Shown here piece by piece: positions 1 through 64,000 of a stretch of DNA of 64,000 nucleotides; position 1 is the first letter of the stretch, and each line of letters opens with the position of its first letter. The notes beneath the pieces were generated by a model, which worked only from the letters and a program-made list of their open reading frames with translations, made no database searches and had not been told where the DNA came from. The position numbers were made by a program, and so were the translations under genes. Source of the DNA: an uncultured Methanosarcinales archaeon (GTDB lineage: Archaea > Halobacteriota > Methanosarcinia > Methanotrichales > Methanotrichaceae); the NCBI GenBank assembly GCA_903871465.1, contig CAIQHB010000016.1:1-64000 (forward strand). The letters are read 5' to 3'.

Positions 1-1
1 A

Positions 2-121
2 GGATTGCTAACAGAGCTCGAAAAGATCAAGATTATGGTCTTGCCGGATGGGGAGAAGGTTGTAACTGAAATTACCAAGAGGCAACGCGAAATCCTGGAT
101 GCCCTTCATATGTGTGCCTAA
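2..121 (+). pseudogene. C-terminal fragment of a probable transposase (IS1634/IS4-like), truncated by window edge
   Basis: Open frame from base 2: GLLTELEKIKIMVLPDGEKVVTEITKRQREILDALHMCA*; resembles the tail of archaeal IS1634-type transposases. Confidence 0.4.
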
Positions 122-257
122 ACTCTGGGGAGGTCAGGTTCTAAGTGCAGTTCTGAATGTCAGGGGCCCCCTGTTGATCTTTGGGCTCCGTCAACTTTTT
201 CGCGGGAGCATCAGTTCGCAGACAAAAATAATAGTCAATGCTGGAGCCTGATCGATC

Positions 258-1085
258 TCAATTTATCAATAAGGTATAGGCCGTGTCTCTCTTGAAGCTC
301 TTTGTGTGCTCATTCTCGTTGATGATGTTTCCCTGAATGTCTCTCTGGGAGACGGTGATGGTGTGGGTTTTGCCTGCGCCAACTGTAAAGCTGGTGATGC
401 CATCTAATATGCCGTCGCTGATATCGCTGCTGTAAAATACACCATCCACATAGACATCATAGCCTTTGATCCTCTGAGATTTTATGGTAACTTTGGCCTT
501 TCCGATTTGAATCGTTCCCACGTCCATTGGTGAGCTTGACGCGACATTGGGACGGGGCGAGACGTCCAGCATCAGAGCGTTGCCGGGCTGGTTATCCAGG
601 GCCGTTATCATAAAGAAGCGGCCGTCTTCCTCCGGCACCAATCTCAGCAGGTAGTATCCCCTCAGAAGCTTGAAGTTCCAGTGGTTTGTGGAGCCACTGG
701 CATAGGATATGAGATAGATGTCTGCATTGCCGTCTTTTGGCATATGTAGGATGATATCCGCATCAACACCCTGGACGGTTCGCTCATACCGGCTCCACTG
801 CACCCCGGTTCTAACCCATAGCTCGCTCAAAAAGGAGCTGGAAACATATTCTGAGAAGTTCTGATGATCTGATCCAAATTGCAGCATTTGAGGCTCATTG
901 CGGCTTATGTTGAAGGCGAGTGGAAGCGAGAGCGTTGTCGCATTCTGTACGGATGGCCCCTCATCAGTGCTCCAGGGCATCTGTGTCCAGCTCTGATTGG
1001 AGTCCGGCGAGGCCCCTGCCGATATTGCCAGCATTATGATCAAGGCCAGGGCGATAGCCGGAAAATTAAGGTGGAAGCGTCTCAT
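258..1085 (-). CDS. secreted hypothetical protein with PEGA-like C-terminal segment
   Basis: ORF track; N-terminal signal-like helix; C-terminal YDVYVDG...FTVGAGKTHTITV. Confidence 0.6.
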   Translation of the reverse strand: MRRFHLNFPAIALALIIMLAISAGASPDSNQSWTQMPWSTDEGPSVQNATTLSLPLAFNISRNEPQMLQFGSDHQNFSEYVSSSFLSELWVRTGVQWSRYERTVQGVDADIILHMPKDGNADIYLISYASGSTNHWNFKLLRGYYLLRLVPEEDGRFFMITALDNQPGNALMLDVSPRPNVASSSPMDVGTIQIGKAKVTIKSQRIKGYDVYVDGVFYSSDISDGILDGITSFTVGAGKTHTITVSQRDIQGNIINENEHTKSFKRDTAYTLLIN

Positions 1086-1132
1086 GACTGGAGATCAAAC
1101 TACCCCGGCTTTAGAGTTTGCTGCCAATGCGT

Positions 1133-2875
1133 TTACATCGTCTCCAGAGCAGAAATGCCCAGAGTCTCCAGAGTCGTGCGGAGAGCATTTCTGGCGGCCC
1201 TCGCCAGCGCCATTCTGGCGTCCCTCAGCTCTGGAGCTGCATCAAGCACCGGGCTGAAGCGGTAGAAGTGGTTGAAGCACTCAGCGAGCTCGCGGGCGTA
1301 GGTTGCCAGATGATGTGGCTTCAGCTCTCTCGCGGCTCTATCGATGATCAGATCGAACTCGGCGATCTTCTTGATGAGCGCGACCTCATTCTCGCCGGTG
1401 AGCAGATCGGCCTGGAATTCCTGGATCTCTTGCTCAGGCGTTTGATGCGTTTGATCGCCTTTGCGAATGATGCTGCAGGCGCGAGCATGTGAGTACTGAA
1501 TGAAAGGTGCCGAGAGTTTTTCGAAGTCCAGCGCCTGCTTCCAGTCGAAGGTGGTGGCCTTGTCTGCGGATACCTTGACCACATCGTAGCGCACGGCACC
1601 CTGGGCCACTTGCCGGGCCACCTCTCGGAGGAAGTCCTCACTCTCCTCGGGCCGGCGCGTTTTTACCTCCTCGAAGGCCTGCTTCTCCACTTCATCGATG
1701 AGCTCATCTGCAGAGATGAACTTGCCTTTGCGCGTGCTCATGGAACCCGTGGGAAGAGAGACGAACTCGAAGATGACCACCTCCGGCTCGCGAACATCCA
1801 GGAGGCGTAGAGCCGTGCGCAGTTGTCCTGAGACGAGCTTGTGGTCCGCTCCAAGGATATCCACAGAGCGGTCGGAGTTGGCCGATTTCCAGCGGTGGTA
1901 AGCCAGGTCGCGAGTTATGTAAAGGGAGGTTCCGTTCGTTCTCTTGAGGACCATCTTCTTCTCAAAGCCGTAATTGTTCAGATCGAGCTGGTAGGCACCG
2001 TCCTCCCACTCTGTGAGGCCCGTCTTCTCCAGGAGCCCTACGACTTCGGCCACGCTTCCATTGCGCACGAACTCCGACTCCCAGTGGTAGCTGTCGTGGC
2101 GAATGTTCATGCGGTGCAGGGTCTCTTCGATGCCGCCTATGGCATACTTGACCGCGCTCTGGATCTTGGCAGTGATCTCCGGGTCTCCCGCCTCATAGCG
2201 CAGGATGACCTGATCCGCCTCGGCCCGGATCCCGGGATTCGTCTCCATCTCCTTGTTGGCTGCGATGTAAACCCGGGCGATGGCGTGGTCTGCCTTGCTG
2301 CCATCGAGCTGGAAGTGATCGCAGCCCACGACCACCATGGCCTCCTGGCGGCCCATGTCGTTCACATAGTACTCTGCGTCCACGGTGCAGCCTGCCCGGC
2401 GCAGTATCCTGACCAGGGTGTCGCCAATGACGGAGTTTCTGATGTGGCCCACATGCAGCGGCCCGTCAGGATTGGCTGATGTGTGCTCCACAATAACTTT
2501 CTCAGTCATACGGCCTGTCCAGGCGTTGTCGGCCAGGGCCCGGGCCAGGACAGCGTTCAGGAACAACCGGCTCATGTAGAAGTTGAGGTAAGGTCCGGCA
2601 AGCTCCACTCGCTCTACGTACTTGTACTCGGGAGAGATTGCCTGGTGAATCTCTTTGGCGATGGCCACCGGGCTCTTCTTCAGCACCGGGGCCAGCCGGA
2701 AGGCGACGGACGAGGCCAGGTCGGCATGCGGGCACAAATCCAGCCCCAGGTTGTTTACTCCTTCCTCTACCTTGTAGCCGCAGCGATCGAGCGCGCCCGT
2801 CAGGAGCAGCTCGACCTCGCTTATAAAATCGAGAAACATGGGAACACCAATATGAATAAGATCCTTATCTATCAA
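1133..2875 (-). CDS. argS: arginyl-tRNA synthetase (start may be at the internal MFLDF)
   Basis: HTSANPDGPLHVGHIRNSVIGD class I signature, GSMSTRKGKFIS KMSKS-like motif, DALR C-terminal domain. Confidence 0.95.
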   Translation of the reverse strand: MIDKDLIHIGVPMFLDFISEVELLLTGALDRCGYKVEEGVNNLGLDLCPHADLASSVAFRLAPVLKKSPVAIAKEIHQAISPEYKYVERVELAGPYLNFYMSRLFLNAVLARALADNAWTGRMTEKVIVEHTSANPDGPLHVGHIRNSVIGDTLVRILRRAGCTVDAEYYVNDMGRQEAMVVVGCDHFQLDGSKADHAIARVYIAANKEMETNPGIRAEADQVILRYEAGDPEITAKIQSAVKYAIGGIEETLHRMNIRHDSYHWESEFVRNGSVAEVVGLLEKTGLTEWEDGAYQLDLNNYGFEKKMVLKRTNGTSLYITRDLAYHRWKSANSDRSVDILGADHKLVSGQLRTALRLLDVREPEVVIFEFVSLPTGSMSTRKGKFISADELIDEVEKQAFEEVKTRRPEESEDFLREVARQVAQGAVRYDVVKVSADKATTFDWKQALDFEKLSAPFIQYSHARACSIIRKGDQTHQTPEQEIQEFQADLLTGENEVALIKKIAEFDLIIDRAARELKPHHLATYARELAECFNHFYRFSPVLDAAPELRDARMALARAARNALRTTLETLGISALETM

Positions 2876-3060
2876 CTAGATGGGGCGATATAAGCATTGC
2901 GTAGGTTGTTTCAACTCTCTTTATAGGCTCGATACGGGTAATGCTTTTCCTCCAACATATCAGCAATTCTAAGGTTGGTTCCGTCGAGTTCACGAGGAAC
3001 TTTCGAGAATTTCAGATAAAATTATACGCTCGCAGCGCAAGCTTAGATCAGGGATGAAAA

Positions 3061-4296
3061 TTGAAATTCATACTAGCTTTCTTGATGCTATCGCTCTGCA
3101 TGCCAGTAGTTCTGGCATCAGTCGATAGTTCCCAGTCGGTCGAGGCGACAACCGCCATCACCCTGCCCGTGGACTCCGTCACCATCTATCCGGACGGCCT
3201 GACGGCAGTGAAACAAATGGGAAGCCTGGACGTAACCGAAGGAACTCACAAATTCGTGGTCAATGTTCCTGAAGGAGCCGATGCCCGTTCATTGCTCCTG
3301 GCGGTGAGCAATGCGACTGTTGATGGGGTGGTCTACGAAACGGACCCCATTTACACTCTGAACATCTCGTCACCCGGATTGCAGAGCTTTGATCTGAGCT
3401 ATCTTATGGACAATGCTGCCACCTGGGAGCCCAGATATGACCTGCATCTGGGCAACGACTCCGTCTTGGTGAAGGCCAATGCCCATATCACCAACAGCGG
3501 CAAAGAGGACTTAAAGAGCGTGCGGCTCAAGCTGGTAGCGGGCCTGACTCCGGTAGTGCAGCCCTATCTTGCCAAGGGCGCATCTCGGTCGCTGCCGATA
3601 CCTCCTACGGCAGCCGCCCCAGCCATGGAGGCCATGGATTTGGCTGCCGCACCAGGCTCATCCTCAGGCACGCTCGAGACCCTTTACATCTTCGAGCTGG
3701 AGGGGCGAAAAGACCTGCTGATGAACAAGGAGATCGGCCTGCCTCTTTTCCAGGAGGAGGCTCCACTGGTAAGAGTCTACACCTGGGATGCATACAATCA
3801 GCAGACTGGCCCGTCAGACGAGGAGATCCGGGTCAACAATACCCTTAACAGCCCCTGGCCGACGGGAAATGCGTTGCTCTACAGAGATGATGAGTACGTC
3901 TCTACCATTCAAATGCCCTACACGCCAGCCGGCACCAATGCCTCCATTGTGGTGGGACCCTCTGCCGATCTGAAGGTGGAGAGAAAGCTCTCCGACTACA
4001 ACAAAACCGAAAACATCAAGGTGATAGGCCCGGTGGGTGGAAATCGCACCTTAAAGGAGACAAATGAGACCTGGACCTACAGTTTGAAGATCAAGAGCAA
4101 CGTGGACCGAGCAGCAGCTTTGGAGGTAACGGACACAGTTCCAGAGGAGGCTGTGATTATCTCAGTCTCGCCAATGCCTGCCGAGAAGACGGCCACCAGC
4201 CTGAAGTGGAAGCTGCAGCTTTTGCCGCGGCAGGAGACGTCTATCAATTACGCCTACCAGGTGATCACGACAGAGAGCCTGGACCGTGCATATTGA
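3061..4296 (+). CDS. secreted DUF4139-like protein
   Basis: Signal peptide; SYLMDNAATWEPRYDLHL typical of DUF4139. Confidence 0.7.
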   Translation: MKFILAFLMLSLCMPVVLASVDSSQSVEATTAITLPVDSVTIYPDGLTAVKQMGSLDVTEGTHKFVVNVPEGADARSLLLAVSNATVDGVVYETDPIYTLNISSPGLQSFDLSYLMDNAATWEPRYDLHLGNDSVLVKANAHITNSGKEDLKSVRLKLVAGLTPVVQPYLAKGASRSLPIPPTAAAPAMEAMDLAAAPGSSSGTLETLYIFELEGRKDLLMNKEIGLPLFQEEAPLVRVYTWDAYNQQTGPSDEEIRVNNTLNSPWPTGNALLYRDDEYVSTIQMPYTPAGTNASIVVGPSADLKVERKLSDYNKTENIKVIGPVGGNRTLKETNETWTYSLKIKSNVDRAAALEVTDTVPEEAVIISVSPMPAEKTATSLKWKLQLLPRQETSINYAYQVITTESLDRAY

Positions 4297-4479
4297 CTAG
4301 AAAATCTTTTCCTTTTTTTTGCGTCAGTTCTTTCACGAATCGCCTAAATGGGATGATGAAAAATCCTTATTATAGTCCTTTACACAACAAATTTAACTTA
4401 TCGTGCAAGAATCTGGGAATCCACATTCGTGCAAAAGAAATACTCCCTGCCAAGCCACAAAAGTTATCCCTGAGAACTC

Positions 4480-4625
4480 TAGAAGTTCCTCCTTGGTTTC
4501 AATTTCAGATGCATTGTATTCTTTTTCTTTCTGAGTTCCCTGAATGACCAAAGCCGTTGCGTGTTTGAGTTGATATTTTGGGAGGATTCGTCGACGAATC
4601 CCAATAAATCGCCTTCTCTCGGAAT
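4480..4625 (-). pseudogene. truncated IS630-type orfB (DDE domain) remnant
   Basis: Minus-strand frame GDLLGFVDESSQNINSNTQRLWSFRELRKKKNT matches the first catalytic Asp region of IS630; the frame ends soon after. Confidence 0.6.
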
Positions 4626-5107
4626 CAAGTCTTTTTTAAAATTGTTTCTGCATCATCTGGTCGTCTCTTATCTAGAACGTTGGGCTTAGCATGATGCATG
4701 TTCCAGGATGTTAGAATTCGCCAGACCTGCATTTCTGAATATTCGACATTGAATTTTTGTTTTATCAATTCGCGCACTTCTCTTAATGTCCAGGCATCTT
4801 TCTCACCAAGCATTCGTTTTAATTCTTCCCGTTCAGCTTCCCCTACTTTAGGCTTTGGACCGCCCGAAAAATTGGGCACGAGACCCTTGTATCCTTGTTT
4901 GTTCCATGAATCTAGCCAACTATAACCAGTGGGCTCGGAGATATTCACTTTTTGGCATGCTTCTTTTATTGTCTCTCCCTTATAAATGAATTTTACAAAG
5001 TATAATCTTTCGAGAACACGAACAGATTTTTCTTCCTTCCTGATAATTTTATTTAATTCCTCTAGTGTGACATGTTTTATTATCTCTTTCTCTTGTTTTC
5101 TGCCCAT
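4625..5107 (-). CDS. IS630-family transposase orfA, HTH domain
   Basis: HTH pattern ETIKEACQKVNISEPTGYSWLDSWNKQGYKGLVPNFSGGPKPKV; ends DDAETILKKT. Confidence 0.75.
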   Translation of the reverse strand: MGRKQEKEIIKHVTLEELNKIIRKEEKSVRVLERLYFVKFIYKGETIKEACQKVNISEPTGYSWLDSWNKQGYKGLVPNFSGGPKPKVGEAEREELKRMLGEKDAWTLREVRELIKQKFNVEYSEMQVWRILTSWNMHHAKPNVLDKRRPDDAETILKKT

Positions 5108-5181
5108 GGTCCATAGATATGTATTGTTAGCTTAAAAAAGTTACGTTAAAGACTATAAATATGAATCAAACATACTGAGAG

Positions 5182-6054
5182 ATGATGGTTCTACTTCAAG
5201 CCCAGGTCGGAACAGATATGTTGAGCTCACTAATCAATAATGCATGGTTTATATTATTCATACTATTGTTTCTCATTCCCATGGCGCAGAGAAATTACCT
5301 GCAGGCGGCACGCAAACGCGTTCTAGCTAGGCTGGGAAAATCCCGAGGCACTCAGGTGATAACTCTCATCCACCGCCAGGAGACGATCAGCTTTCTGGGC
5401 ATACCGCTGGCTCGATACATCGATATCGACGATAGTGAACAGGTCTTGAGGGCGATTCGCAGAGCGGATAAGGATGTGCCGATCGATATCATTCTACATA
5501 CGCCCGGCGGCCTGGCTCTGGCAGCCACGCAAATAGCCATGGCTCTGAAGGCTCATCCCGCCAAAAAAACGGTGATTGTACCCCATTATGCCATGAGCGG
5601 CGGAACCCTCATCGCTCTTGCTGCGGATAAGATAATCATGGACCCGCATGCCGCTTTAGGCCCAGTCGATCCGCAGTTGGGAGATATTCAGGGCAGCTAT
5701 CCTGCCACGTCGCTGCTGGCAGTAGTAGGCAAAAAGAAGATTGATGAGATCGATGACAAGACACTCATCTACGCCGAGGAGGCCCGCAAGGCTCTGGACC
5801 AGATGAAGAGCCTCTTAAGAAAAATCCTGGAAGGCAAGTCCGACCAGAAGAAGCTGGAGACGATAATCGAGGAGTTTCTCTCGGGAAAGTACACCCACGA
5901 TCATCCTTTCATGGCCGAGGAGGCCCAAAACCTCCTGGGCCAATGCGTCCAGACTGATGTTCCTGAAGAGGTCTATGCTCTGATGGATCTCTATCGCATG
6001 GAAGCGGGCAGAAGCCGCCCGGGCGTGGAGTATGTGCCTCTGGTGAGGCGCTAG
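5182..6054 (+). CDS. SDH-type (ClpP-class/SppA-like) membrane serine protease
   Basis: N-terminal TM; HTPGGLALAATQIA, PHYAMSGGTLIALAADKI, HAALGPVDPQLG. Confidence 0.85.
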   Translation: MMVLLQAQVGTDMLSSLINNAWFILFILLFLIPMAQRNYLQAARKRVLARLGKSRGTQVITLIHRQETISFLGIPLARYIDIDDSEQVLRAIRRADKDVPIDIILHTPGGLALAATQIAMALKAHPAKKTVIVPHYAMSGGTLIALAADKIIMDPHAALGPVDPQLGDIQGSYPATSLLAVVGKKKIDEIDDKTLIYAEEARKALDQMKSLLRKILEGKSDQKKLETIIEEFLSGKYTHDHPFMAEEAQNLLGQCVQTDVPEEVYALMDLYRMEAGRSRPGVEYVPLVRR

Positions 6055-6145
6055 ATCTTCGAGAGTGCCTCCCATGGCACTCATCCCATTTCTTCCATTT
6101 CGCCTGTTCCTGCAAAAAAGAGAAAACGATTCTATCCGGGACAGG

Positions 6146-8569
6146 TCATTTCGATCTGCCACTACGGCGCCTATTGATCATCTTGAGCCCCTCAAACCAT
6201 AAGATGCTGGTAATCCCTGCCAGGAAGCATATGGCGATGTCGAGGAGATGCAGATAGGAAAAGCCGAACAGCTCTCTCAAGAATGGAATGTAGAGGACCC
6301 CGGCCAGGAATACGAGCGCCCCTCCCAGTACCCACCAGAGGGCACGGTTGGGACTGCTTATGGTCTCTAAGATGGTTCGAGACCAGGATCGATTGATGAG
6401 GATCAGGCCCAGATTGGCCACGATGAGTGTGGTAAAGGTCAGGGCTCTTGCTTCTTCTTCTCCCTGCCCCCTGAATAGAGATACGGCATAGACGGCCAGG
6501 ACGATGGCCAGCACTATGAAGCCTTGCAGGAAGCTCAGAGCCAGGCTCCGCCTGCTGAAGAGCGGCTTTTTCGGATCGCGCGGAAGGCGTTTCATGACAT
6601 CCGCCTCCTCGGGCTCGGCCTCGAAGACCACGGAGCAGGCCGGATCAATGATCAGCTCCAGGAAGACGACATGCACCGGCAAGAGGACGAGAGGCCACCC
6701 TAAGAGAACAGGTATCAAGGACATACCTGCTATGGGCACATGAATGGCAAGGATGTAGGCCATGGCCTTTTTGATATTGTCGAATACTCTGCGACCAAGC
6801 CGCGTAGCCTGCACAATGGACGAGAAGGAATCGTCCAGGAGCACGAGACTCGCTGCTTCTCTTGCCACATCTGTGCCCCGGCCGCCCATTGCAATACCGA
6901 TGTCTGCCGCTTTCAAGGCAGGGGCATCATTGACGCCGTCGCCGGTCATGGCCACAACCTCTCCGTTGGCCTTCATAGCCATGACCAGTCTCAATTTTTG
7001 CTCAGGCACCATTCGGGAAAATATGTTTGTGTCCTTTATGCGCTCTTGAAGATTCGCATCGGATAAGAGCTCCATCTCCGGGCCGGTCAGGATCTTATCC
7101 GCGGACTTAAGGCCTATGGTTTTGGCGATGGCCTGAGCCGTAGCCGGATAGTCGCCGGTTATCATCACTACCCTTATCCCTGCGTCATAGCATTCAGCGA
7201 CGGCATCGGCTATGCCAGCCCGCACCGGATCGGCAAGGCCCACGAGACCCAGAAATTGAAAATCAAAGTCGTGCTGCACCTCTGGAAGATCGGTCTCTTT
7301 GAATCCTGCTCTGGCGACACCCAGGACGCGCAAACCCTCGTTTCCCATGGCAACGATACTCTCGGAGAGCTTCTGGCGATATGATTCGTCAAAATGGCAG
7401 AGGTCAGCTATGGCCTCAGGCGCACCCTTGGCTGCAATGACAAAATCGCTTCCATTCGGGGACCTCCAGACGCGAGACATAGCCAGCAGCTTCTTCGAGA
7501 GTGGATACTCCTGCACCAGACTCCAGTCTCGATGAATGTGTTCAGTCTTCTGCAGGTAGTCGTCGCCCAGCTTCTGAAAGGCCTTCTCCATCGGGTCGAA
7601 GGGATCCTTCTGCGAGGCCAGAATGCTGTACTCTACGACCTCATGAATGCCGTCAGGAAGAATGCCCGCAATCCCGTCGAGGCTCCAGAATTGGCCGGCG
7701 GCAAAAAGCTTCTTCACAGTCATTCGATTCTCTGTGAGAGTGCCTGTCTTGTCGGTGCAGAGAACTGTAGTTGCGCCCAGCGTCTCCACTGCGGGGACCC
7801 GGCGTGTGAGCACTCGATTTTCTGCGATCCTCCAGGCACCCATAGCCAGGAAGATAGTCAGGACGACAGGAAACTCTTCTGGCAGGACTGCCATGGCCAT
7901 GGTGATGCCGGCTAAGAGTCCCTGCAGCCAGTCGTTCCGGGTTATGCCAAAGACCACAACCACCAAGGCGCAAAGAGCCAGTCCCAGGAGGGCCAGCTTT
8001 TGCACCAGTTTCGAGCTCTCCTTTTGTAGCGGCGTCTTCTCGGATTTGACGTTTTCCAGGGCTTTTCCGATCTTGCCGATCTGTGTAAGCGCGCCAGTCG
8101 CCAGTACCTGCGCCGCACCCTGGCCCTGCACAATAAGGCTTCCAGAATAGACAAAGGGCAGGTCATCGCCTCCCGGTTGGATAATGGCGGTCAAGCCCTC
8201 GGAACAGACTTTGCGAACTGATACGGATTCTCCCGTGAGAAGCGACTCGTCTGCAGAGAGGTTGGTGCAAAAAAGCAGCTTTGCATCTGCGGGCACCCGA
8301 TCGCCTTCGGAAAGAACAATCAGGTCGCCGGGAACAACCTCCCGCCCTGGGATGCGTTTATAAACACGGTCCCGTATCACCAGGGCACGGGGGCTGGAGA
8401 GATCTCGCAAAGCCTCCAGGGCTCTCTCCGTCTTTCGTTCCTGGTAGAGCGTGATGCCCATTACCACGAAGACGAAGCCCATAAGCATCAGAGCCTCCTG
8501 AAGGTCTCCCAGGATCGAATAGATCAGGCTGCCTGCCACCAGGAGCAGGAACATAGGCTCCTTTATCAC
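6146..8569 (-). CDS. cation-translocating P-type ATPase (N-terminus extends upstream of the listed GTG)
   Basis: CTDKTGTLTENRMT, TGES, GDGVNDAPALKAADIGIAMG motifs. Confidence 0.92.
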   Translation of the reverse strand: MIKEPMFLLLVAGSLIYSILGDLQEALMLMGFVFVVMGITLYQERKTERALEALRDLSSPRALVIRDRVYKRIPGREVVPGDLIVLSEGDRVPADAKLLFCTNLSADESLLTGESVSVRKVCSEGLTAIIQPGGDDLPFVYSGSLIVQGQGAAQVLATGALTQIGKIGKALENVKSEKTPLQKESSKLVQKLALLGLALCALVVVVFGITRNDWLQGLLAGITMAMAVLPEEFPVVLTIFLAMGAWRIAENRVLTRRVPAVETLGATTVLCTDKTGTLTENRMTVKKLFAAGQFWSLDGIAGILPDGIHEVVEYSILASQKDPFDPMEKAFQKLGDDYLQKTEHIHRDWSLVQEYPLSKKLLAMSRVWRSPNGSDFVIAAKGAPEAIADLCHFDESYRQKLSESIVAMGNEGLRVLGVARAGFKETDLPEVQHDFDFQFLGLVGLADPVRAGIADAVAECYDAGIRVVMITGDYPATAQAIAKTIGLKSADKILTGPEMELLSDANLQERIKDTNIFSRMVPEQKLRLVMAMKANGEVVAMTGDGVNDAPALKAADIGIAMGGRGTDVAREAASLVLLDDSFSSIVQATRLGRRVFDNIKKAMAYILAIHVPIAGMSLIPVLLGWPLVLLPVHVVFLELIIDPACSVVFEAEPEEADVMKRLPRDPKKPLFSRRSLALSFLQGFIVLAIVLAVYAVSLFRGQGEEEARALTFTTLIVANLGLILINRSWSRTILETISSPNRALWWVLGGALVFLAGVLYIPFLRELFGFSYLHLLDIAICFLAGITSILWFEGLKMINRRRSGRSK

Positions 8570-8781
8570 CTCCAGGGCAATTGCGAATATGCTGCGTGGT
8601 TTCGATTGCGGCAGCTCATTATAACCGAACTGTTTTTGCCTCTCTGCAGCCTCGGCCTCGGTAAGGCCTTTTGCGATGCTTATGTCGAAGTATTCCGCCA
8701 GCGAAAAATCCCTCGTGAAACGTAATAATATTATTTTTCGTCTTCAATACATTTGTGGATATATTCGAAAATCAACTGCAA

Positions 8782-9585
8782 TCATGCCTCTTTTAATTCG
8801 GTTTCCACACCGTTGCATGTGCCGCGCAAGATGCAGACAATGCCGGCTGCCAGGAGCACGGCTATAATGCCCGTCAGGAATATGCCGTCAAATACACCCG
8901 CTCCGCCGATGGACAGGACCAGTGGCTTGGCGCGGATCAGATCCAGCGGCGACAGCGCAGGCAGGACTCCCGGTGTGAGTACGCTGAGAATGTCCGCCCC
9001 AATCAGGGTTCCAATGGTGCCGCTGATGTAGGCCAGGGGCGGAGAGCCGCGGTAGCCACCCGCCAGTGCCAGGCCCATGACCGCGGCCAGAAGAGGCGAC
9101 AGCCAGAAGGGAAGAACTATGCCCTCTCCGGGAACCGCTTCGGCTACATAGTAAGTAATGGCCGCCACCACCACCACACCAAGAAATGACCTGCCAAGGG
9201 AGGCCTGGCGGATCAGAAGAAGGTGGGCTGAGATGACCAGTGGTATGATGCATCCTCCCAGGTTCACGGCCAGATAGAGGGAGTGGAATGTCGTGGGAAA
9301 GCTCTGTGGATAAAGGCTCATCACTGTCAAGTACCAGGCAGGGTAAGCAGTGATAGGTGCGCTCATGAGGGGCAGATCCACCAGGCTTCCCAGAATGGAG
9401 CCGAAAACGGCCAGGGATGCATTCCAGTGGCTGAAGCCCACCATCTCAAAGGCGGTCTCCGAGAGACGCAAAAAGAGGTAGATGAAGATTGTGGGCACCG
9501 CTAATATGAGCAGCAGAATGATGATGGTAAAGGGTAGATAGAGGATTTCGAACAAGCCTTGACTCCAGAATGAACATGTTCGCAA
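8782..9585 (-). CDS. DUF1614-like integral membrane protein
   Basis: Multiple TM segments; FGSILGSLVDLPL and GGTGVFDGIFLTGI-like motifs (GGAGVFDGIFLTGI). Confidence 0.7.
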   Translation of the reverse strand: MRTCSFWSQGLFEILYLPFTIIILLLILAVPTIFIYLFLRLSETAFEMVGFSHWNASLAVFGSILGSLVDLPLMSAPITAYPAWYLTVMSLYPQSFPTTFHSLYLAVNLGGCIIPLVISAHLLLIRQASLGRSFLGVVVVAAITYYVAEAVPGEGIVLPFWLSPLLAAVMGLALAGGYRGSPPLAYISGTIGTLIGADILSVLTPGVLPALSPLDLIRAKPLVLSIGGAGVFDGIFLTGIIAVLLAAGIVCILRGTCNGVETELKEA

Positions 9586-9667
9586 AGGTTAATAGAGCTT
9601 TCTGGCGTGCACAATGTTTATGGCCTGAGCGGAATTTTGCGAAAGAGGGAAATCCAAGGTGATGTAA

Positions 9668-10159
9668 ATGACTATTCTTACCGGCAGCGAGGCCCGGGGC
9701 CTGGTCGAATCCATGATCGACCCTGAAACGCAGACCCAGATGTGCGGCGTAGAGTTGACTCTGCAGAAGATCGAGCGCTTCATAACAGCCGGAACGGTAG
9801 CTTTCGACAATAAAGAGCGAAAGCTGCCCGAGACCGAGCTCGTGAATTTCGATGAAATGGGCTGGATCGACCTGACCGCTGGCGCCTACCTGGTTACTTT
9901 CAACGAGATTGTCAATATCCCCACGGATGTGACGGCTATGGCGCGGGCGCGCTCCACGCTCCTCCGCTGCGGTGCCACCCTGGAGACGGCCCTCTGGGAT
10001 CCGGGCTACCGGGGACGCAGCCAGAGCCTTCTCGTGGTCTACAATCCGCTGGGACTGAGGCTCAAGAAGAATGCCCGGCTGATGCAGCTAGTCTTTCTGC
10101 GGCTGGAGAAAGAGGCGGAAAAGCTGTACTCCGGGAAGTATCAGGGAGAAAATATCTGA
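9668..10159 (+). CDS. dCTP deaminase/dUTPase family protein
   Basis: ARARSTLLRCGATLETALWDPGYRGRSQSLLVVYNP. Confidence 0.85.
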   Translation: MTILTGSEARGLVESMIDPETQTQMCGVELTLQKIERFITAGTVAFDNKERKLPETELVNFDEMGWIDLTAGAYLVTFNEIVNIPTDVTAMARARSTLLRCGATLETALWDPGYRGRSQSLLVVYNPLGLRLKKNARLMQLVFLRLEKEAEKLYSGKYQGENI

Positions 10160-10216
10160 GACCTGGGTTCTTGACGGTAGTGTGCCCGCTTTGATGTAAA
10201 ATTAGCGTCAGGAGCC

Positions 10217-10246
10217 GACGTGTTGTGAACGAGATAACAACACGTC
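10217..10246. terminator. hairpin downstream of the dCTP deaminase-family gene
   Basis: Perfect 10-bp inverted repeat GACGTGTTGT-N10-ACAACACGTC. Confidence 0.45.
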
Positions 10247-10426
10247 ATTTCTTCACAAGATTTAATAATTAGCCCTGTATCAATGAGGCATTGCAGCTTG
10301 AAGCTCAAAAAGCAAATTCAGGCCGGACCCTACGTGCGCCGGCAAGAGAAAAGGCCGTCTCAATAATATCTATTAAATAAAATAGTTTCCCAAGTGCCAG
10401 TATCCCGGCACTTGATTGCAAATCAC

Positions 10427-11197
10427 TTAGGCCATCTTTTGGCCTTCAACGCTTCCCTTCCAGGACTCTCCGCTGGCTGAAGATGCCTGGTACTCTCCCG
10501 TGGCCATATCTCCGTTTAGATTGAGATTGAGCTTATAGAGGGCGATGGGGCTCACAGTGGTTATATCCAGTTCTGCAGTCTCATTCTTCTGGACCGATCC
10601 GGATACCGTCACATCGAGGGTGTTGTTGCCTTCTCTGATTTTGCCCGCGCCAAATAGGTCGCTTCCCTTCTGGAAGAGGGTCAATGCCAGATCCCTCTGC
10701 ACGCTGTCGTTCAATGTGAACGACCAGCTTCCTGCCAAGGATGCAGCTGTCGTCTGGGAAGTCGTCTGGGAAGGCGGCAGCTCCGTTGTTACAGGCGGGG
10801 TTGCGTCTTTGCTTGATGTGTTATCTTGCGCAGCGGAAGTCGTATCCGCTGCGGTGTCAGCGATTGACGACTCGGCCTGATCCCGGGAGGATTTGGCGCT
10901 GTCTCCGCCTCCAGTTAGAGTGCTGGGAACGGTCCAATCCATCGAGGTTTTGTTTGCATTAAGCTTTCTTTGCAGCGCGGGAGTTGCCGCCATTCCAGGA
11001 GGCGGCGTAATAATAGTAGTCTCTCCTCCGCTCAGCAACTGATCAGCGGTTTGGGTGTCCTGATGAGCCCAATCAGCGCAAAGAGCCGTCACCGCCAGAA
11101 AGGCGATAAAAAGCATTGATGATAGTATTAACATTTTAAATTTCATGACATCTCGACCTTCTCGGAATAGATTTGAAATTCTGATGAATGGATGCAT
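10427..11197 (-). CDS. secreted protein, paralogue family A (GxW beta domain)
   Basis: Signal peptide; LAGSWSFTLNDSVQRDLALTLFQKGSDLFGAGKI domain shared with 11381 and 26269 ORFs. Confidence 0.7.
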   Translation of the reverse strand: MHPFIRISNLFREGRDVMKFKMLILSSMLFIAFLAVTALCADWAHQDTQTADQLLSGGETTIITPPPGMAATPALQRKLNANKTSMDWTVPSTLTGGGDSAKSSRDQAESSIADTAADTTSAAQDNTSSKDATPPVTTELPPSQTTSQTTAASLAGSWSFTLNDSVQRDLALTLFQKGSDLFGAGKIREGNNTLDVTVSGSVQKNETAELDITTVSPIALYKLNLNLNGDMATGEYQASSASGESWKGSVEGQKMA

Positions 11198-11380
11198 TTT
11201 CTTGGTGAGTTGACCGCATGTTTGCTTTTTCGGCGCCCCATTCGCAATTCCTATGAAATTTATTAGTTGATAAGCTTAATGGTTATACGACAAACAGCGT
11301 TATTTTTAAGTTAATTAATATATCCATCAAAAATAAAATGCGGCATTCAGCCGAAATCCGCAAAAATTTGAAATGGCTGC

Positions 11381-11929
11381 CTAACTGATCTTTCCCATAG
11401 CGATCCCATGCCCGGGCACATAGCTGGCACTGTAGCTATGATAGTCTCCTGATAGAGATTTCCCACTCATAGTCAGCGCCAGGCGGAAGAGGGACAGGTC
11501 GCTTGAGAGAATGTCCAGAGCCAGTTTATTTCCTGAGACGGTCCCGATTGCCGTGACATTTTGAGTTACGCTTTTTGTCACGATTGTGCCCCTGCCGAAT
11601 ACGGCATCGCTTGATTGGTACATCTCCAGGTCTACGACTCGATCTTCAGTATCCTGCAGATCCAGGTACCATTTGCCGGATGGGCTCAAAAGCCGCGCCT
11701 TTGGTTGAAGTGACCCCTGGGTCTGGGGCGTATTCTTTCCTGTTATTACCGGTGTGGCGGCGCCTTTTAGATCCTGCACGGGGTTAAGGGGATCCACTCC
11801 TGTAGCATTTACTACAGTATTAGAGGCAGTGTCCCCGGGATTCAGAAAACTTCCCGGATCCTGAGCCAACGCTGAGAACGTCAGGAATATGAGAATCAGC
11901 ACGCTCGCCAGACTTCTGATATAATTCAT
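11381..11929 (-). CDS. secreted protein, paralogue family A
   Basis: PSGKWYLDLQDTEDRVVDLEMYQSSDAVFGRGTI; signal peptide. Confidence 0.7.
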   Translation of the reverse strand: MNYIRSLASVLILIFLTFSALAQDPGSFLNPGDTASNTVVNATGVDPLNPVQDLKGAATPVITGKNTPQTQGSLQPKARLLSPSGKWYLDLQDTEDRVVDLEMYQSSDAVFGRGTIVTKSVTQNVTAIGTVSGNKLALDILSSDLSLFRLALTMSGKSLSGDYHSYSASYVPGHGIAMGKIS

Positions 11930-12101
11930 TTTTAACCTCCCAAAGACTCTGATAACAATTGATCGCAGCTACCTGGGATCGATGAACATAAACCTGGCGC
12001 TTTGCCCAGGCCCAGGGTGGAGACCGGAACCGATGAGGAATAGAACAAATGAAAAGAAAAAAAAGAAAGAGCAATTCGAGGCTGAGAATGACAAAGCTCA
12101 T

Positions 12102-13913
12102 TCAGGCTTCGGACAGCTTTACCTCGATCTTCTCTCCCTTCTTGATATGCTTCAGAATTCTTTTCGCCATCTCTGAAGATTTTGCGACCCGGATATCTCC
12201 CCTGCGGCCCACTGTTGCAGTGAATACCGGCTCATCGCCAAGGCATACCTCCACCGCCTCCCCGGCCATTCCTTCCAGCCAGATGATGATGTGCTTTGCC
12301 GTCTCCTCCATCTTTAGTGCAGGAAGGTCAGGGCTGGTTTCCTCCTGGGTCCGAACATCAATGTGCATCCCCAGGTTCTTCTCAATCTGGTCGATGTTCT
12401 TGCCGGCCTTGCCTATCACTCTTGCCGCCTCATCCTGTGGAACATGTATAACTGCACTGGAGTCGGAGAGCATTTCCACCTTGAAGGGCCCCCGAACATG
12501 ATGGGCGATCTCCTTCTCGATCTCGCGACTTGCCAGCTTCCAGGAAGGCTTCTTGCTCTCCTTTGATACGGGCATGACCACGATCTCTTCTCCGTAGGTA
12601 TACATCTCGTACTCGGCAAGGCCGGTCTCGAAGTCCTTGACTACAATCACCGGCCGGGCCAGGTCCGCTTCTACCATGCCCGATGGGACCTTGACTACAA
12701 ACTCCACATCGAGGACTTTTGTGACCTCTCCCTTTTCGATGAAAACTACGGTATCCACAACCTGCGGTATCATGCCCATATCGACCCTGCCCAGGAGCCT
12801 CTGCAGGGAATCGATAGGCTTATTGGCGTGCACCACACCGATCATGCCCACACCTGCTAGGCGCATGTCTGCGAAGACCTGGAAGTCGCGCGTCTTTCTG
12901 ACCTCATCGTAGATGGTGTAATCAGGCCTGACCAGCAGCAGAATATCTGCTGAGGCCTCCATGCTGCCCTCCAGGGGTCCGTACTGGGTAATCTCGGGAG
13001 GAACCTGCAGATCGCGAGGCGATTCCAGGGTCTTGACCACGTAGTTACAGCTCAGAAGGTACTCGGCAACACCCGCCGCAAACGTCGACTTGCCCGAACC
13101 CGGCGGGCCGGCGATGAGAATTCCCCTCTGGCTCTCCTTGAGTCGCGTCTTGAGCATCGCGTTATGCCGGTAAGAATCAAAGCTTACCTTGGCCACTGGC
13201 CTGACCGCGGTTATCTCCAGACCATCGGAGAACGGTGGCTTGGCTATGGCAATTCTCATAGGCCCTATCTGAATTATAGCCGCGCCAATCTTCTCCATCT
13301 CGATATATCCTTCCGGATCCGCCTTTGCTCGCTCGTAGATCTCCCGAGAGAGGTCCCTAAGCTCCCTCTCAGGTAGAGGTCGCTCGCCCAATCTTACCAG
13401 GGTGAAGTCACCCACGCTGCCGCGTTTGGCCATAGGCAAAGCATTCTCCTTGAGGTGAACGGAGAGCGTATCCTCTGTGAAGTACTTCTCCAGTGATAGG
13501 GGCTTGATTGCCTCACGTTGCGGGCGAACATACTCTACGTCCAGCCCCATGGCCTCAGCTACGCGGGACTGAACCTGATCGCTGGTAAGGAAAGATGCCC
13601 CCAGTTCGAGGGCTACATCCCGAATCATGGCATCTATCTCACCACCGCCTGCGAGCTTGATCTGGTCCAAGTTCGGCCTTATGCCCACATATTCCAGTTC
13701 GATCTTGCCCATCTTGGCAAGCTCTGAGAGCTTTCTTAATTCCTCCAATCCTCTTAAGCCAATTTCTCGCCCGTGGTTGGCCTGTGCTTCCAGCTCCGCA
13801 ACCACTGCTTCGGGCACAACGATCCTACGGCCCTGGAGCTCTCCTGATTTGATCCTGGCAGAGACCCTGCCGTCTATTACCACACTGGTATCTGGCACTA
13901 ACGGTTGCGCCAT
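12102..13913 (-). CDS. PIN domain - PilT-like ATPase - KH domain protein
   Basis: VPDTSVVIDGRVS (PIN), GILIAGPPGSGKSTFAAG (P-loop), VIHVPQDEAARVIGKAGKNIDQIEKNLG (KH). Confidence 0.9.
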   Translation of the reverse strand: MAQPLVPDTSVVIDGRVSARIKSGELQGRRIVVPEAVVAELEAQANHGREIGLRGLEELRKLSELAKMGKIELEYVGIRPNLDQIKLAGGGEIDAMIRDVALELGASFLTSDQVQSRVAEAMGLDVEYVRPQREAIKPLSLEKYFTEDTLSVHLKENALPMAKRGSVGDFTLVRLGERPLPERELRDLSREIYERAKADPEGYIEMEKIGAAIIQIGPMRIAIAKPPFSDGLEITAVRPVAKVSFDSYRHNAMLKTRLKESQRGILIAGPPGSGKSTFAAGVAEYLLSCNYVVKTLESPRDLQVPPEITQYGPLEGSMEASADILLLVRPDYTIYDEVRKTRDFQVFADMRLAGVGMIGVVHANKPIDSLQRLLGRVDMGMIPQVVDTVVFIEKGEVTKVLDVEFVVKVPSGMVEADLARPVIVVKDFETGLAEYEMYTYGEEIVVMPVSKESKKPSWKLASREIEKEIAHHVRGPFKVEMLSDSSAVIHVPQDEAARVIGKAGKNIDQIEKNLGMHIDVRTQEETSPDLPALKMEETAKHIIIWLEGMAGEAVEVCLGDEPVFTATVGRRGDIRVAKSSEMAKRILKHIKKGEKIEVKLSEA

Positions 13914-13963
13914 TGTCAAAAACATCCTTTAATTATCAATTATCTGCTAAATCTAAAATAAAG

Positions 13964-14647
13964 CTAGAGATATACTATATCCATCTTTCGCTTTTTAGCA
14001 ATCCATTCCAGCACGTAGTCGATATCCAATTGCCTTCTGGTCTGGAGGCTGGCTTTCACCACCATGATGGGACTTGTCAACATGGCAACAGATATCTTTT
14101 TAGAGGCTTCTGCCCCAAATCCAGGATCCAACCGCCTCACTATGCAGAGCTTGATATCGCTACATGCAAATCCTTCATCCGTTTTATGCCCAAATTCGAG
14201 GCAAACATTTCCCGGGTCGGACAACATGCGGAAGGCCACACTGTAGCTGGCAAATTTACTTCGGTCATAGAGCTTTCGCTCATTGAAGGTAGGCCGGAGG
14301 TCCTCTTCCATTATGGCCCTACCCAGATTCACTAGCTCCTCTTGAGCCGCGCATGAATATTGGGGGCAGCCGACGAGCTTTATTGCCGTGAGATTCTTGA
14401 GAGATACATCTTTCGCATGGCAGTGTGCGCTATTTTCCACCACACAGAACTCTTTGCTCAAAGGAAAAGATGAAGATGCATAATTATCACAGCTTTTGCA
14501 CTTCAATCCAATGACCACTTCCTTGTCCAGGAAAGGCGCGATGCCCTCTAAGATTGCCAGCACTTCTGCGACGCGAAAGTCCGCGCAATCCCCCAGGATT
14601 CTCCTGGCTTCTCTGACCGCAATGAGTATTTCGTTCTTGTTATCCAT
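13964..14647 (-). CDS. conserved Cys-containing archaeal protein of unknown function
   Basis: ORF track; LKCKSCDNYASS, KLVGCPQYSC motifs. Confidence 0.6.
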   Translation of the reverse strand: MDNKNEILIAVREARRILGDCADFRVAEVLAILEGIAPFLDKEVVIGLKCKSCDNYASSSFPLSKEFCVVENSAHCHAKDVSLKNLTAIKLVGCPQYSCAAQEELVNLGRAIMEEDLRPTFNERKLYDRSKFASYSVAFRMLSDPGNVCLEFGHKTDEGFACSDIKLCIVRRLDPGFGAEASKKISVAMLTSPIMVVKASLQTRRQLDIDYVLEWIAKKRKMDIVYL

Positions 14648-14808
14648 AGGCTGTCCTTCAATACCGAGTTCTTGCATCGGCGGCATGTTCCGTACGAAAG
14701 ATGGGCATCAAACATAAAAACTTGCCGCGGCTCCGAAAAAGCTATATTTACTAGTCTCTTTTCCGCAGGGGTTGAGGAGATCAGCCCGCAAATATAGGAG
14801 GTCAGCCC

Positions 14809-15345
14809 TTGAAGGAAATACGCTTACACGGTCGTGGCGGTCAGGGATCGGTCACGGCGGCCGAGATGATAGCCGTTGCGGCTTTTGAGGACAAGAGGTT
14901 CTCCCAGGCGTTTCCGGCCTTTGGAGTAGAGCGCAGAGGTGCGCCGGTGATGGCCTTTGCCAGGATTGCCGATAAACCCATTAGAATCAGAAGCCAGATA
15001 TACGAACCTGATTACGTCATTGTGCAGGATGTCACCCTGCTTGATGTGGTCAATGTGGCCAGCGGACTCAAATCGGACGGAAAGATAATAATAAACACCG
15101 ATCGGCCCAGAGATGCGCTCAAGCTCGATACAAAGGCCGAGGTGATCACCATTGACGCTACCAAGATCGCCATGGAGATCCTGGGAAGGCCTATCGTCAA
15201 CACCACCATGCTTGGTGCATTTTGTGGAGCTAGCAAAGAGATCGGTCTGGAGAGCCTGAACAAGGCCATCTCTGATCGCTTCAAGGGAGAGCTTGGCAGG
15301 AAGAACCTGCTCGCCATTAAAACGGCCTACGAGAGGGTTTCTTAA
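14809..15345 (+). CDS. porG: pyruvate/ketoisovalerate:ferredoxin oxidoreductase gamma subunit
   Basis: IRLHGRGGQGSVTAAEMIAVAAFEDKRFSQAFPAFGVERRGAPV. Confidence 0.92.
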   Translation: MKEIRLHGRGGQGSVTAAEMIAVAAFEDKRFSQAFPAFGVERRGAPVMAFARIADKPIRIRSQIYEPDYVIVQDVTLLDVVNVASGLKSDGKIIINTDRPRDALKLDTKAEVITIDATKIAMEILGRPIVNTTMLGAFCGASKEIGLESLNKAISDRFKGELGRKNLLAIKTAYERVS

Positions 15346-15602
15346 TGGAGATAAAAGCAGGGAGTTTGGTAGATCCGTGCAGCACCCGCAAAACGTTGAC
15401 CGGTGCCTGGCGGACTTTCGTGCCTGTGGTCGATCAAGAAAAGTGCATAAAATGCAGCCTCTGCGAGATCTACTGCCCCGAGGGCTGCATCCACCAGGAA
15501 GAGGGACTATTTGTGCCCGACCTGGATTACTGCAAAGGCTGCAGCGTGTGCGCCCATGAGTGCCCACGCATGTGTATCACAATGGTCCTGGAGGAGAAGT
15601 GA
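15345..15602 (+). CDS. porD: pyruvate:ferredoxin oxidoreductase delta subunit (2x4Fe-4S)
   Basis: CIKCSLCEIYCPEGC and CKGCSVCAHECP; overlaps porG. Confidence 0.92.
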   Translation: MEIKAGSLVDPCSTRKTLTGAWRTFVPVVDQEKCIKCSLCEIYCPEGCIHQEEGLFVPDLDYCKGCSVCAHECPRMCITMVLEEK

Positions 15603-16819
15603 TGAGCAAAGGAAACGATTCTCGTAAGCACCAGAATACTGCCAATATGAAAGTGGTGGAGGGCTCTTATGCTGTGGCTCACGCAGTTATGTGCTGTCGG
15701 CCGGATGTGATCTCAGCCTATCCCATAACGCCTCAGACCCATATCGTGGAGAACCTCTCTCAGATGGTGGCTGATGGTGAGCTTGACAGTGAATTCTTGA
15801 CCGTTGATTCCGAGTTCTCAGCTCTATCTGTTTTGATCGGCGCCAGCGCCTGCGGTGCTAGAAGCTACTCCTCGACCACCAGCCAGGGTCTGGCCCTGAT
15901 GTATGAGGTTCTTTACAACGTCTCCGGCATGAGGCTCCCTATCGTCATGAACGTGGCCAATCGTGCCCTAGGCGCGCCGCTGAACATCTGGAATGATCAA
16001 CAGGATTCCGTAGGAGCCCGTGATGTGGGATGGCTGCAAATCTATGTGGAGGATGTGCAGGAAGCGGTGGATGCCACGCTTCAGGCCTATAAGATCGCGG
16101 AGGATGCAAAGATTCGGACCCCCATCATGGTATGCATGGATGGTTTCATTCTGACACACGTTTACGAGCCGGTTGAGCTTCTGGACAAGGAACTGGCCAA
16201 GGAATTCCTGCCCAAATTTATGCCGGCTGATATCCTGGACCCTGCCCACCCCAAGACCTTCGGAGCCTTCGCCGATCCCTTCACCTATACCGAGTTCCGC
16301 TATCAGCAGTTCGAAGCTCAGCAAAAGGCGCTTGAGAAGATCGAGCTGGTGGCGAGAGAGTTCGAGGAGACATTCGGAAGAAATTATGGTGGGCTTATCG
16401 ATAGCTATCACGCAGAGGATGCGGAGATAATACTGCTTACGATGGGCTCAGTCATCGGGACCATCAAGGACGCCATAGATGCCATGCGGTCTGAAGGCAT
16501 TAGAGTAGGCTTGATCAAGGTCAGAAGCTACAGGCCGTTCCCTGTTTCGGCCCTGCGAAAGGCCTTAAAAGATGCAAGCGTAATCGCAGTTATTGAGAAG
16601 GATGTATCCATAGGCAACGAAGCTGGTCTCGTGACCGATCTGAAGGCTGCCTTCTATAACAGCAGTATTCGCATTCCAATCATCGGCTTTACGGCTGGCC
16701 TGGGTGGTCGCGACATTACGATCAAAGACATCAGGAAGATCGTGGAGAAGGCTGAGGCTGCCCGCAAGGGAATAAAATCCGAGTTCGAGTTCCTCAATCT
16801 GAGAGAGGAGATTCTTTAG
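15602..16819 (+). CDS. porA: pyruvate:ferredoxin oxidoreductase alpha subunit
   Basis: CRPDVISAYPITPQTHIVENLSQM; start chosen at ATG 15602. Confidence 0.92.
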   Translation: MSKGNDSRKHQNTANMKVVEGSYAVAHAVMCCRPDVISAYPITPQTHIVENLSQMVADGELDSEFLTVDSEFSALSVLIGASACGARSYSSTTSQGLALMYEVLYNVSGMRLPIVMNVANRALGAPLNIWNDQQDSVGARDVGWLQIYVEDVQEAVDATLQAYKIAEDAKIRTPIMVCMDGFILTHVYEPVELLDKELAKEFLPKFMPADILDPAHPKTFGAFADPFTYTEFRYQQFEAQQKALEKIELVAREFEETFGRNYGGLIDSYHAEDAEIILLTMGSVIGTIKDAIDAMRSEGIRVGLIKVRSYRPFPVSALRKALKDASVIAVIEKDVSIGNEAGLVTDLKAAFYNSSIRIPIIGFTAGLGGRDITIKDIRKIVEKAEAARKGIKSEFEFLNLREEIL

Positions 16820-16832
16820 GAGGCTCAAGAAA

Positions 16833-17708
16833 ATGGAAAAATCTTTGCTGGCACCAGGGCACCGGGCTTGCGCAGGATGCGCTATGCCCACCACCATCAG
16901 GCTCGTTCTCGATGCCGCCGGACCAAACACCATCGTGGTCTCGCCCACGAGCTGCCTGGAGGTTACCACTACGCCCTTCCCGGAGAGCGCCTGGTGTGTT
17001 CCCTGGATTCACTCCTTATTCGAGAATGCCGCCGCAGTGGCCTCTGGCGTTGAGGTCATGCTCAAACGCCGGCACCTGGATACCAACCTGGTGATAATAG
17101 GGGGAGACGGAAGCACCTTTGATATCGGCATGGGCTCCAACTCAGGAATGTTCGAGCGCGGCCACAAGATGCTCTATGTCTGCTATGACAACGAGGCCTA
17201 CATGAACACCGGAGTACAACGCAGCGGCTCCACGCCTTTCTGCGTGCATACGACCACTACTCCCGCCGGAACCCAATCGTTGGGAAACCCGCGGCCCAAG
17301 AAGGATATGCCTGCCATCGCTCTGGCCCATAGAGTGCCTTATGTGGCAACGGCATCGGTGGCCTATCCTGTGGACTTGAGGCGAAAGGTTAAGGCAGCTC
17401 TGCAGGTAAACGGGCCGTCTTACGTTCAGGTCAACGCGCCCTGCATCACCGGCTGGACCTTTGAAGCCGGCTACATGATTGAGCTGGCGCGCCTGGCTGT
17501 GGAGACGGGGCTTTGGCCTCTCACAGAATATGTCAATGGAGAGCTGGTTGGTGTAAAAAAGGTTCGCCGACCAAAGCCGGTAGAAGAGTATCTCAAGGCC
17601 CAGGGCCGCTACAAGCACCTCTTCAAGAAGACTGACGGCGCGGATATGGTAAAGCAGATTCAGGCACTGGCTGATGCAAATATCGCCAAGTTCAAGCTGG
17701 TTGACTAG
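16833..17708 (+). CDS. porB: pyruvate:ferredoxin oxidoreductase beta subunit
   Basis: GHRACAGCAMPTTIRLVLDA; TPP motif GGDGSTFDIGMGSNSGMFERGH. Confidence 0.93.
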   Translation: MEKSLLAPGHRACAGCAMPTTIRLVLDAAGPNTIVVSPTSCLEVTTTPFPESAWCVPWIHSLFENAAAVASGVEVMLKRRHLDTNLVIIGGDGSTFDIGMGSNSGMFERGHKMLYVCYDNEAYMNTGVQRSGSTPFCVHTTTTPAGTQSLGNPRPKKDMPAIALAHRVPYVATASVAYPVDLRRKVKAALQVNGPSYVQVNAPCITGWTFEAGYMIELARLAVETGLWPLTEYVNGELVGVKKVRRPKPVEEYLKAQGRYKHLFKKTDGADMVKQIQALADANIAKFKLVD

Positions 17709-17710
17709 AC

Positions 17711-18313
17711 ATGTATGTAGGCCGAATCGCGGTAGTAGGCCGTATCGGTGGGAGGAGTTTTGTCGCCTACAGAGTCTCCTCCCGCTCTTTTCCTAACCGT
17801 CTCGCCGAAGTGCGCAAAAAAAGTATACTCGTCTCGCCAAAAGACCCGGCTGACCTGGCCCGGAACCCTTACATCGCCTACAACTGCATACGCGTCGCTG
17901 ATGATGTGGCAGTTGTGGCGAATGGCACGCAAGCGGATATGATCCTGGAGAGGATCGAGGACGGACAAAAGCCTGGTGACGCCATCGCTTTGAGTCTGGT
18001 GGCTTACGGCTACGAGAGGGACGAGCTGGACACTCCGCGCATCGCAGGGGCTGTGAGCCGGGACAAGGCGTGGCTAGGGATCGCCAAGAGGGATGAGTTT
18101 CGAGTCAAAGAGTTCAAGCTAGTGGACGACCAGGCCTTTTTGGTCGCAACCTATGAGAAGACAAACTTCGTTGCCGTTTCCTTTGGCGGCGAGAATGCGG
18201 GCGAGATTGCCCAAAAAGCCTATGATCTATCCTTTGAGAGGCCTGTCTGTGCAGCTGCGGCTTATGAGTCGCAAGGAACCGGATTCGATCTGGCAGTTTA
18301 TAATCCGATGTAG
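17711..18313 (+). CDS. purO: archaeal IMP cyclohydrolase
   Basis: MYVGRIAVVGRIGGRSFVAYRVSSRSFPNR. Confidence 0.85.
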   Translation: MYVGRIAVVGRIGGRSFVAYRVSSRSFPNRLAEVRKKSILVSPKDPADLARNPYIAYNCIRVADDVAVVANGTQADMILERIEDGQKPGDAIALSLVAYGYERDELDTPRIAGAVSRDKAWLGIAKRDEFRVKEFKLVDDQAFLVATYEKTNFVAVSFGGENAGEIAQKAYDLSFERPVCAAAAYESQGTGFDLAVYNPM

Positions 18314-18322
18314 AGGTATGTT

Positions 18323-19213
18323 ATGGAGATCAATGGTGTTCAGATAGACGACACCTTTGCCGAAGCATTTCCCATAAAGATGGCAAGGGTGCAAATCACC
18401 GCTGTAACGGAGCGATGGGCTTTGGAGGCGGCGCGCGAAGCAACTGGTTTTGGAACGTCCGTCATAGGATGCTCGGCAGAGGCGGGCATTGAGTGCATAG
18501 TAGACGGAAGCGAGACCGTCGATGGCAGGCCGGGGGCAAACATCCTGATATGCAACATGGGCTACAAGAACCTGGAGAACTCACTGCTCTTTCGCCTGGG
18601 CCAGTGCGTCCTTACCGCGCCCACAACAGCTGCCTTCAGCGGCATGACTGAGGCGGAAAAGCAGTTTGATACCGGCAAGAAGCTGAGCTTCTTTGGAGAT
18701 GGCTACCAGAAGAATGAAAATATGAATGGAAGAAACGTCTGGAAGATCCCTTTAATGTCCGGCGACTTTATCGTCGAGCAGAGCTTCGGAGCCATCGAAG
18801 GAATTGCTGGCGGCAATTTTCTCATCCTGGGCCAGAACCAGATGGCAGCTCTGACCGCGGCCGAAGCGGCAGTTGACGCCATTCGTAAGCTCAAGGGCAC
18901 CATTACTCCTTTCCCGGGCGGCATTGTATCTAGCGGCTCTAAAGTAGGCTCCAAGTACAAGTTCCTTAAAGCCTCCACCAACACAGCCTTCTGCACATCG
19001 CTGCGATCGGACAATGTATGCACGCTGGCTGAGGATGTCTCCAGCGTCTTTGAGATCGTAATCAACGGCGTGAGCCGGGAAGCAATTCAGGCCTCCATGA
19101 AAGCAGGCATCCATGCAGCGTGCCATGTGCCAGGAGTTCTGAAGATAACTGCGGCCAATTACGAAGGAAAACTGGGCATTCATCAATTTCCGTTGCACAG
19201 GGTACTTGAGTGA
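18323..19213 (+). CDS. ftr: formylmethanofuran--tetrahydromethanopterin formyltransferase
   Basis: MEINGVQIDDTFAEAFPIKMARVQITAVTERWALEAAREATGFGTSVIGC. Confidence 0.95.
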   Translation: MEINGVQIDDTFAEAFPIKMARVQITAVTERWALEAAREATGFGTSVIGCSAEAGIECIVDGSETVDGRPGANILICNMGYKNLENSLLFRLGQCVLTAPTTAAFSGMTEAEKQFDTGKKLSFFGDGYQKNENMNGRNVWKIPLMSGDFIVEQSFGAIEGIAGGNFLILGQNQMAALTAAEAAVDAIRKLKGTITPFPGGIVSSGSKVGSKYKFLKASTNTAFCTSLRSDNVCTLAEDVSSVFEIVINGVSREAIQASMKAGIHAACHVPGVLKITAANYEGKLGIHQFPLHRVLE

Positions 19214-19249
19214 AGCCCTGAACGCATTTTTTTGTGAGGAGATAAGATT

Positions 19250-19762
19250 TTGGCGATGACGGAAGTTGTTGTTGATACCCGCGACAAGATAAAATCCTGG
19301 CTCACAGAGGAGGGCCTATTCAAGGAAGAGGTCCAGGGCGAGAACCTTTACTATCAGATAGCTGCAGAGTTTCCTGTCTCATCTGGCAGACATCTTTCCA
19401 TCATCCAACCCCGGGATCATGAAGACATGATTGTGGTGTTCAGCAGGATAATGCTCGCGGATGTGCATCAAAAGGCATTTTCAGCCTTGCCGCCGAAGGA
19501 AAAAGAGCAACTTCTCTGGCAAATGCGCTACGACCTACTTTTTCAGGAGTCGAGCTTTGAGATCGAGCCGGTAGGTTTGGATATGCGAAGCATTCGTTTC
19601 ACCCGCGAGATCTACTATGACGGGCTGACCAAGAACAAGTTAATGGAGGCCGTGAGGGAGAACTTCAAATGCGAGCTCTATATCGTCTGGAAGTTCCAGG
19701 AGATCTTTGGTGAGGGCCCGGCAAATAGAGTCTCAAAGCCGCCTGAGCCTATGTACGGCTGA
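19250..19762 (+). CDS. DUF2299-like conserved archaeal protein
   Basis: ORF track; archaeal-type composition, follows ftr. Confidence 0.6.
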   Translation: MAMTEVVVDTRDKIKSWLTEEGLFKEEVQGENLYYQIAAEFPVSSGRHLSIIQPRDHEDMIVVFSRIMLADVHQKAFSALPPKEKEQLLWQMRYDLLFQESSFEIEPVGLDMRSIRFTREIYYDGLTKNKLMEAVRENFKCELYIVWKFQEIFGEGPANRVSKPPEPMYG

Positions 19763-19791
19763 AATTTCAGAATAAAAAAATGAGATTCAGG

Positions 19792-20508
19792 TTAAGAAAT
19801 CTCGTAGATCAACGTCACGCTAGCCGATACCTCCAACTGACCTGGTTGGATCGGCGTGGCAATATCAGCAAATAGTGCGTTCCTCGCAGTCGGTCCTGTG
19901 TAGCCGTAGCCTTCGGTTATCTCCAGAACGCGGCCCAGCTTCACACCCGCCGCTTTAGCCGCTACCTCAGCCTGTCTACGTGCGTCCTCGATGGCCAGAG
20001 TCAGGGCCTTATCATTTTGGGGACGGGGGTCTCTCAGGTCGAAGCTGACCTGTTGGATGCTGTTCGAGCCGGCGGACACTGCGGCATCCAGAACCCTGCC
20101 TACATCAGTCGTGTTGTTCAGCTTAACCGTGACCTGGTTGGTGGCCAGGAAGACGGGAGCTTTCGGCTTCTCGCTGGCCATCTTGGGCTGATCCTGAGGC
20201 ATAGTGGTCAGGCTGAAGCTGCTGGTCTGGATCTCATTCTCTGGAATTCCGGAAGCCTTTAGGGCATTGATGGTCTTATTCATCAATCCGGCATTTTCCC
20301 GAACGGCTCCTGCAGCGCTGGCGTTCTGCGTCTCCACTCCCAGTACGATTGTCGCCATATCTGGAGACGTGGTCACCTTGCCGTCACCCTGTACGGTCAG
20401 TTTGGACGCATTATTCTCAGTAACAGCTATGGCATTTGGAACTGCCAGAAAAAGTAGCATCAAACCCAGAAACACAATGCTTGAATTTTTCATAATAAAC
20501 CTCATCAT
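19792..20508 (-). CDS. SIMPL (DUF541) domain secreted protein
   Basis: LTVQGDGKVTTSPDMATIVLGVETQNASA. Confidence 0.85.
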   Translation of the reverse strand: MMRFIMKNSSIVFLGLMLLFLAVPNAIAVTENNASKLTVQGDGKVTTSPDMATIVLGVETQNASAAGAVRENAGLMNKTINALKASGIPENEIQTSSFSLTTMPQDQPKMASEKPKAPVFLATNQVTVKLNNTTDVGRVLDAAVSAGSNSIQQVSFDLRDPRPQNDKALTLAIEDARRQAEVAAKAAGVKLGRVLEITEGYGYTGPTARNALFADIATPIQPGQLEVSASVTLIYEIS

Positions 20509-20629
20509 AATATCTTCCTTAATGCCTTATAGGTTTTCTTGAGATCGCATCGAATAGCCATCTCTCCGACGATGAGAGAAGATGATAGAAGATAAAAATG
20601 AGGGACGAATAAAAAAATAGTTTGCCGAC

Positions 20630-21328
20630 CTATATTATAAACTCATAGGTTACTACCACGTCCGAGGTAACATCTACCATATTTATCTGACCGGAGCTGC
20701 CGGGACTCGTCGCTTCTACACCTGGATAGCCGTAATCTGAGATGTCCAGAACCTTTCCCAGGCTGCCACCGGCTTCGCTTGCAACCTGTGCCGCATTCTC
20801 CTTGGCATTTGCCATAGCTTTTTGGCGAGCCTCATTCATAGCCTTGCTTGTATCGCTCAGACTGTATGCGGCTACATATGCATCAGCCTCTGCTGACCTG
20901 GCTGCATTCAGCACCTGGTTTATCCTGGACTCATCGGTGGTATTCAGCCTGACTACAGTCGACCTTTTCAGAGAAGAGGCTTTTTGCGTATTATTCTCGC
21001 ATACTGTGGTATTGTTCACTCTTTTACAGACCTTGCTGCTGGACTGAAAGCTCGTAATACCGCTGGATTGGCCGGGCAGTATATCGGAATCCTTAACTCC
21101 TGCGTTCTTCAGGACATTCAGCAAATTGTCTATCTTCGTTTGGACATCGGCCCGGGCCTCTGTCATGTTTTCATTATTGCTCTCCACCGAGACGGAAATC
21201 ATAACGGCATCTGCAGGAGTTGTCACAGTTCCCTCGCCCGCCATTGTTATGGTATGTTCCGCGCACTGTACAACTGCAAAGAGACCGGCCGAGATCATAA
21301 TGCAGAATACGATAACCAACCACTTCAT
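20630..21328 (-). CDS. SIMPL (DUF541) domain secreted protein, paralogue
   Basis: ITMAGEGTVTTPADAVMISVSVESNNENMTEARADV. Confidence 0.85.
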   Translation of the reverse strand: MKWLVIVFCIMISAGLFAVVQCAEHTITMAGEGTVTTPADAVMISVSVESNNENMTEARADVQTKIDNLLNVLKNAGVKDSDILPGQSSGITSFQSSSKVCKRVNNTTVCENNTQKASSLKRSTVVRLNTTDESRINQVLNAARSAEADAYVAAYSLSDTSKAMNEARQKAMANAKENAAQVASEAGGSLGKVLDISDYGYPGVEATSPGSSGQINMVDVTSDVVVTYEFII

Positions 21329-21530
21329 ATAATCCCCATTGATGAATGGCGCCCAAAGATATAAAAGCCTGCGGTTGGGCGAAGGGGGACCCCAAATTCC
21401 AATCTGCCAGAGTCCAAAGTTCTGCTTTCTGTCGCGGACCCGGGCCGCGAGCTAAAAAGCCCGAATCCCTGGAAAAGTGCCTCCCTGCTCGACCATCATC
21501 TTTAATTTCGGTATTCACATGCTTCTCGCC

Positions 21531-22328
21531 ATGAGCAGGATAGGAAAGTCGATCAGGCTGGAACGCATCCTGGATCGCAAGACTCACAGAACGGTAATAG
21601 TTCCCATGGATCACGGCATCTCGGTAGGCCCCATTGCCGGGCTGATTGATATGCCAGCCACAGTGGACAAGGTGGCCGAGGGCGGCGCCAATGCCGTTTT
21701 GGGACACATGGGCTTGCCGTTGCATGGTCATCGGGGCTATGGGCGTGATGTTGGACTTATCATTCATCTCTCTGCATCCAGCTCTCTTGGCCCCGATCCT
21801 AATCACAAGGTTCTGGTGACCGATGTGGAGGATGCCATCCGAGTAGGGGCAGACGCCGTAAGCATTCACGTCAACGTCGGGGCGGATGACGAAGCGGAAA
21901 TGCTACACGATTTGGGCAGAGTTGCACGCACCTGCGACTTATGGGGCATGCCTCTGATTGCCATGATGTATCCTCGCGGACCCAAGGTCACGTCTGAGCA
22001 CAACGTGGAGTACGTCAAGCTAGCCGCTCGCATCGGCTCAGAGCTGGGTGCGGATATAGTCAAGACCAACTACACAGGCTCTCCTGAAACCTTTCAGGAA
22101 GTTGTACAGGGCTGCAGCGTGCCTATAATCATTGCAGGTGGGCCTAAGATGGACACAGAGAGGGATTTATTGCAGATGGTATATGACGCCATAAAGGTTG
22201 GCGGAGCAGGCGTGGCCTTCGGCCGAAATGTCTTCCAGGCTGAGAACCCCACATTATTGGTCCGGAAGCTGAGCCGAGTCGTTCACTGCGGCTACACCCC
22301 AGAAGAAGCAGAGAAGGTCGTCCTCTAA
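21531..22328 (+). CDS. 2-amino-3,7-dideoxy-D-threo-hept-6-ulosonate synthase / class I FBP aldolase-like
   Basis: [66 protein letters not shown]. Confidence 0.85.
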
Positions 22329-22439
22329 GCGATCTTCATCTCTTATTTGAGTATCCTTACGGGACTTATCACGCTCTAACAGATTCTAACAGATTGTCGA
22401 CCGTAAGCTATATCCACTTATTCGAATACATTTGGAAGC

Positions 22440-23207
22440 ATGAAGACCATCGTCCTGCTTCTACTGGCCATTTCCCTGGTGACCGTTCTGCCCGCCATGA
22501 GCCAGGATGCCAAATACTGGCTTGCTCAAACGCAAAGCGATTACAATAACGGCACTTATTCACTGGCCCTTGATGATATCGATGAATATCTGAATATCAA
22601 CTCCAGCGACCTATGGGCCTGGAACTTCAAGGCCAACCTGCTGATTAAGATGAAGAGATACAGCGACGCAGTGGACAGCTTTGACCAGATCATCAAGCTC
22701 GATAGCTCCAACGCGCAGGCCTACAATGATCGTGCCCTTATTCTATCCGGGAAGATGAGGCAGGATGAAGAGGCTTTGAATTCCTTGGATACGGCTCTTC
22801 AGATCGACTCCCGTAATGCCAACACCTGGTTCAACAAAGGCATGGTTCTGGAAAAGCTGAAGAGGTACAGCGAGGCTCTGGAAGCCTACGGCAAGGCTAC
22901 GACCTTGGATCCGTCGCTTGACAGGGCATGGTACCGCCAGGGGCATGTTCTCATGTTGACCGGGAGCTACGAGGCATCCTTGCAGTCTCTCGAAAAGGCG
23001 ACGAAGCTCAACCCAAAAAACTCTGACGCTCAGGACGATATAGGATTTGTCAATACGAAGCTGAATAGCCCCGATACGAAACCAAACATCGTTGAGAACG
23101 CGACTCTGCCTGATTCCTCCAACAAGGATTTCCAGGAGAATACAAATATGGCTGTTGAGGCAAAGGGCGCGGTTCCGGAGAAAACCATAGAGTTTCCTGT
23201 GGGATAA
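22440..23207 (+). CDS. secreted TPR-repeat protein
   Basis: Signal peptide; repeated A-W-x2-K-x2-L-x3-K-Y-x-A units. Confidence 0.8.
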   Translation: MKTIVLLLLAISLVTVLPAMSQDAKYWLAQTQSDYNNGTYSLALDDIDEYLNINSSDLWAWNFKANLLIKMKRYSDAVDSFDQIIKLDSSNAQAYNDRALILSGKMRQDEEALNSLDTALQIDSRNANTWFNKGMVLEKLKRYSEALEAYGKATTLDPSLDRAWYRQGHVLMLTGSYEASLQSLEKATKLNPKNSDAQDDIGFVNTKLNSPDTKPNIVENATLPDSSNKDFQENTNMAVEAKGAVPEKTIEFPVG

Positions 23208-23316
23208 GCGACGGTCCAATGACTCCATACAATTTTTAATCCTAAAATAGTAATGGATGAGTCGTCTTAAAGAAACGGCGCCATATGGCATTTCCATATG
23301 GCTGGCCGCTCTCACT

Positions 23317-23742
23317 CTAATAACCCGTGTAATATGTCCCGGACGATCGTCCATAATATCGTCCATAAACTACACCGTAATTCTGTCCATTCAGCAAATC
23401 TGAAATTTCTTTTTGAATCATTTCGTTTATGCTTTCCGAATTATAAGCTCCGTTCAGATCAAAATAAGTATAATTTCCTTTTACTAACACATCTTTGCCG
23501 ATGTAATAACTCCTCAGGTCTTCCATGAGGTAGACGTATGTCGACCTATAGAGGCCGGATGCATCTACTCCGTCAAGGTTAACCGCGTCTCTGCCAATTA
23601 CAATGCTCGAAGGTGAAAGTACATTTGTGATTGTGCCTTTCATATCAAAGCTTGAATTCGTCATCTTCGTATCGGATCCTGCTGATGCTAGAACCTCTGA
23701 TAAGATCAGTGCCATTAATATTAGAATAAGTCCTCTCTTCAA
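23317..23742 (-). CDS. secreted small OB-fold/nuclease-like protein, unknown function
   Basis: Signal peptide; NLDGVDASGLYRSTYVYLMEDLRSYYIGKDVLVKG. Confidence 0.5.
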   Translation of the reverse strand: MKRGLILILMALILSEVLASAGSDTKMTNSSFDMKGTITNVLSPSSIVIGRDAVNLDGVDASGLYRSTYVYLMEDLRSYYIGKDVLVKGNYTYFDLNGAYNSESINEMIQKEISDLLNGQNYGVVYGRYYGRSSGTYYTGY

Positions 23743-23910
23743 GATAAAGCCTCCATGATAGATATATTACCGGCGTTAAGAAATAGTTTTGGGTAGTGAT
23801 ATCCATCTCGGCGTCTTGCGCCTTGAATGAATGTATTTGGAAAAATCGGACTGCAACCCACATATTCTTATAGGTTTAGGGAGTAATATTAGTAATGGGT
23901 GAACTAAACA

Positions 23911-24054
23911 ATGATAAAGAAACTTATTAAATTAGTGATCGGCATGATGGCCTTCTCGTGGTTTGCAAAAAAGATGCACCATCATTGCTGCTGCCATGAT
24001 GAGAAACATAAGGAAACAATGTCTTCCAAACTAAAGCATTACATGGACAAATAG
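23911..24054 (+). CDS. 47-aa Cys/His-rich small protein (not in ORF track)
   Basis: MIKKLIKLVIGMMAFSWFAKKMHHHCCCHDEKHKETMSSKLKHYMDK*. Confidence 0.45.
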   Translation: MIKKLIKLVIGMMAFSWFAKKMHHHCCCHDEKHKETMSSKLKHYMDK

Positions 24055-24413
24055 AGTGCGTCGTGGGTCGACAATGCAGGAACAAGAACATCTCTCTCAT
24101 CAAGAGATTACTTGCTTTGTCCCTGCCATCGATGCATCTAATGACGGCGTTTGAGAATCAAGGGAAAAGGCCATCCTGCAACTTATTTTACTGGGGGTTG
24201 CGATTTATCTTCCCACGATGGCATTAAAATTTTAGTACCAGATCCAAGCTTCTCATTAGCTCTGCCATTTTCGTTCTCCACTATATCTTCAAATTTATCT
24301 AGATTGTCACGAAAAACTGTAATCAGTAACTCGCTTAATGACTTATGACAATTTCCTGAGGTCATGGCTATTTAGATCGCAAATTATAAATTAGAATCTC
24401 ACATAATTACGTT

Positions 24414-24974
24414 TTGGATGAGGATTGGTGGATTGATGTTAGTCCGCCCTCTAAGGTGATTAAAGTGGAAACTGATGAAGAGATCGAAAAAATGGAGCTG
24501 ATAGATCTGGATAAACGAAGGCAGGCCCTGGCAGATTACCTTAAGATAGACCCCAAAGAGATAACTGCCTGCTCGTCTCGCATCAACGATGTGACGACTT
24601 TCCAGGCGAAAAATATGCTCTATTTGGTGGGCACAGAGGAAGAGGTAGATGCGGGCATTCGCGGATGCTTCGAGCACAACCTGGGCGATCTCGACACGGT
24701 TTTCATCGGACAGACGGCAAAGCTATCGGCTGGAGATGCTCAAATGGTCGACAGGCTCTGCGAGGTATTGGATGAGGATTTGGAGACCGATATCCTCAAT
24801 GAGGCTATTTTGGGTATAGTTAAAAAGTGCGGAGACCTGGAGAGCTTGATTGATGCGGCAGTTGCAGAAGTTGACAGAGGCCAGTTTCTGGCCGAAGACG
24901 GCGAGGAGAACCCCTTCGGAGACTACCTAATTTACAGGTTCCGAGAAGGACAATGCTCGGACTTCGATTATTGA
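24414..24974 (+). CDS. hypothetical acidic protein
   Basis: ORF track; intact 186 aa. Confidence 0.55.
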   Translation: MDEDWWIDVSPPSKVIKVETDEEIEKMELIDLDKRRQALADYLKIDPKEITACSSRINDVTTFQAKNMLYLVGTEEEVDAGIRGCFEHNLGDLDTVFIGQTAKLSAGDAQMVDRLCEVLDEDLETDILNEAILGIVKKCGDLESLIDAAVAEVDRGQFLAEDGEENPFGDYLIYRFREGQCSDFDY

Positions 24975-25064
24975 ATGAATTATGGAAATGTCGAGGAAAA
25001 CAAGTTGGGAATCTTTCCCTGGGCATACTTGTGCCCAGGAATCCTCTCCTTAGTAGATACAGTT

Positions 25065-25514
25065 CTAATTTTTGGCCTTTACGACAATAGTCTTGGCTAC
25101 GAAGTCTCCCAATCTCTGTTTCTTATCAGAGCGCCAGATCAATATTGCTCCGATTAAGTAGCCGATAATGCCGTCAATTATGCGGAGGATATTTCTTGTA
25201 AAAGCCTGGCTCATGTCTATGGGCTTGCCATCTTCTCGGACGACCTTTATCTTGGTTATCATCTTGCCGATGGTCTGGCCTCTTGACCCTTCAAGGTAAG
25301 TGTAGTAGCCTATGTAAAAGATGAAGTAGAATAACCCCCATGACCAAGGCGCAGTTCCTCGTTCCATCATACCAACTCCAAGGATTGTTCCTAGAGCTCC
25401 AAATATGATGCCGATGATTATGCCATCAATCAGCAGCGATACAAACCTTATGCCTATTCCCTGGTATGCCATATGCTCAGGATTCGCCAATTCCATCTGA
25501 TCCAAGTCTGCCAT
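25065..25514 (-). CDS. RDD family membrane protein
   Basis: GIRFVSLLIDGIIIGIIFG ... RGQTIGKMITKIKVVREDGKPI ... RNILRIID. Confidence 0.85.
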   Translation of the reverse strand: MADLDQMELANPEHMAYQGIGIRFVSLLIDGIIIGIIFGALGTILGVGMMERGTAPWSWGLFYFIFYIGYYTYLEGSRGQTIGKMITKIKVVREDGKPIDMSQAFTRNILRIIDGIIGYLIGAILIWRSDKKQRLGDFVAKTIVVKAKN

Positions 25515-25725
25515 GACCCCTCTCCCGCAATTAATACATCTATAATGATAATATTTAAATACTTAATAAACGGGTGGATATTTTGCAAACGTATATCCTC
25601 GCGTTTCCTTTCGAGACTATATCAATTAATTTATGTTATTACTATTTAGACCTTTCGAAGTATGGGTTGATGGATGTTGCAAATCCCGAGAGAGATGAAT
25701 CCCAGCACTAAAAAAAGGTAGGCCC

Positions 25726-25956
25726 TCACAAATCCAGCCGGAACTCTTGCGGCCACAGCTCCCTTTCTTCATGGCGATCTTCCGAGATCTGAGCTTCGTC
25801 AAATCGATTCAGGATCATCTCTTCCACCTCTGAGATCCCGATCCGAAAGACCTCCGCCAGGATCTCCTTGGCCGTTTCCAGCTCCCTCTCCTTTGGATCA
25901 GAGTGATACACAGCCTTTTTTTGTGGCTTAGTTAGCAACCCAAGGACTCCTGCCAT
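25726..25956 (-). CDS. small hypothetical protein
   Basis: ORF track; 76 aa. Confidence 0.4.
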   Translation of the reverse strand: MAGVLGLLTKPQKKAVYHSDPKERELETAKEILAEVFRIGISEVEEMILNRFDEAQISEDRHEERELWPQEFRLDL

Positions 25957-26268
25957 AGGATCAACTACTACGTGTAAGCTTAAGTAGTTTTGCCGGAAAA
26001 AGATATCGATGAACCATTTTTACATAATAGGTAGTATGAATAAGATACAAAAGAATGAATGATATTGGAGATGCAATTGGCCGCGTTATCTCGTCGGTGC
26101 GGGTGGATGAAAGCCGGTGAGTTCACTCGTCGGGCTGTATTCCGGTCGAGCGGATTGTCGGGCTCCACTCAGCCGCTCCACTCAGCCCAGGCTCCTGGTT
26201 TGGATCTCTCCGGACGGGCAACCTTTAAAATTGTTGCGTGCAATTGTCTCTTTGTGGTGGTTAGTCGA

Positions 26269-26892
26269 ATGAGGCCGGGATGCATAATTCTATCATCGAT
26301 ATTGCTTTCATGTTTATCAATACACGCTCTTGCTCTTGCTCTTGATCCTGGTGACATTGCAGAGCCAAGCATAAGTGCGCCGGACATGACCATGCCGGTG
26401 CCTACCATCACAGCTCCCGCCAGCTCAGGGCCTAACATGGATCTGCCAAAGCCAGAAACCAAGTCGCTAATCGCGCCCGACAACAATACTATCCAGACCA
26501 AACCAACCGGCAACATGAGCCCTAATCAGTCTCAAGCATCACAAAAACCGCAAACACTGGACGTGAGCGGCAAATGGTCTATAAAGTTTGATAAAAGAAC
26601 GGACAGGTCTCTGGACTTGAACCTGTGGTCGTCCAGCAAAAACAGGATCTTGGGTTATGGCACCCTGACAGAGGAGGGCGTAAAGTACTCTGTAACTGCC
26701 AGCGGATCAATAAACGAGCAGGAGCTCACATTGACCACCAAGTCGGCAACACCCGAATATGCTACCCAGAAATTTGATGAGTATGACCTGGACCTGTTTA
26801 TGGCAAATAGTACTCTATCGGGAACTTATGTCCTGAGTTCAGACGGGCAGTCATCAGGCGAGGGAAGCGCAACGGCAGTAAGGCAGCAGTAG
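26269..26892 (+). CDS. secreted protein, paralogue family A (start revised to ATG 26269)
   Basis: Signal peptide MRPGCIILSSILLSCLSIHALA; DVSGKWSIKFDKRTDRSLDLNLWSSSKNRILGYGTL. Confidence 0.7.
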   Translation: MRPGCIILSSILLSCLSIHALALALDPGDIAEPSISAPDMTMPVPTITAPASSGPNMDLPKPETKSLIAPDNNTIQTKPTGNMSPNQSQASQKPQTLDVSGKWSIKFDKRTDRSLDLNLWSSSKNRILGYGTLTEEGVKYSVTASGSINEQELTLTTKSATPEYATQKFDEYDLDLFMANSTLSGTYVLSSDGQSSGEGSATAVRQQ

Positions 26893-27077
26893 GTAGATCG
26901 GTCGCGATTTCTGAAGGGGAGACCGAGCCCTGGAGATAGACTCCACCTCGGCAAAGGTAGCATGATAGCCGGGTTGATCTGTCGATCGAAGGTGAAGTCG
27001 TCATTCTAGATAGGGATATTTCGGTGTGCCTTATGGTCTTAAACAGAGGAGCTCGGACCAAGATCCGTTTTATTGTC

Positions 27078-27130
27078 GATTATCTCCAGAACCGCCACCA
27101 GTTCTTCGTCCTGGCCTCTTCCTGGCTGAA
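27078..27130 (-). repeat. Trp-tail repeat copy (SQEEARTKNWWRFWR*)
   Basis: ccagaaccgccaccagttcttcgtcctggcctcttcctgg; similar to 34583 and 34968 copies. Confidence 0.55.
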
Positions 27131-27486
27131 GGGATGTGTTCTGATTCCACGAAATGCCAAAAGCAAAAAGACAGGAAAATGTTAATACTAAAAGGGATAT
27201 TTAGTAGTATGCTCGCTCCTATCGATCTTATGAGTGGATCATCTTTTGGCTATAACAATATTGCCACAGAATCAAGCTATTTAAGGCTAGAATTGGAGAG
27301 AGTAATAATTGTATATTAATGTTAGGTGCGAATAATAAGAGCAGAAAAACGAGGATAAAAAACCTCACAATGCGTAGTGAAAAAAAGAGAAGTGCTTTGC
27401 CATCCAAGCGAAGTATTCCCGGGTTTTTAGATTAGGAGTGGGACCAAACCCCAGGTCGCGGGCTGGAACAGGAGGACATACGAGGG

Positions 27487-28125
27487 ATGCTGACAGAACT
27501 GGAAGATAAGAGTGGCGAACTCAGGCAGGAGTCCCTTGCCTTCAAGGATCGAAGAAGCCAACTGAATGCTGAGGCGAGCCTGTGGGCTGCCAAGCGAGAT
27601 GAGCTCAATAGGGCCACTGAAGGGCTGATTGATAAAGCCCAGGAGTTCAAGAAGCTGCGGGACGAGAGCAACAAGAATGTGGCAGAGTCCAAAAAGAAGA
27701 GGGATGAGTCCAACGAGAAGACCAGCCAGCTCTATGCGATGATAGACGATATCCGGAGGAAATACAACTCAACCGGGGAGCGTCCTATAAGAGATCTGCA
27801 TCGCGAGATCGAACATTTAGAGTTCCGGCAGCAGACAGAGGTCTTGAGCCCTGACAAAGAGAAGCAACTGGTTGATAAGATCGCCGCCTTGCATGCAGAG
27901 TTCCGAAGCCGCAAAGAGCAGCTTGAGAAGAACGAAGAGCTGAGGAAGCTTCTCGATGAAGCACAAGCCTTGAGAGATAAGGCATCCAGTTACCACGGTC
28001 AAGTGATCAAGTTCGCGGAAATGGCCCAGGAATATCACGATAAGATGATTGGTACCTTCAAAGAAGCCGATCAGACTCGTGCTGAGGCCGATGCTGCTCA
28101 AAAGGAGTTCCTGAAGGCTCAGTAA
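27487..28125 (+). CDS. archaeal coiled-coil protein
   Basis: Heptad-rich LxxKxxELRxE...; homologous-looking coil continues upstream of the ATG to the in-frame stop. Confidence 0.65.
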   Translation: MLTELEDKSGELRQESLAFKDRRSQLNAEASLWAAKRDELNRATEGLIDKAQEFKKLRDESNKNVAESKKKRDESNEKTSQLYAMIDDIRRKYNSTGERPIRDLHREIEHLEFRQQTEVLSPDKEKQLVDKIAALHAEFRSRKEQLEKNEELRKLLDEAQALRDKASSYHGQVIKFAEMAQEYHDKMIGTFKEADQTRAEADAAQKEFLKAQ

Positions 28126-28260
28126 CATTCCCTTGATAGGCAACATCAATATCCATGAACTTATTTTACATATTTACATTTATATTGCTATTTCAAAAAA
28201 ATAAATCTACTTTCATTATAGTCCAGGCGGCATTGTCTGATCGATAGATGGGGCGTTAGA

Positions 28261-28425
28261 ATGAAGATCAAATCCACATTGTGGCGATTTCGATATCCTG
28301 GGATGGATTGCGCAGTCGATATGAGATTTGCGTGGGATGCATCGGAAAAAGAGGCGAGGGCTGCGATCATGAAGAAATTGAAACTCAGGAAATTGCCTCA
28401 AGGAACAGAGCTTTGGCCTGAGTAG
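28261..28425 (+). CDS. 54-aa small protein (not in ORF track)
   Basis: MKIKSTLWRFRYPGMDCAVDMRFAWDASEKEARAAIMKKLKLRKLPQGTELWPE*. Confidence 0.4.
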   Translation: MKIKSTLWRFRYPGMDCAVDMRFAWDASEKEARAAIMKKLKLRKLPQGTELWPE

Positions 28426-28756
28426 AGCGGTTTGCCCCAGGAATCTCCGCCGCCAGAGGACTGCCACCTGCACTTGGTCCTGGCTTATTGTATCACGAAA
28501 TACAAATCCTTAACTTGGCTAGGGCTTTTTCCTTCACGATCTCTTTTTACAAATTTTATAAAATATTCATTAACTTTTTCATGCAACATTCTATGATCAT
28601 AGGCATGCCTATATATTCCAATTCGGTGTAGAGAATCCCAAAGTGCAGGATACATCAGTTTAATATCTTCAAAATGATAGTTATTTTTAGAAATTGTTTT
28701 AGCATAAATATCTATCGATTCAATAAACAGGGTAAATATACCGTAAAGTATTTAGT

Positions 28757-29062
28757 ATGGTTCATCCTATTAAGTTCAAGGAGAAACAAGGAGGCTTACA
28801 ATTGAAAGGAGCGATGCGATTTCGCTTTTGGCTTGAAATTGGTATGGCAACTATTACTGGATTTTTATTTGTAGTTACAATAATCTGGAGAGACTGGATC
28901 GAGATGGTATTTCACGTCAGCCTTGATAACGGCAACGGATCTCTTGAGTGGTTGACCGTCGTAGTTTTGTTGGCTGTGACCATCACATTATCCGTTCTGG
29001 CGCGTTATGAGTGGCTTAGGGCAAAAACCGCAATGTCTACTCCCGGTCCAGGGCAAGCTTAG
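28757..29062 (+). CDS. small two-TM hypothetical protein
   Basis: ORF track; two hydrophobic segments. Confidence 0.45.
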   Translation: MVHPIKFKEKQGGLQLKGAMRFRFWLEIGMATITGFLFVVTIIWRDWIEMVFHVSLDNGNGSLEWLTVVVLLAVTITLSVLARYEWLRAKTAMSTPGPGQA

Positions 29063-29178
29063 AATTGGAGTGAGGACCTCATTTTTTTTTATCACTCTTG
29101 TTGAGTCATGGCAAAGAGAACTTGCCGCTAGCAACTGATAAGCTGCGCTGAAATCACAATTTGCGTGTGTAAAGGAGG

Positions 29179-32100
29179 ATGCGTATGGAAACTGAAAAGA
29201 GTGTAACCGAGGTCGGTGCCTCTGCGAAGTCTAGCGTCGAGGCCAAGCCCCAAGCCCCGAAAAAGAACCCTGATAAACTGAGGAACCGCGTTGCGCTGGA
29301 CTTTGTAGCCAAGCGAGACGATATGCTGGAGCGCGCTGGCATGGAGAGGGAGAGCGCGCCTGAAATGGTGAAGGCGACCACCGAGACCAACCCGGGGCTA
29401 CTGCGACTGAAGGCGCTGATGGAACGTGAGCAGCCCATGCCAGAGGCGGGTGTCAGGGCCCCAGTCAATCTAGGGCTCGCCAACTGGACGCCGATGGGCC
29501 CGCTGGCGATACCCAACGGCCAGACCTATGGTGGTGCGCGCGTGTTGATCAGCGGACGAGTCACAGCCATTGCCCCGCACCCGACCGACGCCAACACCAT
29601 CTTCATCGGCACAAGCCGTGGCGGTGTGTGGCGCACCCTGGACGGCGGAGATACGTGGAAAGCGCTGGGGGATGATCAGCCGTCGTTGGCAATCGGCGCA
29701 CTGGCCATCAGTGCCAGCAACCCCAATGTGCTGTATGCCGGGACAGGCGAAGGCAATGTGCAACTCTATAGCACCGTTTATCCACTCAACTCAGCACCCG
29801 GCGTGTACCTGGGCGTAGGCGTACTTCGCAGCCTCGATGGCGGCAACACCTGGACCAACTATGCCTCAGCTTTGCTGGCCAACCAAAGTTTCTACAGCAT
29901 CGCAGTCGATCGCAATGATGCCAATCGTGCGTTCGCAGCCACCAGCCGAGGGCTGTGCCGCACCACCGACGGCAAAAACTGGGTCGCACTATCCGGTGGC
30001 GGATTGCCGGCCATCGATAAAACCGTGATCGCCTGCACAGATATCGTCATCGACAGAAACGATAGCACCGGCAATACAGTGTATGCGGCGTTCTGGAGAA
30101 ACGGCATATACAAGAGCACCAACGCCCTAGCTGCCAGCCCCTCCTTCGTTCAGCTTGCCACCGGCCTGCCCGCCGGCAATACCACCAGCCGCATCAGCCT
30201 TGCCCAATCGGCCAGCAGCCCGGAGCGCAAATACGCGCTGATCGCGAGCAGCGGCGATGCCTTCCTCGGGTTGTATCGCACTACCAATGCAGCCGGCACC
30301 GACTGGGAGCTTTGCACCAGCAGCGGCACCATCCAATTGTATGGCGCCTTCACCAGCGACGTGAATGTGGACCCGACGACGCCGGATTTGGTGTATGTTT
30401 CAGGCGTAGAGCTTTACAAGTGCCGGCGCAACGCTACGACTGGCGTCTGGAGCGTCAGCGACATCGGCAAAAACATCCATGCTGACAGTCATGCCTTTGC
30501 CTTCCATCCCACGCTGAACCAGACCATCTACAGCGGCAACGATGGCGGTTTCTACATCAGCCGAAACGGCGGCGCGACATGGGAGGATGCACCTAACGAA
30601 GGGCTGTGCCTGCTGCAATACGAAGCAATCGACAACCATGGCAGCTCCGATGCAATAGTGCAGGGCGGCACGCAGGACAATGGCACGCAGCAGTACCGCA
30701 ACAGTCCGGTGTTTTACCACAGCGCCGACGGCGACGGCGGCTATTGCGCTATTAGCAAGATCAATGGCAACAACGTGATGCACTCCTATTACGACCCCAG
30801 TCCAGAGCGCAGCACAGTCGGTGGCAAATTCGGTTCTTACTCAGACATCTCGGCAGGGATCAATGGCAAAGGCTTGTTCTATCCTCCGGTTGCAATTAGC
30901 CCAAGTTCTGAACGCATGGCCTTGGGCACAACGGTGATCAACATCGACGATGCCATGGGTACCGGTGGCTGGCCTGGCAGCGGCGTCACCCTACCCGGCA
31001 TCAAAGGCCTGGTATCGGCGGTATCGTTCGCCAGTGACAGCATCATCTATTGTGCTACTACCAGCGGTCAAGTATATCGTCTCGATCGCATCGGAACAAC
31101 CTGGAACGTGCGCGCGCTACACGCGGCACAACTGCCTGTCGGTCAGTGGATTTGGGACGTGGCTAGCCTGCCGGGCAACGTCAACACCATCGTAGTCGCG
31201 TTCAGTGGTTTCGGCTTGGCGCAACACGTGTGGCGCGGCACGGTGCCAGCCAGCGGCACCGCGACCTGGACCGCTGTGAGCAACGGCCTGCCGGATGTGC
31301 CAATGTACGCGCTGGCACTTGGCAGCGCGACGCAGTGGTTCGTTGGCACCGACATCGGTGTATACCGCAGCATCGACGCTGGCGCGAACTGGAGCAATTT
31401 CTCGCAAGGCTTGCCCAATACTGCCATCTACGACTTGCGCCTGCGCGATGGCAGTAATCTGCTTCGTGCCGCAACTCATGGGCGCGGCCTGTGGGAACTG
31501 CGCACCGATCTTGCCACACAACCTACGGTGGACCTGTTCGTTCGCGACCACATCATGGATACCGGCCGCCCACCCAGCAATGTGCCTGTGGCTGCAGCTT
31601 GGGAAGACCCAACGCAACACATTTCCCTGAACGACAATTGCTGGTGGTGGATGTGCGCAGACATCAAGACCGACGCGCCGCCCAATTGGCAATTGCAGCC
31701 GAATGAGGTGAACTATCTCAACTTCGAGACCAAGCTCACGCATAAGAATGCCGTGAAGGGTAACCAGAACCGCGTCTATGTGCAGGTGCACAATCGTGGC
31801 CCTCTGCCAGCCAACAACGTCACTGTCAAGATCATGACCGCCGGCGCCTCGGCGGGCCTGCCGGATTTGCCGGCGGATTTCTGGAGCACCTGGCCCAATA
31901 GCGCGGGTGATGCCAACTGGAAACCGATAGGCACGCCGCAGACCATCCCTACGCTGGAGCCGCTGCGCCCTACGGTGCTGGAGTGGGACTGGATACCGGC
32001 ACCTAGCGCCGACACGCACAGCTGTATTCTGATAGTAGTCGACAGTCCGAGTGACCCGATTCCCGGCAGCACCAAGGCCATCTTCAATACTAATCAACTG

Positions 32101-32652
32101 GTCATCACCGAGAAGCGTGCCGGACTGAAGAATCTGCACCTGGTCAACCTGCTGCCCGACGTCATCATTCCGGTGCAATTTTACTTGCATGGCTCGGGCG
32201 CGCTGCCGAGTTCCTACCTGCTGCGCATCCCTCCGTTGCCGCATCCGGAAGTCCAAATGCGCATTCTGCTGTCACAAACCTTGAGCAAGCGCATGCCCGC
32301 CAACAACCTACCCAAGGGTATGAAACAAGAAAAGCTAGCACCAAATGACTTGAATCGGATAAAGGGATACTGGCTGAAGCGCGAAGTTCGCAGCGATGCC
32401 TCTTGGGATCTCTTTCTCAAGGCTTACGACACTACCCGCAGCTTTAGCGTTGATGCGGGCAGCAGAGGCGTCGAGCTGCCGCTGACGATCGAGAGCAAGG
32501 GTCGAGAGAACATAGTGATCCTGTTCCAAACAGGCGATCTGAAGAAGGCCGCGGCCGGCTCACTGGCAACACTGACGCTGGTTCAAACCACCACGCTAGG
32601 CAGCATCGTGGGCGGCAGCACTTTCGTGCTCAAGTCGCCAAACCTGGGATGA
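29179..32652 (+). CDS. large BNR/Sortilin-type beta-propeller repeat protein, probable horizontal acquisition
   Basis: Repeated SRGGVWRTLDGGDTW, GVLRSLDGGNTWTNY, GVYRSIDAGANWSNF Asp-box-like motifs; locally GC-rich. Confidence 0.85.
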   Translation: MRMETEKSVTEVGASAKSSVEAKPQAPKKNPDKLRNRVALDFVAKRDDMLERAGMERESAPEMVKATTETNPGLLRLKALMEREQPMPEAGVRAPVNLGLANWTPMGPLAIPNGQTYGGARVLISGRVTAIAPHPTDANTIFIGTSRGGVWRTLDGGDTWKALGDDQPSLAIGALAISASNPNVLYAGTGEGNVQLYSTVYPLNSAPGVYLGVGVLRSLDGGNTWTNYASALLANQSFYSIAVDRNDANRAFAATSRGLCRTTDGKNWVALSGGGLPAIDKTVIACTDIVIDRNDSTGNTVYAAFWRNGIYKSTNALAASPSFVQLATGLPAGNTTSRISLAQSASSPERKYALIASSGDAFLGLYRTTNAAGTDWELCTSSGTIQLYGAFTSDVNVDPTTPDLVYVSGVELYKCRRNATTGVWSVSDIGKNIHADSHAFAFHPTLNQTIYSGNDGGFYISRNGGATWEDAPNEGLCLLQYEAIDNHGSSDAIVQGGTQDNGTQQYRNSPVFYHSADGDGGYCAISKINGNNVMHSYYDPSPERSTVGGKFGSYSDISAGINGKGLFYPPVAISPSSERMALGTTVINIDDAMGTGGWPGSGVTLPGIKGLVSAVSFASDSIIYCATTSGQVYRLDRIGTTWNVRALHAAQLPVGQWIWDVASLPGNVNTIVVAFSGFGLAQHVWRGTVPASGTATWTAVSNGLPDVPMYALALGSATQWFVGTDIGVYRSIDAGANWSNFSQGLPNTAIYDLRLRDGSNLLRAATHGRGLWELRTDLATQPTVDLFVRDHIMDTGRPPSNVPVAAAWEDPTQHISLNDNCWWWMCADIKTDAPPNWQLQPNEVNYLNFETKLTHKNAVKGNQNRVYVQVHNRGPLPANNVTVKIMTAGASAGLPDLPADFWSTWPNSAGDANWKPIGTPQTIPTLEPLRPTVLEWDWIPAPSADTHSCILIVVDSPSDPIPGSTKAIFNTNQLVITEKRAGLKNLHLVNLLPDVIIPVQFYLHGSGALPSSYLLRIPPLPHPEVQMRILLSQTLSKRMPANNLPKGMKQEKLAPNDLNRIKGYWLKREVRSDASWDLFLKAYDTTRSFSVDAGSRGVELPLTIESKGRENIVILFQTGDLKKAAAGSLATLTLVQTTTLGSIVGGSTFVLKSPNLG

Positions 32653-32667
32653 CGGATGTAGAACCCG

Positions 32668-32703
32668 GACGCACCCGCTAGTGATCGCGCTGGCGGGCGC
32701 GTC
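32668..32703 (+). terminator. GC-rich hairpin after the BNR gene
   Basis: GACGCaCCCGC-N14-GCGGGcGCGTC inverted repeat just downstream of the stop codon. Confidence 0.5.
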
Positions 32704-32811
32704 TTCCCCACATCCTCCGCTTCCGCTGGAACTGGGGCGCCTGCAATTGGAGCTTTTTTCAGATAAACCGGATTATCCAAGAAAAAGAGAGCGATCAAGA
32801 GGAGCAAATCC

Positions 32812-33153
32812 ATGATAATACCCTTAAATAAGATAATTAAACTTATTTTACTATATTTGCATACTATAAGTTTCAGTATATGGTTTGGGTGCATAGTGGT
32901 GGGATATCAAGCTTCAGAAATCATCCCTGTTACCGTGATCTGCTCCGGAATCCTGCTACTTGCTCGGAAAATCATTAAGCACGGCTGGGAATGGTTACGC
33001 TGTGTAAAAGGATGTATAACTCTCTTTAAGGCAGCAATGCTAATAATAGGTGCGTATTTTTTCCCTCCAGTGGCTTTATTGGGTGCTGCCATGATGTGCG
33101 GTTTGCTTTCAACTCACCTGCCCAAAGAGACGAAGGATAGAAGGCTCATATAA
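32812..33153 (+). CDS. small membrane protein
   Basis: ORF track; several TM segments. Confidence 0.45.
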   Translation: MIIPLNKIIKLILLYLHTISFSIWFGCIVVGYQASEIIPVTVICSGILLLARKIIKHGWEWLRCVKGCITLFKAAMLIIGAYFFPPVALLGAAMMCGLLSTHLPKETKDRRLI

Positions 33154-33184
33154 TTCGAAGAAAGCTAAATAGTGCCACCTCGTC

Positions 33185-34576
33185 TTATCGGATCATCTTT
33201 CTGGTTAAAACAACTAAAAATAGTGATAGGAACAGATACCCCATGAGGCGTTCTATCACGGCAACGTATTTCCATTCTCCAATGGGTCGCACCTCAGAGG
33301 GAGTGCTGCCGGTTAATGCTGCAGCGCTAAAATACAGATAATCAACCCACGATGCACCTCCAGCAGACACCTCGATGGGATGTGTATTTTGGGTGACTAA
33401 GGGGGCGGTATTTAAGGACAAAGGAGAGATTTCGGAAGACCCAACACTCACCACCCCATTAAATAATCCATAAAGAGATGCGAAAATAACGACACATCCC
33501 AGTACGCAAAAGACCGGGCGCCATACTTTAACTCCATACCCGCAGGTGACCCAGGCGATAATGTCAAGTAATTTTGACCACCCATACCATGATTTCTTGC
33601 TCTGGGCTATCCTTCTATACTGGTAATAACAAGCATCCGCATCTTCAAAATAGTCAAGATTTTTAAAATTCTTTGCTAGTGTAAGATATGCGGCACCCTG
33701 ATAATTCAAATGGTTGTTGACAGTCTCCCAACGGATATATGCACGCTCATATTTTGCTCGATTGAGATCCAATTTTTGATCAAATCGCGTCTCAAAAAAT
33801 GTGACGTCCTTTCTGAAGGTGGCTCGCTCGAATTTTGCGTCCCCATTGAAGACTGTTCCATCGAACCTGGCGTCCCTTCTGAAAGTCGTTCTGTCGAATT
33901 TTGCGTCCCCGCTGAAAGTCGCTCTATCGAACCTTGCGTCCTCATTGAAAGTCGTTCTGTCGAACCCGGCGTACCTGCTGAAAGTAGCATAGCGGAACTC
34001 GGTACCCTTGCCGAAAGTCGCTCTGTCAAAAGAGGCGTCCTTGCCGAAAGTCGCTCTGTCAAACCAGGCGATCTTGCCGAAAGTCACTCTGCCAAAGCCG
34101 GCATTCTCGCTGAAAGTCGTCCCGTAGAACTCGGCCTTCCCCATGAAAGTCGCTCCGACGAACCAGGCATCTTTGCCGAATGTCGCTCTATTGAACCCGG
34201 CATCTCCCCGGAAAGTCGCTCCGATGAACCAGGCATTCTCGCTGAAGGTCGTTCCGTGGAACTCAGCCTTCCCGATGATTGTTGCTCCGACAAACAGGGC
34301 ATCCCTGGCGAAGGTCGAATTGTTGAAGTTTATCGCTCCCTGGATTGTGGAATTAGCGATGTCGATGGAAGAGTCCACCGTCTTTACGTCCTCGCTTAAA
34401 CCGCATTGTTTCTGAAATTCGGTTCGCTCCACACGTCGAGTCGGAAGTTCCAGTTTGCTGAGGTCAAGATCGCCTTCGATGACCGCATTTCTCAATCGAA
34501 CCTTTTTTCCATCCAGGATTCTCTGGAGAACCCAATCCGCAGAAATTGTGTTTTTAGGGCGATTCTCATCGGTCAA
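33185..34576 (-). CDS. pentapeptide-repeat protein with C-terminal two-TM ion-channel-like domain
   Basis: About 20 F-x-x-A/T-T-F-x-x-D/A repeats; C-terminal YFSAAALTGSTPSEVRPIGEWKYVAVIERLMGYLFLSLFLVVLTRKMIR. Confidence 0.85.
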   Translation of the reverse strand: MTDENRPKNTISADWVLQRILDGKKVRLRNAVIEGDLDLSKLELPTRRVERTEFQKQCGLSEDVKTVDSSIDIANSTIQGAINFNNSTFARDALFVGATIIGKAEFHGTTFSENAWFIGATFRGDAGFNRATFGKDAWFVGATFMGKAEFYGTTFSENAGFGRVTFGKIAWFDRATFGKDASFDRATFGKGTEFRYATFSRYAGFDRTTFNEDARFDRATFSGDAKFDRTTFRRDARFDGTVFNGDAKFERATFRKDVTFFETRFDQKLDLNRAKYERAYIRWETVNNHLNYQGAAYLTLAKNFKNLDYFEDADACYYQYRRIAQSKKSWYGWSKLLDIIAWVTCGYGVKVWRPVFCVLGCVVIFASLYGLFNGVVSVGSSEISPLSLNTAPLVTQNTHPIEVSAGGASWVDYLYFSAAALTGSTPSEVRPIGEWKYVAVIERLMGYLFLSLFLVVLTRKMIR

Positions 34577-34582
34577 TTTATC

Positions 34583-34687
34583 TCACTTCCAGAACCGCCA
34601 CCAGCTCTTGGCCCTGGCCGCTTCCTGCGATAGTGGTAGGTTTGGCAGGATAACGCTTTGGGTAAGCGCCACGTGCTCTCTGATCAT
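34583..34687 (-). CDS. 34-aa Trp-tailed small protein (not in ORF track)
   Basis: MIREHVALTQSVILPNLPLSQEAARAKSWWRFWK*; ATGA overlap with upstream ORF. Confidence 0.5.
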   Translation of the reverse strand: MIREHVALTQSVILPNLPLSQEAARAKSWWRFWK

Positions 34688-34896
34688 TTCCAGATCTGCC
34701 ACCAACGTTTAGTCCTCAGGAAATTGGGGTTGGCCGCATACAATAACAGGAGTATGCCAACTACTAGCAAGATCACACTAAGGACGTTGATGCTATGCGT
34801 ATTTATCATTGTGACTAGCTGTCCTAACTGTAACCATATAAGCCAACCGCCGACGATTGCTAATATAGCCCTAACGATCAAGTTCATAAAGATCAT
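34684..34896 (-). CDS. 70-aa two-TM protein ending RTKRWWQIWK
   Basis: ORF track; AAGGAAGGAGTAAAATG start context (Shine-Dalgarno-like). Confidence 0.6.
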   Translation of the reverse strand: MIFMNLIVRAILAIVGGWLIWLQLGQLVTMINTHSINVLSVILLVVGILLLLYAANPNFLRTKRWWQIWK

Positions 34897-34967
34897 TTTA
34901 CTCCTTCCTTAACTCGCTTTAATATTGGATGATCTTAACGAAAAGGTTTTGGATACGTAGGCGGTTA

Positions 34968-35042
34968 TTTCCAGAACTGCCACCAGCTCTTGGCCCTGGC
35001 CCCTTCCTGCGATAGTGGTAGGTATGGCCGGATAATGCTTTG
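34968..35042 (-). repeat. second copy of the Trp-tail sequence (QSIIRPYLPLSQEGARAKSWWQFWK*), frameshifted
   Basis: Strongly matches 34586-34660 (ccagaac[c/t]gccaccagctcttggccctggcc). Confidence 0.7.
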
Positions 35043-35096
35043 GTGAGCTGGGCTACATGGCCGCGAAGGAAGCCAATATTCATGCTCTCCAGCCCC

Positions 35097-35176
35097 TCAT
35101 CTATCCTGAACTCCTTCCACGATCTTGATCTCCTCTTCAGTCAGCCCCAAAGCTCGTAGACCAGGTCGTCAATCTG
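35097..35176 (-). pseudogene. C-terminal remnant of N6-adenine DNA methyltransferase/Eco57I-like gene
   Basis: QIDDLVYELWG / LTEEEIKIVEGVQDR* in two frames separated by an apparent 1-nt deletion; matches the ID.LVYELYGLTEEEI.IVEG tail of N6 methylases. Confidence 0.6.
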
Positions 35177-35362
35177 ATAACTTTGTATTGAGCATCTGAT
35201 TCAAGTAATAATGTTTTGCTTTCTTCGAAATGAGGGACTGAGATAGATTCAACCAGTATCGTGCTGGATCCGATACAGGTTTCATCATTGGCTGTAATAC
35301 CTTTGTAATTAGTGCGTGCTCAAGTTGGCTGTTGCTCAATATTATTATATAAAAAGCAAAAT

Positions 35363-35501
35363 CTTTTTCCTTGCCCGAAGCCACCCACAAATAGCGAAAA
35401 TATCTCGACCTATAATACATGACCCGAGAACATTTATTGAAGGGATAAAATGACCCAATTAATATCACAAATTTGCCAGTAAAATTATGCTCCGGTTGGG
35501 G
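35363..35501. repeat. att-like direct repeat copy B (tRNA-Glu 3' end plus integrase remnant)
   Basis: ccagtaaaattatgctccggttggg identical to 42707-42731; flanking about 115 bp imperfectly conserved. Confidence 0.8.
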
Positions 35502-35842
35502 AATTTAGCATAGATTTACGAGTAACCCAAGCTCCCGGATTTAGTAGGCGCATCAAACAGATTATCTCGATGCAATTGCCTCCATTTCAAAAAATGGCCT
35601 CAAATATGTACGTTCATGACCAGTTTGCAAGGCGATATGTGCCCACAAAAATATTATAGCACTACGAAACCCTAAAAACATAAGTTTCACGTTAAAAAAT
35701 GCTGAAAATAGAGCTTATACATGAAGCTTTGAAGCAGATATGATAAATTCTGATGAAAAATTATTAAGGCACTCATCCCGTGCGCTCACTCTTCGTAGAG
35801 CTTAGGTAGTAAGCAGTAATCTATAGTTTTAATCTCACGAAT

Positions 35843-36020
35843 CTATTGTGCGCTATTGTGAGCAATAGGCTTTATTCTCCCCATAATCGAGATAATATGA
35901 GAAAAGCAAATAGCCAAAGACCAATCCAGATTCCTTACGCAGAAGGTCATTGTTTGTCGCCATAGGTTTCGCCAAGAAGAGGTTAAACACCGGTGCGCTA
36001 TTATACTATCTATTAAAGCA
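35843..36020 (-). pseudogene. partial decayed duplicate of the 36039-36701 gene
   Basis: FALIDSIIAHRCLTSSW vs FVLMDSIITHRYLTPSS; shared ...attatactatc[t/c]attaaa. Confidence 0.5.
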
Positions 36021-36038
36021 AAGACAGTATATTTGCTT

Positions 36039-36701
36039 CTAGCTTGAATTCTCGGTTTCCCTTTTAATTTCATCATCCAACTCGTTGAATCTGCTATCAA
36101 TTTTTTGGAATAGGATTTCTTTTTTTTCTTCAAAGCAGTCAAGCAATTCTTCCCCTTTTTCACTTGATTCAAAACTGCAGTGTGGTGTATTCCCCTTTTC
36201 CTTAAAATACGCCTCTTTTGCACTAATATAAGCATCCAATGCAGCTTTAAATTCAGAAGAAGGGGTTAAATAGCGATGCGTTATTATACTATCCATTAAA
36301 ACAAACATTGGATTATTTTCACTCACATCTCTCCGATAATAGTGATCTGGCATATCAAAGGCCGTGTGATCTTCTGCAAAACTATGTACTCCAATATAGC
36401 AAGGTGCAATTAATTTCTCCATCTCGTCCACCAAATAAGAAATTTTTGCTTGTTTCCTTGTAATGTCAATTTGCTCACTCAACTTTCCTAGGGATATAAA
36501 TGTGGCGATCGCCAGCGCGAGTGTTCCAATGGCTGTAAGGGAATCAGGGTAGCCGATTCCTATTGTGATGAGGGTTGAATAAAAATTTTCTAATATAATA
36601 GGTATTATTATAATTAACACGATTAAAAATGTTATAAGATGCTCTAGTGAACTATGCACCAGGGGAGTGTACAAATTCTGTATTAGGCCGAAAACATCCA
36701 T
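36039..36701 (-). CDS. membrane-anchored cargo protein of unknown function
   Basis: ORF track; two N-terminal TM segments then soluble helical domain. Confidence 0.6.
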   Translation of the reverse strand: MDVFGLIQNLYTPLVHSSLEHLITFLIVLIIIIPIILENFYSTLITIGIGYPDSLTAIGTLALAIATFISLGKLSEQIDITRKQAKISYLVDEMEKLIAPCYIGVHSFAEDHTAFDMPDHYYRRDVSENNPMFVLMDSIITHRYLTPSSEFKAALDAYISAKEAYFKEKGNTPHCSFESSEKGEELLDCFEEKKEILFQKIDSRFNELDDEIKRETENSS

Positions 36702-36785
36702 CTTACCTATTCTCCAGAATATGCCTATTAGCTCTTAGCCATTAACATATTCTAAACTGGCTGCAATGAAATGATTAGAAGTTTA

Positions 36786-36983
36786 TCAAGTTTGCGCGTC
36801 CCTGCTCAGGCCAAGGATAGGATCTAAGTCTGCATATCGCATCCCAATGGGTCGCTTCAGATCGCATCGCTCCATCTTTCCGCCGTTGTTGGTGAGTATC
36901 CGAAGGATACGATCACGAGGAAACCGTGAAACGCTTGTCGCTCCAAGACGTCCCCTTTTATAAATTGCCACATTTAGATTCAA
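36786..36983 (-). pseudogene. small winged-helix-like regulator, C-terminus apparently frameshifted
   Basis: RFPRDRILRILTNNGGKMERCDLKRPIGMRYADLDPIL; continuation GTRKLDKLLII in another frame. Confidence 0.45.
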
Positions 36984-37858
36984 TGTGCAATATCATAATT
37001 CTCAAAATTTGCATTGAATATCAACGAGACAATAGCTACTAATTCGCCGTCATCAATTCGCTCTAATTCCATCAACCTGTAAAGATCGCGACCAACACCT
37101 GCAACTTGAACGTTTTCAGAATGCCAGAGATCATATAACGAACTTACCGGAATCCCGGGCATACTGTCGAAAGATAAATCTCTCCCCCGAAAGAGCAATC
37201 CTAATTCAACCGCCTCCGAGAGTAGCGATTCTCTCTTTGCAATTGAATATTCTTGAGGATTATTTATACATCTTCGTTTCATTTCAATTATTTTGTCTTG
37301 GTCTGCATATAAACTCAATATGCACATTTGTCTGAACGAAAATCTTTGAGCAAATTTTATTAACAAATTAGCTTGCGCCTTATCGATGATCGAATCGAAA
37401 AAGATATTTGCTAAAAGGTTTCCTACAAAAGGCAATTTGTTTTCTTCGTGCTCTCTCTGTACTGCCAATAAAATTCCTTCGAACACCTCATTAGCAGGAG
37501 GCCGTTCTATGATAGGTATTTCAGCACATGCAGGATGTCCTGTTGATAGCGATTCGAAAAAGCCATCGTCTCTAAGCATCTCTCCTGCAGCTAATTTTTT
37601 CAGAATTTTATCTACAGCGTAAATTGTGACTCCACCGATTCTTATTTTCTCTCGTTCACTAAGTAATCGCTCTGCAATATCGGTTCCGACCTCAATTATC
37701 CCTCTCTGGAGCATATAGGCACTTCCACCCCCCATGGCCGCTCCTATAGGTCCACCGAGCAGAAATCCAATTCCTGCGCCCACAGCTGATCCAGTAATTT
37801 TTGAACCCGCATCAACTAGACTTTTTATACCGTTAACTTCTCCTTCATTTAGACACAT
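36980..37858 (-). CDS. cargo protein with N-terminal glycine-zipper hydrophobic segment
   Basis: ORF track; ITGSAVGAGIGFLLGGPIGAAMGGGSAYMLQRG. Confidence 0.6.
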   Translation of the reverse strand: MCLNEGEVNGIKSLVDAGSKITGSAVGAGIGFLLGGPIGAAMGGGSAYMLQRGIIEVGTDIAERLLSEREKIRIGGVTIYAVDKILKKLAAGEMLRDDGFFESLSTGHPACAEIPIIERPPANEVFEGILLAVQREHEENKLPFVGNLLANIFFDSIIDKAQANLLIKFAQRFSFRQMCILSLYADQDKIIEMKRRCINNPQEYSIAKRESLLSEAVELGLLFRGRDLSFDSMPGIPVSSLYDLWHSENVQVAGVGRDLYRLMELERIDDGELVAIVSLIFNANFENYDIAH

Positions 37859-37943
37859 TTTATCCCTCTCCCTGAATCGTCAACAGCTATTGGCCTTGGC
37901 ATACTGTTTCCCCCTTGCCGCCAGGTAATATCGTCACCTCATC

Positions 37944-38560
37944 TTATCGAATCATCTTTTTGGTCAAAACAACCACGAATAATGCCGTTCGGCAGGTTCT
38001 TTCAATAGTATCATGCGCGTTACAGCTTGTTTTGCCGCATTTCGCGCAAGAAAATTTTCTGCCTTTTTGAAGTCAACATGGATATCGAGTTGCTTTCCTT
38101 GAGCACCAAAGTCTATTGTTGTGATGTACCAAGGATATTCAATACTATTTTAATAGGGCATCCATGGGATCGGCACTGCTAATTTTCTAGCGCGAGTTGA
38201 TATAGAGACTTAACTAGCCTACCCACAGAGAATAGCGAAGAGCCAAAAATAACGGGTTCTCTAAATAAGTTGTTGTCGAAATTTATCTCTGCGTCAAACT
38301 TCGTGTCAGTGATTTTTATCGAAGAGGATACAACCTTGGATTCTATGGGAAATTTCGAATTGTTATCAGGTATTCCCTTCTAACAACGTGTTCTGCAGGT
38401 AAGTCTAATTTGCTAAAATCCAGTTCGCCCGTTATTCTGAGATTTTCTTATTCAAAAGGCTCACTTTTTTGGATCTTGTCCAATATCTTGCTGGCTGGAT
38501 CTTCCGTCTGGAGAAGGATCTCGCAGGGATTGTTGTCCTCGATATAGCCACCTACCTCAA
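37944..38560 (-). pseudogene. decayed second copy of pentapeptide-channel gene, interrupted by ISL3 fragment
   Basis: N-term ILDKIQKSEPFE*ENLRITGELDFSKLDLPAEHVV, repeat part IKITDTKFDAEINFDNNLFREPVIFGSSLF, C-term ALFVVVLTKKMIR*, with stops. Confidence 0.7.
37987..38165 (-). mobile_element. ISL3-family transposase N-terminal fragment (frameshifted)
   Basis: IEYPWYITTIDFGAQGKQLDIHVDFKK then shifted frame KFSCAKCGKTSCNAHDTIERTCRT. Confidence 0.65.
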
Positions 38561-38633
38561 GCAGGAGAAAAATATCTTGTCAAATTGAGCATGACCGAGA
38601 ACCTGATCAAAGAATCAAACTGCGTGCTGCCAC

Positions 38634-38913
38634 CCCCACCCCTAAAGGATGGGGTATGCTTCGGGCCGCACGCCGCCGTTTCCTAGAATCCAGAAATCAT
38701 TGAGTCCTCGTTGCTCAGATCCCCTTTCTCCAGGATTGAGATTTGCTTTGGCATTCCTTTGACTTTGAGTTATCGCATCCTGGTCATAGGTAGTGGCACC
38801 ACATGTGGATAATGTGCAAAAACCTCAGTTTTGAAGTAAGCAATGTTTCATTGATTTGATAGAGCCCGAAAACTGTGCGATGGTTCACTTCATCCCCAAC
38901 CTAAAGGTAGGGG
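38634..38913 (-). mobile_element. IS200/IS605(IS1341)-like mini-element remnant bounded by two hairpins
   Basis: CCCCATCC-TTTAG-GGGTGGGG (38634-38654) and CCCCTACC-TTTA-GGTTGGGG (38894-38913), typical ACCTAAAGGT-type IS605 ends; no intact TnpB. Confidence 0.5.
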
Positions 38914-38945
38914 TATCTGTGGCCCTCCGCGCACCCGATGTAATA

Positions 38946-39632
38946 TCAGAAAGGTGTCACTCGGGGTGTTTTGAAGGGTGTGAACTTCACGAAATATAAG
39001 GTAAGAATGACTTCAACAGTGACACACATTATTTTTATATAAATTTCCTGCCCCCCAAAAAGACAATCACAGAAAAACAGCATGCCACATGTCAGAATGA
39101 GCATGATGGCCAGCGATACCTCAGCAAGGCAGAACATAGCAAGATGCGCGATCAAGTGCACAAGAAAGGGCCGGACTATCGACCAGACCTCTTGGCGAAT
39201 GGGAGTGCATATCACGATCGTGTGTGGGTACTTTGCAGTTCTGCACCGATTCCCTGGCTTGGTTCTTTTGATAAGGATATGTAGGCCATTGCCACGTTGG
39301 GACTGCTCTGTATAGGAATTGAATCGTTTGACTATTTCCAACGCCCACTGCTCAATTACTCCGTCTTTAATGCAGTCATCCAAGTCTATGAAGACTATGC
39401 CGTTCTCCTCACAGAGAATGAAGCAAATCCCGTCATAGCCTTCACGGTCTTGGTATGCAGCCAAAGCAGCATTGAATGTGGACCATGTTAACCGATCGGT
39501 CGAGCTTGCCCTCTGGCCTGTTGTGGGGGAATAGGGAACCGTTGTTATTTCTCCGTCCACATCCTCAAGCTTATAGACGCACCACTGAGGAAGATCCTTC
39601 GGCCCTAAAGGGATGGCATCAAAGTCTAGCAT
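38946..39632 (-). pseudogene. truncated PrimPol-type (NrS-1-like bifunctional primase/polymerase) replication protein
   Basis: PQWCVYKLEDVDGEITTVPYSPTTGQRASSTDRLTWSTFNAALAAY...GICFILCEENGIVFIDLDDCI...RGNGLHILIK; homology lost after residue ~125. Confidence 0.7.
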
Positions 39633-39856
39633 CCCTTCATATCCTCCCGAATCAGCCTGAACCTATAATCATTATCCGTTCTCAGAACGCCAACCTGCTG
39701 GCATATTGCCTCTTCAAGCCTAGTGGCCAGCCCAAGGGGCAGGATCACGGATATCTTGCCAATTCGTGCAAGGCAGTGGTCATCATACTTCTTGACTTCA
39801 ATGGCTTGGCCCAAGAGCTCATCCCAGGGTCGCATTTGGTAGGGCTGGCCATCCAT
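39626..39856 (-). CDS. small conserved protein of integrated elements, overlaps PrimPol start
   Basis: YQMRPWDELLGQAIEVKKYDDHCLARIGKISVILPLGLATRLEEAICQQVGVLRTDNDYRFRLI. Confidence 0.65.
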   Translation of the reverse strand: MDGQPYQMRPWDELLGQAIEVKKYDDHCLARIGKISVILPLGLATRLEEAICQQVGVLRTDNDYRFRLIREDMKGC

Positions 39857-40017
39857 TCAACGGCCTCCAATGTAATCGAAAAGCGTGCTAGTAATACTAG
39901 CAACGTATTTATGCTCAAAAGTACCTGTCAATTATGAACACCTCAATGGATGTGTGTTCGCGGCCTGGCGGTGCGGTCTGGACAACTCAGCCGCCTGGCC
40001 TATCGATTCTATATTTT

Positions 40018-40176
40018 TCAACATTCGATTCCCCTTGCATCGATTCCAGCGTCCAAAAGCTCTCGGGCCGCTTCACCAAGGCTCTTTTTTTCTTGTTCAG
40101 CCATACGTTCGACCACACGGCGTTGATTCTGAGACAGTTTCAACGCAAGTGATGCCGGAAATTTTGTATATATCAT
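40018..40176 (-). CDS. 52-aa ribbon-helix-helix-like protein (not in ORF track)
   Basis: MIYTKFPASLALKLSQNQRRVVERMAEQEKKSLGEAARELLDAGIDARGIEC*. Confidence 0.55.
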   Translation of the reverse strand: MIYTKFPASLALKLSQNQRRVVERMAEQEKKSLGEAARELLDAGIDARGIEC

Positions 40177-40317
40177 TGCGACATGTCTCCTTATTCGTAA
40201 CTAATCTATTGGTTTAAAATGTGGCCTTATAGCTATTTCTATATACCGATTATGACTTTTTTTGGTTATAACTATTTTCAGATATATTTAAATAGGAAAG
40301 CAGACCATTCCGTTGCA

Positions 40318-41301
40318 ATGGTAAAAAAACTTACCCAAGACCTAGCCAGGAAATTAAGAGATCGCCGAAATTTGAGACCAGCAGATAGAGCCAACCTCGA
40401 TTACAAGATGGCTAAAAAGCTTAAGTCGGGGCTTGACGAATTGGCGGGATTGCTTTACATAATGGAAGCCCTGCCACCTGATAAGATCAGACCTTCACGC
40501 GATCGAAAAGATGGTTTGAAAGACGGGCATGTCCGCTTACTATTGAAAGTAACGGAGTCCGCTTTAAGAATATTGGATTACAAAAAAGTTAGAGTGTCTG
40601 CATATGATCTATATGTTCTGGAGGAAATAAATAAAAAAATTACTGGGGTAGACTGGAAAACCGGCAAGCCCATTAAACATGGAGAATTCCATAGACGGAA
40701 GGCCAAAAAAGAGGAACTCGATAGAGCTACTTTGCTATGGAAACACGTGGATTATCTAAATGAAAATTTTGTCCCTGAAATCAACACCGAGAATCCAAGT
40801 ATTTGTGGGAGCATTAGCATAGAGGATCGTATAGACGAGCAAATATGGCAAAAAGAGGAGGAGAAGATAAAACAACTTCTAGAATCCGGTATTAGAGATA
40901 TAGGGCAAATTGCTAAAGAGGTTAGTCGTGATTCTTGGAACGTGCTACAGATTGCCTATCAAATTCAAGAAACTGAAAGAGAAATCAAGAGACGAATAGA
41001 GAGACGTGAGCAAGACATCACAAATCTGGAACAAGATACAGTTGCCATTGAACGAATTAAGGAGCTTTGGGGGAAAGGCTGGAGAAATATAACCGCAATT
41101 GCGGTAGAAATTGACCATCCAAGAAATGCCATAATGGCCATAATAAATAAAATGGAAGCCAACGGAGAAATCCAGAAAGAAGATGTTGTATTAGTACCTG
41201 GAGGCGACTTTCCTAAGCTGAATGAAATCGATCTTCTCAAGCATCAAGAGGCAGCGCGCTCTGTGGAGCATCTAATGACCAGACGAGAAGAGCCCAAATA
41301 G
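40318..41301 (+). CDS. unknown protein with two tandem C-terminal HTH-like segments (start revised to 40318)
   Basis: EEEKIKQLLESGIRDIGQIAKEVSRDSWNVLQIAYQIQ and AIERIKELWGKGWRNITAIAVEIDHPRNAIMAIINKMEANGEI. Confidence 0.65.
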   Translation: MVKKLTQDLARKLRDRRNLRPADRANLDYKMAKKLKSGLDELAGLLYIMEALPPDKIRPSRDRKDGLKDGHVRLLLKVTESALRILDYKKVRVSAYDLYVLEEINKKITGVDWKTGKPIKHGEFHRRKAKKEELDRATLLWKHVDYLNENFVPEINTENPSICGSISIEDRIDEQIWQKEEEKIKQLLESGIRDIGQIAKEVSRDSWNVLQIAYQIQETEREIKRRIERREQDITNLEQDTVAIERIKELWGKGWRNITAIAVEIDHPRNAIMAIINKMEANGEIQKEDVVLVPGGDFPKLNEIDLLKHQEAARSVEHLMTRREEPK

Positions 41302-41439
41302 CCATTCATGATGCTCTTTTTCCTGCTATCGCCTCGATGCTCCTTGATGCACATTTTCGCACACATTTCTGATAAGCGAGTAAAGAAACAATTGCGGCAA
41401 TAGCGGGGCAGAAATGATTTCCAGGCAATCTGAATTGGG

Positions 41440-41530
41440 ATCTTGGAAGCTTTTCTAAATCCCCAACTGCGATATATGCGCCAGATAGCTTCCCTCTGCT
41501 CATTCGGATATGTTATCATAATTGTTTAAT
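41440..41530 (-). pseudogene. second decayed integrase C-terminal fragment
   Basis: SRGKLSGAYIAVGDLEK resembles LRESLSDAYTAIGDLIP of the 42155 integrase; shared DNA ...aaatccccaa[c/t]tgcg[a/g]tatatgc. Confidence 0.5.
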
Positions 41531-41559
41531 GTCTTCGCCTTATCCTATAATTTCTATGT

Positions 41560-42111
41560 CTAGCTATCAGGATATGTAGGTTTTATGCCCCAGATCCGCC
41601 TCCAGAATAATTTTAAGGTGAATAAGAAACAAGCAAAATCGATCGCCAGTAAGATTTTTAAAGATACGGGCAGACAGAAAATAGATTGCAAATTCGGCGA
41701 TGTGGGATCAAAAATTCCTATAAAAATGGCTAAGAATTCCGTGAATAAAAATACACCACTATGAGATCGGGCTACATAGCTGAATCCCTTTTTATCTTTT
41801 TTGTAGGCTTCCCAACCAAGACACAGATCGGGAATGCGGGTTTCCAACTTTTCTCGGAGGTATCTCAGCGTTTGTATCTGCCGATAATCATGATAGACCC
41901 AATCCATAGCTAACAAGGTGCCAATAGGAGGAAAACCGAGTGCTATTGAAGGAGAAACAGATTTGCTTAAAGCGACCCCCAAGAACGCTGCCGCAAAAGT
42001 CAAAGTTAGATCTATTATTTTATGTCGCGTATCCATTCGTTGCAGGAACTCTTGCCTCAGGCTTGCATACTCCATTTGAATGCCTGATAATTTTAGCTGG
42101 TCATGATCCAA
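41560..42111 (-). CDS. cargo membrane protein of unknown function
   Basis: ORF track; about four TM segments. Confidence 0.6.
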   Translation of the reverse strand: MDHDQLKLSGIQMEYASLRQEFLQRMDTRHKIIDLTLTFAAAFLGVALSKSVSPSIALGFPPIGTLLAMDWVYHDYRQIQTLRYLREKLETRIPDLCLGWEAYKKDKKGFSYVARSHSGVFLFTEFLAIFIGIFDPTSPNLQSIFCLPVSLKILLAIDFACFLFTLKLFWRRIWGIKPTYPDS

Positions 42112-42154
42112 GGTCAGACTTAAGCATCTCCCATTATTTTGGCAGCTCTCCGTA

Positions 42155-42660
42155 TTAATTAAACTTATGGATCAGTTTAACCAATGTTCTATTGAGTCTA
42201 AATACATTCAATAAATACATAAAATGAACCCAAAAATTACGAGGATAATTAGTGGGTTTGCAGGGAATCAAATCCCCAATTGCGGTATATGCATCAGATA
42301 AGCTCTCCCTCAGCTCCTTCTTATCTATATGATCATAGATATCAATGGCTTCCCTTCGCACATCACCCCTAAGCACCAGGATGAACTCGCGTGTCATGCC
42401 TGCGCGCCTGAGGTGAGTCGTGAACCAATGCCTGCAACAGTGTGGGCTGAAGTGATCTTCCATTTGATCTGAGCCAGGATTATGCAATCCCACGTGCTCC
42501 GCTGCCACAGTCACAACCTGATATACTCCATTTCGATTAACTCTTGTACCCCAATCATCGATAAAAAGGGCAGGGGAATCGCATCCCCCGCGTCCTTTCC
42601 TTGCCCGAAGTCGCCTATAAATAGCGAAAATATCTCGGACATATGAGGCATGACCTGAGA
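42155..42660 (-). pseudogene. tyrosine recombinase/integrase, C-terminal half only
   Basis: YVRDIFAIYRRLRARKGRGGCDSPALFIDDWGTRVNRNGVYQVV...FSPHCCRHWFTTHLRRAGMTREFILVLRGDVRREAIDIYDHID; abuts tRNA-Glu. Confidence 0.8.
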
Positions 42661-42731
42661 CAATTTATCAAGTAGATAAAATGAGCCAATTAATATCTAA
42701 AATCTACCAGTAAAATTATGCTCCGGTTGGG
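42594..42731. repeat. att-like direct repeat copy A, overlapping tRNA-Glu 3' end
   Basis: See 35363-35501; 25-bp identical core. Confidence 0.8.
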
Positions 42732-42793
42732 ATTTGAACCCAAGTCGAAGGAGTGAGAGTCCTACATGATTGGCCGAGCTACACTACCGGAGC
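42719..42793 (-). tRNA. tRNA-Glu (CTC)
   Basis: GCTCCGG/CCGGAGC acceptor stem, GGTTCAAATCC T-loop, anticodon loop CTCTCAC. Confidence 0.9.
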
Positions 42794-43578
42794 GCGGATT
42801 GGGGGTGGTTGTTACTATCATTTAAGGCTTTTGGCTCTGCCTGAAAGCTGTCGCAATAAATTCGCAGGGCGCACTCCCCGTGCCTGGGCCCACGCGCCCG
42901 GCAAATGAGCCTACCGTGCCTTATCATGTTCAGGTGCACGGAAAGGTACTTCTCGACCGGAACGATTCTTTCCAGAATGGTTTGCGCCTTTTCCAGCTTC
43001 ACATCTTCCGGAATCAGGCCCAGGCGTCTCGAGACGCGGTAGACGTGCGTGTCTACAGGCAGGAAAGGTAGTCCGAAGGCAAAGAGGAGAACGACGGACG
43101 CCGTCTTCGGCCCGACGCCCGGCAGGGCCAGAAGATACTGCATGGCCGCATCCTCTCCCATATCCCCCAGAAAACCGAGGTCGATCATACCCCTATCCTG
43201 CTTGATCTTGAGAAGCGTCTCCCTTATCCTGCGGGCCTTTATATCCGCCAGGCCGCCTGCCCGGATGCTCTCGGCCACGTCTTTTGTGGATGCATTGAGG
43301 AGAAGCTCATAATCAGCAAAGGCCTTCTTCAGATTGCCGAAGGCCCGCAGGCTGTTTGTATCGCTGGTGTTCTGGGAGAGTATGGTCATGACCAGCAGAT
43401 CCACGGGGTCCATTATTTCCGCCCGGGGCACGCCATATTGCTCCTCTAGAATGCGAATGCAGGCCTCGACCTTTTGCTCATCCTGTTCATTCTGTTCATC
43501 CCGTTTGTCCATCTCTAATGAAAATGGCGCCCATGCTTTAAAGCTTGGGACGAACGCGACTCCAACTTCAGCCAGCAA
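42784..43578 (-). CDS. nth: endonuclease III-like DNA glycosylase
   Basis: ALPGVGPKTASVVLLFAFGLPFLPVDTHVYRVSRRLGL; C-terminal Cys cluster. ORF 3' end overlaps tRNA-Glu by 10 bp as tracked. Confidence 0.88.
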   Translation of the reverse strand: MLAEVGVAFVPSFKAWAPFSLEMDKRDEQNEQDEQKVEACIRILEEQYGVPRAEIMDPVDLLVMTILSQNTSDTNSLRAFGNLKKAFADYELLLNASTKDVAESIRAGGLADIKARRIRETLLKIKQDRGMIDLGFLGDMGEDAAMQYLLALPGVGPKTASVVLLFAFGLPFLPVDTHVYRVSRRLGLIPEDVKLEKAQTILERIVPVEKYLSVHLNMIRHGRLICRARGPRHGECALRIYCDSFQAEPKALNDSNNHPQSALR

Positions 43579-43613
43579 AATTATTTAACCAGAGTGATCA
43601 ACGAAATCGTTCA

Positions 43614-44858
43614 ATGGACTTTGCCGAGATCTATCCATTTCTTGTAGCCCTGCTCATAGGCACCCTCATCGGCACGGAGCGCCAGCGCAGACTGGTTGAA
43701 GATAAGGTCAGGGGCGTGGCGGGACTGCGCACCTTCGTATTGATCGCGCTCCTGGGAGCCTTATGCGCCAACCTGGCAGGCCACTACGGCCCCAACTTTG
43801 CCGTAGCCGCAGTTTTCACCTTCACAATCCTCGTGGCCGCAGGATATGCATCGGCGGCCACTTCTCTCGGCAGAATCGATTTCACAGCAGCTGTGGCAGC
43901 AGTTGTCACCTTCGCTCTGGGAATGCTGACCATCTTTCCCGACAGCATACCCCTGGCGGTGGCTCTGGCCATCATCACCACCTGGGTCCTGGCCACGCGG
44001 ACCATCACCCACCACTACGTAGAAGTTCTGAGCGAGACGGATCTGCTGGATACTCTCAAGATGGGCATAATTGCCCTGGTGATCTATCCGCTGCTTCCTG
44101 AGGCCCCCCTGGGGCCATGGGGTGTCATAAACCTCCGACAGATCTGGCTCTTCGTAATGATGGTCAGCCTGATAGGCTATGTGGGATACATCCTGATCCG
44201 CATCCTGGGCGCTGAGCGGGGCCTGAGCCTCACCGGCATCCTTGGCGGCCTTGTTTCCAGCACAGCCGTCACCTCTTCCATGGCCGCGGAGGTGAAGATG
44301 GACCGGCAGATATTGCCCGCGGCCGTCTTCGCCACGGCCATCGCGAGCTGCACCATGTTCCCCAGAATGCTCTTCCTCATCGTCGTGATCAACAAAGACC
44401 TGTTTCTGGCCCTTCTGCCGCCCCTCTTGATTATGACCGTAGTAGGCTCGGCTCTTGCCTACCTGTCTCTAAGAAAAAACCCTGCCGCCGGAAAGGACGT
44501 GAATGTGAAAGACCCCTTCCGCATCATTCCTGCGCTGAAGTTTGGCGCGTTCTTCGCTTTTGTGCTCATCATCTCCAAGCTTGCCAGCGTTTACTTTGGC
44601 GATACGGGAATTTATGCTGCCAGCATCGTCTCCGGGCTGGCTGATGTCGATGCCATAACCCTGACCATGGCCACCCTGGCCAGGTCAACCCTCGTTGGGA
44701 GCGTGGCCGCCACTTCCATCACCCTCGCCGCCATAACCAACACACTGGTAAAGCTTGCCATCGCCTATATTCTGGGTTCAAGAGAGTTCGGCAATAAGAT
44801 GGCTGCCATCCTGCTGCCAACTGTTGCGGCCGGGCTCTTGGCCTTATTCTTGTTCTGA
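43614..44858 (+). CDS. MgtC/SapB-DUF4010 membrane protein
   Basis: PFLVALLIGTLIGTERQRR...GVAGLRTFVLIALLGALCA. Confidence 0.85.
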   Translation: MDFAEIYPFLVALLIGTLIGTERQRRLVEDKVRGVAGLRTFVLIALLGALCANLAGHYGPNFAVAAVFTFTILVAAGYASAATSLGRIDFTAAVAAVVTFALGMLTIFPDSIPLAVALAIITTWVLATRTITHHYVEVLSETDLLDTLKMGIIALVIYPLLPEAPLGPWGVINLRQIWLFVMMVSLIGYVGYILIRILGAERGLSLTGILGGLVSSTAVTSSMAAEVKMDRQILPAAVFATAIASCTMFPRMLFLIVVINKDLFLALLPPLLIMTVVGSALAYLSLRKNPAAGKDVNVKDPFRIIPALKFGAFFAFVLIISKLASVYFGDTGIYAASIVSGLADVDAITLTMATLARSTLVGSVAATSITLAAITNTLVKLAIAYILGSREFGNKMAAILLPTVAAGLLALFLF

Positions 44859-44940
44859 AATCCAAGACACTCTAAAACCAGACGGAGTACGATTGGAGGG
44901 TGCATGAAGTTGCTGCAATTCGAAAGAAGAAAGAAAAAGA

Positions 44941-45014
44941 TGGGCCCGACGCGATTCGAACGCGTGATCCCCGCCGTGTAAGGGCGATGTCATAACCAGC
45001 TAGACCACGGGCCC
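44941..45014 (-). tRNA. tRNA-Val (TAC)
   Basis: GGGCCCG/CGGGCCC acceptor, GTTCGAATC T-loop, anticodon loop CTTACAC. Confidence 0.9.
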
Positions 45015-45108
45015 TGACCGTTTACTACCTGCTTGTCATATTAGATCTTATCGCTTAGCCTGCCATACAGCAGGCCAAGCGCGATCTTCTCGAAGCCACC
45101 GTTAAGGA

Positions 45109-46644
45109 TCAGGCCTTGCGGTCCTTGACCCGGATGTACAAGCCGGTGCTTGTTTCGTCCAGCACCTTTTCAGAAGGCTTTTCGGTCACAAGGCTTACCA
45201 GTATCATGGCTGCTACCGATAGCGCAAATCCATAAATGCTGGGATGCATGGGCATGGGTGCTACATATCTGGCATAATAGCTGAAGGCGAGGGCTCCCAC
45301 CAGGCCCACAATCATGGACGCCAGCGCCCCTTCACGGGTAGCCCTGCGCCAGTAGAGTCCGGCAAATAGGGGCGTTACAAAGCAGGCCAGCATCACGCCT
45401 ATGGCCATCCAAATCAGCCAGGCGAGCAGGTCTGGCGGATTGGACCAGGCCAGCCACAGCGTAAGGAAGGTGGCAAGCAGTATTGCTGCGCGGCTGAGAA
45501 GAGTAATCGACTTCTCAGATGCATCCTTGTTGATGAACTGCCGGTAGACATCCCAGCTTACGTAGGTCCCGATGGTCAGCATCAGCCGATCTGTTGTTGA
45601 CATCACTGCCGACAACACTATTATGGCCACCAGAGGCGCGAAGAATCCCGGGAAGACATACTCGGAGGCTGCGATGAAGGAGTAGTCTGATGGATTGGGG
45701 ACACCCTTCGGCAGAGCTATCAGGCCCTCGTGGACCATGGACAGGGCAGCGAATCCTGTGATCTTGCACAGATACATGATCACGGCGTAGATGACGAAGG
45801 CCGCCAGCGGCGCCCATTTGAAGTACTTGATATCCCTTGCAGCCAGCACATTGTTGACCACGTGCGGAGCTGCCGCCAGCCCTAAGGTGAGCATGAAGAA
45901 GAACGAAACCAGATACTCGGGTGTCAGGAAGGCATACTTGGCGTAAGGCGGGTGCATCTGGGGATACCACAGATGAGTCATATTGACATCTATACCTGCG
46001 AGAACCGTGTTGATGTGCGTCATGCCGCCAGCGGCCTCAATGACCACCGGCCCTACGAGCAGGACACCTACCAGGATCATTATTCCCTGGACCAGAGAGG
46101 CCATGCCGATGGCGTATAGCCCTCCCAGGATGGTGTAGCCCGTGACAATGAAGGCACCGATCACCAGAGCCCACGCATAGGGTATCTTAAAGAGCCAGGA
46201 TAGAACCATGCTGATTGCGACGTACTGCCCCACCAGGTAGATTATGGAGATTAGAACGCCGATTATGGCCGACGTGCCTCGAATGCCCCGCGGACTGTAG
46301 AACCTGTGGGCAAAATAGTCTTGCACTGTCACATAACCCGTCTTGGAAGCGACAGCGTGCAGCTTCGTTCCAAAGAACAGTATGCAGACGGCAGCCGAGA
46401 GCGGAACGAATATCTGCTCCCAGATGCTGGGCCAGCCTGTAGCATAGCCTAAACCCGCGACGCCCAGAATGGTCATGCCGCTGCAGATGCTGGCTACAAT
46501 GAGAATGGTAAATGTCCAGAAGCCCAAATTCCTTCCCGCCACCAGGAAATCCTCGGAGTTCTTGATCTTCTTGGAGGCCAGAGCTCCAATGGCTATGAGG
46601 CCGACGAAATACAGGAGTATAATGATCGTGCTTACGGAATCCAT
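45109..46644 (-). CDS. sodium:solute symporter (SSS) family protein (start revised to 46644)
   Basis: LYFVGLIAIGALASKKIKNSEDFLVAGRNLGFWTFTILIVASICSGMTILG. Confidence 0.88.
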   Translation of the reverse strand: MDSVSTIIILLYFVGLIAIGALASKKIKNSEDFLVAGRNLGFWTFTILIVASICSGMTILGVAGLGYATGWPSIWEQIFVPLSAAVCILFFGTKLHAVASKTGYVTVQDYFAHRFYSPRGIRGTSAIIGVLISIIYLVGQYVAISMVLSWLFKIPYAWALVIGAFIVTGYTILGGLYAIGMASLVQGIMILVGVLLVGPVVIEAAGGMTHINTVLAGIDVNMTHLWYPQMHPPYAKYAFLTPEYLVSFFFMLTLGLAAAPHVVNNVLAARDIKYFKWAPLAAFVIYAVIMYLCKITGFAALSMVHEGLIALPKGVPNPSDYSFIAASEYVFPGFFAPLVAIIVLSAVMSTTDRLMLTIGTYVSWDVYRQFINKDASEKSITLLSRAAILLATFLTLWLAWSNPPDLLAWLIWMAIGVMLACFVTPLFAGLYWRRATREGALASMIVGLVGALAFSYYARYVAPMPMHPSIYGFALSVAAMILVSLVTEKPSEKVLDETSTGLYIRVKDRKA

Positions 46645-46649
46645 AGCTA

Positions 46650-46745
46650 TCACCACCTCAGGGCCCAGAGCAAGAGCAAAAGCGCGACAGCAACGGGCAC
46701 AATTATAATTCCGATAAATGTATCCACAGGCAAACCGATGATCAA
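46650..46745 (-). CDS. 31-aa single-TM peptide, probable symporter small accessory protein
   Basis: TTG start after GGAGGA: MIIGLPVDTFIGIIIVPVAVALLLLLWALRW*; immediately upstream of symporter ATG. Confidence 0.6.
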   Translation of the reverse strand: MIIGLPVDTFIGIIIVPVAVALLLLLWALRW

Positions 46746-46848
46746 ACAGAATCCTCCTTAATGGGTGGCATAGTACAAACCCGCGTCTAATAAAGCTAAC
46801 CGATCCCAAGTGAGAAACTTTTATAGTGGGCGGACCGAATTATCTGGG

Positions 46849-47667
46849 ATGAGTGAACGACTTTCTCCAACAGGTAACGATCTGAAGAGACTGTGCGACA
46901 TTGCGGCCAGGGCCGTCGTCTCCGCCATCCAAGATATGGTGGGCACATACGCCGGCGGCCAAATGGTAAAGATGGGCGCAGACGGGACTCCCACCAAGAG
47001 AATCGACCATGCGGCAGAGGATGCAGTCCTCAAAGTATTGCGCGCCTCCGGGTTGGGTTTCAGTGTTTTAAGTGAAGAGATAGGATCGGTAGAGATCGGG
47101 GAAGGGTCCGACTATTTTCTTCATCTCGATCCTCTGGACGGGACATTTAATGCCATCGCCGGAATCCCCTTTTATTCCGTCTCCATTTACATAAGCCGGG
47201 ACGATTGTCGTTTCGCCTACATCTTTGATCTGGCTCATGGCTGCAGTTATTATGCGGAAGCAGGCCGAGGCGCATATGCCGGGCCGGAGAGCCGCCTTTT
47301 TGTCTCCCAAAACACCGATTTGAAGGATTTCAGCATCTCAGCTTACACTCTGCGTCCCAACACCGCCAGAATTGCAGGCATTGGCGACCAGGTGCGCCGG
47401 ATTCGCACCTTAGGGAGCGCTTCTCTGGAGATGGCCCTCGTCGCTTCTGGAAAGCTGGATGCTTTTGTGGATCTGCGAGGTATGATGCGTGTGGTGGATG
47501 TGGCAGCAGGCAAGCTCATGATAGAGGAAGCGGGCGGCATGGTAACCGATGCCGGTGGAGATGAGCTTCAAATGGGTGCAAATATGTGGCAAAAGAAGTA
47601 TCTCATCGGCTCAAACGGCCTGCAGCATGAGGAATTGCTAGGCATCATTGGAGGTGATAGCCATTAG
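46849..47667 (+). CDS. archaeal IMPase/FBPase family phosphatase
   Basis: HLDPLDGTFNAIAGIPFYSVSI. Confidence 0.85.
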   Translation: MSERLSPTGNDLKRLCDIAARAVVSAIQDMVGTYAGGQMVKMGADGTPTKRIDHAAEDAVLKVLRASGLGFSVLSEEIGSVEIGEGSDYFLHLDPLDGTFNAIAGIPFYSVSIYISRDDCRFAYIFDLAHGCSYYAEAGRGAYAGPESRLFVSQNTDLKDFSISAYTLRPNTARIAGIGDQVRRIRTLGSASLEMALVASGKLDAFVDLRGMMRVVDVAAGKLMIEEAGGMVTDAGGDELQMGANMWQKKYLIGSNGLQHEELLGIIGGDSH

Positions 47668-48487
47668 GATCGGCTTTGTCTCTCGAAACCAACCGGAATC
47701 CATCCGGCTGGTGAAAGAGCTCGTCTGCCAGATCGAGTCGGAAATGAGGGGTTTGGAAATTTTAGTGGATGCGGATATCGCACCGCATGTTGGCCGGACG
47801 GCCACAACCGTCTCGGAGATGGAGCAGCAAAAGGTGGATTTCATAGTGTCGGTGGGAGGAGACGGAACCATCCTTCGCACCATTCACAAGATGGCGGACC
47901 CGGTCCCAATCCTGGGAATAAACATGGGAACGCTCGGTTTTTTGGTGGATGTCGAGCCAGAAGACGCAATCGATACTCTGAAGCATCTGATCCAGGGCTT
48001 TGATATAGATGTGCGCTCCCGGCTCAAACTGCTCTTGAACGGAGTATGCCTGCCTCGCGCCACCAATGAAATCGCTTTTCTGACAGCTAGTCCCGCCAAG
48101 ATGATTGAGTTTGAGATCATCGTGGACGGTTCGCTCATGGAGGACTTCCGGGCAGACGGCGTCATCATTGCCACCTCCACAGGTTCCACCGCCTATGCCA
48201 TGTCTGCTGGCGGTCCTATCGTAGACCCGCGAGTGGATGCCATCGTGCTCGTTCCCATGGCACCCTTCAAGCTCTCCAGCCGCCCCTGGGTGATTCCCGG
48301 AGATAGCGTGATCGAGGTCAGGCTCAAGCTGCCGGAAAAGGAAGCGCTGGTCGTGGTAGACGGCCAGAACTCGACTATGATATCGGCAAAGGATTCAGTG
48401 GTGATAAGCAAGGCCGAGACTCCGGCCAGGTTTGTGAAGGTAGACAGAGACGGATTTTACGCCAAGGTGAAGAGCAAGCTGACCTGA
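47648..48487 (+). CDS. nadK: NAD kinase
   Basis: SVGGDGTILRTIHKMADPVPILGINMGTLGFLVD; STGSTAYAMSAGGPIV. Confidence 0.92.
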   Translation: MEVIAIRIGFVSRNQPESIRLVKELVCQIESEMRGLEILVDADIAPHVGRTATTVSEMEQQKVDFIVSVGGDGTILRTIHKMADPVPILGINMGTLGFLVDVEPEDAIDTLKHLIQGFDIDVRSRLKLLLNGVCLPRATNEIAFLTASPAKMIEFEIIVDGSLMEDFRADGVIIATSTGSTAYAMSAGGPIVDPRVDAIVLVPMAPFKLSSRPWVIPGDSVIEVRLKLPEKEALVVVDGQNSTMISAKDSVVISKAETPARFVKVDRDGFYAKVKSKLT

Positions 48488-48573
48488 GTCTCGAATCAGG
48501 CCGCATATAACCCTTCAAAAGTTTGGGTAAACTATATCTTACAGGCATTATGTATGAAATATATCTAGAGTAA

Positions 48574-49854
48574 TTGCGGGTGGTGGCCCGAGCGGAAGGT
48601 CGTATGACTGAGATCGAGAACCTGGAAATGAACATCTCCCGAGTTGGCGTTCAAGAATCCCAAATGAAGTCTATGATTGACGAAGTGCATGAGCCGGTCG
48701 AGCTTGCAAAGAATGGAAAGAACTTCGTATGTTCCTGCATCGGATATTCGCCACTAATATTCATGTTCCTGCTGGCGATAATCGTTTCTATGGCAACTCC
48801 AGCCTTATGCCAGACACTTCCAGATCAAGGAATGGCTATACCACAGCCGAGTTTTGAAGGGTCGTTATCCATCCCATCCCAATTTGCCGGTGATTGGTAT
48901 TCTGTCGACGGCGGACCTGATTTACAGATTGCCTTAGCGCGCTCGAGCGTCTACCAGAACGAAGATACTTCGCTCTACCTAACAGTAACTAATATCGGCC
49001 GCGTCACATCCTTTAAGGCTGTAGCCGAGCCCGTGTTGAGCCGGCCGGATGAAATGTTTGCCGCCCAAAAGGAGCTGGGGCTTGAGGCTCTGCGATCCTC
49101 GGCTCAGGATGTATCCATCCAACTGGTTGCCGAGAACAAAAGCGCATTGAATCTGAAGCGAGAGGTGGCTTATGCCGGCTCCTTGCGAGACGGCCAGGTA
49201 TCAGCGCCCCTGGAATATCCCATTGAGGTTTATGAGAATACGGAGCCCGGCAGCTACAAGCTGTACGCCGTCGCAAATTACACCTACCAGCAAGATGTGG
49301 CAGTTAAGCCTCATAGCGATAGTCCAGAGAATCCTGATGTATTCTATTGGTATAACAATGCCCGCCAGATCATACCCCTCACACTGCACATAGAGAAGAA
49401 GAGCAAGGTTGACCTTAAGGCCCTGAATGTGTCACCAGTGAGCCTGAGTGTCGGATCGAAGAACAATGTCATCAAGATATTTATCCAAAACAATGGGAGC
49501 GATGCCGCCAAAGATCTGGTGGCCAGGCTCAGACCGGAGACCGGCCTCTATGTTGATGCGGACGAATCCCCCATATCCCAACTGCCGCCGGGCGGAAAAG
49601 CAGAACTGATCTATGAAGTGGACGTCTCGAAGGATGCAGTCGCAGGCAAACTGTACCGATTTACGCTGGAATTTGATTTCTCAGATAGCTATCGAAAGAA
49701 TCTGCACGATAGCGATTACGCCTATGTCTTCGTACAACCTAGCTTTGAAGAAATCATCCTTCAATACTGGTGGCTAATCGTGATTGCTGCTGCTTTAGTA
49801 GTTCTGGCGTTGATCTTCAGAATCAGAGGTAAGAAAAATGCTGCAGGCCAATAG
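48574..49854 (+). CDS. exported CARDB/NEW3-like protein with C-terminal TM
   Basis: VNNxG-type repeats (FIQNNGSDAAKDLVARLRP), terminal TM IILQYWWLIVIAAALVVLALIFRIRGKK. Confidence 0.75.
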   Translation: MRVVARAEGRMTEIENLEMNISRVGVQESQMKSMIDEVHEPVELAKNGKNFVCSCIGYSPLIFMFLLAIIVSMATPALCQTLPDQGMAIPQPSFEGSLSIPSQFAGDWYSVDGGPDLQIALARSSVYQNEDTSLYLTVTNIGRVTSFKAVAEPVLSRPDEMFAAQKELGLEALRSSAQDVSIQLVAENKSALNLKREVAYAGSLRDGQVSAPLEYPIEVYENTEPGSYKLYAVANYTYQQDVAVKPHSDSPENPDVFYWYNNARQIIPLTLHIEKKSKVDLKALNVSPVSLSVGSKNNVIKIFIQNNGSDAAKDLVARLRPETGLYVDADESPISQLPPGGKAELIYEVDVSKDAVAGKLYRFTLEFDFSDSYRKNLHDSDYAYVFVQPSFEEIILQYWWLIVIAAALVVLALIFRIRGKKNAAGQ

Positions 49855-49902
49855 GCTTCGACGAGAGGCTGAAACTCATATGTCTCAAGCTCTGGAAGAG
49901 CC

Positions 49903-50826
49903 ATGAGCGCAGAGCTGATGCAGGAACCCACGAAAGACAAATTCGCAGTGGTCGGTCGCAATATCAGCAAGAGCTTCGATAAACTGCACGTTTTGCAGGA
50001 CCTGTCCGTCCACATTCCCAGAGGGGTTACTTACTGCCTTCTGGGACCAAACGGGTCCGGAAAGACCACCTTGATGAGGATGATAATGGGCCTGGTCAAA
50101 CTCGACTCGGGTGAGATCTATGTACTGGATGAACCACTGGACCGGATAAGCCTAGTCTATCCAAGGCTCGGGTACATGCCCCAGCAAAGGCCGCTCTATC
50201 CCGACCTTACCGTCCAGGAGAACCTGGAGTTCTATGCGGGCCTCTATGGAATTCGCGGCCAGGAACGGGCCAGGAAGATCGCGGAAGTTCTGCAGATAGT
50301 AGATCTATCCCAAACCCAAAACAGGGTTACAGGCATGCTCAGCGGAGGGATGTACCAGAGGATATCGCTCGCCTGTACCCTGATCAATAACCCCGATCTG
50401 CTCCTGCTGGACGAACCTACGGTGGGAATAGATCCCGTGACCAAGCAATCCTTCTGGGGTTACTTCCGGGAACTGGCTAAAAATGGCAAGACGGTAATAA
50501 TCACCACTCATATCATGGAAGAGGCAGAACGTTGCGATATGGTGGGGTTCATGCGCAACGGGATAATGCTGGCCGAAAGCTCTCCGGATGAGCTGAAGAA
50601 GTTTGCCGGCCTGAAGAAGCGCCTTCAAATGAAGGTAGAAGACCCGGAACATGAGATGGCAAAGCTGGTGGCAGAAGGTCTGGAGGTAAGTAGGGTTGGG
50701 GATCAGCTGGTGATTGAAGTAACCGAGGCCGGCAAGATGAGGGATATACTCGACACTGTAATGCCCGTGGACTTCAACGTCATCGAGCCAACACTGGAGG
50801 ATGCGTTCCTCAAGCTTGCCATCTGA
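49903..50826 (+). CDS. ABC transporter ATP-binding protein
   Basis: LLGPNGSGKTTLMRMIMG; LSGGMYQRISLACTLINNPDLLLLDEPTVGID. Confidence 0.93.
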   Translation: MSAELMQEPTKDKFAVVGRNISKSFDKLHVLQDLSVHIPRGVTYCLLGPNGSGKTTLMRMIMGLVKLDSGEIYVLDEPLDRISLVYPRLGYMPQQRPLYPDLTVQENLEFYAGLYGIRGQERARKIAEVLQIVDLSQTQNRVTGMLSGGMYQRISLACTLINNPDLLLLDEPTVGIDPVTKQSFWGYFRELAKNGKTVIITTHIMEEAERCDMVGFMRNGIMLAESSPDELKKFAGLKKRLQMKVEDPEHEMAKLVAEGLEVSRVGDQLVIEVTEAGKMRDILDTVMPVDFNVIEPTLEDAFLKLAI

Positions 50827-50842
50827 TATACAAGGCGGAAAT

Positions 50843-51946
50843 ATGGTACAGATCGTTGATATCTCTCAAAGTCTTTACAGGATTTGGTCGGTAGGTCTAA
50901 GGGTGATCCGTCAGACCAAGCGAGATCGACGTACCGTAGTCGCCCTGATCATCAACCCCATAATTCTGATGTTGCTCATTGGATACGCATTCTCTGGAAC
51001 CTTTACTGGCATAAATCTAGGCATAGTAGAGCTGAATATGGGACCGGTTCAGGAGAATGTTCTGAACCATCTCCAGGCATCGAATATCTTTTCGATTACC
51101 TATCTCGCCTCTGAATCGGAGGCGCGAAAGCTGATCTCGGATGAGACGCTCAATGGAGTGGTAGTCTTAGGAAAGGATGAAATTGGGCTGATCCTGGATG
51201 GAACCAGCCCTCAGGTAGCAGGCTCCATCGTCACTGTGGTAGAGGCGGGAATGCAAGCTGCTGCCATGCAGATATTGAGCCAGTCGCCGGCCCCGGCCCA
51301 GCTTCCCACCATCACCCAGCATTACGTCTATGGATACGACCTGGAGGTAAAGGACTCAGTCGGGCCTGCGTTGCTCGGCGTCACCATCTTCTTCTTCACA
51401 TCTCTGAATACTACTATCGGGTTCCTGAGAGAGAGGCTTCAAGGCACACTGGAAAAGGTTATGGTATCGCCTTTGAACAGGATGGAACTGGTATCCGGCT
51501 ACATCCTGGCATATCTGGTTCTTTCCATTGCCCAGTCTGTCATCACCTTCGTAATTCTGGTAGTGGGGTTCAAGGTGCCCATTGGAGGCAATTTGCTGGC
51601 AGTCCTTGTCATCGTTGTACTGCTCAGTGCCGGCTCGCTCAGCTTTGGAGCGGTACTTTCCAACTTCGTCACCACGGAGTTCCAGGTCATGCAGCTCAAT
51701 CCTGTGGTGACTTTTCCCCAGACAATCCTCTCCGGAGCGTGGGTTCCCATTCAATCGATTCCAGACTGGCTGAGGCCGCTCTCGTACATCTTTCCGCTCA
51801 CCTATGCTTCGGACGCTTTAAAACTGACACTGCTGAAAGGAGCATCTCTCACGGATATCCTCTACCCGGACATTTTTGCCTTGCTGATCTTCTTTGTGGT
51901 GACTTTCTTTGTTGCCACTTTCATGATCAAGAAGGAGATCGCCTGA
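50843..51946 (+). CDS. ABC-2 type transporter permease
   Basis: FFFTSLNTTIGFLRERLQGTLEKVMVSPLNRMELVSGYILAYLV. Confidence 0.9.
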   Translation: MVQIVDISQSLYRIWSVGLRVIRQTKRDRRTVVALIINPIILMLLIGYAFSGTFTGINLGIVELNMGPVQENVLNHLQASNIFSITYLASESEARKLISDETLNGVVVLGKDEIGLILDGTSPQVAGSIVTVVEAGMQAAAMQILSQSPAPAQLPTITQHYVYGYDLEVKDSVGPALLGVTIFFFTSLNTTIGFLRERLQGTLEKVMVSPLNRMELVSGYILAYLVLSIAQSVITFVILVVGFKVPIGGNLLAVLVIVVLLSAGSLSFGAVLSNFVTTEFQVMQLNPVVTFPQTILSGAWVPIQSIPDWLRPLSYIFPLTYASDALKLTLLKGASLTDILYPDIFALLIFFVVTFFVATFMIKKEIA

Positions 51947-51984
51947 TCGAGTTTGTCAATCTCGACCAACCTCTTGCGAGGTGC

Positions 51985-52590
51985 CTAGCACTTCAGCCGG
52001 GGCAGGAACATGGGCACTCTTTTTTTGTAGGCCTCATACTCTGGTCCGAACTCCGCCATCAGCGATCGCTCCTCATGCAGCGCACCGATGTAGAAGTAGA
52101 CCGTGGCCAGAATGTTGAACGCCAGCAGATTCAGGGTCATGATGGGGCTGAGCCAGAGGAAGAGGGCGGCAAAGAAGAAGAGCGGATTTCTGATGTGGCA
52201 GTAGAAGCCGCTCGTCACCAGCTCGCCCGGGGCACTGGCGCGCTTTAGCTGTTCCAGTCCCAGGAAGTAGGTGATGCCCGTCTGGCGCAAACTGGCAAGC
52301 AGAGCTATCGCTGCCAATGCTTGGCAGGCGGCCATCAGCCCGCTCCCTGGCCAGGAAACGATGTACAGTATTCTGTCCGGCAGAGAGACGAAGATGTAGA
52401 TGAAGGGCATTATCATGATCAGAGCCAGGACGATGTAGGCCAGCCGCTGCCAGCGGTCGAAGACGTTGCCAAACCTTTTTCCGGCCCATGTCTTGAACCG
52501 GGGATCGGCCAGAATGCTGTGCATAATAGCAAAGAACGCAAAATATGCAGCCAGGGCCACCACATCGAACGTCGTTTTTCCACACTCCAA
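51985..52590 (-). CDS. isoprenylcysteine methyltransferase/NnrU-like membrane protein
   Basis: LVTSGFYCHIRNPLFFFAALFLWLSP; ERSLMAEFGPEYEAYKKRVPMFLPR. Confidence 0.8.
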   Translation of the reverse strand: MECGKTTFDVVALAAYFAFFAIMHSILADPRFKTWAGKRFGNVFDRWQRLAYIVLALIMIMPFIYIFVSLPDRILYIVSWPGSGLMAACQALAAIALLASLRQTGITYFLGLEQLKRASAPGELVTSGFYCHIRNPLFFFAALFLWLSPIMTLNLLAFNILATVYFYIGALHEERSLMAEFGPEYEAYKKRVPMFLPRLKC

Positions 52591-52616
52591 AGTTTATAGG
52601 TTATTCGTCACAGACC

Positions 52617-53111
52617 TCATTCTAAGGGCAGATAAAAGACCACGTCCTCATCCGGAATACAGACAACATTCAGGCCGCGCCTCTCTAGAAGAGATGAGAC
52701 CGCGTCCATAAGCCGAAGCACGCAATCGTTATGCTTCTCTACAGATACGCCCTTGAAATTCCCGAATCCGCCTGTGACCATATCCTCTCCGAACTCCATC
52801 TCAGGCAGCGATACATCCAGCTCGGTCAATTCATCCAGGCATAGACCACTCTCTCTAGCAACTCGATCCAGTATGCGCAAATACTCTTCATAATCCATGA
52901 CGCAGACTAAAGCCTGGGCGCGATTCTGGTCGTCACCCTGACCCGCTCTTGCCAGGTAGAGCGCATTGCCCGCCACATCTACCTCCTCCAGTGCCCGGCC
53001 GCAAGAGATCCGGTTTGCAGCATCTTGCATAACTTTGATAAGGTCCTCCAGACTCTCCACCGCCCTGGCGGCAATTATCTCCAGGTCCTTGCGGTCTATT
53101 TCAGATTTCAT
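52617..53111 (-). CDS. hypothetical protein
   Basis: ORF track; start likely internal MKSEID. Confidence 0.5.
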   Translation of the reverse strand: MKSEIDRKDLEIIAARAVESLEDLIKVMQDAANRISCGRALEEVDVAGNALYLARAGQGDDQNRAQALVCVMDYEEYLRILDRVARESGLCLDELTELDVSLPEMEFGEDMVTGGFGNFKGVSVEKHNDCVLRLMDAVSSLLERRGLNVVCIPDEDVVFYLPLE

Positions 53112-53282
53112 TTTGCTGGCCTCTCTGCTTGGCGCTGGTTGAAGGTGATCTGCAACGGCAACCCAGAAGTTGCGTAATTGTCGTTGGGCGAGCATTGATC
53201 GGATACAATTTATTGCCGCTGGCAAACTATAATAATTCTCACCACACCAGGATGGCCTCGTGGCTCCGGGTGATTTGTTGGC

Positions 53283-54149
53283 ATGAGTGAACCATCAAAA
53301 AATAAAAAGGCTCCGGAAGAGGAGAGAGCAATAAAAGCGAGGCGTCTCGCGAAGGAAGAGATGGAGTTCTGGGAGTGCCAGAAGAGGTGCGGAGTCGAGT
53401 CTGATCTCAAGATAGCGCGCGATCTTCCGGATGACACACCCGATTTCATCCTCGCCATGCTCTCAGACTTTGAGAATGAGGCGGCAAAGTTTTGCTTTTC
53501 GGGAGCGAAAGGCCGGGTCCTGGATGCAGGCTGCGGCAATGGAAACCTGACGCTACGAGCTCTGAAGAGCGATTCAGCAAAGGACAGAGCCACGGAGTTC
53601 ATCGGCATGGATTTTTCCCGCAACATGCTCGACCGGGCGGCATGTCGGGCGGCAGACTCACCGCGGGCCGCATTTCTGCAGGGCAGCGTGACCAATCTTC
53701 CCTTCCAGGATCGGTCCTTCGATCACGTGGTGAGCAGCGGAGTCTTGACCTGTCTTCCCGACTCCGAGGCAGCAGCTCTTGCCCTGCAGGAATTTTATCG
53801 CGTCCTCAAACCGGGGGGTGTGCTGGTGGTGGATTTCTTCAACTGCGTATCGCACTATACCCTGATCCGAAAGCATCTCTTCCGGGAATCGATAAAACCT
53901 CCGGAATACGTCTCCCCGTCGGAATTCCGAAAATGCCTGGAGAACGCGGGCTTTCAGGTTCAGACTTACCATGGCTTTGACTTCAAGCCCTGCCAGGGGT
54001 ACCTGTTTATGAGCCGCTGGCGTTCCGTGGTCGATCCATACTTTTTCCAGGAGAAGCTATCCAGCCATCTGGAGAGAAGGATAATCCCCAGGCTGCCAAA
54101 GACAAATCTTCTTGGCTACCGGATTTACGTAAAATGCATCAAAAAATAG
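53283..54149 (+). CDS. class I SAM-dependent methyltransferase
   Basis: VLDAGCGNGNLTLRAL; LPFQDRSFDHVVSSGVL. Confidence 0.9.
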   Translation: MSEPSKNKKAPEEERAIKARRLAKEEMEFWECQKRCGVESDLKIARDLPDDTPDFILAMLSDFENEAAKFCFSGAKGRVLDAGCGNGNLTLRALKSDSAKDRATEFIGMDFSRNMLDRAACRAADSPRAAFLQGSVTNLPFQDRSFDHVVSSGVLTCLPDSEAAALALQEFYRVLKPGGVLVVDFFNCVSHYTLIRKHLFRESIKPPEYVSPSEFRKCLENAGFQVQTYHGFDFKPCQGYLFMSRWRSVVDPYFFQEKLSSHLERRIIPRLPKTNLLGYRIYVKCIKK

Positions 54150-54172
54150 AGTTTATTAAGATGTGTCCGGAA

Positions 54173-54208
54173 AAATGCTACCTACCAAATGCAAGGTAGG
54201 TAGCATTT
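54173..54208. terminator. bidirectional hairpin between convergent genes
   Basis: Perfect 14-bp inverted repeat AAATGCTACCTACC-N8-GGTAGGTAGCATTT. Confidence 0.6.
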
Positions 54209-54276
54209 ATGCAATCCCATCAGGTCGAACGGTTATGCTCTTGAGTTTGCCGGGAGACCGCCAGAGGTCGTTGATT

Positions 54277-55221
54277 TCAAGCTTTTTTCTTGTATCTGAC
54301 TACTAAAACCGGCCTGGTCCCCCTTCTTGCCACATCAAAAACCACACTGCCAATCAATAGATCATTCATCCAGCCCTTGCCATGAGAGCTCATAGCTATG
54401 ACAGAGGAATCTTCCTTTTCGGATGTTGAGATTATCTTATCCGCTTCCCCCCCAACATTTACAAAGTGCACAGCGGCCATGCCACCGGTCCCATAAGTCC
54501 TCGGCTCGCCAGCATCTGCAACAGTCACCTCTGCGGTTGCTTTGATGCCTGCCTTGGTCAGATCATCCCGGATGGCATCCAGCTTCATTTGTGCTTCCTT
54601 GACCCTTGCCTCTACCTCCTGGGCAGACTCGCCTTTTGCAACCACATTAATGAGCTGGACGTTATTGGCCAGAGCATGGCCTTTTACCCGATTAATGGCA
54701 GCCATTCCCGCCTCGGAAAAATCTGTCGGAAGCAGCACATTGGAGAACAGGTATGAGCAGAATTTCGCCGGGTTTTCGCCTTCCTGGGACTTATAACGCA
54801 TGATCAGAAGATCTTGTTTCCCATAACGCAATACGCCTGTAGAGACGCTTCCCAGGAGTAGACCTTTCAGAATGCTTCTTCCGCGAGCACCCATTACAAT
54901 AAGGGAGACGTTCTCTTCGTCTGCAACATTCTGAATTACTTTGTATTCCTCGTTTTCGCCTGCTGATACGGCCATCACTTTGACCTTTAACCCACTATTC
55001 GCTAGGAGTTTTTTCAGTTCTTCCAATTTTGAGTTAGCCTCCTTGATTTTGTCTCCAGGTGACCATACTCTGGCCAAAGGATCTCCAGCGACTATATGCA
55101 ATAGCACTACTTCTATTACTCCCGGAATCTCGCCCACACACTCCAATATAGGGTTAGTATGTTTCGAGAAATCCGTCGGAATCAAGACTTTTTCATACAT
55201 GGGCTTACCTCGTCCTAACAA
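54277..55221 (-). CDS. tandem-domain universal stress protein (UspA)
   Basis: VLIPTDFSKHTNPIL ... LIVMGARGRSILKGLLLGSVS and VLLPTDFSEAGMAAI ... VIAMSSHGKGWMNDLLIGSV. Confidence 0.9.
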   Translation of the reverse strand: MLGRGKPMYEKVLIPTDFSKHTNPILECVGEIPGVIEVVLLHIVAGDPLARVWSPGDKIKEANSKLEELKKLLANSGLKVKVMAVSAGENEEYKVIQNVADEENVSLIVMGARGRSILKGLLLGSVSTGVLRYGKQDLLIMRYKSQEGENPAKFCSYLFSNVLLPTDFSEAGMAAINRVKGHALANNVQLINVVAKGESAQEVEARVKEAQMKLDAIRDDLTKAGIKATAEVTVADAGEPRTYGTGGMAAVHFVNVGGEADKIISTSEKEDSSVIAMSSHGKGWMNDLLIGSVVFDVARRGTRPVLVVRYKKKA

Positions 55222-55440
55222 TCTATAATGTATAATAGCTTTATTACTACTTTAATACTTGGTAGGTATTTCCGCAATAGTATCTTATATGAAACATTAA
55301 AGAATTTTAGCTCATTTAGTATGAAGATAAAAAGGACATATTCATCAGGGCGTATCTTCTGGCAAGATCTTCAATATTAGCAATGGTCCCATCTGAAATG
55401 ACAGATTAAAAAAATTAATACGTTATATGTTCGCACGGAT

Positions 55441-56400
55441 TTAAGGCAGATCTATAGTCCCCACCACTCTGAGCTTTCCACCCTCTGGATAGGTCAAGAC
55501 AGCTCTTGTTCCTGGACGATAGACCAGCATCTTGTCCAGTTTTAGGGTTAGCTCGACCTTATGCCAGTCGCTCTCGGCCTTAACGGCTTCCACCCTGGCA
55601 GGGACGAATTGCATCCAATGGCCAATGTGAAAAACCATTCCCTCTTTCAGCGGAGACGGCCAGTATTTGACTATCTGCACTTTGGCCGTCAGAGAGGAGA
55701 TCTGCTTGATGGACTTGTCGTTGGTGAGGATGGTTCCCCTGTCCAGATCCTCCACCTCTACACCCTTGAGGGCAATGCCCGTCCTCTCGCCCGCGCCTGC
55801 GATGTCAAAGTCATCATCATGCTTCTGGATGGACCTGACCAGGGCCGTCTTGTCTCCCGGCAATACCATCAGTTCGTCATGCTTCTTGATAGTGCCTTCT
55901 GCGACTGATCCCAGAACCACAGTTCCGATTCCCCGCACGTTGAAGAAGTGATCTACGGGCATAGTTCCTGTCACGGAGTCGTAGCTGGGTTGCATCTGGG
56001 CGACTTCCGCCAGAAGCCTCTCGCGAAGAACGTTCTTGTCATCCGCCAGAAATTCATAGCCATCAACCACCGTGCCCTTGATGAGGGGTGAGATCTGCTC
56101 GCGGGTGATATAGTTTCTTAGGATCACAATTCCCTCTTTTTGGCCGATCGAATCCAGCATGATTACCGACTCGCCGAAGGCAGGATTTATCTGATCCACA
56201 ATCAGAAGGGCCTTTTGAGACATGGAGACGGCGTAGAAGAGTGGCGCGATCCTTTCTGGAAATCTGGTAGGCTCTATGAAGGTGACTGTATTCTGCCCTT
56301 TTTTCAGGTTGTAGAAGGTAAGATCGCTGGCAGTGCCCTTCTTTCCCAGATCTTTGCCAAAATCTGGTGCACCCAGGATCGCTACATTGAGATTCGCCAT
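55441..56400 (-). CDS. EF-Tu/SelB-like protein lacking canonical GTPase motifs
   Basis: PVDHFFNVRGIGTVVLGSVAEGTIKKHDELMVLPGDKTALVRSIQKHDDDFDIAGAGERTGIALKGV (EF-Tu domain 2); no GHVDHGKST. Confidence 0.8.
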   Translation of the reverse strand: MANLNVAILGAPDFGKDLGKKGTASDLTFYNLKKGQNTVTFIEPTRFPERIAPLFYAVSMSQKALLIVDQINPAFGESVIMLDSIGQKEGIVILRNYITREQISPLIKGTVVDGYEFLADDKNVLRERLLAEVAQMQPSYDSVTGTMPVDHFFNVRGIGTVVLGSVAEGTIKKHDELMVLPGDKTALVRSIQKHDDDFDIAGAGERTGIALKGVEVEDLDRGTILTNDKSIKQISSLTAKVQIVKYWPSPLKEGMVFHIGHWMQFVPARVEAVKAESDWHKVELTLKLDKMLVYRPGTRAVLTYPEGGKLRVVGTIDLP

Positions 56401-56695
56401 GTGTAGCTTGATTTATCCCCGGGATAATAGGTTTTGCGGTAGTGTCCCAAGATCACCATTCCACCCATACCACCCATTCCCCAATTATTTATAGCAAGTG
56501 GAAAAGACACAACGTGATGTGCGGAGCAGATTTATCTGATCTGGATGACGAAAATCCCCCGGTGAAGAAGGAGAAGATGAAGGGGTCTGCCATTAGTTCC
56601 AGCAAGGACGGCAACAAAAAGAGACCCGTGAGCTGATCCCTTCAAAAGATATTTAACATATCAGAACCTACATAGTTGCATCTTTGGATTGTTAG

Positions 56696-56986
56696 GTGTT
56701 GAAAGTTATGATGAGTTCGAAAGACATGGAAAATATGGGAAAAGCGATTGAAGAGATCGGCGCGACCAAGAGCTGCATAACCGCGAGTGTAATAAAGGAT
56801 GTCAGGAAGATCGTGGTGGAAAAAGGCCTGGATGCCGCAGAGATCCATGCTGCCCAGCTATCGGGAACCGATCAAAACACTGAACTTTCGCGCGTTTTCG
56901 AGATCTGCAGGAAGTATAAGCTGAGCCCGGAGGCCATCGCCCAGGTGCTGGACAAGCTCCCCGTCATAGAATCCGGCAAGTGGTAG
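56696..56986 (+). CDS. small conserved hypothetical protein
   Basis: ORF track; intact 96 aa. Confidence 0.5.
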   Translation: MLKVMMSSKDMENMGKAIEEIGATKSCITASVIKDVRKIVVEKGLDAAEIHAAQLSGTDQNTELSRVFEICRKYKLSPEAIAQVLDKLPVIESGKW

Positions 56987-57141
56987 ATCTCTAATCCTTT
57001 TTATTATAAAATAATTTGCCTTTTTTTTTTATGTCTTGGCTCAGGCGGATACATTCCAAGCATTATATAGATTTTATAAATATCCTGCTCCTTGGTACCT
57101 CTATTTACTTTCCACCCTAACCCAATGAAGTCAGTTGTTCT

Positions 57142-57192
57142 ACAATGCATAATCTATAAATACATTGTACGTTTTAAATCAGTATAGTACAA
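57142..57192 (+). promoter_or_regulatory. candidate trp operon operator/promoter region
   Basis: Overlapping inverted repeats ACAATG-N15-CATTGT and TTGTAC-N16-GTACAA just upstream of trpD; AT-rich with TATA-like tctataaata. Confidence 0.45.
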
Positions 57193-57220
57193 GATTATAC
57201 ATTGGATTGGTGGTGTTACT

Positions 57221-58246
57221 TTGACTTATCTGCAAAATATCATGGACGGGCGTGACCTCTCCATGGAGGAGGCCGAGGCCCTCATGGGCGAGATCTTCAA
57301 TAAAGCGACAGATGCCCAGATAGGAGCTCTGCTCATTGCCCTGCGATTGAAGGGCGAATCCGTATCTGAGATCGCGGGTTTTGCCCAAAAAATGCGAGAC
57401 TCCGCAGTTCGCATCCATCCCCTCGTAGACGGCACGCTGGTTGACACCTGCGGCACAGGTGGGGATGCCTCCAATACCATCAATGTCAGCACGGCTGCGG
57501 CCATTGTCTCCGCTGCCTGTGGAGTACCTGTGGCCAAGCACGGGAACTATGCCATAAGCTCAAAGTGCGGAAGCGCCAATGTTCTCTCCGAGCTAGGGCT
57601 GAACATCAGCCCTGAGCCCGCTGTGGTTCAGGCTATGATCGAGAAGATTGGAATCGGATTTATGCTGGCTCCAGCCTTTCACCCTGCCATGAAACGCGTC
57701 GGCGGGCTTCGCAAAGATCTGGGCATTCGTACAGTCTTCAATATTCTGGGACCACTCACCAACCCCGCCGGTGCGAAAGCGCAGGTTATGGGCGTCTATG
57801 ACCCCAATCTCTGTGATAAGCTGGCCCAGGTTCTGAGGATCCTGGGGGCCGAAAGGGCGATGGTGGTGCACGGCGAAGGCATGGACGAGATCACGAACAC
57901 CGGCGAAACCTCCATTGCAGAGCTCAGGGATGGGGTTGTTAAAAGCTACAAACTCAGGCCCGAGGACCTTGGCTACCCTCTGGCCAGGGTATCGGATATT
58001 GCCGGGGGAACGCCCGCGGAGAATGCCGGCAAATTGGTGCAGGTGATGCGGGGCAAAGAGTCCCCGGCCCGGGATATCATAGCCATGAACTCCGGAGCGG
58101 CCGTTTACGTCTCGGGTCTCGCTTCAACTCTAACGAAGGGGGCAGAAATGGCGGAGGACGCTATTGATTCGGGAAAGGCTCTGGAGACACTCCAAAGAAT
58201 GGTGAACATGAACGGAGAACCGCAGAGGCTGGAGCGATTTTTGTGA
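57221..58246 (+). CDS. trpD: anthranilate phosphoribosyltransferase
   Basis: DTCGTGGDASNTINVSTAAAIVSAACGVPVAKHGNYAISSKCGSANVL. Confidence 0.96.
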   Translation: MTYLQNIMDGRDLSMEEAEALMGEIFNKATDAQIGALLIALRLKGESVSEIAGFAQKMRDSAVRIHPLVDGTLVDTCGTGGDASNTINVSTAAAIVSAACGVPVAKHGNYAISSKCGSANVLSELGLNISPEPAVVQAMIEKIGIGFMLAPAFHPAMKRVGGLRKDLGIRTVFNILGPLTNPAGAKAQVMGVYDPNLCDKLAQVLRILGAERAMVVHGEGMDEITNTGETSIAELRDGVVKSYKLRPEDLGYPLARVSDIAGGTPAENAGKLVQVMRGKESPARDIIAMNSGAAVYVSGLASTLTKGAEMAEDAIDSGKALETLQRMVNMNGEPQRLERFL

Positions 58247-58869
58247 CCAGGATCAAGATCTGCGGCTTGCAGGATCAGTCCGATCTGGATCATGCCCTGA
58301 AAGCCGGCGCAGATGCTGTAGGATTTGTGGTGGAAGTCAAGCGCTCACGCCACTGCATCACGGCTGCCGCTGCCCGAGATCTGATCAGAAATGTGCCCGT
58401 ATTTGTGAAGAGTGTGGCCGTAATCTCGCCTCGGGATATTGATGAAGCGGTGCGGCTTTCTCGTGAGACAAATGCAGATCTATTGCAGGTCCATAGCACA
58501 CTAAGTGCCGGGGATATCAGAGCCTTGAAAGGGCTCGTGCCTCAGAAGATTATAGTCGCAACACTCGCAGAGTCGGAGGAGGTTCTCGCCATGGCGAATG
58601 TAGCAGACGCCATTCTGCTTGACACTTACAAAGACGGGATGCTGGGGGGCTCGGGGGTAGCTCATGATTGGAATGTGAGCGCTGCCCTGGCGCGGAGGGT
58701 GTCGGTCCCGGTCATTCTGGCAGGAGGGCTTCGACCGGAAAACGTCTGCGAGGCGGTCCGAAAGGTCAGGCCCTACGCGGTTGATGTCTCCAGCGGCGTT
58801 GAGACCGATGGCCGAAAGAACGAAATGTTGATGAGAGCTTTTGCGAGCGAGGTGAAGTCATGCCTCTAG
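58243..58869 (+). CDS. trpF: phosphoribosylanthranilate isomerase
   Basis: TRIKICGLQDQSDLDHALKAGADAVGFV; LAGGLRPENVCEAV. Confidence 0.95.
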   Translation: MTRIKICGLQDQSDLDHALKAGADAVGFVVEVKRSRHCITAAAARDLIRNVPVFVKSVAVISPRDIDEAVRLSRETNADLLQVHSTLSAGDIRALKGLVPQKIIVATLAESEEVLAMANVADAILLDTYKDGMLGGSGVAHDWNVSAALARRVSVPVILAGGLRPENVCEAVRKVRPYAVDVSSGVETDGRKNEMLMRAFASEVKSCL

Positions 58870-60299
58870 AGCCGGTACTGGTAGATGTTTCAGAAAAGGT
58901 TAGTGTCGACGCGCCTCTATCGCTTTATATGAATTTGCGAACGCGCCGATATCCTTATCTTCTGGAATCTGTGGAAAAATCAGGTAACCGCGCGCGCTTC
59001 TCCTTTGTGGGAGCCGATCCTTCAGCGGTCGTAACCATCAAGAACCGCTATCTGACTATGGACTTCTTTAACGGTGGCCAGGATCAGATGGAGGATCGTC
59101 TCTCTTCCTGCATAGAATTGCAGAGATCCGGCAAGAGGCTGGAGGGCAGGATTAAGGAGGGCTTTGACCTCTTCGATGCGCTACGCTCCGCCGTCCCCTG
59201 CCAGAGATCCGATGACGCCAACAGCTTCGACCGACAGGTGTTCTTTGGCGGAGGAATCGGTTATCTGGCCTACGATCTGGTGATGGAGCGCCTGGGCAAG
59301 AGCTCCCGCTCGACTACACCGGATGCCCAGTTTGCCGTAATGGAAAGCACCTTCATCTACGATCATCTCATGAGAAAGGTCTACTTCGCTGTCGCTCCTA
59401 TTTTTCCCGGAGCAAAGACGAACCTGATCGAGATCATCGAGGGTATCGACCCGGAGGACTGCCAGGCGGAAGAGTTGCAAGGCGAGCTTCTGGGTATGGG
59501 AGATGCAGACGTTTATCAGAAAGGGGTGCTTCGCTCCAAGGTCCATATTACGGACGGCGATATCTTTCAGGTAGTGCTGGCCAGGTCCGCCCGGGTGGCG
59601 TGCACCAACTCCGTCGGTCTTTATCGGAGGCTGCGCAGCATCAATCCCAGCCCTTACACCTACCTCTTCGAGTTCGGGCCGCTTACAATTGTGGGCGCCT
59701 CGCCCGAGACCCTCTTCTCCGCTTACGCCGGAAAGCTGCGGGTGAATCCAATAGCCGGCACCTGTCCCCGGGGAAAGACGGATGAAGAAGACGCGCTGCT
59801 TGCCGCATTGATGCTGCAGGATGAGAAAGAGAGAGCAGAGCATGTCATGCTGGTAGACCTGGGCCGGAATGATGTGCGATCCGTCTGCAGATCAGGCACC
59901 GTCCATGTGAAGGATTTCATGTCCGTCCTGAAGTACTCTCACGTTCAGCACATCGAGACCACGGTGGAGGGAGAGCTGCGGGAGGAGTGCGACCAGTTCG
60001 ATGCGGCGCGTTCGGTCTTCCCGGCTGGGACGCTCTCCGGGGCCCCCAAGCTGCGAGCCATGGAGATCATCAACAACCTGGAAGAGGAGCCGCGGGGCCT
60101 GTACGGTGGCGGCATAGGCTACTTCTCAGTGGACGGGAGTGCCGACTTTGCCATTGCCATAAGAAGCATTCTCCTCCAGGATGGGGTCGCAACGGTTCAG
60201 GCGGGAGCGGGCATTGTGGCCGACTCAGATCCCCTGCGGGAGTATGAGGAGACGGAACGAAAGATGGCGGCCATGAGGCGCGCCCTGGGAGTGGCCTGA
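58860..60299 (+). CDS. trpE: anthranilate synthase component I
   Basis: SPYTYLFEFGPLTIVGASPETLFSAYAGKLRVNPIAGTCPRG; GGGIGYFSVDGSADFAIAIRS. Confidence 0.95.
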   Translation: MPLEPVLVDVSEKVSVDAPLSLYMNLRTRRYPYLLESVEKSGNRARFSFVGADPSAVVTIKNRYLTMDFFNGGQDQMEDRLSSCIELQRSGKRLEGRIKEGFDLFDALRSAVPCQRSDDANSFDRQVFFGGGIGYLAYDLVMERLGKSSRSTTPDAQFAVMESTFIYDHLMRKVYFAVAPIFPGAKTNLIEIIEGIDPEDCQAEELQGELLGMGDADVYQKGVLRSKVHITDGDIFQVVLARSARVACTNSVGLYRRLRSINPSPYTYLFEFGPLTIVGASPETLFSAYAGKLRVNPIAGTCPRGKTDEEDALLAALMLQDEKERAEHVMLVDLGRNDVRSVCRSGTVHVKDFMSVLKYSHVQHIETTVEGELREECDQFDAARSVFPAGTLSGAPKLRAMEIINNLEEEPRGLYGGGIGYFSVDGSADFAIAIRSILLQDGVATVQAGAGIVADSDPLREYEETERKMAAMRRALGVA

Positions 60300-60880
60300 T
60301 GAGGCCTATTCTCTTTGTGGATAACCAGGATTCCTTTGTCTGGAACCTGGTGGATTACGTATCCGTGTTTTATGAGAATACCTGTGTTCGCTCCAACGAT
60401 ATCCGGCTGGCAGAAGTTGAGAAACTGGATCCCCTGGGAATTGTGATCTCGCCCGGACCCGGACATCCGGCCAACCCCAGAGACATTGGCAGCTGCCTGG
60501 AGATCATACTGAACTTCCCCCATACACCCATCCTTGGCGTCTGCCTGGGCCACCAGGCCATGAACCTGGCATATGGCGGATCCATCGCTCACACCAGGCC
60601 TCTTCATGGCAAGACCTCTGAGATAAAGCATGATGGACGGGGCATATTCCGGGGCCTGGAGAACCCCTTGCAGGGCGGGCGCTACCACTCTCTGGCGGTC
60701 GAAAGGCTGGCCCCGGATCTGGAGATCGCCGCCTCGACCCAGGATGGCGTGGTGATGGGCATCCGGCACAGGACTCATCCTCACTGCGGGGTCCAGTTCC
60801 ATCCCGAGTCAGTGCTCACGCCTTCCGGAAAGAAGATCATCTGCAACTGGGTCGAGGACGTGGTAGGATGCACCCCCTGA
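60299..60880 (+). CDS. trpG: anthranilate synthase component II
   Basis: FVDNQDSFVWNLVDY; GVCLGHQAMNLAYGG; CGVQFHPESVLTPSG. Confidence 0.95.
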   Translation: MRPILFVDNQDSFVWNLVDYVSVFYENTCVRSNDIRLAEVEKLDPLGIVISPGPGHPANPRDIGSCLEIILNFPHTPILGVCLGHQAMNLAYGGSIAHTRPLHGKTSEIKHDGRGIFRGLENPLQGGRYHSLAVERLAPDLEIAASTQDGVVMGIRHRTHPHCGVQFHPESVLTPSGKKIICNWVEDVVGCTP

Positions 60881-61599
60881 TCGATGAAATCCTGGAGGCT
60901 GCCCGGGCACGCGGCCCGCATGCTGCCCAGGCCTGGCCACCCCAAGAGCGACGGGACCTCGTCGGCCTGGCTTCTGCCCTGAAGAGCCGGAGCATAATTC
61001 CCATTATTGCCGAGATCAAGCCCAAGGCACTGGGCCGGTCTCTGACTTCAGAGGAGGTCGCTGCATACGCCAGGGCCTACGCCGAGAACGACGCCTGTGC
61101 TGTCTCTGTTCTCACCGAGCCCACGCACTTCCTGGGCTCCCTCGAAAACGTCCTGATCGCCAGGAGGTCGGGCCTGCCGGTCCTGAGAAAGGATTTCATC
61201 TTCGATGAGAGGCAGCTCTCCGAGGTTCAGGCCGACCTGGTGCTGCTCATCGCATCCTTAGGCATTGACCTGAAGAGATTTGTGGACGGGGCCAGGGTCC
61301 ATGGCATGGAGCCTCTGGTGGAGGTTCATAATGAGTCTGAGATGGAACTGGCTCTGGAGAGCGGAACAAAAATCATTGGCATCAACAATCGCAATCTGAA
61401 TACTCTGGAGGTAGATCTGGGTACTTTCGAGCGGCTGGCGCCGCTGGCAAAGGGCGCAGGTGTCTTCCTGGTAGCGGAGAGCGGTGTGCACAGCCGGGAG
61501 GATGCTCTGCGCATGATGCAGGCGGGCGCGGACGCGCTGCTGGTAGGAACGGAGCTGATGGAGAGGCCGGAGAGGTTAGGGGAGATGAATCGCTTCTGA
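60868..61599 (+). CDS. trpC: indole-3-glycerol-phosphate synthase
   Basis: IPIIAEIKPKALGRSLTSEEVAAYARAYAENDACAVSVLTEPTHFLGS; VLRKDFIFDERQL. Confidence 0.95.
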   Translation: MHPLIDEILEAARARGPHAAQAWPPQERRDLVGLASALKSRSIIPIIAEIKPKALGRSLTSEEVAAYARAYAENDACAVSVLTEPTHFLGSLENVLIARRSGLPVLRKDFIFDERQLSEVQADLVLLIASLGIDLKRFVDGARVHGMEPLVEVHNESEMELALESGTKIIGINNRNLNTLEVDLGTFERLAPLAKGAGVFLVAESGVHSREDALRMMQAGADALLVGTELMERPERLGEMNRF

Positions 61600-61939
61600 T
61601 GAGTGATTATGAGCTGTTCGGATTTTCACCCCGCTGGGACTAATGTGGATACGCTAATGTCGTTCAACTGCAGATGTGACTCGTCTGATGCAGCCAAGGA
61701 CTGATTTGCTCTTTTCTTCCGGGGAACCGCGAGTCGGCCTGTGGGCCTCCCGCGCTATGGTTGGGGGGCGCCATTCACGGGCCGCGGCCGGCCAAGCGAC
61801 GACGATTAAGTTGCAGACTGATCGAAGGGCCAATGTTTGGATGGAGCCACGTCTTTCGCATGTAAGTAGAGTCGATGAGGTCAAAGTACCACGATTTACA
61901 TCCGGCACATGTGAACCCTGTACTGAGATCATAGGCTTT

Positions 61940-64000
61940 TCAGTCTCTGAATGAACCCAGCAGCTCCTCAGCTTCTTCTTGGGTGATGCCCAGGATCTGT
62001 GAAACCGCAGCAGGCACCTGGCGGTCTGTGGTGGCCTGCCATAAAAGATCCAGGCTGCTAAGAGCGATTTTGCATCTATTTTCGTCTCCGAACTCCACGA
62101 AAATCTGCAGGGATTTCAACAGTTTTGCTCTGGCAACATCCCACAATCCTTGCTCTTGAGCCAATTGACCAAGTTGGCCATAGGTGCCAGCCTGACTGTA
62201 TCGATCCTCGAACTCGATGAAGATCTCGAGAGCCTTCTGGTAGTACTCCTCGGCCTGCTTCCATTTCCTCTGCCCCTGGCCCACCATGCCCAGGTTGTGG
62301 TAGGTGCCCGCCTGGCTATAGCGATCCTTGAACTCGATGTAGATCTCGAGAGCCTTCTGGTAGTACTCCTCGGCTTGCTGCCACTTCTCCTGCTCCAGGG
62401 CCACATTGCCCAGCTGACCATAGGTGTCGGCCTGGCGATAGCGATCCTTGAACTCGATGAGAATCTCTAGACTCTTCTGGTAATGCTCTTCGGCCTGCTT
62501 CCATTTCCTCTGCTTCCGGGCCATCCTGCCCAGTTGGAAGTAGGTGTGGCCCTGTTCGTAGCGATCCTTGAACTCGATGTAGATCTCGAGAGCCTTCTGG
62601 TAGTACTCCTCGGCTTGCTGCCACTTCTCCTGCACCAGGGCCAATATGCCCAGCTGACCATAGGTGCCCGCCTGGCTATAGCGATCCTTGAACTCGATGT
62701 AAATCTCGAGAGCCTTCTGGTAGTACTCCTCGGCCTGCTTCCATTTCCTCTGCTCCTCGGACACCATGCCTAGCCGGTGGTAGATGCAAGCTCTTCCAAT
62801 GGCTTTTAATTTGGTGTCCAGAGTCGTTAGACCCTCGTCTATCCTCAGGGCCCTTTGACAAGTCATCTCTGCCTCAGCATATTGTTTGAGCAATAGCTGG
62901 CGACGTGCTATGTCATCGATGACACACACCATCTCCGAGCCTATCGGCCCTTTCAAGACCTCAGCAGAGTAACCTTCCATCTCGGCCAGCACCATCTGGC
63001 CCATCTCCAGCCCCCGTCCTTGCTCTTGAGTCGAGTCCAAGTAATTAGAAAGAGCATAACATGGCCCGTAAATAGACCCTTTAGCCTTCAGATCCAATTC
63101 TAAGGCTGTGTAAAGGTTCTCATACTCCTGACCGGTCAGCGCCTGACCGCTCTGTTTCTGTTTGGCATCCTTAGATCCCATCAGATTGATCAACATGTTT
63201 CCAACGCCGTCATAGTGCGCTCGATAAGCCGTTTCCACAGCCTGCTTCATCTCCGGCTCCTGGTTGAGACGCGTGCGTAAGAAGTACGGTAGCACTGGCT
63301 GCAGCCTCAGGTAGCCAGGCATGAGGTCGGCCGTGACCAGCCCCCAATCCTGGGCCTGTTGTAATAGTTTTGTCATACGTTGAAAAGGCAAATCCTTCAG
63401 AGCCGGTTGCTGTCTCAAGTGTTCGATGTACTTCTCGACGAGTGGCTGGCATATCACGCCAGTGAACGGCGCCAGGGCCATTAGCAGCTTCTGGTCTTCG
63501 GGCTTGAGATTGCCATGTGAATATTCGATACAGAGCATGATGCTCTCGGTCTTGTCCTTTATCTTGGAGTCATCCTCTATCGTGCCCCCCTCTTTCAAGG
63601 CTTCCAGAACTTGTCCCGGCGTCTGATCAGCCAGATTGGCCAGCACCACTTGTATAGGCAGAGGAAAGCCGTCAAGAAGCTTCATGAGCTTCTGGAACTC
63701 CTGGCTCTGGCGGTAAGTGTCTCGTTTCTTGACATCGGCGACATGCCTCTCCAGCACCCTCTCGGCCAGGGTGGTTGCAGCCTGGCCATCCAGCCCGGGC
63801 AGGAGATAGACATCATTCGGACGCAGTGGTGCACCCTCACCTTCCGCCAGCCATTCTTCGGGTCCACGCGAGCCCATCAGCACCATAGTCTCGCCTCCTA
63901 GCAGCTCCGCCAGGAATGTGCGCAGCTCCTGCTGCTCCTCAGGTTTCAAAGTGTTCTTTATGGCGAGAGCGCTGCCGGTTATGGACTCCATGTTATCCAG
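61940..64000 (-). CDS. STAND (NB-ARC-like) NTPase with TPR array, 5' end beyond window
   Basis: Open frame through the edge, LDNMES Walker-B-like; MVLMGSRGPEEWL; LPGLDGQAATTLAERVL; FPLPIQVVLANL; then repeated 40-aa TPRs. Confidence 0.75.
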   Translation of the reverse strand: MDNMESITGSALAIKNTLKPEEQQELRTFLAELLGGETMVLMGSRGPEEWLAEGEGAPLRPNDVYLLPGLDGQAATTLAERVLERHVADVKKRDTYRQSQEFQKLMKLLDGFPLPIQVVLANLADQTPGQVLEALKEGGTIEDDSKIKDKTESIMLCIEYSHGNLKPEDQKLLMALAPFTGVICQPLVEKYIEHLRQQPALKDLPFQRMTKLLQQAQDWGLVTADLMPGYLRLQPVLPYFLRTRLNQEPEMKQAVETAYRAHYDGVGNMLINLMGSKDAKQKQSGQALTGQEYENLYTALELDLKAKGSIYGPCYALSNYLDSTQEQGRGLEMGQMVLAEMEGYSAEVLKGPIGSEMVCVIDDIARRQLLLKQYAEAEMTCQRALRIDEGLTTLDTKLKAIGRACIYHRLGMVSEEQRKWKQAEEYYQKALEIYIEFKDRYSQAGTYGQLGILALVQEKWQQAEEYYQKALEIYIEFKDRYEQGHTYFQLGRMARKQRKWKQAEEHYQKSLEILIEFKDRYRQADTYGQLGNVALEQEKWQQAEEYYQKALEIYIEFKDRYSQAGTYHNLGMVGQGQRKWKQAEEYYQKALEIFIEFEDRYSQAGTYGQLGQLAQEQGLWDVARAKLLKSLQIFVEFGDENRCKIALSSLDLLWQATTDRQVPAAVSQILGITQEEAEELLGSFRD
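62170..62775 (-). repeat. 120-bp tandem repeats encoding near-identical TPR units
   Basis: gatctcgagagccttctggtagtactcctcggc recurs every 120 bp (about 62223, 62343, 62583, 62703, variant at 62463). Confidence 0.85.

Follow-up and report, generated by a model that had tools for sequence, protein, structure and literature searches.

A tandem attachment-site scar at tRNA-Glu(CTC) in a Methanotrichaceae archaeon most likely left by successive integration of two related elements

Introduction

Does the DNA beside a tRNA-Glu(CTC) gene in a Methanotrichaceae archaeon, bounded by two copies of the tRNA 3' end, record one integration event or more than one? Arrays produced by repeated use of a single site by tyrosine-recombinase elements are known in archaea (PMC6563490). 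We analyzed a 64-kb stretch (64,000 nucleotides, hereafter the window) from one contig of an uncultured Methanosarcinales archaeon, in which a preliminary description had proposed a tRNA-Glu integration island with a duplicated attachment site, a duplicated integrase flank and a second related element to the left. We conclude that at least two related mobile elements most likely inserted successively at this spot and left their remains there.

Results

An exact core within a longer, diverged repeat

The 25-mer CCAGTAAAATTATGCTCCGGTTGGG occurs in two exact copies, at 42707-42731 and 35476-35500; the preliminary description had both copies right but placed the distal one a base too far along, at 35477-35501. 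As also claimed there, 13 nt of the tRNA-side copy form the 3' end of the tRNA-Glu gene (42719-42793, minus strand), which is left intact, so that tRNA 3' end sequence lies at both boundaries of the island (Table 1). No exact repeat of this length is expected by chance (0 in 100 dinucleotide shuffles). Aligning the two flanks, as the preliminary description had recommended, showed that they are indeed related: the core is embedded in a direct repeat (35366-35500 and 42596-42731) that is 84% identical over 136 columns (E 2e-34) and has two copies, with no others, in the 3.13-Mb genome. The core itself is identical at 25 of 25 positions, versus ~82% for the arms; with the divergence of the repeat as a whole, an identical run this long at this end would arise with p = 0.007. 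We found no third copy of the core in the window, and among the GTDB r220 contigs a 20-mer from it has a single exact match, which belongs to an unrelated MAG. Intact elements at this tRNA gene in two related genomes, G001 and G012, have 15-bp cores, and the boundary of both cores described here falls within one base of theirs.

Table 1. Features of the island in window coordinates, from the tRNA gene outward; assignment to elements A and B follows the history proposed below.
Feature	Position	Strand	Evidence
tRNA-Glu(CTC), intact, integration target	42719..42793	-	ARAGORN; locus shared with congeners
tRNA-side attachment core, 25 bp, 13 bp within tRNA	42707..42731	-	exact repeat; boundary compared with G001/G012 cores
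Left arm and leader of inner element B	42652..42706	-	register with tRNA-Leu left arms 47/85, 43/85
ORF1 start codon and first ~18 codons, element B, 1-nt insertion, in-frame stop	42596..42651	-	
Integrase pseudogene 1, C-terminal part, frameshift near end; open frame 42155-42655	42270..42628	-	Pfam PF00589 E 5e-7
Integrase remnant 2, last ~29 codons, typical ...SYLAHIxQLGI stop	41457..41541	-	tblastn E 0.02, ~20 integrases match
Truncated primase/helicase N-terminus, mobile-element replication gene	38946..39632	-	phrog_13901 E 8e-37
Right arm of inner element B, TTACTCGTAA 24 nt before core as in G001 and G012	35501..35525	-	arm comparison
Distal attachment core, second exact copy	35476..35500	-	exact repeat; two copies genome-wide
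Left arm and leader of outer element A	35421..35475	-	82% to tRNA-side arm; register 43/85, 38/85
ORF1 start codon and first ~18 codons, element A, frame intact (MYYRSRYFRYLWVASGKEK)	35366..35420	-	

tRNA-Glu(CTC) is an integration site in related genomes

Synteny with other genomes of the genus is preserved on the side of tRNA-Glu(CTC) that carries an endonuclease-III-like gene, and the DNA just past the tRNA is different in nearly all species. The final 15 bp of the tRNA-Glu region are repeated 20,196 bp downstream in G001 and 13,788 bp downstream in G012. Each interval encodes a terminase large subunit, a large primase-type protein and, ~560 bp inward from the far core, an integrase, a gene content that identifies both as probable integrated viruses or virus-like elements. 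These intact elements span 20.2 kb (L053-L055, G001:C65:35996-56206) and 13.8 kb (L060, G012:C20:60-13850); their terminase large subunit belongs to phrog_7579 and is apparently split over two ORFs in G012, their primase-type proteins have 1026 and 1084 aa, and their ORF1-integrase module lies at the far end. A search of virus contigs for the right arm plus core of the G001 and G012 elements returned none.

The same site is nearly empty in G010, where tRNA-Glu and a conserved gene pair, whose homologs occupy window 8782-10159, stand 52 bp apart; in G001 this pair lies 28 kb away, beyond the element. Together with the G001 and G012 intervals, this difference marks tRNA-Glu(CTC) as a used integration site, in agreement with the preliminary description, and by sequence comparison it appears to serve tyrosine-recombinase elements genus-wide. 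In the window the gene pair is 32 kb away and inverted, pointing to local rearrangement. Since gene order to the left of the tRNA has been shuffled in the relatives, we found among them no intact empty site that shares this left flank; judged by synteny, ortholog-bearing DNA runs to ~25.5 kb, perhaps 28.1 kb.

Both repeat copies are left ends of elements of the tRNA-Leu type

The nearest relatives of the integrase beside the tRNA-side core (70-74% identity) lie next to tRNA-Leu(GAG) in G011, G021 and G009. In these elements the order is tRNA, attachment arm, leader, a ~170-aa ORF1 and integrase, with a shorter integrase frame in G009. The ~110 bp beyond each core in the window correspond to the first part of this arrangement, comprising an attachment arm, a 67-nt leader and the ORF1 start codon with ~18 codons. 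Aligned in register, the tRNA-side arm matches the left ends of two tRNA-Leu elements at 47/85 (L025) and 43/85 (L024) positions, against 31 and 30 for the best slid alignments; the distal arm matches them at 43/85 and 38/85, against 31 and 27. The signal persists when the first 26 nt of the arms are omitted (p 0.0003 to 0.007), and it is weaker for a third element, L026, which has a 2-nt deletion. Counted from the end of the acceptor stem, the ORF1 ATG stands at exactly 67 nt in both arms, as it does in L024 and L025 (two of the three relatives). The distal arm preserves the ORF1 frame (MYYRSRYFRYLWVASGKEK vs MPDKSRYVYLYLPSAEDK, p ~0.01 against ORF1 proteins), and the tRNA-side copy has acquired a 1-nt insertion and an in-frame stop. 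The in-register alignment and the ATG at 67 nt identify both repeat copies as left ends of tRNA-Leu-type elements.

This assignment replaces the earlier view of a duplicated integrase flank. The peptides RDIFAIYRRLRARK and RDIFAICGWLRARK, taken before as shared integrase sequence, are read in the wrong frame from DNA that is the start of ORF1, upstream of integrase; what is duplicated is arm, leader and ORF1 start, and genuine integrase sequence is confined to the tRNA side, where its start lies at 42628-42596 or just left of it. When we scored the peptides as integrase, the best scores were no better than those of shuffles for both arms. The peptide of the distal arm reached p = 0.01 by mean score, but an ORF1 start in register accounts for its DNA.

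Across 49 other genomes of the family the arm DNA is absent, except for a 21-bp match in G001 (E 0.0098). In that genome the sequence past the distal core matches the opening ~21 nt of the tRNA-side arm at 19 of 21 positions, and a native tRNA trailer could account for this part of the arm similarity.

The inner boundary of the distal core also resembles an element end. In each of the three right arms compared (window, G001 and G012), TTACT precedes the core by 24 nt, and the spacing from the right-arm to the left-arm TACT-type motif is 43 bp in 3/3 reconstructed attP sites from the same sources. The motif was spotted and compared by eye, and TTACT occurs in the island at a density of 0.0014 per position, so we treat it as supporting rather than independent proof.

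The 7.2 kb between the cores are decayed

A phage-family integrase fragment (PF00589, 42155-42655) lies beside the tRNA-side core, and it falls short of a full-length, potentially functional gene. It lacks ~215-225 N-terminal codons and is frameshifted at its end, and two of its nearest relatives are full-length (334-337 aa). An intact integrase also occurs on contig C53. The adjoining ORF1 breaks off near codon 18 and joins integrase near codon 220-230; we found no N-terminal integrase half across 28-44 kb. The DNA of a second integrase remnant matches 42270-42337 at 79% (E 4e-6). The truncated primase/helicase gene is 67% identical to copies in G012 and G021, and a 360-aa ORF (40219-41301) has no relative in the 49 other family genomes. 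In Pfam, PHROGs and NCBIfam the main ORFs of the 7.2 kb matched no gene for virion proteins or packaging, a search for defence systems found none, and a search of phage records for relatives of the integrase gave no match. The content bears out the earlier description of this interval as accessory-type, and by its integrase it would be a dead remnant rather than a live element.

Several other repeats occur in the window. Parts of 38604-38946 (38613-38750 and 38868-38946) have dozens of partial matches across nearly all genomes of the genus, marking a dispersed repeat that perhaps represents the ends of a transposon relic. The family at 37989-38251 has three copies in G004 (81%), occurs also in G008 and G024, and has an 89% copy on contig C5 of its own genome. 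A tandem array with a ~120-bp period (62151-62787) lies inside a 683-aa ORF.

A footprint beyond the distal core

Because both repeat copies represent left ends of tRNA-Leu-type elements, the sequence beyond the distal core supports a second related element there, as the preliminary description had anticipated; what survives of it is a ~110-bp footprint with its ATG at 67 nt, directly beyond the core and in register. We recognized nothing more of it left of 35366, and neither a body nor a distal attachment site of its own was found. The two arms lose their mutual similarity at the same point, near ORF1 codon 18, which could reflect coincidence or shared history.

The flank left of 35366 carries dispersed repeats. 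A 350-bp stretch within 34585-35006 is 92% identical to another locus of the genome (L125, G000:C69:26441-26861), and both are framed by copies of TTTCCAGAACTGCCACCA, which has seven genome copies at <=1 mismatch and whose minus strand encodes C-termini such as KSWWQFWK and KRWWQIWK followed by a stop. Next to it, 33185-34576 encodes a 463-aa pentapeptide-repeat protein with a weakly ion-channel-like membrane C-terminus, the DNA repeating with a 33-bp period. A 58-bp repeat (81%) links this flank (33168-33225) to the island (37927-37984).

Serial integration and its alternatives

We favor, with good though not complete confidence, a history in which two related elements integrated serially into tRNA-Glu(CTC) and then decayed. 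Element A would have integrated at the tRNA 3' end, bringing its left end (attachment arm, leader, ORF1 and integrase) next to the tRNA. The later, related element B would then have entered the core regenerated at the tRNA, displacing the left end of A by 7.2 kb, so that, reading from the tRNA, a core is followed by B from its left to its right end and then by the second core and the left end of A. This reading takes each core to mark a single integration. Decay would then have taken from B the greater part of ORF1 and the N-terminal two thirds of its integrase, and from A everything except ~110 bp.

We think it unlikely, though worth serious consideration, that only one element was ever present, and that its left end was duplicated in place or acquired a partial second copy, whether by unequal exchange, by gene conversion or because its own circle integrated again. 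In that case A would never have been a separate relative. Such an origin would fit the end of both arms at the same ORF1 codon and the lack of other remains of A. It fits poorly with arms that are 18% divergent while the core is identical, with a right boundary that falls where other elements have their site-specific core boundary, and with a right attP arm motif beside the distal core. Quite improbable, in our judgment, is a single insertion in which attB and attP shared the 136-bp identity and the distal copy is native DNA downstream of tRNA-Glu. The tRNA-side arm does resemble the sequence after the attachment site in G001, and weakly that in G010; however, the arms hold a mobile-element leader and ORF1 start at fixed spacing, the distal arm matches the G001 sequence poorly, and the short G001 match is the arm's one occurrence in the other family genomes.

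Two further explanations we consider hardly credible. Integration of the SSV type would split one integrase gene into halves at the two ends, and an integrase fragment does adjoin the tRNA; yet that piece is C-terminal, its N-terminal counterpart is missing from the interval searched, and integrases beside tRNA genes in the relatives are unsplit. The region contains other dispersed repeats, which might suggest that the 25-mer is one of them or a chance match, but the shuffles, the two genome copies and the near-absence of the core from GTDB contigs all speak against this, including against the common dispersed repeat that the preliminary description had named as its own refutation.

With serial integration as the preferred reading, a change of target might also be envisaged, in which the attachment module (attachment arm, leader, ORF1 and integrase) moved from the tRNA-Leu(GAG) lineage to tRNA-Glu(CTC). 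We regard this as possible but doubtful; if true, the scars record a change of tRNA target at constant arm geometry.

Discussion

The tandem scar described here is a known kind of genome scar, the product of ordinary island accretion. For this genus, in which relatives harbor virus-like elements that are small and intact, it points to tRNA-Glu(CTC) as a site of repeated entry, and it illustrates that a tRNA-side attachment end can be recognized after integrase loss from the spacing of its arm motifs and from an ORF1 start that stands at a constant 67 nt.

Like the tRNA-integrated arrays of other archaea (PMC6563490), the locus combines a tRNA 3' end target, a short direct-repeat core, accessory cargo and re-use of the site, but here both elements have decayed, the outer one to ~110 bp. 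With the tRNA-Leu(GAG) elements (L024, L025 and L026) it shares the attachment arm, 67-nt leader, ORF1 and tRNA-side integrase, as well as the closest integrase sequences, although those elements target another tRNA, and L024 and L025 retain intact ORF1 and integrase genes. The G001 and G012 elements use the same tRNA and the same core, with the right-arm motif at equal spacing; in contrast, they carry their ORF1-integrase module at the far end (the attR side) and possess terminase genes, and their integrases are only 58-59% identical to that of the window. Elements of the SSV and pNOB8 type likewise target tRNA genes by means of a tyrosine recombinase, whereas at this locus no gene is partitioned across the two ends.
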